In this document: one piece after another, positions 1-33,935 of the stretch
How the letters are laid out: each line of letters opens with the position of its first letter
Position numbering within the stretch: position 1 is the first letter of the stretch
Source: a virus
IMG/VR virus record: IMGVR_UViG_3300042351_000503
Coordinates: 1-33,935 of that record
DNA length: 33,935 nt
Direction: 5' to 3' (one strand)
Position numbers and translations under genes: made by a program
The notes under the pieces: model-generated
What the model saw: the letters and a program-made list of their open reading frames with translations, nothing else
Databases searched by the model: none
What the model was told of the DNA's origin: nothing

Positions 1-1
1 T

Positions 2-565
2 CAGTATCATCAGAGCATTGATGATCTACGAGCAAACAATGTCTACAGTTTGTCTAAAGTTTATCTAAACAAACAACTGTTTTCTCTCAAGGATACAGAA
101 CTAAGGTTTGGTTATTTATATGATGGGCACTGGAAGATATATAGACCACACGTTGAGTCTAGATACAAGTGGGTTCCAAACAATGTTCCAATCACTGCAA
201 TGGATGGTAAAGAGGATATCACAAACTGTGATAACGTTGCTTTTATTAATAAGAGCAAGAAAGACTACATGGTGATGAAAAAGCTTCTCCCTCACTGCTG
301 TGCAGTTCAGAACGAAGGCATAGCATGTTTCTCTGAAGAGAATGTAGATTTTATTAAATCTAATTCCAAGAGACAAATACTATCGTTTGATTCTGATCCT
401 ACAGGAGTGGAGAATTCTAAACAAATCACTAATCTCTTTGGTTTTGAATATGTAAATGTTCCCAGAAGTTATTTATCTGATGGAATCAAAGATTGGGCAG
501 ACCTAGCCAAGGATTATGGCATGAGTACAATAGAGAAAATATTAAAAAAGAAAAAATTATTATGA
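2..565 (+). CDS. DNA primase, C-terminal part (Toprim domain), cut by window edge
   Basis: The frame is open from base 2 with no start before the edge, so this is the last 187 residues of a longer protein. A TTG and an ATG near base 40-50 are unlikely true starts. The sequence has the Toprim core of DnaG-type phage primases: a KSKKDYMVM segment, where many phage primases have KSxKDVMVL, followed by QNEG and then the metal-binding FDSDPTG motif with the DxD aspartates encoded at about 389-397. Such enzymes make RNA primers for the phage replisome. The N-terminal zinc-binding and catalytic fold must lie upstream. The stop overlaps the next start (ATGA). The primase call is well supported; which primase subfamily it belongs to cannot be told from this fragment. 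Confidence 0.82.
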   Translation, partial: QYHQSIDDLRANNVYSLSKVYLNKQLFSLKDTELRFGYLYDGHWKIYRPHVESRYKWVPNNVPITAMDGKEDITNCDNVAFINKSKKDYMVMKKLLPHCCAVQNEGIACFSEENVDFIKSNSKRQILSFDSDPTGVENSKQITNLFGFEYVNVPRSYLSDGIKDWADLAKDYGMSTIEKILKKKKLL

Positions 566-741
566 GAGATTACGATGATTTTGAAGAAGAAGAGAAATTA
601 GACCTTCTTGAAGAGCAGATTAAAGAGAATGTAGAATGGTTATTCACTACAGACAGCGATGAAGTTGAATGTATAGGAATAGAAAACCTTGAAGGCATTC
701 TTAGTAAATTCTTTGGTAGAAAAATGGACTTAAAACAATAG
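562..741 (+). CDS. Small acidic protein of unknown function (59 aa)
   Basis: This begins with an ATG that overlaps the primase stop (ATGA), which favours 562 over an in-frame ATG at 493 lying inside the primase gene. The product is very acidic in its first third (MRDYDDFEEEEKLD) and predicted helical. It ends with a short basic tail, FGRKMDLKQ. I recognise no domain. Translational coupling to the primase suggests a replication-module accessory protein, but that is inference from position only. Confidence 0.7.
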   Translation: MRDYDDFEEEEKLDLLEEQIKENVEWLFTTDSDEVECIGIENLEGILSKFFGRKMDLKQ

Positions 742-745
742 AACA

Positions 746-1504
746 ATGGACGTAAAAACTTATGAATCAGCAAAGAGTATCCTGATTAACGCAGAGATTC
801 CTCAACAAACAAGAACTTACAAACCAGTAAGTCATGAAAGACTAATTGATCTTACTCTTGAGAGTATCCATCAATCAGGTTTTGAATTAGCTACAGAATC
901 TTATTCTTCTGCTAGAAATGGTAATGTTGCCAATGGAAAGTTTGCTATCAAGAATGTAGCAGACTCAGAGATGCAATTACAAATTGGGTGGCAAAACTCA
1001 TATGACAAATCTTTATCCTTAAAGTTTGCAATTGGAACAAAGATCTTTATTTGTTCTAATGGCTGTGTGTCAGGTGATTATGGAGCTTTCAAGAAGAAAC
1101 ACCAAGGAGAAATCCAAGAGTTTACACCACAAGCTATCACTGAATACATCCAGAGAGCAGGAGATGCATTTCAAAGAATGCAGGCAGAACGTGATACAAT
1201 GAAATCTATTGATGTAACTAGAAGAGTTCAGGCTGAATTGATTGGACGTATGATTGTAGAAGAACAATTCATTGAGAGCACACAGTTGAACATCATCAGA
1301 AAAGAGTTGGAAAGTCCTACACATGATTATGGTGCATCAGGAAGTCTTTGGGAGTTGTATCAGTTTACAACATTCTCTATGAAAGAAGTTCACCCTACAT
1401 TGTGGATGGATAATCATATTGATGCTCACAACTTCTTTACTGGTGCTGCTGGTATAGAGATTACACCATTACGTGCACCTGCACGTCAACTTGAATTGTT
1501 TTAA
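746..1504 (+). CDS. DUF932-like phage protein
   Basis: This 252-residue protein has the layout of DUF932-type phage and plasmid proteins. Around residue 85-115 it reads KFAIGTKIFICSNGCVSGDY, matching the family's 'F.CtNG...gd' core, followed by a KKKHQGE segment like the family's 'F.rkHtg'. The C-terminal half is helical, with a conserved-looking LWELYQFTT stretch. Family members are common next to phage recombination and replication genes, and their biochemical role is not established. It follows the acidic protein by 4 bases and is in turn followed by a gene 1 base away, so it sits in the same transcript as the primase. Confidence 0.72.
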   Translation: MDVKTYESAKSILINAEIPQQTRTYKPVSHERLIDLTLESIHQSGFELATESYSSARNGNVANGKFAIKNVADSEMQLQIGWQNSYDKSLSLKFAIGTKIFICSNGCVSGDYGAFKKKHQGEIQEFTPQAITEYIQRAGDAFQRMQAERDTMKSIDVTRRVQAELIGRMIVEEQFIESTQLNIIRKELESPTHDYGASGSLWELYQFTTFSMKEVHPTLWMDNHIDAHNFFTGAAGIEITPLRAPARQLELF

Positions 1505-1505
1505 T

Positions 1506-1748
1506 ATGATACTAAGAGAATATTTAAACAGCATCATACTCATGATTAAGAATAATCCTGAGATTGAGAACTATGAAGTGGTATATGCAAGAGATGATGA
1601 AGGTAATCAATACGACAAAGTGGTATTCACACCATCGTTAATGCAAATGTCAAACATCAATGATTCAAGAGATTTAGAACAAGTGTACATAGCAGATGAT
1701 TCTGTTATGTTACCTGGAGAAGATTATAACGCAATATGTATTAACTAA
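1506..1748 (+). CDS. Hypothetical protein (80 aa)
   Basis: The start at 1506 lies one base after the DUF932-like stop; an in-frame ATG at 1473 would lie inside that gene and is less likely. The product is acidic, with a hydrophobic helix at residues 2-14 (ILREYLNSIILMI) and a β-rich middle (YEVVYARDDEGNQYDKVVF). I see no known motif. Its TAA shares a base with the ATG of the next gene (TAATG), so the two are probably translated together. Confidence 0.68.
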   Translation: MILREYLNSIILMIKNNPEIENYEVVYARDDEGNQYDKVVFTPSLMQMSNINDSRDLEQVYIADDSVMLPGEDYNAICIN

Positions 1749-2467
1749 TGGATTTTAACAAATTTAAAGACAAGATTCACAAGAGTTGGCATGCTAAAAT
1801 GAGGCCATTCATTGAAAGTGAAGACTGTGATAAGATTTATGCATATCTAAAATCTGAGAGTAAGAGGGGCAAAAGTATTGCTCCTCTGTCTCAGAATGTT
1901 TGGAGATGCTTTCAAGAAACACCTTTGGATGATCTGAAGGTGGTTCTAATGGGCTTGTGCCCTTATCACTCACTTTACAATGGAAGTCCTGTAGCTGATG
2001 GACTTCTTATGGGTTGTACTGTAACAGGAAAACTACAACCAACATTGGACCAATTCTATACAGGTATTGAGAAAGAGATCTATGATGGTCTTTGTCTTGA
2101 AGCTGAAAGAGGTCCAGATGTAGACTATCTCTCCAGACAAGGAGTACTTATGCTCAATGCAGCACTAACCACAGAAATCAATAAGGCAGGAAGTCATCTT
2201 GACATTTGGGAACCATTCATTAAATTCCTATATGAAGAGATTATTAATCCTACAGGAGTTCCTACAGTATTTCTTGGTAAAGAAGCATCTAAGTATAAGA
2301 AGTATTGTGCACCTTTTACGTGGCAGTTTGTCACATCTCATCCAGCTTCTGCTAGTTACAGAAACACACAATGGGATACAGAAGGTGTATTCACTAAAGT
2401 AAACAAAATCGTTTGGGAAAACAATGCAGACACAATTATGTGGTTGAACATTGATCCTCCATTTTAA
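1748..2467 (+). CDS. Uracil-DNA glycosylase family 1-like protein with altered catalytic motif
   Basis: This 239-residue protein follows the order of family 1 uracil-DNA glycosylases: KVVLMGLCPYH at 64-74 (canonical GQDPYH), ADGLLM at 83-88, SRQGVLMLNAALTT at 129-142 (E. coli ARQGVLLLNTVLTV), PTVFLGKEA at 172-180, and SHPASAS from 197 in place of HPSPLS. UDG removes uracil from DNA by base excision. Here the catalytic Asp of motif 1 is Cys71 (codon TGC at 1958-1960) and the preceding Gln is Leu, while the motif 2 His198 is kept. The scaffold is intact but the general-base residue is missing, so activity may be lost, reduced or changed. The gene is coupled to its neighbours in the replication module. 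Confidence 0.82.
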   Translation: MDFNKFKDKIHKSWHAKMRPFIESEDCDKIYAYLKSESKRGKSIAPLSQNVWRCFQETPLDDLKVVLMGLCPYHSLYNGSPVADGLLMGCTVTGKLQPTLDQFYTGIEKEIYDGLCLEAERGPDVDYLSRQGVLMLNAALTTEINKAGSHLDIWEPFIKFLYEEIINPTGVPTVFLGKEASKYKKYCAPFTWQFVTSHPASASYRNTQWDTEGVFTKVNKIVWENNADTIMWLNIDPPF

Positions 2468-2478
2468 AAATTAAAAAC

Positions 2479-2805
2479 ATGGAAAACAGAGTTATTGAAA
2501 TCGAAGATTTACAAATGGGTGACGAGATAATGATATCTTGTCAGTCACACTTCAAGTATTTAAAAGTGTTAAGAGCACCAAGACTAAGTAAAACCAGAGT
2601 GCATTGGAGTACAAAACAACCAATGTATGAAAATCTTAGATGTACCACTAGACAAGAGATAGTAACAACTAATCATGTATGGAATGGGAAAGCTTTTACA
2701 AGAACAAATAAGGAATGGAAAGTTACACCTGAAGATCACAACTTGACAACATCAATAGATCTTGCTGGAAAACAAATTTGGTTAGTAAAAAGAGAAACAA
2801 TTTAA
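2479..2805 (+). CDS. Hypothetical protein (108 aa)
   Basis: The ATG at 2479 follows an A-rich leader (TTAAAAAC), the usual type of start region in this window. The protein opens with RVIEIEDLQMGDEIMISCQ, a β-barrel-like pattern of the kind seen in small SH3-like or Hint-like folds, then has a basic middle and ends with QIWLVKRE. I do not recognise a family. It lies between the UDG-like gene and rIIA, 11 bases from each. Confidence 0.68.
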   Translation: MENRVIEIEDLQMGDEIMISCQSHFKYLKVLRAPRLSKTRVHWSTKQPMYENLRCTTRQEIVTTNHVWNGKAFTRTNKEWKVTPEDHNLTTSIDLAGKQIWLVKRETI

Positions 2806-2816
2806 AAACTAGAAAA

Positions 2817-5129
2817 ATGATTTTAGAAAAACAAACAGAAGCAAACATTTTACAAGAAGGACAATCACAAGATTCCATTGGAATGTCACTAGACTTAGAT
2901 TCTGCACAAATCTTGATGCAGATGTTAAGTAAGAATCTCTATTCAGATTCTATTGGCTCAACTATTAGAGAATGCGCAAGTAATGCTCTAGATAGTCACA
3001 GAAGAGCAGGAGTGGATAAACCTATTATCGTTTCATTTGGAAGAAACTCACAGGACAATTATGAATTCTGTGTAGAAGATTTTGGTATTGGTTTAGATGC
3101 TGATGATGTGAAGAACATTATTAGTAAGTATGGTAAATCTACTAAGCGAGATAGTAATACAGAATTAGGTATGATGGGATTGGGTTTCAAAGCTCCTCTT
3201 GCTTATTCTAGTAGTTTCTATTTTATATGTAGAAAAGATGGTGTAGAGCGTAAGTATATGATGTATGAAGGAGAAGACGTGAACACTATCGATCTATTGA
3301 GTGAACAACCAACATCTGAAGGTAATGGTGTGAAGATTATTGTTCCAGTTAAATGGAGTGATAGATATGATTTTGAAGAGAAAATCAAAGAACAACTTGC
3401 CTATTTCGAGAGTGTATGGTTCAACGTAGATGGTATAGACAACAACTTCATCATTCACAGAAATGACATCTTTCAATTCTCTGAGTTAGCTCAAGATGAT
3501 AAATTACACATCTGTCTAGACAACGTGTACTATCCATTGGATTTTAGCAAGCTTAATATTGATGCTATAAGAATTCCTGTGGCATTGAGATTTAGTTTGA
3601 GTGATGGGTTGTTTCCTACACCAAACAGAGAATCTCTTAGATATACACAAGAGTCCAGAGCAGTCATTCTTGCTAAACTTGAAGAGTTTGCAGAATATGC
3701 TATCACTAAGTATAACGAGAGTGTTACTATTGGAAGTGACATCATCTCTATATTCGACTATTATGGAAGTGGTGATCGTTATTTGAAGATGGTTAATAAG
3801 AACTTCAACATTAGTAACTTGTTACAATACAGCACTGTTGCTATTTCAGAGCCACAACTAGAAGGTGTTAATCTTCTAAGCCTGAAAACTCTTCACAAAC
3901 ATAGAGATTATCTCTTGTCAGAATACGAAGTGGGCTTCATTATTCAGAACAGTAAAATGAGAGATGTTAAGAATAATTACTGGAGATCTAATTTACATGT
4001 TACACACGTAGATGATACTCATTATTATGTGTATGAAGATAGAATCAAGGGTAATGTAAAACTTTACATGAAAGATATCTTTGATAAACGATCTGAATAC
4101 AAGATTGTTAAAAAGAAGAAATCTCACAAACTTGGTAACTGTCATTCTAGTGGATACAATACGTATTACGAGATATTAGAATTAGGAAGACATCCAAAGT
4201 CTGAGTGGAGAGCACGTATCAAAGAGTTCCAGTATGTACAATCTTTATTCACCAGTAAGTTCATCAACGTTGACACTATTGTAGTTCCACAGGCTTGGTT
4301 AGATGCTAAAAAGAAACAGAAAGTTTCTGTTAATGGTGGAGGTTCTTTAGGTAGAACAGATGCTAATGGTAAAAGAATCATTAAACTTCAGGGTGAAGTG
4401 GTTAGTAAGATTGCTGAACCATTACAGAAATGGGTAGATGGTAAGAATTGTAAATGGGTTTCAAAGACATTTAAGCTTGAAGAGATCAGTAAACAAAAAT
4501 GTTTATATGTTTATGCATCTCATGATGAAGCAGCTAAGTTAGATCCTTTGTACAAAGTGTTTGAAAAACAACGTGTACAGTTCCTAACATTCTCACCAAG
4601 AGAATTAAATGTATTGGACAAAGTAGAAATTCACAATTTAATCCCTTATTCTAAATTTATGGAAGGTAATACAAAACCATTTAAAAGATTGATCACTGCA
4701 TATCTAATTAAACAATTGATGTTTAGTTCTAGAGATTTGTTCTCAAACAAAAGACATTTAGCAACTGTATCTACAGAACTACATGATAAGTTGGTGTTAT
4801 TGAGCGATTATGTTCAACAACACTATTATGATTCTCATGAAAGTATTTACACTGCAATGTTAGATATTGCCCAGCCAAATGATTTGTTTGACCATGAAAT
4901 CTATTACATATATCAAGATGTTCTTTCTATAGTAGATAAACTACCATTCTTAGAGCCTATGATGGGAACTCTTCGTACGTATGGACAGAATGATGATTTG
5001 CTTAATGCAATCACTGATTTGTTTAAATACTACAAACACAGAGTGAATTACAGTAGATACAACATCAAACTTAATGAAGAAGTGTCTGAAGCATTGACAG
5101 AAGAAACTGTAGAACAATTAATAGACTAA
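2817..5129 (+). CDS. rIIA: rIIA-like GHKL ATPase
   Basis: This protein has about 770 residues with an N-terminal GHKL (gyrase/Hsp90/histidine kinase) ATP-binding fold: N-box RECASNALDS at 51-60 with Glu52 and Asn56, G1 box VEDFGIGLD at 86-94, and G2 box LGMMGLGFKAPLAYS from 117. This layout and length match T4 rIIA and its relatives. T4 rIIA/rIIB act at the membrane and in protection against superinfection or exclusion systems; the molecular role is not fully known. The start at 2817 is preferred over one at 2778 because the latter lies inside the previous gene, while 2817 follows an A-rich leader (AGAAAA). The rIIB-like gene is two genes downstream, which supports the call. Confidence 0.85.
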   Translation: MILEKQTEANILQEGQSQDSIGMSLDLDSAQILMQMLSKNLYSDSIGSTIRECASNALDSHRRAGVDKPIIVSFGRNSQDNYEFCVEDFGIGLDADDVKNIISKYGKSTKRDSNTELGMMGLGFKAPLAYSSSFYFICRKDGVERKYMMYEGEDVNTIDLLSEQPTSEGNGVKIIVPVKWSDRYDFEEKIKEQLAYFESVWFNVDGIDNNFIIHRNDIFQFSELAQDDKLHICLDNVYYPLDFSKLNIDAIRIPVALRFSLSDGLFPTPNRESLRYTQESRAVILAKLEEFAEYAITKYNESVTIGSDIISIFDYYGSGDRYLKMVNKNFNISNLLQYSTVAISEPQLEGVNLLSLKTLHKHRDYLLSEYEVGFIIQNSKMRDVKNNYWRSNLHVTHVDDTHYYVYEDRIKGNVKLYMKDIFDKRSEYKIVKKKKSHKLGNCHSSGYNTYYEILELGRHPKSEWRARIKEFQYVQSLFTSKFINVDTIVVPQAWLDAKKKQKVSVNGGGSLGRTDANGKRIIKLQGEVVSKIAEPLQKWVDGKNCKWVSKTFKLEEISKQKCLYVYASHDEAAKLDPLYKVFEKQRVQFLTFSPRELNVLDKVEIHNLIPYSKFMEGNTKPFKRLITAYLIKQLMFSSRDLFSNKRHLATVSTELHDKLVLLSDYVQQHYYDSHESIYTAMLDIAQPNDLFDHEIYYIYQDVLSIVDKLPFLEPMMGTLRTYGQNDDLLNAITDLFKYYKHRVNYSRYNIKLNEEVSEALTEETVEQLID

Positions 5130-5132
5130 ATT

Positions 5133-5237
5133 ATGAGTGGACTAAGTGATTGCTGTGGTGCTCCAGAATGGCTGGATGACACAGGTATTTGTAATGAGTG
5201 TAGAGAACACGCTGATTTCAATGAAGAAGAAGATTAA
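5133..5237 (+). CDS. Tiny zinc-ribbon protein (34 aa)
   Basis: The ATG lies 3 bases after the rIIA stop. The 34-residue product has CCGAP near its start and CNEC at residues 21-24, i.e. the two Cys knuckles of a minimal zinc ribbon, followed by an acidic tail (NEEED). Short 'CCGAP...CxxC' proteins are common in phages. A strong hairpin directly after the stop supports a real gene ending there. The function is unknown; a protein- or nucleic-acid-binding adaptor is a guess. Confidence 0.65.
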   Translation: MSGLSDCCGAPEWLDDTGICNECREHADFNEEED

Positions 5238-5240
5238 ACA

Positions 5241-5260
5241 GAGGGACATTCGTGTCCCTC
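5241..5260 (+). terminator. UUCG-tetraloop hairpin terminator after rIIA unit
   Basis: GAGGGACA pairs perfectly with TGTCCCTC across a TTCG loop (8 bp) three bases after the zinc-ribbon stop, followed by TCTTATC. A stable UUCG stem placed between two genes fits an intrinsic terminator or an mRNA 3'-end stabiliser, separating rIIA from rIIB. Confidence 0.75.
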
Positions 5261-5299
5261 TCTTATCAAGTAACAATTAATAATTAAATATTTAAAACA

Positions 5300-6820
5300 A
5301 TGAGCAAATTTTTAAGTTTAGAGTGGTTCAAAGGAACTGCAGAGAGAGCAATTGAGAAAGTGGTAGCTAGCAAGCTAGAGAGTCTAATGGAGGAAGAAGA
5401 AGTTCCTACATCAGAACAACCCCTTTACAAGAATCTTAAGTTAGTTAATGATACACTAACTGTGGTGATGGCAAATGGTGACATATTCAGTAAACCAGGA
5501 GCTACAGAGCAAGATTATTTCACTGTATCATTAGCACAAACTGAGTCTGATATTCTTAAGGTAGTTATGACACCTGAAGTTGCTGACCAACGTGTTGCAG
5601 CTGATGCAGAATTCAAACGTAAACAAGTCCTATTGAAAGGGATTAAACTATTAGAAGACCTTGAGGATTTTATTGTAGAAGATAATGTTGTCTATCTAAC
5701 AGGTACATCTAGAAGTCTTCCTCAATTACTTGTGGAGAAATTCATTGAGATTGTAGACAGAGTTGGACAACAAATGGCTGATGACAGAACCTTTGATGGA
5801 GCTCTTAATCAAGATGATGAATACTTGGCTCACAAGAGATTCTTTATGTGGTGTTGCTTAAACCCAAGAGCTGAGGTTGCTAATGAATTGTACAGATTCT
5901 TAACAGACAACAGTTTCAAAATCACTAAACAAGGTTTCTTCGTAGCCCTTAGAAATGTTGTAACACTTCATGGTTCTCCTGAGTTAGTTCACTTCATAAG
6001 TAATTCTTACAACAAGGTGAAAGCTGTATGGAAGAAATCTCCTGATAAGTATACAGTGTTCTTGAAAGATGGTGAATACGTTCTTGTTCACGAAGATGAT
6101 TTGACCAAAACAGAAACTCATACATCTACAACATGTTCTGAATGTTTAGGTGAAGGTGGATGGGATGATGTAGATGAGGATGGAAATGAGGATTGGTTTG
6201 ATTGTCCTGAATGTGATGGTACAGGTGATGTAGAAGAATACACTTATGATGAAGTGTGGAATGTAAACCATGGAGAAAAAATTGGTGGATTGACAGAACT
6301 ATATCTAGATCTTCCCAATAGAGCAGAGAATAGATTTACAGACGATTGGACCAAAACATTTGACATTCGTATTGGTAGAACTGTTAGCATGCCTATGAGT
6401 GATTGTAACTGGAGTACACAAGATTGTGCTGCTGCAGGTTTACACTTTACAGCTGATCAGATTCACTATGTAGGATGTGGTGATCAATCTGTTCTTGTTC
6501 TTATTAATCCTATGAAAGTTGTAGGTATTGGTGCACACAAAGGTAGATGTTATGAGTATCTTCCTATTATGACTGTGCCAAGAGAAGAAGCTACAAGCAT
6601 TCTTCACGATCTTTCATTTGATACACTTGAGCTTGACGAGAGTTATGCTGTTCGTGAATTAGAAGGATTAGAAGATAAAGTGCAGGAAGGATTCATTTAC
6701 GAAGCAGCTAAACATGAGTTTAATCTACCAGAAATATCATCTTGGTCAATTAAATGTATCGTAAGTTCGTTAGAATCAATGAAGTTTGAAATTAGCAAGC
6801 GTATCGTTACGATTGACTAA
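5300..6820 (+). CDS. rIIB: rIIB-like protein with DnaJ-type zinc insertion
   Basis: This 506-residue protein has the rIIB-type C-terminal half: CAAAGLHFTA at about 376-385, then SVLVLINPMKVVGIGAH, the conserved stretch of phage rIIB-like proteins. The N-terminal part is helical (AERAIEKVVASKLESL). Between them, residues 279-310 form a four-Cys module, CSECLGEGG then CPECDGTGD, like half of a DnaJ central zinc domain (CxxCxGxG). T4 rIIB has no such module that I know of. The gene is separated from the rIIA unit by a terminator and has its own A-rich leader. rIIA and rIIB work together in T4, so pairing with the upstream gene is likely. Confidence 0.8.
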   Translation: MSKFLSLEWFKGTAERAIEKVVASKLESLMEEEEVPTSEQPLYKNLKLVNDTLTVVMANGDIFSKPGATEQDYFTVSLAQTESDILKVVMTPEVADQRVAADAEFKRKQVLLKGIKLLEDLEDFIVEDNVVYLTGTSRSLPQLLVEKFIEIVDRVGQQMADDRTFDGALNQDDEYLAHKRFFMWCCLNPRAEVANELYRFLTDNSFKITKQGFFVALRNVVTLHGSPELVHFISNSYNKVKAVWKKSPDKYTVFLKDGEYVLVHEDDLTKTETHTSTTCSECLGEGGWDDVDEDGNEDWFDCPECDGTGDVEEYTYDEVWNVNHGEKIGGLTELYLDLPNRAENRFTDDWTKTFDIRIGRTVSMPMSDCNWSTQDCAAAGLHFTADQIHYVGCGDQSVLVLINPMKVVGIGAHKGRCYEYLPIMTVPREEATSILHDLSFDTLELDESYAVRELEGLEDKVQEGFIYEAAKHEFNLPEISSWSIKCIVSSLESMKFEISKRIVTID

Positions 6821-6827
6821 TTAAATT

Positions 6828-6868
6828 AATTATTAGCCCTGAATTCTTTATATTTGGGGCTAATAATT
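6828..6868 (+). terminator. Hairpin after rIIB
   Basis: AATTATTAGCCC (6828-6839) pairs with GGGCTAATAATT (6857-6868) over a 17-base AT-rich loop, between the rIIB stop and the next start at 6883. The stem extends in AT pairs with one bulge. There is no U-run after it, so it could be a weak terminator or an RNA-processing or stability element. Confidence 0.5.
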
Positions 6869-6882
6869 TAATTAAGGTAATT

Positions 6883-7299
6883 ATGGCAAAGAAAGTAGTA
6901 AGAGTGTCAAGAGTTGTAAAAAATAGAAATGCTGGAACAATGAGTGAATCTATGTTTTGGAGTTTTATTAGAAGTGGCTTGAGACAAAAGAGCAGATGGT
7001 GGAAGCCTATAACAGAATGCAAATTAAGAGCACGTAGACCTTACACAGGTCCACTTAAAAGACAAAAGTTTGAATATCAGTGTAACAGCTGTAAGAATTG
7101 GTATCCTGAGAAGAAGATTAACGTGGATCATATCCATCCTGCAGGAACACTTACATGTGCAAATGATCTTCCAGGTTTTGTTGAAAGATTATTTTGTGAA
7201 CAAGAGAATCTTCAGGTACTCTGTCAAGATTGCCACAATGAGAAGACACAAAAAGAAAAAAGTTTAACTAAAAAAATTAAAACAAATGGGAGCAAGTAG
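6883..7299 (+). CDS. HNH endonuclease
   Basis: This 138-residue protein has a basic N-terminus (KKVVRVSRVVKNRN) and a zinc-type HNH nuclease domain at about 65-125. The signature is CNSC, then INVDHIHPAG carrying the HNH catalytic histidine, then NLQVLCQDCHNEKTQKEK with the second Cys pair and final His. HNH enzymes of this size cut DNA; in phages they act in packaging, in homing or in host DNA cleavage. It stands at the head of a new unit after the post-rIIB hairpin. Nothing interrupts a neighbouring gene, so I cannot tell a homing enzyme from a resident nuclease. Its last 14 bases overlap the next gene. Confidence 0.8.
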   Translation: MAKKVVRVSRVVKNRNAGTMSESMFWSFIRSGLRQKSRWWKPITECKLRARRPYTGPLKRQKFEYQCNSCKNWYPEKKINVDHIHPAGTLTCANDLPGFVERLFCEQENLQVLCQDCHNEKTQKEKSLTKKIKTNGSK

Positions 7300-7834
7300 T
7301 TTCACAATGTATGGCAGAGGTAAAAATTTATCAGATGCTTACGAGAGAGCAGTAGAAAATGCAACAAGAGAATATGGAGATGATCCATATAATGGTACTA
7401 TTAGTACTACAAGTGGTTTTATAGATGTTACACAATCTTTTAAAAGAAGTAAGAAAGAATTGAATGCATTCATTGAAGCTGAATGGGACAGATTAAGTAA
7501 ACGTGATTGCGCTGCTATATGTTTAGAAGAACCAAAGACTAATTCAAACAAGGTTAAATCTCAAGTGGATCATATTGTAACACCAGGAACAAAGAAATGG
7601 GTGTTGAGATACGTTGTAAGAAAATACAACTATAATGATCTTAGCTCACATGCTACAAAAGGAGATGCTGTAAAGGCTGCTAGAACCTACACTGAGAAAA
7701 CTCAGGAACAAACAACTATTCACATGGAGAAACATTTGGAGAAAGGTAGTGACCAAGTTGCTAAGATTAGTTACAAGAAGTCTACATCAGAGAAAGAAGG
7801 TAGATGGATTTTATTTGGATGGGCTGCTGAGTAA
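7286..7834 (+). CDS. Conserved phage protein of unknown function (182 aa)
   Basis: The protein starts MGASSFTMYGRGKNLSDAY and continues with AxxNATREYGDDPYNGTIST. I recall this 'MGA.SF...GK...EAY..A' and 'EYG.d.YnGTI' pattern from other phage genomes, without an assigned role. The C-terminal half is basic and ends with GRWILFGWAAE. The start overlaps the HNH gene by 14 bases and the stop overlaps the next start as TAATG. Confidence 0.72.
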   Translation: MGASSFTMYGRGKNLSDAYERAVENATREYGDDPYNGTISTTSGFIDVTQSFKRSKKELNAFIEAEWDRLSKRDCAAICLEEPKTNSNKVKSQVDHIVTPGTKKWVLRYVVRKYNYNDLSSHATKGDAVKAARTYTEKTQEQTTIHMEKHLEKGSDQVAKISYKKSTSEKEGRWILFGWAAE

Positions 7835-8274
7835 TGGAAAGTGCATATTTTACTCCAGAGATAGAAGATTTTTACGTTGGATACGAATTTCAATGTAAAG
7901 TGTATGGGGAAGAAGATGAATGGGTTAATTGTATTTATTCAAGACCAACAGATGAAGTATTTTGTAAAGATAGTGATGATAATATTTGGACAAATGATTC
8001 TCTTAGAGTTCCCTATCTCACTAAAGAACAAATAGAAGCTGAAGGATGGGAATTAATTCAAATCTATCCTAAAGGAGCTTGTATATTTCAAAAAGGAACC
8101 AAAGAAGAAGGATGTGAATTAACATGTGATTTTACAGAACACAGAGTTCACTTTACTAAATTATATTTCTATGGTTTAGATGATGAGTATACAAGAACTA
8201 AACTTACTTGGAGTTCTTTAGAATGTAAAGACATTAACACATTTAGAAAAATCTGTAAACTATTAAGAATATGA
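7834..8274 (+). CDS. Hypothetical acidic protein (146 aa)
   Basis: This is translationally coupled on both sides (TAATG before, ATGA after). The product is acidic and aromatic-rich, with IEDFYVGYEFQCKVYGEEDE near the start and Tyr/Phe-rich β-like segments throughout. It holds six Cys scattered without a CxxC pattern. No family is recognised. Confidence 0.68.
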   Translation: MESAYFTPEIEDFYVGYEFQCKVYGEEDEWVNCIYSRPTDEVFCKDSDDNIWTNDSLRVPYLTKEQIEAEGWELIQIYPKGACIFQKGTKEEGCELTCDFTEHRVHFTKLYFYGLDDEYTRTKLTWSSLECKDINTFRKICKLLRI

Positions 8275-8477
8275 CAGACAAAGTTGTAGAAGCTGTAAGA
8301 GCTGATCTGTTGAAACGTTCTCAAGTGGGTATTGACAAGTACAATACCACGCTTGAGCGTACAGATATTGACCTGAAGGGATGGTTACAACATTCCTATG
8401 AAGAATGCCTAGACATGGCTAATTATTTAAAACGATGTATAATTGAATTAGAACAAAATCATGAGAAGAGAGTGTAA
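8271..8477 (+). CDS. Small helical protein, MazG-like helix pattern (68 aa)
   Basis: The sequence reads LLKRSQVGIDKYNTTLER, then GWLQHSYEECLDMANYLKR. Phage proteins with this 'R...G..KYgttL.R...gWLqHayEE.lDaanYLkr' pattern are often listed near MazG-like or all-α nucleotide hydrolases. The EExxDxxxYL helix resembles their metal-binding helix, but the protein is too short to carry a full active site on its own unless it works as an oligomer. The start overlaps the previous stop (ATGA). Confidence 0.7.
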   Translation: MTDKVVEAVRADLLKRSQVGIDKYNTTLERTDIDLKGWLQHSYEECLDMANYLKRCIIELEQNHEKRV

Positions 8478-8703
8478 AGAATTTTTTAAGGGTTACCCTG
8501 CAGCCAGAGATTATGATGTTAAAGAATGTATTAAGCAAAATGAAAATCTCCAAATAGAATACAAAGGAGATATTATGACCTTAACACCTGAAGAGCTAAG
8601 ATCTAAAGTAGTAGACAAATCAAATAATCTTCCAAGTAAATTTGGTGGAAAAGAATACAGACTACTATGTTATGAGTGGAACCCTGATAAAGTGGAACTA
8701 TGA
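8461..8703 (+). CDS. Hypothetical protein (80 aa)
   Basis: This small basic-to-neutral protein starts inside the previous gene (17-base overlap) and ends in an ATGA overlap with the next. Helical N-terminus, then a stretch ending LLCYEWNPDKVEL. No motif recognised. Confidence 0.62.
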   Translation: MRRECKEFFKGYPAARDYDVKECIKQNENLQIEYKGDIMTLTPEELRSKVVDKSNNLPSKFGGKEYRLLCYEWNPDKVEL

Positions 8704-8927
8704 ATCAGATAGTCATTAACAAAGAACCTTCGTTCACAGAGATATGGCATGAAGGATTTGTAGAACACGAAGGTGAGAAACATTATTTCTGGATGATACA
8801 TCCACAGAATGTAGATGATAAGGGTGAACCTTATGAGCTAGAAATAAGATGGTTTTTCCAAAGAGTACCAAGAGAAGTGAGAGCATTGCATCCACAAATT
8901 ATTGAAGCATTTAAACAAACATTGTAA
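8700..8927 (+). CDS. Hypothetical protein (75 aa)
   Basis: The ATG overlaps the upstream stop (ATGA). The product is rich in aromatic and acidic residues: IWHEGFVEHEGEKHYFWMIH, then YELEIRWFFQRVPREVRA. This is a compact α/β pattern ending in a helix. The family is unknown to me. Confidence 0.65.
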   Translation: MNQIVINKEPSFTEIWHEGFVEHEGEKHYFWMIHPQNVDDKGEPYELEIRWFFQRVPREVRALHPQIIEAFKQTL

Positions 8928-8928
8928 C

Positions 8929-9141
8929 ATGTTAAGTCCTAAAGCTTTAAGGAATCAAAAAAGGTTGCAACATCTTCTGAGTAAAGAACTGAAGAGCAAG
9001 CCTATAAAGAAAGTGGAATGTGATGAAAAGTCACAAGTGTTTAATTGGCAAAGAACCTATAAAAAGGCAGCCTATAAAAGATATGACGTAGAAGATAAAC
9101 TAAAACAATACAGAAATGATAAAAGGAGTAACAAAAACTGA
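8929..9141 (+). CDS. Small basic protein (70 aa)
   Basis: The ATG at 8929, two bases after the previous stop, is preferred over an in-frame ATG at 8902 inside that gene. The product is strongly basic and helical (KALRNQKRLQHLLSKELKSK) and ends RNDKRSNKN. It overlaps the nuclease gene by 26 bases. A nucleic-acid-binding accessory of that nuclease is possible from charge and position only. Confidence 0.62.
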   Translation: MLSPKALRNQKRLQHLLSKELKSKPIKKVECDEKSQVFNWQRTYKKAAYKRYDVEDKLKQYRNDKRSNKN

Positions 9142-10168
9142 AGCTCAGTATAGAGCAGTTAAAATGGACAGCAGTAGTTCATTGAAAGACTTCAGCGTTG
9201 ATCGCAAGAAGTATTACAAAAAGTACATTAAAGGAGAAAAGGTTGAAGACAAAGACAACCTGTCTGCAACAATGGGACGTATTGTAGAAACATTGTTACT
9301 GGAGCCAGAAGAGTTTGATAACAGATTCTATATGTCTGCATGTATGTCTACACCAACAGGGCTTATGTTAGATTTTGTTGAAGCATTATATCGTGTAACA
9401 GCTGAGTCTACAAATGGAGCAGGTGAGGTGACAAAAACAATGGCTGAAATGACACAAGAAGCTTATGTGCTCTCAGGATTCAAAATCAAATATGAAGCTG
9501 TGATTGCTAAGTTTCTAGACTCTGATGCTCAAATCTATTATGATGAGATTAGAAAGGTGAGAACAAACAATCTTACAGTTGTGAATACACAAGATATTTC
9601 CAATGCTGAAAGAATTGTTGAAGAGCTCAAAACTAACTTTGTCACTAAGGGTATTGTAAACTTGGTTAATAGTTCTAGATATACAATATTGAACCAGTTC
9701 CAGGTTGAAGGATATGAAATTGATGGGCACTTGTTCAAGAGTATGATGGATAAGGTAGTGATTGATCATGATGAGCAGACTATACAGATTTATGATTTGA
9801 AATGTGTGTGGGCTGTAGAAGGATTCTATGAAGAATACTATCTATATCGTAGAGCATACATCCAAGCTTATTTGTATTGGAGTGCAATGGTTCATCTAGC
9901 ACGTGATATGAACAATGAATTCTATGGATATACAGTGCTCTATCCACAGTTTATGATTTGTGATTCCACAAACTATTTCAATCCTCTTATTTACACTCTT
10001 GATTTAGATGACATGCAAGATGCATATGCAGGATTTGAACACAAGGGACGTAAGTATCCAGGTGTGAAGTCTTTGATTCAAGATTTACATTGGGCCATTG
10101 AGAATGATGTGTGGAATATGAGTAGAGAGAACTATATTAACAATGGTAAAACCAATATAAAAGGATAA
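9116..10168 (+). CDS. PD-(D/E)XK nuclease, exonuclease-like
   Basis: This 350-residue protein has the pattern of phage RecB/exonuclease VIII-type PD-(D/E)XK nucleases. An N-terminal helical part includes ATMGRIVETLLLEPEEF, matching the family's 'G...H.l.LeP..F' region. Next comes the core FKSMMDKVVID...IQIYDLKCVW with Asp in the first strand and DxK in the second (about residues 205-227), then YRRAYIQAYLYWSAM carrying the QxxxY motif that follows the active site. Such enzymes resect DNA ends for phage recombination or degrade host DNA, and pairing with RecA encoded downstream would make sense. The start at 9116 gives a 26-base overlap with the upstream gene; a Met at residue 17 is an alternative. 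Confidence 0.8.
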   Translation: MIKGVTKTEAQYRAVKMDSSSSLKDFSVDRKKYYKKYIKGEKVEDKDNLSATMGRIVETLLLEPEEFDNRFYMSACMSTPTGLMLDFVEALYRVTAESTNGAGEVTKTMAEMTQEAYVLSGFKIKYEAVIAKFLDSDAQIYYDEIRKVRTNNLTVVNTQDISNAERIVEELKTNFVTKGIVNLVNSSRYTILNQFQVEGYEIDGHLFKSMMDKVVIDHDEQTIQIYDLKCVWAVEGFYEEYYLYRRAYIQAYLYWSAMVHLARDMNNEFYGYTVLYPQFMICDSTNYFNPLIYTLDLDDMQDAYAGFEHKGRKYPGVKSLIQDLHWAIENDVWNMSRENYINNGKTNIKG

Positions 10169-10171
10169 CAT

Positions 10172-10738
10172 ATGGATGTAAAGAAAACCATAACAAGTAT
10201 TTTTATGGTTCCAACCTTAAAGTTTCCAAAGGATGCTTTGAAGTTGAATGGTTTTATCAATGGTTATATTAAGGACGAAAGAAGAGATACACAGTATGAA
10301 GATGCTGTGTATATTCTCTTTCAACCACATAACATTGATAGATTTAGAGAGTTTCTGGATAATGAATATGAACGAGCAGATCATATGATTGAAGATTATG
10401 ATTATGAAGATGGATTTGTTGTCCTTGTATGTAAGCTTAATCCAAAATTCAAAAAGGATTTTAAACTGATTAAACAAGGTAAATATTCAAAAACCTCTAA
10501 AGGATTTCAAGACCTGTTTCCAAAAGTTGTTAAGATCTTAAGAAATGGATTGCAGAAAGATGAACCATCTTTACAACTTCGTATTTTCAAAAAGACAGAA
10601 GATCTTAAAGAATTTTGGGAAGAGAAACTAGATGTCACATTTGATGAAAATTATGAAGTCTGGGATGGCTGGGACGAACAAAGAGAAGTGTTAAATTTAG
10701 ATAAAATTAAAGAACATGTACAATCAGAAGTTAGTTGA
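10172..10738 (+). CDS. Conserved phage protein of unknown function (188 aa)
   Basis: The ATG is 3 bases after the nuclease stop. The sequence contains TSIFMVPTLKF near the N-terminus, GFINGYIKDE, YILFQPHNIDRFREFL, MIEDYDYEDGFVVLVCKL and GKYSKTSKGF. I recall this pattern from other phages with the same order of conserved blocks but no function. Position directly after the PD-(D/E)XK nuclease suggests a recombination or DNA-metabolism role, which is inference. Confidence 0.73.
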   Translation: MDVKKTITSIFMVPTLKFPKDALKLNGFINGYIKDERRDTQYEDAVYILFQPHNIDRFREFLDNEYERADHMIEDYDYEDGFVVLVCKLNPKFKKDFKLIKQGKYSKTSKGFQDLFPKVVKILRNGLQKDEPSLQLRIFKKTEDLKEFWEEKLDVTFDENYEVWDGWDEQREVLNLDKIKEHVQSEVS

Positions 10739-10922
10739 TAAGTTAGTAGAGCAATTTGGCAAAGAAGAAATTGCTAAATTTGCAGAGATAGTTAGTGTCA
10801 TGTACGACATAAAATACAATGCTTGCAAAGATCTAGATGGTCTTTGTGAGTTTGATTATGAGCGTGACTGGTGGCTAGAAACAAGTGTAACCCTTAAAAA
10901 TGAGAATAATGAAAGCAATTGA
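10716..10922 (+). CDS. Hypothetical small protein (68 aa)
   Basis: It starts within the preceding gene (23-base overlap). A helical N-terminus (LVDKLVEQFGKEEIAKFAEI) is followed by a segment rich in Asp, Cys and Trp (DLDGLCEFDYERDWW). No recognised family. Confidence 0.62.
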   Translation: MYNQKLVDKLVEQFGKEEIAKFAEIVSVMYDIKYNACKDLDGLCEFDYERDWWLETSVTLKNENNESN

Positions 10923-11298
10923 ATTGTTAAATGCCAATCCTAGAACAGCAGAAGTGCTTAGAACATGGTTCATGGAGAAAATGATCGAATCTATAAAAAC
11001 TGCACAAGATGTTCCTGAAGAGTTTAAAGACTATATGAGACAACAAGGCATAGATAATGAAAAACTATCTATAATGATAGATGCTCAACCAAGAACTTTG
11101 TTTGAAGTGTTTGATGCAAAAGAAATATTCATCAATGTGTTTTACGTTGTTGGAAAATTTCATGCACAAATAAGTGATAACGATGCACAGATTGAAGCAA
11201 CTATAAGAAAAGATGCTGAAGCAGGAATCATTGAACACGCATTCAGAATTCTTGAAGAGAGATTGGAACCAGTTGAGTTACCACAATTGGAGGAATAA
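10900..11298 (+). CDS. Hypothetical helical protein (132 aa)
   Basis: The ATG at 10900 follows CCCTTAAAA; a second ATG at 10909 is nearly as good. The product is acidic and largely helical (ATIRKDAEAGIIEHAFRILEER), ending in acidic LPQLEE. No domain recognised. It is the last gene of its unit, followed by a terminator hairpin. Confidence 0.68.
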   Translation: MRIMKAIELLNANPRTAEVLRTWFMEKMIESIKTAQDVPEEFKDYMRQQGIDNEKLSIMIDAQPRTLFEVFDAKEIFINVFYVVGKFHAQISDNDAQIEATIRKDAEAGIIEHAFRILEERLEPVELPQLEE

Positions 11299-11321
11299 TT
11301 AATTATTAATTTGTTTATTAG

Positions 11322-11353
11322 GGGATAGTAGATTAACTTTACTGTCCCTTTTT
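11322..11353 (+). terminator. Intrinsic terminator
   Basis: GGGATAGTA (11322-11330) pairs with TACTGTCCC (11340-11348), 9 bp including one G-T, around a 9-base loop, and is followed directly by TTTTT. It lies between the stop at 11298 and the next start at 11373. Confidence 0.75.
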
Positions 11354-11372
11354 AAATTTTAAATCAACAACA

Positions 11373-11711
11373 ATGAGAACATCAAACGAATTTAATGAGA
11401 AGTACGAAGACTTCTTAGAAGAAGACCATTATGGAATAAGCATCGATATTCCTGCAGTGATACATTATGTAGACCAAGTGTTTCAAGATCTTATAAAGAT
11501 AGATGGTTTTAAATACCAACAAATTAAAACTAAATTTGGGATGGCTAGAGTGCATACAAATCTAGATGAAGTTTTACCCTTTGTAGGAAGAATCATTCAC
11601 CAAGAGTTGGAAGAGAAAATAAATTTTGTTCTTAAAGTGGAATTCGAAATTGAGAGAAGATTAGCAAGTTTAAATAACCTTGAAGTTACATCAAATGAAG
11701 ATATTATTTAA
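11373..11711 (+). CDS. Hypothetical protein (112 aa)
   Basis: This is the first gene after the terminator, with an A-rich leader (AAATCAACAACA). The product is acidic and helical: NEFNEKYEDFLEEDHYGISI, then a C-terminal helix (HQELEEKINFVLKVEFEIER). I recognise no family. It overlaps the next gene. Confidence 0.67.
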   Translation: MRTSNEFNEKYEDFLEEDHYGISIDIPAVIHYVDQVFQDLIKIDGFKYQQIKTKFGMARVHTNLDEVLPFVGRIIHQELEEKINFVLKVEFEIERRLASLNNLEVTSNEDII

Positions 11712-11958
11712 TGACTTTAAGGAATTTGAGATTGTTCATCCTGCATACAAGGGTAAAGTTTGTGGATATAACGACGAGCACTTCATCTTAGCTATAGAAG
11801 CTAGTTCTAGTGCTTATTGTTTCAGAAGACTCCCTAAAGAATCTTTTGTATTAGATGAGTATAAGGATAACAGATACAAATATGTGTATGAAAACGAGAG
11901 TGAAATCATAAAACAGATGAAAAATGCCAACATATCATCAAATAAGCAAAAAACATAA
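11695..11958 (+). CDS. Hypothetical protein (87 aa)
   Basis: The Met at 11695 (MKILFNDFKEFE) is preferred; one 15 bases upstream is also in frame. The protein shows an SH3-like β pattern: FEIVHPAYKGKVCGYNDEHF, then FRRLPKESFVLDEY, resembling small phage 'H...kG.V.gy...' proteins. The function is unknown. It overlaps both neighbours. Confidence 0.65.
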   Translation: MKILFNDFKEFEIVHPAYKGKVCGYNDEHFILAIEASSSAYCFRRLPKESFVLDEYKDNRYKYVYENESEIIKQMKNANISSNKQKT

Positions 11959-12268
11959 CATACCTGTTAGTACACTCATGAAGCGTGTAATGGCATTAGG
12001 AATCAAAGGGATATATGGAGGACAAACAAAAGTGTTTACCTTTACTCAAGAACTAGAAATAGTTTCATATAAACCATTAGATACACGAAGCAAAGAGCAT
12101 CATCCACGTAAGATTGAAATCATTGAAACTTATTTGGAACTGAAGAGTGGAAGACAAACTGCTAAACAATTAAAACTAGGCAGGGAATTTGTGTTAAAAG
12201 CAATACGAGAATACAATCTCGACAAACATATAAATGTCGAGAGTAAAATTAATAAAGGTTATGAGTGA
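11924..12268 (+). CDS. Predicted DNA-binding protein with two helix-turn-helix segments
   Basis: This 114-residue basic protein has a first HTH at about 3-28 (YHQISKKHNIPVSTLMKRV), followed by GIKGIYGGQTKVFTFTQELE, a wing-like segment. A second HTH-like segment lies at about 74-98 (SGRQTAKQLKLGREFVLKAI). The pattern fits a small phage transcription regulator or DNA-binding adaptor. It sits just before the terminator that precedes recA, so regulation of this or the next unit is plausible but not shown. Confidence 0.68.
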   Translation: MPTYHQISKKHNIPVSTLMKRVMALGIKGIYGGQTKVFTFTQELEIVSYKPLDTRSKEHHPRKIEIIETYLELKSGRQTAKQLKLGREFVLKAIREYNLDKHINVESKINKGYE

Positions 12269-12428
12269 GAAGAAAGAATTCATTAAGGACATTGACTACT
12301 ATATAGAAGATGGTAGAGTGATTTTTACAGAGAAGTATAACCTTGAAAGAGGAAGCTGCTGTGGAAATGATTGCAAACATTGTGCTTACTCACCAAGATC
12401 TGTAAAAGGTAATAAAGAAAAGATTTGA
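12261..12428 (+). CDS. DUF5522-like Cys-rich small protein (55 aa)
   Basis: The start at 12261 gives an 8-base overlap with the upstream stop. The sequence DIDYYIEDGRVIFTEKYNLE then RGSCCGNDCKHCAYSPR matches the pattern I know from DUF5522 ('DYY...G..VFTe.YhL.RG.CCgngCrHCPY'). It is a short family frequent in Bacteroidota and other bacteria, with a clustered Cys/His set likely to bind a metal or Fe-S cluster. Its function is not established. Finding it in a phage operon supports a Bacteroidota host and suggests acquisition from one. Confidence 0.78.
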   Translation: MSEKKEFIKDIDYYIEDGRVIFTEKYNLERGSCCGNDCKHCAYSPRSVKGNKEKI

Positions 12429-12456
12429 TTTGATTTTTGATTTGTTTTTGGAGACT

Positions 12457-12483
12457 GCCTCAGAAGAAATTCTGGGGCTTTTT
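12457..12483 (+). terminator. Intrinsic terminator with GAAA loop
   Basis: GCCTCAGAA (12457-12465) pairs with TTCTGGGGC (12470-12478) over a GAAA tetraloop (9 bp, one G-T pair), followed by TTTTT. It ends the DUF5522-like transcript upstream of recA. Confidence 0.85.
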
Positions 12484-12540
12484 CTTCCTTAAACCCATCG
12501 TCAAGTCCTATTATTACTAGGAAATAACAAGAATTATTAT

Positions 12541-12553
12541 TAAATTTGTATAA
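12541..12553 (+). promoter_or_regulatory. Candidate recA promoter element (TAAATTTG, Bacteroidota type)
   Basis: TAAATTTGTATAA begins 28 bases before the recA ATG and just after a terminator. TAAATTTG fits the Bacteroidota -7 consensus TAnnTTTG. No convincing -33 TTG lies about 20 bases upstream. The same 13-mer occurs on the - strand before the gene at 21334-21579, which strengthens it as a phage signal. Confidence 0.45.
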
Positions 12554-12568
12554 CAAAAATCAATCAAA

Positions 12569-13612
12569 ATGGCAAAGAAAAAAGCTGAAGAAAAAGGGGG
12601 CATTCAAGAAGCTCTTGACAAATTAAACAAACAATATGGTGTAGGAACCATATTAGCATTAGACTCTAAATCAGGGGGAAACTATGATGTAATCAGTACA
12701 GGGAGTATTGGATTTGATCATATCACTTTAGGTGTAGGAGGATTTGTAAAAGGTAAGATGTACGAGCTCATGGGATGGGAGGGTACAGGTAAATCTACAA
12801 TCTGTGGTCATGTAACTGCAGAATGTCAAAAGAAAGGTGGCACTGTTCTATATATAGATGGTGAGCATGCTGTTGACAAGAAATACTTCCAAGCATTAGG
12901 AGTGGATACAACTAAGATGTTGATTGCTCAACCATCATGTGGCGAAGAAGGATTCAACATTGCAATGGAAATGATTAAAACTGGAGACATTGATCTTGTC
13001 ATCATCGATAGTGATTCATCATTGATTCCTAAGAAGGTGTTAGATGGTGAAGTGGGAGATAGCTCTATTGGTAAGAAAGCTTTACTAAACAGTAATGCCT
13101 ATCCAAAACTAAAGTCTGCTCTATCAGAACATAATGTTTGTGTTATCGTAATATCCCAATATAGAGAGAAGATTGGTGTTATGTTTGGTAATCCTACCAC
13201 AACTCAGGGTGGACATGCACTTAAATTCTACAGCGATGCAAGGATAGAAGTGAGCAGAACCTTGGCCAAAGATGGTGATGTAACTTATGGTAATATCACT
13301 AAGCTTAGAGGTATCAAAAATAAGATGTCTCCTCCATATAGACTCTCACAGTTTGAAATTGTTTATGGTGTAGGTATTGACAAGCTTACAGAGATGATGG
13401 AACTTCTTAATGAGTTTGAGATAGGACGTAAGTATGGTAAGACCTTCACAATTGATAATATTAAATACGATCTTGATGAATTCAAGAAGCTTATTGTAGA
13501 CAACCCTGAATTCTATGAGGAATTGAAACAAAAGATTGTTGATAGAATCAACGAGGTTGATCTTCCTATAGAAGAACACATCGAAGAGGAAGAAGAAACC
13601 CTTAATTTATAA
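12569..13612 (+). CDS. recA: RecA-like recombinase
   Basis: This 347-residue protein has the RecA core: GSIGFDHITLGVGGFVKGK before Walker A GWEGTGKST at 69-77, TVLYIDGEHAVD at 92-103, Walker B DLVIIDSD at 142-149, and VCVIVISQYREKIGVMFGNP then GGHALKFYSDARIEV, the L1/L2-region pattern (bacterial RecA 'INQ.R.KIGVMFG...T..GG.ALKFYaS.R'). It should form filaments on single-stranded DNA and catalyse strand exchange. The C-terminus is acidic (EEHIEEEEETLNL), as in cellular RecA. The length is normal. It opens a new transcription unit after a terminator, with its own promoter-like element. A nuclease for end resection is encoded upstream at 9116. Confidence 0.93.
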   Translation: MAKKKAEEKGGIQEALDKLNKQYGVGTILALDSKSGGNYDVISTGSIGFDHITLGVGGFVKGKMYELMGWEGTGKSTICGHVTAECQKKGGTVLYIDGEHAVDKKYFQALGVDTTKMLIAQPSCGEEGFNIAMEMIKTGDIDLVIIDSDSSLIPKKVLDGEVGDSSIGKKALLNSNAYPKLKSALSEHNVCVIVISQYREKIGVMFGNPTTTQGGHALKFYSDARIEVSRTLAKDGDVTYGNITKLRGIKNKMSPPYRLSQFEIVYGVGIDKLTEMMELLNEFEIGRKYGKTFTIDNIKYDLDEFKKLIVDNPEFYEELKQKIVDRINEVDLPIEEHIEEEEETLNL

Positions 13613-13614
13613 AA

Positions 13615-14034
13615 ATGGACATTAACACTTATCAGACAGAAGCAGCACGTACATGTGCTAAAATTGATGGAGCCATCATGGATGATCTCCACATGGTCCT
13701 AGGTATGCAAACAGAAGCAGCAGAGATTGCTGATGTATACAAGAAATGTATTGCATACAAGAAACCACTAGACTTTGTAAACATCAAAGAAGAAGTTGGA
13801 GATCTTATGTGGTATGTTGCAAACTTGTGTAACATGAATGGATGGGACCTAAGAGACATCATGGAAACCAACATTGCTAAACTTGCAGCACGTTATCCAG
13901 ACAAGTTCACAGAAGAAAGTGCAATTAACAGAGACCTTAATTTTGAAAGACGAATCTTAGAGGGCATTAAACTTAATCCTCATGTGAAATCTTTGTTTGA
14001 TCCAAAGAATAGAAGCACTACTAATGAAGTGTAA
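13615..14034 (+). CDS. MazG-like nucleotide pyrophosphohydrolase
   Basis: This 139-residue protein starts 2 bases after recA. TEAAEIADVYKK carries the ExxE pair and KEEVGDLMWYVANLC the ExxxD pair of the all-α NTP pyrophosphatase (MazG/dUTPase-like) fold. RYPDKFTEESAINRD follows, which matches the usual C-terminal 'RYP.kFs...A.nRd' of phage MazG-like proteins. These enzymes hydrolyse (d)NTPs to monophosphates, and in phages they are proposed to clean nucleotide pools or lower ppGpp. The key acidic residues are present, so an active enzyme is expected. Confidence 0.88.
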   Translation: MDINTYQTEAARTCAKIDGAIMDDLHMVLGMQTEAAEIADVYKKCIAYKKPLDFVNIKEEVGDLMWYVANLCNMNGWDLRDIMETNIAKLAARYPDKFTEESAINRDLNFERRILEGIKLNPHVKSLFDPKNRSTTNEV

Positions 14035-14431
14035 AGTATGTGGGAACAATGGCGAGAGTGAATATTGCTTTCGCCATAAACCCAGAAAGCCTCTATCAAA
14101 AACGTCAAGTAAACCACGCAATTCACTTGACAAAACGAGCTATCAAGGAAAACTTGACAGGTCAAAACAGATGAGAGAGTTTTTCTTATCTATCTGGAAG
14201 AAGAAGCCTCATTATAGTGAAATAAGTGGTGTATATCTTGGCAGTGAAGCTATGAGCACATACTTCCATCACATCCTTCCAAAGGAAAAGTACCCTGAAG
14301 CTAGTTTGGATGAAGAAAATATCATACTTTTGACACTCGACGAACATACAAATGTGGAGAGTGACATATATAAGTATGAAGAAGTCAACAGAAGACGTGA
14401 ACAATTAAAACAAAAATATAATTTATCATGA
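14024..14431 (+). CDS. HNH-like nuclease with N-terminal zinc knuckle
   Basis: The preferred start at 14024 overlaps the MazG-like stop by 11 bases; it places a CKVC ... CFRH zinc knuckle at the very N-terminus. This is followed by a basic linker (KPRKPLSKTSSKPRNSLDK). The C-terminal domain contains EISGVYLG, then YFHHILPKEKYPEA, and DEENIILLTLDEHTNVESD, an HNH-type layout with a central HH and a final 'lt..EH..vE'. I take it as a divergent HNH or NinG-like nuclease. It sits between nucleotide-metabolism genes in the recA unit, so a recombination role is as likely as a homing one. Confidence 0.68.
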   Translation: MKCKVCGNNGESEYCFRHKPRKPLSKTSSKPRNSLDKTSYQGKLDRSKQMREFFLSIWKKKPHYSEISGVYLGSEAMSTYFHHILPKEKYPEASLDEENIILLTLDEHTNVESDIYKYEEVNRRREQLKQKYNLS

Positions 14432-14706
14432 TTGACGTTTACAAATTTACAATGGCTACGTGTGGTCCATGTAAGGCTCTCTCCTCAATGCTAAGAGGTG
14501 TTCCAATGAAGGAAATTAAAGCAGAAACAGATTCAGCTACATTCCAGAAGTTTGGTGTTAGAAAAGTTCCAACACTCATATTCTTTAAAGATGGACATGA
14601 AGTTCACAGAACTACAGGTCTTATATCTAAAGATAAATTTGATGCTCTATTGTTGGAAATAAATAATGCTAAAGAAACAAAAGATGAAGGAACCAAACAG
14701 AGTTAG
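14428..14706 (+). CDS. Thioredoxin-like protein
   Basis: This 92-residue protein starts by overlapping the previous stop (ATGA). The active site CGPC is at residues 12-15 (MATCGPCKAL) and the cis-proline motif is VRKVPTLIFF at about 49-58, followed by GHEVHRTTG. It is a complete minimal thioredoxin fold with a short basic/acidic tail. A reductant for ribonucleotide reductase or for phage proteins is the usual role; no ribonucleotide reductase lies in this window. Confidence 0.88.
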   Translation: MIDVYKFTMATCGPCKALSSMLRGVPMKEIKAETDSATFQKFGVRKVPTLIFFKDGHEVHRTTGLISKDKFDALLLEINNAKETKDEGTKQS

Positions 14707-15337
14707 AAAGAGTGATGTAAAATATAACGTCACCCTTAACGAGGAACAGAAAGCTGCAAAGCAGTTGATTATTGATAATCAGATTGTAATTGTAACTGGT
14801 AGAGCAGGAAGTGGTAAGTCTTTAATATGTGCACAGACAGCTTTAGATTTCTTGATGACAAAGCAATGTAATCACATCTTTGTTACAAGAGCTACAATTG
14901 AAGTGGGAAACTCTTTAGGATTCTTACCAGGAAGTTTAGATGATAAGTTTGATCCTTATCTAGAAGCATTTCAGGAGAACCTTGAGAAGTGTTATGATAG
15001 AGTAAAAATACAAGAGCTTGTCAAAGACAAAAAGATTGTTGCCTATCCTGTACAATTTATCAGAGGAAAAACAATTGATGATGTTCTTGTTGTAGAAGAA
15101 GCACAGAACTTAACTAAAGGAGAAATGCTTGCAATTCTAACTAGACTAGGTAAGACTGGTAAGATTATCATCAATGGTGATAATGAACAGAAAGACACTA
15201 GAGAAAGTTACACAGGGCTCTCCTATGCAATTGATGTCGCTAAAAAGATTGAAGGTATAGAGTGGGTTAAATTAAAAGAGAATCACAGAAGTGATTTGGT
15301 TGGAAAAATTTTATCTTATGAATATGGTGGTGAATAA
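14684..15337 (+). CDS. phoH: PhoH-like ATPase
   Basis: This protein has about 216 residues from the Met at 14684 (in-frame ATG at 14666 is also possible; both overlap the thioredoxin gene). Walker A is VTGRAGSGKSLIC at about 38-50. Then come FVTRATIEVGNSLGFLPGS, where PhoH proteins have 'tRp.v..g..lGfLPG', Walker B DDVLVVEEAQNLT, and IINGDNEQKDTR in place of the usual 'GD..QiD'. PhoH-like proteins are P-loop ATPases, some shown to act as RNA helicases, and are frequent in phages. All ATPase motifs are intact. Confidence 0.88.
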   Translation: MKEPNRVRKSDVKYNVTLNEEQKAAKQLIIDNQIVIVTGRAGSGKSLICAQTALDFLMTKQCNHIFVTRATIEVGNSLGFLPGSLDDKFDPYLEAFQENLEKCYDRVKIQELVKDKKIVAYPVQFIRGKTIDDVLVVEEAQNLTKGEMLAILTRLGKTGKIIINGDNEQKDTRESYTGLSYAIDVAKKIEGIEWVKLKENHRSDLVGKILSYEYGGE

Positions 15338-15378
15338 TATAAAAAGTTAAATGAGTATAACAATTAAAATTAATAAAA

Positions 15379-15654
15379 ATGAAAAACCAATTTGTTTACA
15401 CAGCCAAGATTGGCGACAAAGAGTACAAAGCATCTTTCAATATTGAAAAGGTGATTAGATCCTTAACAGAGGATGAAGGTAATGTAATTGTAATCCTAGA
15501 TGATTTCAATGAGAGAGTTACACAACAACCAGACATCGATATTAAGACTAATAAGATGAAAGGATTCAAAAGTGTTCGTGAGACTGTTCAATCAGAAATT
15601 ACATTAACTCCTGAAGATGGAGCAAGATTTTATAAACTCTTAAATATAGAATAA
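15379..15654 (+). CDS. Hypothetical protein (91 aa)
   Basis: This starts after a 41-base gap containing GAGTATAAC and an A-rich leader, so it may have its own promoter. The product is β-rich at the N-terminus (FVYTAKIGDKEYKASFN) and helical at the end (TPEDGARFYKLLNIE). No family recognised. It is followed 1 base later by the GroES-like gene. Confidence 0.7.
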   Translation: MKNQFVYTAKIGDKEYKASFNIEKVIRSLTEDEGNVIVILDDFNERVTQQPDIDIKTNKMKGFKSVRETVQSEITLTPEDGARFYKLLNIE

Positions 15655-15655
15655 T

Positions 15656-15937
15656 ATGCCAACATTATTAGGAAATCGCATCTTTTTAGAGATGCCCAAA
15701 CAAGAAGAAACAAAATTAATTGTTGACGAGAATACAAAAGAAGCATTGAACAAAGAGATGCTTAAGAAGTTGTCAAAGTTAGTTGTACACAGTGTAGGTG
15801 ATCTTATCCAAAACATCCAGAAAGGTGATGTTTTATTAGTTGATCCAAATGCATTGCAGAAAGCTCCATTAATCCCATTATCAGAAGAAGAAACAGTAAT
15901 GTTAGTGTCTCCTTTTGATGTAATCATGAAATGGTAA
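15656..15937 (+). CDS. GroES-like co-chaperonin
   Basis: This 93-residue protein, the size of GroES, has LGNRIFLEMPKQEETKLIVD at the N-terminus (GroES 'lgdrvlve...E.kT'), VHSVGDLIQNIQKGDVLLVD in the middle ('V.aVG......vk.GD.Vl.') and VMLVSPFDVIMKW at the end ('.ll.e.dilAv'). The mobile-loop region is occupied by ENTKEALNKEM. Phages such as T4 encode a GroES replacement (gp31) to fold capsid proteins with the host GroEL; that role is inferred here. The sequence is divergent, so a structure prediction would help decide. Confidence 0.62.
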   Translation: MPTLLGNRIFLEMPKQEETKLIVDENTKEALNKEMLKKLSKLVVHSVGDLIQNIQKGDVLLVDPNALQKAPLIPLSEEETVMLVSPFDVIMKW

Positions 15938-16689
15938 TGACAGAGCTTCCATTAATATCATGTAAGATGATCACCTATGGAAGGGTAGATATGTTGGAGG
16001 AATCTTTATATAGTTTCCTCCATCAAGACTACAAAGGTCCAAAGGAACTTATTATAGTTAATGACTACCCTCTTCAGAAGTTAGTCTTTGATCATCCAGA
16101 AGTTACAATTGTAAATCTTGACAAAACCTTCCCTATAATTGGTGATAAAGAGAATTACGCTACAAACTTATGTAAAGGAGAAATCATCTGTCAATGGGAC
16201 GATGATGATATTGCACTACCCAATCATTTAGATAATATATATAAGCACTTCACAGATGATGTAAATATTCTACACTGGAAGACTGGTGTTCTTTATAATG
16301 AACCAAATATTACAGCTGTCACTTGGATTGGGAATTCAGGAATTGTTTTTAGAAAGTCTGCATGGAAAGCTATTGGAGGACATCCAATAGAGAATGCAGG
16401 ATATGACATGACATTCATTGAAAGATTACATAAATATGGAGGAAAACTCTTTGTTGAGATGCCTAAAGAAGATGCTAGTTGGTTCTATATGTGGGGAGGA
16501 CGTGGTTACCACATGAGTGGACAAGGTCACGATGTGGCTGGTAAACCTAACGTAATAGAAAGACATAGTATTCATATAGAGAACTTAAGAAAACAAAAGA
16601 AGATTCCTACAGGAGAAGTTAATCTAAATCCTAATTGGAAGAAAGACTACTCACAAATGCTAAAAGACTATATCAATGCAAATAAATAG
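15937..16689 (+). CDS. Family 2 glycosyltransferase
   Basis: The start at 15937 makes a TAATG overlap with the previous stop; an in-frame ATG six bases upstream is the alternative. The protein has a GT-A fold of GT2 type: ISCKMITYGRVDMLEESLYS and SFLHQDYKGPKELIIVND in the nucleotide-binding half, then NLCKGEIICQWDDDDIALPN with the metal-binding acidic cluster. Later, WIGNSGIVFRKSAWKAIGGH and AGYDMTFIERL form the acceptor side. It transfers a sugar from a nucleotide sugar to an unknown acceptor. It leads a cassette with a methyltransferase and another transferase, all overlapping, which suggests joint modification of a phage protein, DNA or host surface glycan. Confidence 0.87.
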   Translation: MTELPLISCKMITYGRVDMLEESLYSFLHQDYKGPKELIIVNDYPLQKLVFDHPEVTIVNLDKTFPIIGDKENYATNLCKGEIICQWDDDDIALPNHLDNIYKHFTDDVNILHWKTGVLYNEPNITAVTWIGNSGIVFRKSAWKAIGGHPIENAGYDMTFIERLHKYGGKLFVEMPKEDASWFYMWGGRGYHMSGQGHDVAGKPNVIERHSIHIENLRKQKKIPTGEVNLNPNWKKDYSQMLKDYINANK

Positions 16690-17332
16690 TATATCAATTG
16701 ATTCAACTAATTCTATTACAGAATTATGTCTTCTTGGAGTGAAATATCCAACAGATAAATCTCCATACAACACTGATCAGAATTTACATAAACATGCCTA
16801 CACATCTATTTACAATCTATTATTCTCTAACATTAGATATAATGATTTACGTATAGGAGAGTTAGGTATATTAGAAAATCATTCTATGCTTTCTTGGAGA
16901 GAGTTCTTTCCTAATGCTAAGCTATATGGATTTGAATGGTTTGATAGTAGATTGGATAAAGCAATTGGTGATGGTATTCCAAATTGTACTTACACTAAAA
17001 TGAATGTCACTGATTCTAAATCTATTGAACAAGGACTATCAAATGCAGGAAGTGATTTTGATATACTAATGGATGATTCTACACATGTATTTGAAGACCA
17101 GATTAAGTTTATCAATGTAGCGTATAAACATTTGAAGCCTGGAGGATTTCTAATTGTAGAAGATATATTCATTAATGCTAATGAAGAAGATTATTCTAAA
17201 CAATTAAGTCATCTATCAGATTATTTCTCTTCTGCTACATTCATATTTGCTAATCATGATTTAAAATATTCTCCTGGATGGAATAACGATAAACTTCTTG
17301 TATTACATAGAAATAATAAACCATGTTCTTAA
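16676..17332 (+). CDS. SAM-dependent methyltransferase
   Basis: This 218-residue protein has a class I Rossmann layout: YNDLRIGELGILENHSMLSW for motif I (GELG), NAKLYGFEWFD for the strand-2 acidic position, then FDILMDDSTHVFEDQIKFI and KPGGFLIVEDIF. The arrangement with DDSTH and 'LKPGGfliVED' resembles sugar O-methyltransferases of the macrocin/MycE type, which fits its place between two glycosyltransferases. It overlaps the GT2 gene by 14 bases and the next gene by 10. The substrate is unknown; methylation of a transferred sugar is inferred. Confidence 0.82.
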   Translation: MQINSISIDSTNSITELCLLGVKYPTDKSPYNTDQNLHKHAYTSIYNLLFSNIRYNDLRIGELGILENHSMLSWREFFPNAKLYGFEWFDSRLDKAIGDGIPNCTYTKMNVTDSKSIEQGLSNAGSDFDILMDDSTHVFEDQIKFINVAYKHLKPGGFLIVEDIFINANEEDYSKQLSHLSDYFSSATFIFANHDLKYSPGWNNDKLLVLHRNNKPCS

Positions 17333-17862
17333 ATATCATTACTCCTTGCTCAAGACCACAAAATTTAGAAATTATCTCTAATAGTATAAATATTCCTAAA
17401 GATCAATATAGATGGATAGTGGTATTCGATCTATTAGAAGCACCAGCTAACATTCCTGACAACTGTGAATGGTATGCTATTAAAGATGGTAATAGTATGT
17501 CTGGTAATGCTCAGAGAAACTTTGCTCTTAATCTTGTTACACATGGACATATATATTTCAATGATGATGATACAATAATGCATCCTGATCTATGGGAGAA
17601 TATAAAAGACGAAGATGATGAAGACTTTATTTCTTTTAAACAAACTAACAAAGATGGTAGTATTAGATTAGAAGCAGTTAATATATCTGTAGGAACTATA
17701 GACAGTCACAACTTCGTTACATCTGTAGAATGTGTAGGAGATACACGATGGGTGTTAAATAGATATGATGCTGATGGAGTGTTTGCATATGAGTGCTATC
17801 AGAAAGCAAAGAATAAGTCATATATCAATAAGGTGTTGTCAGTGTACAACACTCTTAAATAA
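17323..17862 (+). CDS. GT-A glycosyltransferase-like protein (179 aa)
   Basis: The N-terminus FLNIITPCSRPQNLEIIS is the typical first strand of GT2-like transferases. SGNAQRNFALNLVTHGHIYF then NDDDTIMHPDLWENI gives the nucleotide-binding and DDD metal site. The protein is shorter than usual and may have a minimal acceptor domain. It is the last gene on the + strand before the bidirectional terminator. Together with the GT2 and methyltransferase genes it forms a cassette likely transcribed from the recA unit. Confidence 0.78.
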   Translation: MFLNIITPCSRPQNLEIISNSINIPKDQYRWIVVFDLLEAPANIPDNCEWYAIKDGNSMSGNAQRNFALNLVTHGHIYFNDDDTIMHPDLWENIKDEDDEDFISFKQTNKDGSIRLEAVNISVGTIDSHNFVTSVECVGDTRWVLNRYDADGVFAYECYQKAKNKSYINKVLSVYNTLK

Positions 17863-17871
17863 AGAAACAAA

Positions 17872-17895
17872 AAAGCCTCCAATCAAGGAGGCTTT
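17872..17895. terminator. Bidirectional terminator between converging gene blocks
   Basis: AAAGCCTCC (17872-17880) pairs perfectly with GGAGGCTTT (17887-17895) over AATCAA. An A-run precedes it and T-rich sequence follows, so it has the shape of an intrinsic terminator on both strands. It separates all + strand genes from all - strand genes of the window. Confidence 0.9.
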
Positions 17896-17896
17896 A

Positions 17897-18058
17897 TTAT
17901 TTTGATAAACTTTTCTTTTTCATTGGTTGTTGAGCTGAGGTTCTTCGTATCTTATCATCCATAGCTTTATTCTGAGAGAATGGTTTATCCTTCTTAGGAA
18001 TTGCAACCTTTGGTGCTTTTCTTGGTGCACCTGACTTTTTAGCTTTGCCTGATGTCAT
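17897..18058 (-). CDS. Small very basic protein (53 aa)
   Basis: The reading frame runs from ATG (18056-18058, reverse) to TAA at 17897. The product begins MTSGKAKKSGAPRKAPKVAI and ends QPMKKKSLSK; about a quarter of residues are Lys or Arg. It is the last - strand gene before the terminator and one base from its upstream neighbour. It resembles the other Lys-rich small proteins of this cluster in composition but lacks their KA[QK]xG motif. It may be a DNA-binding virion component; the function is unknown. Confidence 0.68.
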   Translation of the reverse strand: MTSGKAKKSGAPRKAPKVAIPKKDKPFSQNKAMDDKIRRTSAQQPMKKKSLSK

Positions 18059-18059
18059 A

Positions 18060-18779
18060 TTATTTGCAGCCATATTTGCATTTTTTCATCGAAGCACCAC
18101 TCTTAGCTTTCTTTGTAGCAGCTGTAATAATATCAGCTCTTGTTACTCCAGGATTTTTATCAAATCCAGCTTTAACAGATTTCATTCCTAATGAAGTTCC
18201 TGTTTTAGCTTTCTTCATCATTGAGTTTTTCATCATTGTTCCATTAGGCATTCTATGCATACCAGCTTTTTTCTTAGCTACCACTTTACCACCTTTTTTC
18301 ATAGAACCACTAAACATTTTTGAAATTTTACCCATTCCACCTCCTTCAGCTCCACCTTTTCCACCACCACCTCCTAGTAATCCTCCAAGCATACCTCCTC
18401 CTCCACCACCACCAAGCAATCCACCAAGCATACCACCACCTCCAGCACCTCCTAGTAGACTACCTAAAAATGCTTTATTAACAGTTTTACCTGTTTTAGC
18501 TTTACTAATAGTTCCACCTTTTTTCATTGGTGTTCTTTTCATTAATGGTTTTTTTGGATTTAGTTTTTTCATAGGTTTTGGTTTTTTAGGATTCAAATAT
18601 TCAAAATCTTTAGGATTTTTCTTTACATCTTTCTTAGAAATTTGTACACCTGTTGCATATACTCCATCTCTGCCACTTAGATCGTGACGTGGTATTGGTA
18701 ATCCTTTTGCTGTCGCAAAAGAATTTACTTCTTTTGTGCCACTTTGGGCTTTTTTAATAGGTCTTTTTATTGTTGCCAT
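18060..18779 (-). CDS. Lys/Gly-rich protein with Gly-Leu tandem repeat and KA[QK]xG motifs
   Basis: This 239-residue very basic protein carries KKAQSGT (9-15), SKAKTGK (92-98), KKAKTGT (189-195) and KKAKSGA (223-229), often preceded by GG as in MKKGGTISKAKTG. Residues 105-149 form a Gly-rich stretch with two near-identical MLGGLLGGGGG units. The C-terminus has C-x3-C (CKYGC). A proline-rich frame on the opposite strand is only its mirror. No known family is recognised. The same motif in neighbouring basic proteins suggests a common virion destination or processing step, which is inference. Confidence 0.72.
   Translation of the reverse strand: MATIKRPIKKAQSGTKEVNSFATAKGLPIPRHDLSGRDGVYATGVQISKKDVKKNPKDFEYLNPKKPKPMKKLNPKKPLMKRTPMKKGGTISKAKTGKTVNKAFLGSLLGGAGGGGMLGGLLGGGGGGGMLGGLLGGGGGKGGAEGGGMGKISKMFSGSMKKGGKVVAKKKAGMHRMPNGTMMKNSMMKKAKTGTSLGMKSVKAGFDKNPGVTRADIITAATKKAKSGASMKKCKYGCK
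18360..18431 (-). repeat. Tandem repeat encoding MLGGLLGGGGG units
   Basis: Two adjacent copies, of 39 and 33 bases, encode MLGGLLGGGGGGG and MLGGLLGGGGG within the Gly-rich protein. The surrounding GGAGGGG and KGGAEGGG extend the low-complexity tract to about 18333-18467. Such repeats can vary in number between isolates. Confidence 0.8.
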
Positions 18780-18799
18780 GATATATATTTTTTATGTGA

Positions 18800-19069
18800 T
18801 TAACAATTCCATTTTCTAAGAGCAAGAGTTTTTCTTGTAGGCTTGCCATTAGGTTTTTTAGCAGGACCTTTTACTCCTGACATTCTTGCACAGAAAGATT
18901 TACGTCTTTTTGCATCTTTACTTCCAGCTTTAAGCTTAGAAGGTTTTGTTGTTACAGCCATTTTAAGTTTGCTACCAGGATTCTGCTTTCTATAAGAAGC
19001 TACACCTTTAGCGTTTAGACCACCAGAAGGATTTTTTCCTTCTTTCTTTTGCCATGCTGCACTTGCCAT
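18800..19069 (-). CDS. Conserved small basic phage protein (89 aa, DUF6321-like)
   Basis: The sequence contains SAAWQKKEGKNPSGGLNAKG at 3-22, then SYRKQNPGSKLK, then AKRRKSFCARMSG and a terminal ALRKWNC. I know this arrangement ('AWqrkEGKNp.GGLN..Gr.sY....pGS.Lk ... R..SFCARM.G ... lr.WnC') from many tailed phages; I believe it is the family named DUF6321. No role has been established that I know of. It shares the TAATG junction with the next gene in the cluster of basic, probably virion-associated proteins. Confidence 0.83.
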   Translation of the reverse strand: MASAAWQKKEGKNPSGGLNAKGVASYRKQNPGSKLKMAVTTKPSKLKAGSKDAKRRKSFCARMSGVKGPAKKPNGKPTRKTLALRKWNC

Positions 19070-19755
19070 TATTTCTTAGATTTAGCTTTAATCTTTTTCT
19101 CTTGAACTAACATTTGTTTTGTAGGTTTCTTACCAGATCCTTTGTTAGCTCTTATATTATCCCACAATCCACGTTTAGAATAAGAACCATCAGCACGTTT
19201 AATCATTGCACCAGACTTAGCTTTTGCAATAGTTCCACCATTTTTTCTATTTCTTTCGTCTTTCAATCTTTTTGCATTTTTTCTTGCTGATCCAGAACAT
19301 CCTCCACCACTAGTAGGAAGACCTCTTTTTTGACAGCTCTCATCTACTACATCAGGTTTTCTTGCAGCTTCTTTTTGTGCTTGAGCATCATTAGCAGCTA
19401 ATTGTGCAGGAGTGAGTCCTGTAGCTTGTACTCTTTGATTTGTAGAAAAGTTTTTCAATAAACCTGTAAGAGAATCTTTTTCTCTACGTAATTGAGGAGT
19501 GAGTGGTGTACTACCAACTTTCTTTCTAAAATCTGTAAGATTTTGTCTAAGTCTGGTTTGTTCCTTTATCTTATCTAGTGTAGTTCCTTCCTGAGCTTTT
19601 TTAATCACTCTACCACCAGTCTTCAATGTACTTCCTTTGAATGGACCTTTCTTTTTTACAAGAGGACCATTAGGAACAGGAGTAATCTTACCACCTTTGC
19701 GTAGTACACCAGGGCCTACATATGCTGTAGCTTTCTGAGGATTCATCTTAGACAT
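19069..19755 (-). CDS. Lys-rich protein with GGxxxKA[QK]xG motifs (228 aa)
   Basis: A basic protein opening MSKMNPQKATAYVGPGVLRK, rich in Lys, Gly, Pro and Arg. It carries GGRVIKKAQEGT and GGTIAKAKSGA, the motif shared with the neighbouring genes, and a short Cys pair (ESCQKRGLPTSGGGCSG) near residue 140. A helical middle (PAQLAANDAQAQKEAARK) separates disordered basic ends. The function is unknown; a virion-internal or head-associated protein is my best inference. Confidence 0.72.
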   Translation of the reverse strand: MSKMNPQKATAYVGPGVLRKGGKITPVPNGPLVKKKGPFKGSTLKTGGRVIKKAQEGTTLDKIKEQTRLRQNLTDFRKKVGSTPLTPQLRREKDSLTGLLKNFSTNQRVQATGLTPAQLAANDAQAQKEAARKPDVVDESCQKRGLPTSGGGCSGSARKNAKRLKDERNRKNGGTIAKAKSGAMIKRADGSYSKRGLWDNIRANKGSGKKPTKQMLVQEKKIKAKSKK

Positions 19756-19773
19756 TATTTCCTTTTATTAGAT

Positions 19774-20280
19774 TTAGCAATCTTCTTGAATGTTTTTATA
19801 TTTATTAAGATATTCTAGTAATCTTTCTGCTGTATTGATGTTATCGTCAATTTGTCCAAGAAATCTATTACAGTTTCCACATAATAGTCCTCTTACTTCT
19901 CCAGTTTTATGACAATGATCAACAGCTAATGATCGATCTAGTTTATCTTCATGTATATGACAAATGTAACATTTGTGATTTTGTTCAGATAACATTTGAT
20001 TATATCTATCAGAAGTAATTCCATACTTCTTTTTTAATAAATGGGATCTTTGTTTATCTAAATCATATCTAGAGTTACTTCTATCTCTATAACATTGTTT
20101 ACAATATGAATGAGCTTTTCCAAACTCTGAATTTAATAACCAATCTTTACATGAATTACACCATTTAAATCCTTGATCTATTTTTATCTGTTTTTCTTGT
20201 TCAATAAGAATAAGTTCAGATACTGTAATTCCTCTAAGCTTAGCTCTTCTACTAACATTTCTAATATTAGAACTCTTCAT
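19774..20280 (-). CDS. Endonuclease VII-like HNH nuclease
   Basis: This 168-residue protein has an N-terminal basic helical part, then CNSCKDWLLNSEFGK with CKQC (zinc site), and a C-terminal domain. That domain has HKCYICHI, SLAVDHCHKTGEVRGLLCGN and CNRFLGQIDDN, the signature of the recombination endonuclease VII family (T4 gp49-like HNH/ββα-metal fold). Free-standing copies in phages are often mobile. It sits inside a row of small basic virion-type genes whose spacing is otherwise tight, which suggests insertion. T4 endonuclease VII itself resolves branched DNA before packaging, so a resident function is also possible. Confidence 0.85.
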   Translation of the reverse strand: MKSSNIRNVSRRAKLRGITVSELILIEQEKQIKIDQGFKWCNSCKDWLLNSEFGKAHSYCKQCYRDRSNSRYDLDKQRSHLLKKKYGITSDRYNQMLSEQNHKCYICHIHEDKLDRSLAVDHCHKTGEVRGLLCGNCNRFLGQIDDNINTAERLLEYLNKYKNIQEDC

Positions 20281-20441
20281 TATTTGTTTTTCTTTTTCTT
20301 AGCTATTGCTTTAAAAGTTTTTGCAAGGGTGCGAGCTCTACCAGTACAACCAGGTTTAGTGATTGGTGTACATTTACCAGCAGTGCCACGCTTCTTGATA
20401 GAAGCTGCAGCTTTCTGCATCCATTTTTTATCAGTGGCCAT
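20280..20441 (-). CDS. Conserved small basic phage protein (53 aa)
   Basis: The frame from ATG (20439-20441, reverse) to TAA at 20280 encodes KWMQKAAASIKKRGTAGKC, then TPITKPGCTGRARTLAKTFK and a Lys-rich end. I recall the 'W...A..SIK.RGT.GkcTp.tk.GCtgRAkaLAktFk.mak' pattern from many phages of aquatic bacteria; its role is unknown. The stop overlaps the start of the endonuclease VII-like gene by one base. Confidence 0.78.
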   Translation of the reverse strand: MATDKKWMQKAAASIKKRGTAGKCTPITKPGCTGRARTLAKTFKAIAKKKKNK

Positions 20442-20443
20442 TA

Positions 20444-21085
20444 TTACTTCTTTTTAATAGACATTCCTCTTTTAGCCATCTTTGTAGCACCAAGTTGTTT
20501 GTCTTTAGTAAGAGTAGCTTTTCCTTTAGCACCTGCTAAGGTTTTCTTTTGAACTTTTGTAAATGCTCCTTTAGGATCGATGCCTTTATCTCTTTTGTTA
20601 GATGCACTAAGTGCAGATAAAGAACCACCATTTTTCATCTTCATCGTTTTTATTTTATTCATATTAGATTTTAAAGCTTTATTTAAAGTTTTATTTTTAA
20701 TTGCTTTTGTTGCATCAAGTTTTTTTCTAGCAGTACTAATAGAATCTTTTGTTTTTTCTATTTTATCAAATAAAGGTTTTGGATCAGAATACTTTGCTAT
20801 TCCATTTTGTGCTTTTTTTACAGGGCCACCAGTTTTTCTTTCATCAATGGTTGATTTTTTTCCAAACTTCTTATCATGAGCAGCTTGTAAATCTTTCATT
20901 TGGCTCATACGTCCACCACCAAATCCTCCATTATACTGATTATTTCTTGGGCTGCTTCCACCTAATGTATCTCTAGCTATATCCATGTTAGAGATGCCAC
21001 CTTCGTTTTTATACTTATCTACATAAGCTTTCATTACTGATTTCCCTTTTTGAGCTTTAGGAGCTGCTTTTTTCATTGTTGCCAT
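20444..21085 (-). CDS. Lys-rich protein with KAQxG motifs (213 aa)
   Basis: A basic protein beginning MATMKKAAPKAQKGKSVMKA, with TGGPVKKAQNGIAK near residue 90 and MKNGGSLSALSAS later, ending MAKRGMSIKKK. The middle is helical (DKIEKTKDSISTARKKLDAT). Its N-terminus resembles MATIKRPIKKAQSGT of the protein encoded at 18060-18779, so the two may share ancestry. Its start overlaps the upstream gene by 29 bases. Virion association is inferred from composition and context. Confidence 0.72.
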   Translation of the reverse strand: MATMKKAAPKAQKGKSVMKAYVDKYKNEGGISNMDIARDTLGGSSPRNNQYNGGFGGGRMSQMKDLQAAHDKKFGKKSTIDERKTGGPVKKAQNGIAKYSDPKPLFDKIEKTKDSISTARKKLDATKAIKNKTLNKALKSNMNKIKTMKMKNGGSLSALSASNKRDKGIDPKGAFTKVQKKTLAGAKGKATLTKDKQLGATKMAKRGMSIKKK

Positions 21086-21275
21086 AGCGTTTAAATGTTA
21101 TATTAGGTTTAACGATTATATCTTTGTGAGTGTATTGCCACATCTCACCTGTAGTGTTTAGTATAATTGTATAGATGGTATCTGTCTCATGACCATAATC
21201 AGTCACAAAAAGTATTATCCCATCTCCCTTGGGTGTTATAACATCTATTCTATTCTTTGGCTCGTATATTCTCAT
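21057..21275 (-). CDS. Hypothetical small protein (72 aa)
   Basis: The product is β-rich (RIYEPKNRIDVITPKGDGII, then EMWQYTHKDIIVKPNITFKR) and looks like a small barrel such as an SH3-like fold. It overlaps the downstream Lys-rich gene by 29 bases. No family recognised. Confidence 0.65.
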   Translation of the reverse strand: MRIYEPKNRIDVITPKGDGIILFVTDYGHETDTIYTIILNTTGEMWQYTHKDIIVKPNITFKRYGNNEKSSS

Positions 21276-21296
21276 AGAGAAGTGCTTTGATTATCT

Positions 21297-21327
21297 ATAT
21301 GTGGTTCTTAATCACCCAACCACACAT
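21297..21327 (-). other. Intergenic hairpin
   Basis: On the - strand ATGTGTGGTT pairs with AACCACATAT (10 bp, one G-T) around an 11-base loop, between the gene ending at 21334 and the one starting at 21275. No U-run follows, so it is more likely an mRNA-processing or attenuation element than a simple terminator. Confidence 0.45.
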
Positions 21328-21333
21328 TGTGTT

Positions 21334-21579
21334 TTACAACTTCTCCATTGGAGGAGCGTCAACAGCTGGAGCTTCCTTAACAACGTCAGCTTCTACAGCA
21401 GCAGCCATTACAGCTTCAATTGCAGCGTTAGCTTGTTGTGCTAAAATAATTTTTGCAGCCTCTTCTGTGTTCAGAATGCTTCGCAATGTGTTTAATACTA
21501 GACCAAATTGAGCTCCAGTTAACTCAAATTTGTCTTCAGGTCCCCAAGAGTATCTCTTGTTTGGATCGTACTGTGCCAT
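21334..21579 (-). CDS. Conserved small phage protein (81 aa)
   Basis: This begins MAQYDPNKRYSWGPEDKFEL followed by TGAQFGLVLNTLRSILNTEE, a pattern I recall from phages of Bacteroidota without a known role. The second half is an Ala/Val-rich helix (EAAKIILAQQANAAIEAVMA) ending in an acidic Pro-containing tail. It has its own leader with a promoter-like element and hairpin about 45-60 bases upstream and could be abundantly expressed. Confidence 0.75.
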   Translation of the reverse strand: MAQYDPNKRYSWGPEDKFELTGAQFGLVLNTLRSILNTEEAAKIILAQQANAAIEAVMAAAVEADVVKEAPAVDAPPMEKL

Positions 21580-21613
21580 AATGTGTTGGTTTTTAAAATG
21601 ATCAGTAAATGTA

Positions 21614-21641
21614 TATAAGTATTTCTACTTATACAAATTTA
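21614..21641 (-). promoter_or_regulatory. Promoter-like TAAATTTGTATAA overlapping a GAAA hairpin
   Basis: On the - strand TAAATTTGTATAA (reverse of 21629-21641) is identical to the element before recA. It runs into TATAAGTA-GAAA-TACTTATA, an 8-bp stem with a GNRA loop at 21614-21633. It lies between the collagen-like gene and the gene starting at 21579. It may be a promoter, an intercistronic stem, or both. Confidence 0.4.
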
Positions 21642-21644
21642 TTT

Positions 21645-22580
21645 TTAGCCAACTTGGTTCACTGTTACAATAAGACCAGGAATAGCAGGAACAGTTCCTG
21701 AAGCTGCAGCTGATGTTATTGATATTGCGTTGTTTACATTACTATTTATTTCCCATTTAAGTTGTACATATTCATTAGCCACTGTAGTTTTAAAGAAAAA
21801 GTTCCATGCTGCTACAACATATACAGAGTTAGAAGGAAAACCTAATTGTGATGCACTAATAGGTACATCAAGACCATTTTGTGATAACCAAATGTGTGCA
21901 TGTGTGGCAGTGTTACCAGCATTTTTTACCATCTGTGCACTAAATTGTATATTATATACACCAGGATTAGCTATAGTTACTCTATTTCCAGAAGTGATAG
22001 ACACTCCACTGTTCCATACATTTGAATTACCAATGTTCATTGTAAGAACATCTCCTGCATTTCCTGTTTGGTTTGTTGTATCATAGAAAGATCCTAAATA
22101 ACCAAATCCACCTGCAACACCCTGAATTCCCTGCACCCCTTGAATACCTTGTTCACCCTGTGGTCCCTGTATTCCTTGTATTCCCTGATCACCTTGAGGA
22201 CCTTTTATATCTCCAGCATCAAACCATGCTGTACCATTCCATGTCATTAGAGAACCATCAGATAAAAGAATCCATGCATCACCTATATTAGCTCCAGGTA
22301 AAGAGCCTGCACCAGCATTAAATGCTGCTAAGTCTGCATATGAACCAAGAAGTGTAACAGAATTACCTGCTGTTCCTTGTTCTCCTGTTTCTCCCTGAAT
22401 ACCTTGTGGACCTTCAACACCCTGTGGGCCTTGAACTCCTTGAATTCCTTGAGGACCTTGTGGACCAACCACTGTACTAGCTAACTTCTTAATGAGTTCA
22501 TCAAGATTAAGCCAACCTTTGTATCCTTTACATGGAACACAAAGTTGTTCCCAAAATCCTGTTTTTATAAATGTAGGCAT
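21645..22580 (-). CDS. Collagen-like tail fibre or adhesin with C1q/TNF-like head
   Basis: This 311-residue protein begins with the module MPTFIKTGFWEQLCVPCKGY, then GWLNLDEL, shared with the next gene. Gly-X-Y collagen repeats follow at about 39-70 and 127-156, separated by a small domain (DAWILLSDGSLMTWNGTAWF) that is often found between collagen tracts in phages. The C-terminal about 150 residues have the jelly-roll pattern of C1q/TNF-like trimeric heads (RVTIANPGVYNIQFSAQMVK). It is predicted to be a trimeric fibre binding the cell surface. Confidence 0.85.
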   Translation of the reverse strand: MPTFIKTGFWEQLCVPCKGYKGWLNLDELIKKLASTVVGPQGPQGIQGVQGPQGVEGPQGIQGETGEQGTAGNSVTLLGSYADLAAFNAGAGSLPGANIGDAWILLSDGSLMTWNGTAWFDAGDIKGPQGDQGIQGIQGPQGEQGIQGVQGIQGVAGGFGYLGSFYDTTNQTGNAGDVLTMNIGNSNVWNSGVSITSGNRVTIANPGVYNIQFSAQMVKNAGNTATHAHIWLSQNGLDVPISASQLGFPSNSVYVVAAWNFFFKTTVANEYVQLKWEINSNVNNAISITSAAASGTVPAIPGLIVTVNQVG

Positions 22581-22592
22581 GTCTTTTATTTA

Positions 22593-23042
22593 TTAGTTGT
22601 ATACTCTGATTTCAATTGTTGAAAGAGCACCTATGCCATCAGCAAATGCATTTGTTGTTGCATTTTTAATTACAATACGTCTCTCATTATTATTTGCAGA
22701 TCCAGCATAGTTTACTTGAGAAACATAACGACCATCAGCATCTGTTCCATATAAAGTTAAAAAGATTAATGTCTTATTAACTGGAAACGCACCATTTAAA
22801 GTAATGTCATAAGCTCCTGCTGTTCCAGCTCTTGTCCATACTGGTACTCCACCTAACGTATTGTCAACAACAGTGGGCACTGGATCATTTGTACCACTCT
22901 GTGTAAGAAGAGCTGTATAAACTCTATATGCAGGAGCAGGAAGTAAACTTGTTATTAATTGATCTAAATTTAACCATCCCTTATATCCTCTACAAGGTTT
23001 ACATAATTGTTCCCAGAAACCTGCTTTAATAAATGTTGCCAT
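22593..23042 (-). CDS. Adhesin or fibre protein sharing the FIKxGFWEQLC module
   Basis: This 149-residue protein has the N-terminus MATFIKAGFWEQLCKPCRGY, then GWLNLDQLI, nearly identical to that of the collagen-like protein. The rest is a single β-rich domain without collagen repeats (VPVWTRAGTAGAYDITLNGA, ending STIEIRVYN). It looks like a short version of the same appendage, or an alternative tip on the same anchor. The anchoring role of the module is inferred from its reuse. Confidence 0.75.
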   Translation of the reverse strand: MATFIKAGFWEQLCKPCRGYKGWLNLDQLITSLLPAPAYRVYTALLTQSGTNDPVPTVVDNTLGGVPVWTRAGTAGAYDITLNGAFPVNKTLIFLTLYGTDADGRYVSQVNYAGSANNNERRIVIKNATTNAFADGIGALSTIEIRVYN

Positions 23043-23044
23043 TG

Positions 23045-23335
23045 TTATTCTTCGTTTAATGTTATTTCAAATACTATTGTACCAGAACTTTTTATTGATT
23101 TAGAAAGATCAAGCTTTATTCTAAACATGTTGTGGAACTTTAAAATCTCCTCAAGAAGCATAGGAATATACTTTGGGAGACTTGGTGCTAATCGAAACCT
23201 GTAAGAGTTTGTGTTCTTTGTTATTTCGAGACTTGATAGTTCATCTACAGAGTTTATGATTCCCTCAAGATGTGCAAGATACAACGTGTCGTTGTCCTGC
23301 ATCACCTTTGGAAAGAATCTTTTATTCACTTGCAT
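23045..23335 (-). CDS. Hypothetical protein (96 aa)
   Basis: An α/β pattern with a helical middle (PKYIPMLLEEILKFHNMFRI) and a β end (SGTIVFEITLNEE). No family recognised. It is adjacent (0-2 bases) to both neighbours, so it belongs to the same transcript as the ferritin-like and fibre genes. Confidence 0.68.
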   Translation of the reverse strand: MQVNKRFFPKVMQDNDTLYLAHLEGIINSVDELSSLEITKNTNSYRFRLAPSLPKYIPMLLEEILKFHNMFRIKLDLSKSIKSSGTIVFEITLNEE

Positions 23336-23749
23336 CTATGACAATGTTAGTAGATATTTTGTTTTTGCTGCTTCTCCTGATAATGAATCTGCAAGATTGC
23401 AAATGTCGTGGAATGAGTTTTTCTCTCCATACATTTTTAGTTCTGATGCAAAGTTCATTAAGTCTGATACACATTGTGCACCTGTACAATTTGTAAGAGG
23501 TTCAATCTTATATATAGAAGGTCTCTTACCTGTATAGCCCATGAGTTTTTCAATTACACCATCTTTAAAATCATGTACATAATCGTACAATGATCCAAGA
23601 GCTTGATGTTCTGCATAACTTTTAGTTTGCCAATGCAACAAATGTAATTGCTCATGGAAATATGTAAGTTTTGCAGCTACACTTTCTAGTGTCATTTCTG
23701 CTCCTGATGATTTCATCATGTCTTCAGGAAATAAAGATTTTAATGCCAT
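23336..23749 (-). CDS. Ferritin/Dps-like protein
   Basis: This 137-residue protein contains YFHEQLHLLHWQTKSYAEHQ, then LYDYVHDFKDGVIEKLMG. It fits the first two helices of Dps-like proteins, with His-Trp, a second His 10-12 residues on, then an Asp and a Glu in the positions of the Dps iron site. I believe it belongs to the phage ferritin-like families annotated as DUF5856. The C-terminal half (CVSDLMNFASELKMYG) is helical. Possible roles are iron binding, oxidative protection or a virion component; the neighbouring structural genes favour neither. Confidence 0.72.
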   Translation of the reverse strand: MALKSLFPEDMMKSSGAEMTLESVAAKLTYFHEQLHLLHWQTKSYAEHQALGSLYDYVHDFKDGVIEKLMGYTGKRPSIYKIEPLTNCTGAQCVSDLMNFASELKMYGEKNSFHDICNLADSLSGEAAKTKYLLTLS

Positions 23750-23759
23750 TGTGTTTGTT

Positions 23760-23984
23760 TTAATATAAAATTGTTAATAGTAATGCTGCAGAAACAGTTG
23801 CTAGTAAATCTAACACATCAAATTTACCATAACTTTTGTAATCGTACAACTCTTTTCCTGCACCAAATAGTACAACTACACCAAAAGCCAAGATGTTTTC
23901 AACAAACAAATTGGCTATGATGTATATTACAAGTCCATATATAATATGGTTTGCCTTATCTAAGGGTATTATTGGGAGTTTCAT
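23760..23984 (-). CDS. Small membrane protein (74 aa), possible lysis function
   Basis: The protein has a hydrophobic segment at about 14-40 (IIYGLVIYIIANLFVENILA), a loop GAGKELYDYKSYGKFDVLD, and a second hydrophobic segment at 58-74 (LLATVSAALLLTILY). The 'DKANHiiYG ... GKElyDy...fDvlDllat' pattern is known to me from small phage and bacterial membrane proteins without assigned function. Two membrane passes and small size would fit a holin, but no endolysin gene is adjacent, so this is weak. The start overlaps the previous stop (ATGA). Confidence 0.72.
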   Translation of the reverse strand: MKLPIIPLDKANHIIYGLVIYIIANLFVENILAFGVVVLFGAGKELYDYKSYGKFDVLDLLATVSAALLLTILY

Positions 23985-24637
23985 TTATCTATTTTTATGT
24001 CTATATGTAAAAAATCATGTGATTGGAAAAATATTGAAGTAGAATTTAAAATTGAGTCAGGTGATTTTTCTTCAAACGAAGTTAAACCCAATTCCCAATC
24101 ATTCCATTTACTATCAAGTAGCTCTACTTTATAATTCATATTCATAAGAGCTATCATCAAAGCGTATTCATCATATTCATTTTTAATCCAATGTAAAGGT
24201 CTTTTTAAAAACTCTTCTGCCCAATTAGTACAAATAGCTTTAGCAATTTCTAAATTTCTAAAATACATAAAACCACTATTGATTTTATGTCCATGATGAT
24301 TAAATGCTTCTTGACGAATTATATCTGGAAAATGCCATTTACCTTGATAAGGAACATAAGCAAAATCAGTATCTTCTTTTACATTGAAATCTTTAAAACA
24401 ATCTTTAGTTAGTGTGAACATATCAGCATCCATAAAAATAACAGACCCATCTGCTTCATTAATATAATTAGCAAAATTACATTTATGCCAAAGACCATTA
24501 ATTAGTGGATCTTTGTTTATTTCAATATACTTATCATTAGATTTAATAAATACTTCTATAGGAAGGTTAACAGTGCGCTGTAAACGCACTGCTTCTTTCT
24601 CATATTTTTCTCCTATTGCTACTGAAAATAGTTTCAT
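23981..24637 (-). CDS. Glycosyltransferase, GT8-like
   Basis: This 218-residue protein has a GT-A fold: LFSVAIGEKYEKEAVRLQRT at the start, NEADGSVIFMDADMFTLTKD with the DxD metal site at about 70-73, and KINSGFMYFRNLEIAKAICT, the 'NSG.m.fr' acceptor-side motif of GT8-like enzymes. NEYDEYALMIAL carries a further acidic pair. Its position among adhesin genes suggests that it glycosylates a virion appendage, or has been acquired for that; the substrate is unknown. Confidence 0.8.
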   Translation of the reverse strand: MKLFSVAIGEKYEKEAVRLQRTVNLPIEVFIKSNDKYIEINKDPLINGLWHKCNFANYINEADGSVIFMDADMFTLTKDCFKDFNVKEDTDFAYVPYQGKWHFPDIIRQEAFNHHGHKINSGFMYFRNLEIAKAICTNWAEEFLKRPLHWIKNEYDEYALMIALMNMNYKVELLDSKWNDWELGLTSFEEKSPDSILNSTSIFFQSHDFLHIDIKIDK

Positions 24638-24638
24638 A

Positions 24639-25319
24639 TTATACTACTACAATGTATCCTTTTGCAGTTGCTATTGTTGGATCACAAGTTGCAGAACCTG
24701 GGTTAGTTGATACATCAATAGTTGCTATTTTTGTTGTTAATGGTAATTGGGTAAATAAATCATTTATAACAATATCTGTTAAGTTCTTACTACGAAGAAC
24801 TAGTGCTGTCGATGTTCCTATATTTTCTAAAGAAATTAATAAATTAGCATTTCTAATTGATTGTATATTATAGACTTGATTATTATCAAAATAACTCATT
24901 AACAAATGAGGTGCTCCATAACCTAAAAAATTTAAATCACTATTCCCCACAATCGTCAAACCTTGAAAACCAACATTAGCATATCTCTGTTTAGCATTGT
25001 ATCCATGCAACAAACTTACATCATTAACTTTATTTACAGGTGCAGGAAACCCTACGTTTACTAATCCTGTCCATCCTGTTGAATCAATTTCATCTTGGGT
25101 CATATAATGCCACTCGTTTCCTTGATACCAAAAACGTGTACCTGCAGAACCAGGAGTGGTAACAGGATAAGTTATTAATACTGGAAGTGCACCACCACCT
25201 AAATCAGCAACATCTTGTGCTGTTGTTTGTACTGTTACCCCACCTTGTACAATTGGTAATAATTCTGTTCCTGTTAAAGCTGCAGCTGCTGTGAGCTGAC
25301 TAATTTTTTTATTTGCCAT
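24639..25319 (-). CDS. Tail fibre-like protein (226 aa)
   Basis: The N-terminus KKISQLTAAAALTGTELLPI then VQGGVTVQTTAQDVADL is the common phage appendage motif ('kISqLt.a..l.gtelipivqgg.t...t..dia'). The middle has RFWYQGNEWHYMTQDEIDST, and the C-terminal part is β-rich (ANLLISLENIGTSTALVLRS). It is predicted to be a tail-fibre or receptor-binding component. One base separates it from the GT8-like gene. Confidence 0.8.
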   Translation of the reverse strand: MANKKISQLTAAAALTGTELLPIVQGGVTVQTTAQDVADLGGGALPVLITYPVTTPGSAGTRFWYQGNEWHYMTQDEIDSTGWTGLVNVGFPAPVNKVNDVSLLHGYNAKQRYANVGFQGLTIVGNSDLNFLGYGAPHLLMSYFDNNQVYNIQSIRNANLLISLENIGTSTALVLRSKNLTDIVINDLFTQLPLTTKIATIDVSTNPGSATCDPTIATAKGYIVVV

Positions 25320-25339
25320 TTTTGTTATTTTTAAAATTG

Positions 25340-25561
25340 TTAAAGTAAAATTTCTCCATTGTCTTCCTGTAGCAATGATCCTCCATCTTCTAAAAGAAGA
25401 ATATCTGGTGCTACATAGTTACAACATTCCTTAGCATCTATCTCTACATAATTACCCACAGCAGGTTTAAATGCTTGTACAATTAAACTACTTGGTACAA
25501 TACGTCCTGAACCATCAAAACGTACAAAAGCTTTTAGCTTGTTATTGTTATTTCTTGCCAT
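25340..25561 (-). CDS. Short appendage protein with RFDGxGRIV...ECC module (73 aa)
   Basis: The ATG at 25559-25561 starts MARNNNNKLKAFVRFDGSGR, matching the starts of the next two fibre genes; a longer frame upstream lies in the Thr tract of the neighbouring gene and is not used. The module runs to AKECCN (residues 43-48), followed by only 25 residues (LLLEDGGSLLQEDNGEILL). It is almost a bare module, perhaps an anchor subunit or a remnant of a larger fibre. Confidence 0.75.
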   Translation of the reverse strand: MARNNNNKLKAFVRFDGSGRIVPSSLIVQAFKPAVGNYVEIDAKECCNYVAPDILLLEDGGSLLQEDNGEILL

Positions 25562-25563
25562 GA

Positions 25564-25986
25564 TTAAAGTGCTGTAGTTGTGGTAGTTGTTGTTGGTGCA
25601 GCTGTAGTGGTTGTAGTGGTTGTATGAGAATCTATACAAAATGAACATTCACCAAGAGTAGGCCATACATATGTAATAGTTCCAACATCTGCTGGGGCTG
25701 TTGTTTGATCAACTATATACCAACATTCAGGAGTAGCATTATTAACAATAGTACCTTCAGGCAATATGCCTACACCAGTATATGTTATTACATGGTATTC
25801 CATTCTTTCACATCCTGCTACATTGTAATTAGTACTACTAGTTGGATTACAGCACTCATAAGCAGGAATCTCCTGCCATTTACCCACTTTAGGTTTTTGC
25901 TTTCTAAGAATTAAGCTTCCAGCAACTATTCTGCCAGATCCATCAAATCTTACATATGCTTTTAGAGGTCTATTGTTTGTTGCCAT
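25564..25986 (-). CDS. Appendage protein with RFDGxGRIV...ECC module and Thr-rich tail
   Basis: This 140-residue protein has a module at 1-46 (LKAYVRFDGSGRIVAG ... AYECC), a middle domain of about 70 residues (ERMEYHVITYTGVGILPEGT), and a low-complexity tail of Thr with AAP in the middle (about 122-140). Thr tails of this kind are frequent in phages of Bacteroidota and may be O-glycosylated; glycosyltransferase genes are close by. The stop is 2 bases from the next start. Confidence 0.78.
   Translation of the reverse strand: MATNNRPLKAYVRFDGSGRIVAGSLILRKQKPKVGKWQEIPAYECCNPTSSTNYNVAGCERMEYHVITYTGVGILPEGTIVNNATPECWYIVDQTTAPADVGTITYVWPTLGECSFCIDSHTTTTTTTAAPTTTTTTTAL
25573..25623 (-). repeat. Thr-codon repeat (low complexity)
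   Basis: A run of ACN codons encodes two blocks of seven Thr separated by AAP at the end of the fibre gene. Imperfect trinucleotide repetition is visible as alternating GTAGTTGTGGTAGTTGT on the + strand. Confidence 0.85.
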
Positions 25987-25994
25987 GGTCTAAT

Positions 25995-26141
25995 TTATTT
26001 CTTTTTAGAAGGATTTTTAATAGCTTCTATAATTGCTTTTGCTTCTTCACGAGTCTTTCCTTCTTTGACATAGTCATAGATGGTTTTTTCTCTAAGATCT
26101 TTAGCTTCTTGTTCTTTTTCACTCAATATACGTATTGCCAT
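25995..26141 (-). CDS. Small charged helical protein (48 aa)
   Basis: The frame from ATG (26139-26141, reverse) to TAA at 25995 encodes MAIRILSEKEQEAKDLREKT and continues as one amphipathic helix to KNPSKKK. It fills the gap between two fibre genes exactly (8 bases and 23 bases of spacer) and has the same A-rich leader (TTAAAAAATAGAAATC). The function is unknown. Confidence 0.66.
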   Translation of the reverse strand: MAIRILSEKEQEAKDLREKTIYDYVKEGKTREEAKAIIEAIKNPSKKK

Positions 26142-26164
26142 GATTTCTATTTTTTAAATATTAA

Positions 26165-27088
26165 TTATTCTGTTATTACTTGCCAACCTTTAGCAATAAG
26201 ATTATTTTTTGCTGTAATACCAGCTCCTGTTGGAGCAGCATTAGTTCCTGAAAGGTTATTGTTTAAAAACACATCTCCATTTAAATTACCTAAGTTATCT
26301 AATGTTACTAAGATGTAATTAACTGCTGAAGCATTTAAATCACAATCAGTTGCTTCAAGATAATTTAAAGAATCACAATCATCAATAATAAGTGTAGATA
26401 AATTATAATTTTCATAAACAGTGGCAGTTACTAAAGACGCACATCCTGAGAAATCTAGAGCAGTAAAGTTATCACTATATAATTCAGTGTTATCTAAACT
26501 TGTACATCCTTGTACATTCAAGTAAGTAAGATTAGAACATTCAAGAGCATATAATTCTATGATAGGTAGATTAGATACATCTAAAGATTGAATGTTTGTA
26601 CCATCAGCATCTACTTGTTCAATAGAACTTCCTGCAAAAACTGTAGGTAAGTTGGTTACAGATAACAATGTTCCTACAATATTACCATCTCCAATTTCAA
26701 GTCTTCTGAATCCTGATACACTAGTAAAGGTTACTCTTACAGTTTGAGGAATATAATCAGGAGATGAATAATTATGTGATATATAAGATGTAGAAGATAC
26801 ACCTGTAAAGTTAAATGATTCTGTGGTTCCATCACCCCAGTCAATTGTACCTCTCACTGTATTAGTAGAAGAAGATCTCATTCCAAATTCAAAGAATCCT
26901 TCAGAAGGAAGAATCTCCATAATAAGAGGTTCAGGGCATGTTGGAGGTACACAGCATTCATATGCTTGAGTTTCTATCCAAGTTCCTACTTTAGGCTTGT
27001 TACGTCTAAGCACAGTGCTTCCTGGGACAATGCGTCCAGTTCCATCAAAGCGAGAATACGCTTTTAAGTCACGTTTGTTTGGTGTCAT
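26165..27088 (-). CDS. LRR adhesin with RFDGxGRIV...ECC module
   Basis: This 307-residue protein has a module at 1-46 (LKAYSRFDGTGRIVPG ... AYECC) and a PKD-like β domain at about 60-120 (RGTIDWGDGTTESFNFTG). Leucine-rich repeats of Bacteroidota type follow from about 130 to 270 (IQSLDVSNLPIIELYALE, LTYLNVQGCTSLDN, TALDFSGCASL). The last segment, NNNLSGTNAAPTGAGITAKN, is the usual end of such LRR domains. It is a likely surface-binding appendage; similar LRRs occur in host surface proteins, so the domain may be host-derived. Confidence 0.83.
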   Translation of the reverse strand: MTPNKRDLKAYSRFDGTGRIVPGSTVLRRNKPKVGTWIETQAYECCVPPTCPEPLIMEILPSEGFFEFGMRSSSTNTVRGTIDWGDGTTESFNFTGVSSTSYISHNYSSPDYIPQTVRVTFTSVSGFRRLEIGDGNIVGTLLSVTNLPTVFAGSSIEQVDADGTNIQSLDVSNLPIIELYALECSNLTYLNVQGCTSLDNTELYSDNFTALDFSGCASLVTATVYENYNLSTLIIDDCDSLNYLEATDCDLNASAVNYILVTLDNLGNLNGDVFLNNNLSGTNAAPTGAGITAKNNLIAKGWQVITE

Positions 27089-27093
27089 AATTT

Positions 27094-28110
27094 TTAGTAA
27101 TTAAGTTTATATTTATGTTTTAATAAATTTAGTTTGCTGGCATAATACCATGTGCATCTTGTTTTTGATTTCTCATCATTCAACACTACATCTAAATGTG
27201 GATCTAACATAGGATCTTGTCCTGTATGATATTTCCCTTTATAGAAACATGGATGGTCTCCCATCACTGTTCCTGTTATTCCTGCATTATGTAGAATCGA
27301 ATGTGATTCTAATTTTATAAGTGGATCAGATGCCCAAGCAAATGCTAGTTCTGGAACCACTTTAGTTTCTTGTTCTCTAAACCACAGGTTCCAAAGAACA
27401 GCCCACATGTCTGCGCACCAACTTTGATACCCTGCATTCTCATCTTTAAAGAATTCTCTATTCACTTTTTGTAAATAGGTTCTTATAAGAATACAATCAT
27501 TCATCACTTTACTCCAGAAGTCTCCATCTACGTTTTTCAAGAAGTATTGTGCTCCTCCTGAATGATCATTGTTTGCTTCTGCAATTTCTCTTGATATACC
27601 AATAACACTTGCCATCTCACCAAGAATATCTCTTGTTTTGTATTCTTCTAGTTTCTCAGGTAACACCTGATTAATCTTACTGTCAAAATACTTAGCACTA
27701 ATGTAACTGTTTGTATCTGAAAGATAACATACATCATCTTCTAAGAACTTATCAAGACTAAATTCCTGTGTAAAGAGAATATCAGAATCACAATAAAATA
27801 CTGCTTTATCGCTCATTTCAGGATGCTCTTTAAAGTATTTCCAAAGAACGTAAGGACGAAGAACAGGAATGTATATTCCTAATAATTGACTTACGTTGTC
27901 TACATCTTTATAGAAGTTGAATTCAGCTTCTGGATATAGACTTATAATTTGGTCCCACTTCTTATTTTGTTCTCTGTAACTAGGAATAAAAATAAGCACG
28001 ATGGCTTTATCTGAATGTCCTATTTCTCTTAAGCTTTCTAACCAAAGGTGTACTTGCCATGTGTAATAAGTGTCATCTGGCTGACAGGATAAAAATTTTA
28101 ATTCTCGCAT
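27094..28110 (-). CDS. Glycosyltransferase-like protein (338 aa)
   Basis: The protein starts MRELKFLSCQPDDTYYTWQV. A GT-A type DxD site lies in AVFYCDSDILFTQEFSLDKF at about 105-124. CYLSDTNSYISAKYF and then NNDHSGGAQYFLKNVDGDFW and HSILHNAGITG form the catalytic and acceptor half. The 'YlsDt..Yi ... GGaqYllKn.D..FW' blocks match a phage and plant-like Ser/Hyp galactosyltransferase group. It may modify Ser/Thr-rich fibre tails nearby. The first eight codons resemble the start of the HNH gene directly upstream, whose 3' end overlaps this start by 13 bases. Confidence 0.8.
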   Translation of the reverse strand: MRELKFLSCQPDDTYYTWQVHLWLESLREIGHSDKAIVLIFIPSYREQNKKWDQIISLYPEAEFNFYKDVDNVSQLLGIYIPVLRPYVLWKYFKEHPEMSDKAVFYCDSDILFTQEFSLDKFLEDDVCYLSDTNSYISAKYFDSKINQVLPEKLEEYKTRDILGEMASVIGISREIAEANNDHSGGAQYFLKNVDGDFWSKVMNDCILIRTYLQKVNREFFKDENAGYQSWCADMWAVLWNLWFREQETKVVPELAFAWASDPLIKLESHSILHNAGITGTVMGDHPCFYKGKYHTGQDPMLDPHLDVVLNDEKSKTRCTWYYASKLNLLKHKYKLNY

Positions 28111-28706
28111 AATATTGGTTTTTTGGTTTTACTTCTATCATCCCTCTTTAAAATAGAGGTTTTATTTGACTTCCAAGTTCTCAGATAAATTATATCTCTA
28201 ATAATTCCTAAAGATATCCCTGTTTCTTTTGAAACTTCAAAGATACTTTTTCCTAGGTTATAAGAAAGTTTAATTTGTGTAACTTGTGAATCTGTAATTT
28301 TAGCTTTATTATTTTTTTCACCAGCTCTACTAGGTTGCAATCCTAATCTATAAGCATGTAATTGATTTTCTGAATTGCTAACCCATTCAAGATTATCTAC
28401 TTTATTATTTAGCTTGTTACCATCAATATGATTAACTTGTAATTTATTATTACAATTTAATATAAATGCATCAGCAACTAATCTATGAACTAATCTAGTA
28501 TGAGAACCTTTTTTACGAAATCTAACTTCAGGATATCCTTTTTTATTAAATATTTGTTTTAACTCTCTTCCTTTAATGAAACAAGATCCAGTTTTTCTTT
28601 TTACAAGTCTATCTTTTCCTCTAACTATACCTAAATTACTAACTTCATATCCTTCGAATTGTTTTATATCTCGCCATTTTTCACAGATAAATTTCAAATC
28701 TTTCAT
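28098..28706 (-). CDS. NUMOD4-HNH homing endonuclease
   Basis: This 202-residue protein has a NUMOD4 domain at about 9-35 (EKWRDIKQFEGYEVSNLGIV). The HNH core is LVHRLVADAFI, then QVNHIDGNKLNNKVDNLEWV and SNSENQLHAYRLGL. The C-terminal DNA-binding part has an HTH (SIFEVSKETGISLGIIRDII). All catalytic residues of the HNH are present. The first eight residues, MKDLKFIC, do not belong to the usual NUMOD4 start; they resemble MRELKFLSC of the downstream glycosyltransferase. The last codons run through that gene's start. Together this indicates a free-standing homing gene inserted at the 5' end of the glycosyltransferase gene. Confidence 0.88.
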   Translation of the reverse strand: MKDLKFICEKWRDIKQFEGYEVSNLGIVRGKDRLVKRKTGSCFIKGRELKQIFNKKGYPEVRFRKKGSHTRLVHRLVADAFILNCNNKLQVNHIDGNKLNNKVDNLEWVSNSENQLHAYRLGLQPSRAGEKNNKAKITDSQVTQIKLSYNLGKSIFEVSKETGISLGIIRDIIYLRTWKSNKTSILKRDDRSKTKKPILCEN

Positions 28707-28796
28707 AATGTAGTTGGTTTATTATAATTTATTGTTGTGTGTTTATTATGTTTTGGTGTTATACTATAATCATATTACAGCTTTAGAAACAATAAT

Positions 28797-28985
28797 CTAA
28801 GCTGGAGATGTTGTAGTAGTTGTTGTGGTACTAGAACTAGTGCTAGTTGTTGTACTTGTACTACTAGTAGTGGTGGTTGTAATATTACAATTACAACACA
28901 CATCTTTCTGTATTTTGTTTACTTGTTTGATGATACCAAACGTAAGATTGTTTTGGTTACTCCAACCTATTTCACGACTTATCAT
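28797..28985 (-). CDS. Short adhesin with SRxIGW module and Thr/Ser tail (62 aa)
   Basis: The protein starts MISREIGWSNQNNLTFGIIK, which aligns with MGIPSRQIGWDQQSNLLWQL of the 1284-residue protein upstream. Next comes QKDVCCNCN and then an uninterrupted Thr/Ser tail ending SPA. The module and CC pair are kept but there is no distal domain, so it is either a minimal fibre stub with a glycosylatable tail or a truncated relative. The intergenic stretch 28707-28796 downstream of it holds no gene; it has GTATAACACC on the - strand, a possible promoter for the HNH gene. Confidence 0.72.
   Translation of the reverse strand: MISREIGWSNQNNLTFGIIKQVNKIQKDVCCNCNITTTTTSSTSTTTSTSSSTTTTTTTSPA
28806..28880 (-). 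repeat. Thr/Ser-codon repeat (low complexity)
   Basis: Twenty-five consecutive Thr/Ser codons (T36-S60 of the small adhesin) with imperfect trinucleotide repetition. The mirror frame on the + strand is only a shadow. Confidence 0.85.
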
Positions 28986-29002
28986 AATTCGATTTTTTAA
29001 TA

Positions 29003-32000
29003 TTATGTTGTTACAAGAACAACTGCGTATGTACCTGTATTACTTACATATTTAATATAGTTGTCTAAACCTCTACCTTGTACAACATCTTTGCTATAAG
29101 TATTTTCATATATTCTTGTAGCTAAAGATATGTCATCATTTAAGGTGACATAATCAAAGTTTACACGTTCTATACTTCCCACTTGTGTTGATAGATCTAA
29201 TTCTGAACTTTTCAAAGCATTATTAATAAAATCAATAGAGTTAAAAATTGCTTGATTAACTATACTGTTGTTTAATGTATTGTTATAAAAAGATCCACCA
29301 TCAAATTCTGAAGTATGTAAAAGTGAACTATTAAAATAATTATTAGTAAAACTACAGTTAGTTGCTTCTACAAAGTTACAATTTCTCATCTCACAATTGT
29401 TTATAAAAACATTGCTTTGAAAAATTATACGTCCATTAAGATTATTAGCAACAAACAAAGAACTATCAAATACATTTTGAATAAAATATCTTCCTCTAAA
29501 ATTAATAACTTCTACATAACTATCAGTTATTTTATTTGCAAACATTCCAACATAATCCTCAACAGGTATATTATTTGCATATTCATTACCCCATTGGAAT
29601 CCTGCAATAGCTCTGTATATAGGATTATTATAATAAAGTTCATAACTGCTCCAAGATTGCTCTACAGCATTTCCAACATTGTCTTTTCTAGAACTAATGA
29701 AATCATGTGCATAATCATATGTGATTTCATCCCATACAGCATTGTAAATAAAATCGCTGTAGAATGATTCGTGTAGTTCTATAGATGTGATATCAACTGC
29801 ACCAGTGCCATTATCAAGTTGTAGAGCAAATGCTAAGAACAAAGGAGGGCATGATACAATAATGTAATCAGCTCCCACTTCTGTAATAAGCATTGAATTA
29901 TTTGAATTATTAGGATCATAAACAATATCTCCTCCAGCAAAAGATGATGTATCACTTACAAACACTTTGAATTTACCAGGGAATGTCCATATGTTATATT
30001 CTAAATTGTATGCAGATGTATTTCCCATACCAGAACCACCAACCAATGTTATAACAAGTCCTCCCCATATAGCAGTGTCTCCTCGTGAATAACTTGTAGA
30101 AGCATCATATATTCCATATCCTAATACATCTTGATCATATCTAGGATTGTAGAACAAGCCCATTGCTGTATCATTAAATGAATGATGACTGTTTGCTTGT
30201 ATAACAATCTCTGTTCCTCCATATAAGAATAAATCCACATCCATGATGTGATAGAATGCACCTGGCACTAACAAGTTGTTAGTTACAAGATAGTCTATTT
30301 CTGCTTTTGTGTGTGGTTGTGAAAGAGGATAGTCTGTGATTACATCATATGTAGCATTGTAATAACAAGGTCTGTTAACAGGTTCTTTTCCTCCTGAAAA
30401 AGGTTGAACAGTGTAGTCAATGATTGTTCCTATTATTTGCTCAACTTTAATACCACATCCATCCCCTTGTACATAAATATTAAAACCAGCACTATTAGGA
30501 TCATATCCAGGATTAGCATTGTCATCTAATTCCACTTCCATTATATATGGATTAACCCCACTAAAGCTAAGAACAGTTCCTATTAAATTGCCTGTAGCAT
30601 CATCATATATAATATCTCCAGGAACAGGTGGTGTACATGCATTTAAATTACCTTCAAACGTAACAATAGTTCTAATCACTAATGTTTGACCTGCTTCGTT
30701 TCCAAACTGTGTTCCTGAAACAAAAAGACATCCACCCACTGTAGTACATGTATATCCAGGATCTACAATACTTTCACAAATAGATGTTGCCACCTCAGCA
30801 GGAGAAGAAACAGGAACTCCTAAAGCTTGAACATTTGTATATACATCTGTTGTGATGTTGTATTTGAATATTTGTCCATATTGATCTGTAGGACAGTCTG
30901 GTAGTTTTGGTAGATTTGTCATTCCATACAATACATCTACAATAGGAAGAAGTTGTCCTAAAGTAGGAGAACCCCCATCAGTTGGAGCATCAAATGCGTG
31001 CAATGTTGTAAATATACCTACACTAAGATCATATTTGTAAATACTTCCAACTGGAGAAGTACAACCTGTAGGCTCCTCATTTGAATTATTTGTACATCCA
31101 TACAAATTACCAGCAATTTCTATAGGGCATACAGCTTTTCCATATCCATAATTAATATCAAAGCTATGAACAATACTTAATACTGGGATAGTAGAAATAT
31201 CTGTAATTTGACACAATGTTCCATTTTTATCATCACCACCATTAATTGTATTAAAATACACATTACCATCACTGGCTAACATCACTCCTCCACTAGCACC
31301 TATGTATTCTCCTGATACAGAAACATCGTCAAGGTTTACAACTATCTCATCAATTCCTGAACTAAGTATATATTTGAACACTGTACCACTATCATTAGTT
31401 CCACCATTAGTAGAAGTTCCCCACAATTCTCCAGGAATAACTTCTACTAATGGTCCTTGTGGATATTGAATATCTTCATTATCACCCATTTGCAATAACA
31501 CTGTATATGTTACAGCTATTGGATCAAATTCAAATAATGTTCCAAAATCATTAGCTCCACCACCATTACAAGTTCCATATAAAAGTCCTCCTGTATATAA
31601 TAATGTTCCATAAGGATATGCTCCTTCATCATTATCATTATCTATAGAATGTAATACAGTGAATGTATTTGTTGCTATATTCCATTTCCATATAGTTCCA
31701 ACACCATCATTACCACCAGCATTACATGTACCATATAATTCTCCTGCTATTTCAACAAGTCCTGAACTAGGATTACTACCATACGTAGCAGTATCATCAA
31801 AAGTAAACAATATCGTCACTTGCTCTGTAACAGGGTCCATAGAAAACAATTGCCCATCATACTCCTTGTGTGATTGTAACGTTCCATAAATCAAACCATC
31901 TGTAGCTTGCATTAATGTATTTAAATATACACCAAATCCAAGAAGACTATCAAAATCAAAACATATAGGATCTGGTGTAAGGAGTATACTAACTGTTGTA

Positions 32001-32857
32001 ATAGGAGCTGTTGTTACAAATAAACAAGATTTATTATTCTCTATAAAAAATACAGAAACACCAGTCCAATCTCCTGATGTAGGAGCTATTGTAACTGTTG
32101 TTCCTGTTATAGAAGTTATTGTTGCACTTGCAACGCCTTCTTCTGGAGATAACCATCCATTAATTACATCTCCTACAGATAGTGTTGGAAAAGGAATACA
32201 TTTTCCATCTGTATCAATTCTTCCATCTGTACTATCTACACCATTACTAAATGTTCCTTCAGGATTACCAGGACTTGGTGGTATAACACCTGTTCCTCCT
32301 GTTATTTGAAAGAATACTTGACATTGATCCATCCCACCATTATAACCATAATGTATAACTCCTGTATATGTAGGAAAAGGAGCTTCATAACTTGTAAATG
32401 TTACCACATCTCCTTCAGCAAAAATAGAACAGTCTCTTAATCGAACAGGATAGACTGTAGCACCTTCAATATAATCAAAAGAAATAGTTTCTGATTCAGC
32501 ATATACATTGAAACATCCCACTCCTTGATCACTTGTAATACACAAAGCACTTGATGCTTGTTCTTCTCTTCTCACCTCATTGTCAAAATTAGGAAGTCCC
32601 TTTTCAACAAGAACGTATAAAGGATCATCACCTGAGTTTGGTCTGTCAATAATGTTATAGTAACAATCAGCAATAGTTCCTGCATCAACAGCAGCAATGA
32701 ATGCTTCCCAAGTTATATCAGTGAAACTGATACAATTTGCTGTAGAAGATCCACAACATTGACTCATTGTTTTGCCTAATTTATTAAGCTGTGCTTGAAG
32801 TTGCCATAATAAGTTTGACTGTTGGTCCCAACCTATCTGTCTTGATGGAATACCCAT
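29003..32857 (-). CDS. Large receptor-binding-like protein with GloVer-type propeller
   Basis: This 1284-residue protein has the SRQIGW module with CC (1-35), then SFTDITWEAFIAAVDAGTIA and β domains to about 330. At about 350-690 there are repeated blocks of the form LYGTCNAGGNDGVGTIWKWN, LYGTCNGGGANDFGTLFEFD, LWGTSTNGGTNDSGTVFKYI, YGQIFKYN. This is the 'GloVer' tandem repeat (GGxxxxGTxF) predicted to form a β-propeller. Near 855 is KAEIDYLVTNNLLVPGAFYH, a common phage fibre motif. The end (about 1110-1240) has Asn/Phe-rich short repeats (NNCEMRNCNFVEATNCSFTN) like a right-handed β-helix or pentapeptide stack. Probably a long tail fibre or host-recognition protein. Confidence 0.82.
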   Translation of the reverse strand: MGIPSRQIGWDQQSNLLWQLQAQLNKLGKTMSQCCGSSTANCISFTDITWEAFIAAVDAGTIADCYYNIIDRPNSGDDPLYVLVEKGLPNFDNEVRREEQASSALCITSDQGVGCFNVYAESETISFDYIEGATVYPVRLRDCSIFAEGDVVTFTSYEAPFPTYTGVIHYGYNGGMDQCQVFFQITGGTGVIPPSPGNPEGTFSNGVDSTDGRIDTDGKCIPFPTLSVGDVINGWLSPEEGVASATITSITGTTVTIAPTSGDWTGVSVFFIENNKSCLFVTTAPITTVSILLTPDPICFDFDSLLGFGVYLNTLMQATDGLIYGTLQSHKEYDGQLFSMDPVTEQVTILFTFDDTATYGSNPSSGLVEIAGELYGTCNAGGNDGVGTIWKWNIATNTFTVLHSIDNDNDEGAYPYGTLLYTGGLLYGTCNGGGANDFGTLFEFDPIAVTYTVLLQMGDNEDIQYPQGPLVEVIPGELWGTSTNGGTNDSGTVFKYILSSGIDEIVVNLDDVSVSGEYIGASGGVMLASDGNVYFNTINGGDDKNGTLCQITDISTIPVLSIVHSFDINYGYGKAVCPIEIAGNLYGCTNNSNEEPTGCTSPVGSIYKYDLSVGIFTTLHAFDAPTDGGSPTLGQLLPIVDVLYGMTNLPKLPDCPTDQYGQIFKYNITTDVYTNVQALGVPVSSPAEVATSICESIVDPGYTCTTVGGCLFVSGTQFGNEAGQTLVIRTIVTFEGNLNACTPPVPGDIIYDDATGNLIGTVLSFSGVNPYIMEVELDDNANPGYDPNSAGFNIYVQGDGCGIKVEQIIGTIIDYTVQPFSGGKEPVNRPCYYNATYDVITDYPLSQPHTKAEIDYLVTNNLLVPGAFYHIMDVDLFLYGGTEIVIQANSHHSFNDTAMGLFYNPRYDQDVLGYGIYDASTSYSRGDTAIWGGLVITLVGGSGMGNTSAYNLEYNIWTFPGKFKVFVSDTSSFAGGDIVYDPNNSNNSMLITEVGADYIIVSCPPLFLAFALQLDNGTGAVDITSIELHESFYSDFIYNAVWDEITYDYAHDFISSRKDNVGNAVEQSWSSYELYYNNPIYRAIAGFQWGNEYANNIPVEDYVGMFANKITDSYVEVINFRGRYFIQNVFDSSLFVANNLNGRIIFQSNVFINNCEMRNCNFVEATNCSFTNNYFNSSLLHTSEFDGGSFYNNTLNNSIVNQAIFNSIDFINNALKSSELDLSTQVGSIERVNFDYVTLNDDISLATRIYENTYSKDVVQGRGLDNYIKYVSNTGTYAVVLVTT

Positions 32858-32859
32858 AT

Positions 32860-33468
32860 TTATATGTATATTAAATTAGTATTGTTTTTAATTTTGCCTT
32901 GTAAAATTTTACACAAGGTATTATAATTTAAGTTAAAAATCAAAGCAGCTTCTTTTATTCCAAAGTAAAATGTTCCTGTTTCTTTATGTAAAATAATTTT
33001 CATACTATTTTTCATATTCTTCATTTTCATTCTTGTAGATAGAGAATGTTTTATTCCTTTATGAGAATCGCTTATCTTCTTTTTACTCTCTATAGAATGA
33101 TTCCATTTTCCTCTAGTTTGTAACATTTTATCAATAGATTCTTTAGGTAATTTTCCACCTCGACCACCTTCTTTTATGTTTAAAAGATTGCATCCAAGAT
33201 CCTTATAAAAATTAATATAGTAAATTTCTAATTCATCCAAATCAAATTGTGTAACATTATCAGACTGACATTCTTTAATTATTTCAAATTTATGGTTTTG
33301 CCACGTATGTTTCTTAAATGAATTAAATAAAACTCTTTGTTTATAAACACTTTGTAAACTTCTATATTTAGAAAATCTTTTTTTAATGTCCCAACTTTGA
33401 CCAATGTAGACTTTACCACTAGGGCTAGTAATTTTATAAATTCCTATTTGTCTATTTGGTATTCCCAT
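32860..33468 (-). CDS. GIY-YIG homing endonuclease with captured fibre-gene start
   Basis: This 202-residue protein has a GIY-YIG nuclease domain from residue 9 (GIYKITSPSGKVYIGQSWDI) with the catalytic Arg in KKRFSKYRS and Glu in LDELEIYYINFYKDLGCNLL. Then come IKEGGRGGKLPKES, NUMOD3-like SIESKKKISDSHKGIKHS, and a NUMOD1-like end (GIKEAALIFNLNYNTLCKIL). The N-terminus MGIPNRQIG is not part of normal GIY-YIG proteins but matches MGIPSRQIGW of the downstream 1284-residue fibre. The stop is 2 bases before that fibre's ATG. This points to a free-standing homing gene that took over a copy of the fibre's start. Confidence 0.88.
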   Translation of the reverse strand: MGIPNRQIGIYKITSPSGKVYIGQSWDIKKRFSKYRSLQSVYKQRVLFNSFKKHTWQNHKFEIIKECQSDNVTQFDLDELEIYYINFYKDLGCNLLNIKEGGRGGKLPKESIDKMLQTRGKWNHSIESKKKISDSHKGIKHSLSTRMKMKNMKNSMKIILHKETGTFYFGIKEAALIFNLNYNTLCKILQGKIKNNTNLIYI

Positions 33469-33490
33469 TTCTTTATAATTTATTAGTTAT

Positions 33491-33498
33491 CAAAGATA
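33491..33498 (-). promoter_or_regulatory. Candidate promoter TATCTTTG before the GIY-YIG gene
   Basis: On the - strand TATCTTTGATAAC lies 22 bases before the GIY-YIG ATG and fits TAnnTTTG, with a following ATAAC as in the recA element. The spacer between the stop at 33499 and the start at 33468 is only 30 bases, so support is limited. Confidence 0.35.
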
Positions 33499-33645
33499 TT
33501 AATTTATATCTAATGTTATTGTTATGAAACCAAGAAAGAGAACATATGATGTATAATCAAATTTCTCATCAGGGTGTAGGACTTCCCATCCTATTGCTAG
33601 TCTATCGTGTGGCCAATGAAATGATATTTCTAATTGCCAATCCAT
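33499..33645 (-). CDS. Hypothetical small protein (48 aa)
   Basis: The ATG (33643-33645, reverse) overlaps the TAA of the upstream gene (TAATG). The product MDWQLEISFHWPHDRLAIGW, then EVLHPDEKFD, ends in a hydrophobic stretch YVLFLGFITITLDIN. The pattern 'l.f.WP..r.aiGWe.l.pde...Y....lyLG..ti..d' seems familiar from other phages, but no role is known. β-rich, possibly membrane-proximal. Confidence 0.7.
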   Translation of the reverse strand: MDWQLEISFHWPHDRLAIGWEVLHPDEKFDYTSYVLFLGFITITLDIN

Positions 33646-33779
33646 TATCCCTGTCCTTTATTTAATTTCTTGTATAGTTTGCTAGATTTCAACTTTGATG
33701 TCTTTGCTTTTGCGTGTACACCAGGACGACTGATCGTAGGTTTTAAAATCTTTTCTGCTGTGTTGGTTTGTTTTGCCAT
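33645..33779 (-). CDS. Conserved small basic phage protein (44 aa)
   Basis: The product MAKQTNTAEKILKPTISRPG continues VHAKAKTSKLKSSKLYKKLN and ends KGQG. The 'RpGVHAK.KtSklKsSk.YkK...GQG' pattern occurs in many phages of Bacteroidota and other aquatic bacteria as a tiny Lys-rich protein of unknown function. It is coupled by TAATG to the next gene. By composition it belongs with the Lys-rich proteins of 17897-21085. Confidence 0.78.
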   Translation of the reverse strand: MAKQTNTAEKILKPTISRPGVHAKAKTSKLKSSKLYKKLNKGQG

Positions 33780-33784
33780 TGGTT

Positions 33785-33935
33785 TTAAAATAAGTTATAT
33801 TCTACAATAAATCCATATCCTGATGGATTGTTTGGTTGTACAAAGTATTGTGCTCCTAAACTAAATTTAGGAAATTCAAGTAATAATGTTCCATATAAAT
33901 ATGGATTAACTATAGTGGCATTTACACTTTGAACT
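33785..33935 (-). CDS. β-rich protein, C-terminal fragment at window edge
   Basis: The frame runs off the right edge, leaving the last 49 residues. It has alternating hydrophobic strands (TIVNPYLYGTLLLEFPKFSL, then GAQYFVQPNNPSGYGFIVEY) and ends NLF. The pattern of short amphipathic strands with Gly and Asn turns and a terminal Phe resembles the end of an outer-membrane β-barrel, but a virion β-protein is also possible. The N-terminus is needed to decide. Confidence 0.6.
   Translation of the reverse strand, partial: VQSVNATIVNPYLYGTLLLEFPKFSLGAQYFVQPNNPSGYGFIVEYNLF

Follow-up and report, generated by a model that had tools for sequence, protein, structure and literature searches.

Insertion of a homing endonuclease gene (HEG) into another gene without splicing should break that gene. 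The stretch of viral DNA analysed here (a 33,935-base virus record, hereafter the window) raises the question of how a HEG came to open with the first codons of the very gene that follows it, and of what became of that gene's own start. The nearest phage to the window, by best match among 50,697 phage records, is Chryseobacterium phage MA9V-3, with identities of 35.5% for the phrog_4417 gene discussed below and 43.4% for RecA.

Two starts at the fibre-like gene

The HEG in question (minus strand, 32860–33468; 202 aa) reads MGIPNRQIGIYKITSPSGKVYIG and matches the Pfam family GIY-YIG (PF01541) over residues 8–90 with an E-value of 1.6e-6, above the cut-off. Two nucleotides past its stop codon begins an open reading frame of 1284 aa (minus strand, 29003–32857), which reads MGIPSRQIGWDQQ and carries an N-terminal module, RQIGW, that is common to many genes in related loci. 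This gene has no PHROG family and its sole Pfam match is sub-threshold; the name 'fibre' is a possible interpretation, made in the preliminary description of the sequence and by us, with no family match behind it. The HEG opens MGIPNRQIG (ATG GGA ATA CCA AAT AGA CAA ATA GGA, 33442–33468) and the fibre gene MGIPSRQIGW (first nine codons ATG GGT ATT CCA TCA AGA CAG ATA GGT, 32831–32857). The two starts are identical at 20 of 27 nucleotides, and of the five codons that differ four do so silently and one replaces Asn by Ser. Among the 261,726 pairs of ATG-anchored 27-mers on the minus strand, 13 have as many as 20 identities, and the HEG/fibre pair is one of them.

The preliminary description had claimed that the HEG begins with the first nine codons of the fibre gene, with about 20 of the first 27 bases matching and several differences silent, and both claims held. 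Its placement of the join at the common Gly9 held only in part: both the nuclease (M-IGIYKIT) and the fibre module (RQIGW) have an Ile-Gly of their own, which leaves the join undecided within Ile8–Gly9 and makes MGIPNRQ the foreign part. Its statement that GIY-YIG proteins normally start at the GIY motif held for most of the relatives described below.

Does the gene encode a homing endonuclease? Residues R31 and E81 are invariant in 28 aligned sequences and probably represent the catalytic Arg and Glu whose roles in GIY-YIG nucleases have been described (PMC2988022), such that the catalytic residues would be kept; the matching of positions is ours, and activity is inferred. The structure model (mean pLDDT 85.6, pTM 0.50) resembled the I-TevI catalytic domain 1ln0 (Foldseek E-value 7.2e-3, probability 1.00) and, more weakly, the I-TevI DNA-binding domain (E-value 0.16, probability 0.96), with no Foldseek match at an E-value of 0.001 or better. 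The HEG meets the criterion of a GIY-YIG catalytic domain as found in homing endonucleases of the I-TevI type, with cutting and excess inheritance inferred from presence, absence and discordance alone. In eight HEG pairs (one GIY-YIG and seven of the HNH type discussed below), dN/dS was about 0.28–0.55, as in genes whose function is maintained.

An assembly accident was considered and rejected, since four further contigs from separate metagenome records (L001–L004) carry the same arrangement as the window.

Searching viral DNA with the MGIPxRQIG codon pattern returned 13 stretches. In three contigs without the HEG (L012, L015 and L019), the upstream flank and the first codons are the same, and these codons continue directly into the fibre gene. 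The 30 nucleotides that now lead into the HEG (minus strand, 33469–33498) are identical at 30 of 30 positions in all three, and the first 26 nucleotides of the HEG differ from L012, L015 and L019 by 0, 3 and 1 mismatches, respectively, compared with 6, 3 and 5 for the present fibre start. Because the HEG-free alleles have the HEG's flank and first codons running into the fibre, we conclude that the HEG sits behind fibre codon 8 or 9 and uses the fibre's own leader and start, and that the fibre uses an altered copy on the HEG side. These alleles support the first of two alternatives offered in the preliminary description, namely that the HEG inserted at fibre codon 9 and the fibre was rebuilt with a duplicated 5′ end.

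A rival explanation is module shuffling, in which the nuclease was joined to a spare copy of the RQIGW module in the manner of fibre bodies, with no homing into a coding start involved. In its favour, many genes in related loci begin with this module, and tandem module genes are frequent. Against it, the HEG-free alleles have a single gene at this place, with the HEG's flank and start, and the same layout occurs at module-free genes (the phrog_4417, DNA polymerase and terminase genes described below). We consider this explanation unlikely.

A milder rival holds that only co-conversion took place: the replacement start would be a divergent allele, with no selection for changed codons or cut resistance. 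The upstream flank in the window is nearest to L019 (98.5%) and the first 300 nucleotides of the fibre body to L015 (98.0%), which is what a co-conversion tract would produce; the Ser codon TCA of the replacement start is also present in L015. This pattern may reflect co-conversion accompanying insertion and is equally compatible with the divergent-allele view, which remains possible; the evidence against it comes from the HNH genes below.

The preliminary description had also named two observations that would refute its reading: the same opening on related nucleases beside unrelated genes, and an ancient nuclease N-terminus. Both were checked among GIY-YIG loci (best 80 of 492 confirmed; two loci of 26% identity, L005 and L006, were left out, the match in L005 lying inside a 614-aa repeat-rich open reading frame). 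On a 114-kb contig (L016), a HEG with 61% identity to that of the window by alignment and 54% by BLASTP likewise begins MGIPNRQIG; the gene that follows is a different one of 46 residues, MIPSRQIGWSQEANLLWEI, yet it too starts with the module (MIPSRQIGW). A second HEG, in L258 (58% identity), has another version of the prefix, opening MGTPAKQIGIYKIT, and lies on a contig that does not reach the next gene. An MGIPxRQ-type prefix is absent from all 78 other relatives read among the best 80 (L023–L100), and in 65 of these 78 a Met codon stands directly before IGIYK. Given that the next gene in L016 also has the module and that unprefixed relatives mostly start M-IGIYK, the prefix is not an old nuclease N-terminus, a candidate further contradicted by the differing prefix of L258. 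Tentatively, and inferred from sequence alone, the GIY-YIG nuclease appears tied to DNA of the RQIGW module.

An HNH gene with the same layout in the same genome

The start-sharing arrangement is not unique to the GIY-YIG/fibre site. Elsewhere in the window, a NUMOD4-HNH HEG that opens MKDLKFIC (minus strand, 28098–28706; Pfam NUMOD4 E-value 3.2e-11, HNH_3 E-value 2.5e-10) has the same layout at another gene, a member of phrog_4417 (E-value 9.1e-57; minus strand, 27094–28110). The function of the latter gene is unknown: it has no Pfam family, and a reading as glycosyltransferase was dropped, as no family search supports it. The first eight codons of the HNH HEG (28683–28706) are the original start of the phrog_4417 gene, with one mismatch in 24 nucleotides to the HEG-free allele L148, and the phrog_4417 gene now opens MRELKFLSC, its replacement start (MRELKFLS) having six mismatches in 24 nucleotides to the nearest HEG-free allele.

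The MKDLKFIC opening was found in 12 of 44 related HNH loci, some of the 12 being near-identical copies, and the next gene opens with a KDLKF variant in all 11 of those with enough sequence. For the target, the best 80 of 192 confirmed loci were taken; among 81 loci with the phrog_4417 gene, 64 starts were readable by pattern, 58 without and 6 with a HEG motif upstream (in 5 of the 58, less than 700 nucleotides upstream were in view). HEG-free starts read MKDLKFIC in 22 of the 58 and variants in the rest. Replacement-type starts without a HEG motif upstream occur in L182 (MSKELKF) and L222 (MKKELRF), both about 2995, and may have been left after HEG loss or may be natural variation. At all 10 loci compared, the HEG copy of the start lies 0–1 mismatches in 24 nucleotides from a HEG-free allele, and the replacement copy 2–6. 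When five codons were compared with nothing left out, against 53 well-viewed alleles, the HEG copy was closer in 9 of 10 loci and the replacement copy in one (L140).

Pairs of HNH loci in which element and recipient disagree showed which copy travels with which. In L109 and L110 the element is the same, with 98% identity in the HEG body, 100% in the new leader and 97% in the replacement start, but the recipients differ (flank 67%, first 24 nucleotides of the HEG 88%). Conversely, L105 and L109 have similar recipients (flank 88%, HEG first 24 nucleotides 100%, target body 95%), whereas their elements differ, at 68% identity in the HEG body and 73% in the replacement start. L103 and L108 are likewise alike in the target (98%) and in the first 24 nucleotides of the HEG (100%) but diverge in the HEG body (63%), the leader (47%) and the replacement start (80%). 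The low identity of their flanks (49%) is not predicted by our model. From the discordance of these three pairs it follows, by comparison, that the first eight codons of the HEG go with the recipient phage and the replacement start with the element.

The same pairs bear on co-conversion. Between near-identical targets carrying different elements (L105/L109 and L103/L108), target identity is 73 and 80% in the first 30 nucleotides, rises to 90 and 97% in the next 30, and stays at 87–100% in later 30-nucleotide steps. Identity rising in this way within 60 nucleotides indicates that the altered piece ends close behind the start, which argues against co-conversion as the only process. So does a third target: in L139, an HNH gene (MSLIVADLE) overlaps a family A DNA polymerase gene (MSLIIADLE), and seven of the nine codons differ between the two starts, six silently and one by replacement. 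A search for a HEG-free allele of this polymerase returned only L139's own contig.

Could splicing restore the original message instead, leaving the second start unused? Phage HEGs often reside in introns, and an insertion just inside the coding sequence would fit one. Against an intron, the reading frame fills the insert, and the second start keeps its amino acids while its codons change. No intron family was found at E-values up to 1 in positions 27000–33935, where the only two weak matches were unrelated eukaryotic RNAs; with no recognisable intron RNA there, a group I or group II intron was rejected. Because no intron family was found and the amino acids are kept while the codons change, splicing is very unlikely. 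An intein was also rejected: the distances from start to start (611 and 596 nucleotides in the window, 592–602 at the other HNH loci) include no multiple of 3, so the insert is not in-frame, and the HEG ends in a stop codon.

A third nuclease gene of the window, of the endonuclease VII type (Endonuclease_7, PF02945, E-value 2.7e-26; 20280–19774), lies between other minus-strand genes and, judged by eye only, has no start in common with its neighbours. Short threonine-rich genes that have only an N-terminal module of the RQIGW type in common precede the phrog_4417 gene in the window (28985–28797) and in many related loci (L145–L224). Two further families of adjoining genes have only an N-terminal module in common (LKAY.RFDGSGRIV and TFIK.GFWEQLC); they lie at 27088–26165, 25986–25564, 25648–25340 and 23042–21645 in the window and also occur in related loci.

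Frequency of shared starts and further targets

How often does a HEG match the start of the gene that follows it? At a score of at least 20, a match with the next gene was found for 11 of 92 distinct HEGs versus 34 of 8190 mispairs when positives are not paired with one another (106 of 8372 when they are). At a score of at least 30, the counts were 4 of 92 versus 0 of 8190 (16 of 8372 with pairs among positives). The remaining 81 of the 92 HEGs had no start in common with the next gene at a score of 20, and L016 was left out of the mispaired test, its target gene being below the 60-aa limit. A comparison of HEGs with neighbours that are not HEGs did not discriminate because tandem module genes are common, and mispairing was used instead. 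Nine of the 11 matching HEGs belong to the HNH family at phrog_4417; independent origins are therefore few.

Among named phages, the HEG preceding the terminase gene in crAss001 (MH675552, L242) reads MIPMNK-CGIYMITSPSG if its frame is extended upstream of the annotated start; in the HEG-free phages cr106 and cr112 the corresponding reading is MIQMNK-YQTEL and MVAMNK-YQTE. The crAss001 terminase restarts as ATGAACAAGTATCAA, 595 nucleotides past the ATGAATAAATG of the HEG. The part in common is short here, with three codons certain. Records of 25 PhiCrAssBcn isolates cover 71% of the crAss001 query at 96.7–97.8% identity, and the insert is absent in Bcn1 and Bcn9, the two of the 25 that were read directly; the 25 are relatives of crAss001 and probably all lack the terminase insert. 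Both crAss001, with the insert, and all 25 isolates are recorded from Bacteroides intestinalis. The paper describing the crAssBcn phages notes only endonuclease variability (PMC10354031).

Staphylococcus phage SapYZU04 (L252, 19805–21452) presents a looser, unfused form, in which a displaced piece of 51 residues, MVNKIKDKICYMGGHLLNQAM, is followed by an HNH gene with its own start; next comes a nucleoside deoxyribosyltransferase gene whose N-terminus is a different one, MANLVKELQVYNGGHILNDAM. In phages Terranova and Stab21, which also have a HEG there, the working start is similar to the displaced piece of SapYZU04; Stab21 has its own displaced piece, MVNKIKDKVIYMG. Displaced N-terminal pieces of this gene before HNH genes vary in length, from 51 codons in SapYZU04 to short pieces in Quidividi and Stab21 (L254, L255), and may be eroding. 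No start in common was seen for the HEGs of Flavobacterium phages elemoA and FL-1, or of 'frurule', Dulem virus 41 and nepoznato.

Proposed mechanism and known counterparts

We propose, as the likely overall model, that a start-less HEG travels together with a replacement 5′ end for its target; cutting, homing, self-protection and expression are inferred. In this model, the nuclease would cut the target near its conserved first codons. The element is inserted there, as the comparisons show, such that the nuclease gene now begins with the target's leader, ATG and first codons and the target continues from a second start on the element side, with nearly the same residues and changed codons. Splitting of the site together with the codon changes would stop self-cutting, and the A+T-rich 3′ end of the HEG would serve as the target's new leader. 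Both starts are presumed to be used, and the target would still work, its coding end being occupied without an intron or intein.

A bolder reading is that such elements form a natural class of home-and-rescue-like phage elements, spanning GIY-YIG and HNH nucleases, in which start-less nucleases enter the first codons of conserved genes, appropriate the recipient's start each time they invade and bring along a recoded start that resists cutting and restores the target. Taken as a whole, this reading has our preference by a narrow margin, with cutting and resistance inferred.

The closest counterparts are the fungal mitochondrial mORFs, in which the carboxy-terminal part of a gene is duplicated (Glomus atp6, atp9, cox2 and nad3, and Allomyces atp6; PMC3630166). 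These, too, combine a free-standing HEG inserted in a gene with a partial second copy of the gene that differs mostly by synonymous changes; the native piece is displaced, and there are both LAGLIDADG and GIY-YIG members. In mORFs, however, the duplication concerns the C-terminal end: the copy is joined in phase to the upstream gene and completes it, and the native end is left behind. The phage elements instead duplicate the 5′ end, and their HEG takes over the native start as its own. The phage elements meet the mORF criterion of a HEG with a synonymously diverged target copy and fail that of the C-terminal end; by analogy, they look like the 5′-end mirror image of mORFs.

Mitochondrial inserts of Tremella fuciformis (PMC7315562) similarly carry a fragment resembling the host gene and vary in presence between isolates, but they are called introns, the fragment lies at the 5′ end of the insert and resembles the following exon, and no reuse of a start codon is described. 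T4-type seg and mob HEGs (PMC2988022) are likewise free-standing GIY-YIG and HNH genes beside the genes they target, with I-TevI-type domains, but no duplicated target start is described in the relevant sections, and the stem 'duplicat' is absent from the text. The ShiLan element in phage methylases (PMC11855218) is likewise an HNH gene within the coding sequence of a phage gene, where neither an intron nor an intein was found; there, the host gene is read through the insert, the HNH gene is out of frame and starts at an internal GTG, and the relevant sections describe no duplicated target start. We found no description of a phage HEG with a copied target start in the open-licence PubMed Central literature searched, most subscription papers being outside that scope.

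The GIY-YIG and HNH elements appear to avoid breaking their targets by using the target's start and supplying a replacement, a layout that is also that of engineers' gene drives with a recoded rescue. If the proposed model is true, the most conserved codons of a gene could serve a HEG as homing site, and free-standing HEGs would gain access to coding ends that only introns and inteins can otherwise enter. Start capture also explains foreign N-termini on HEGs. Finally, the annotation of starts at such genes can mislead: in crAss001, the HEG is annotated as starting within the GIY-YIG motif (locus 8028), and the terminase as starting within the HEG (8572). Judged against relatives, starts at 7998 or 8007 for the HEG and at 8602 for the terminase are the better fit.
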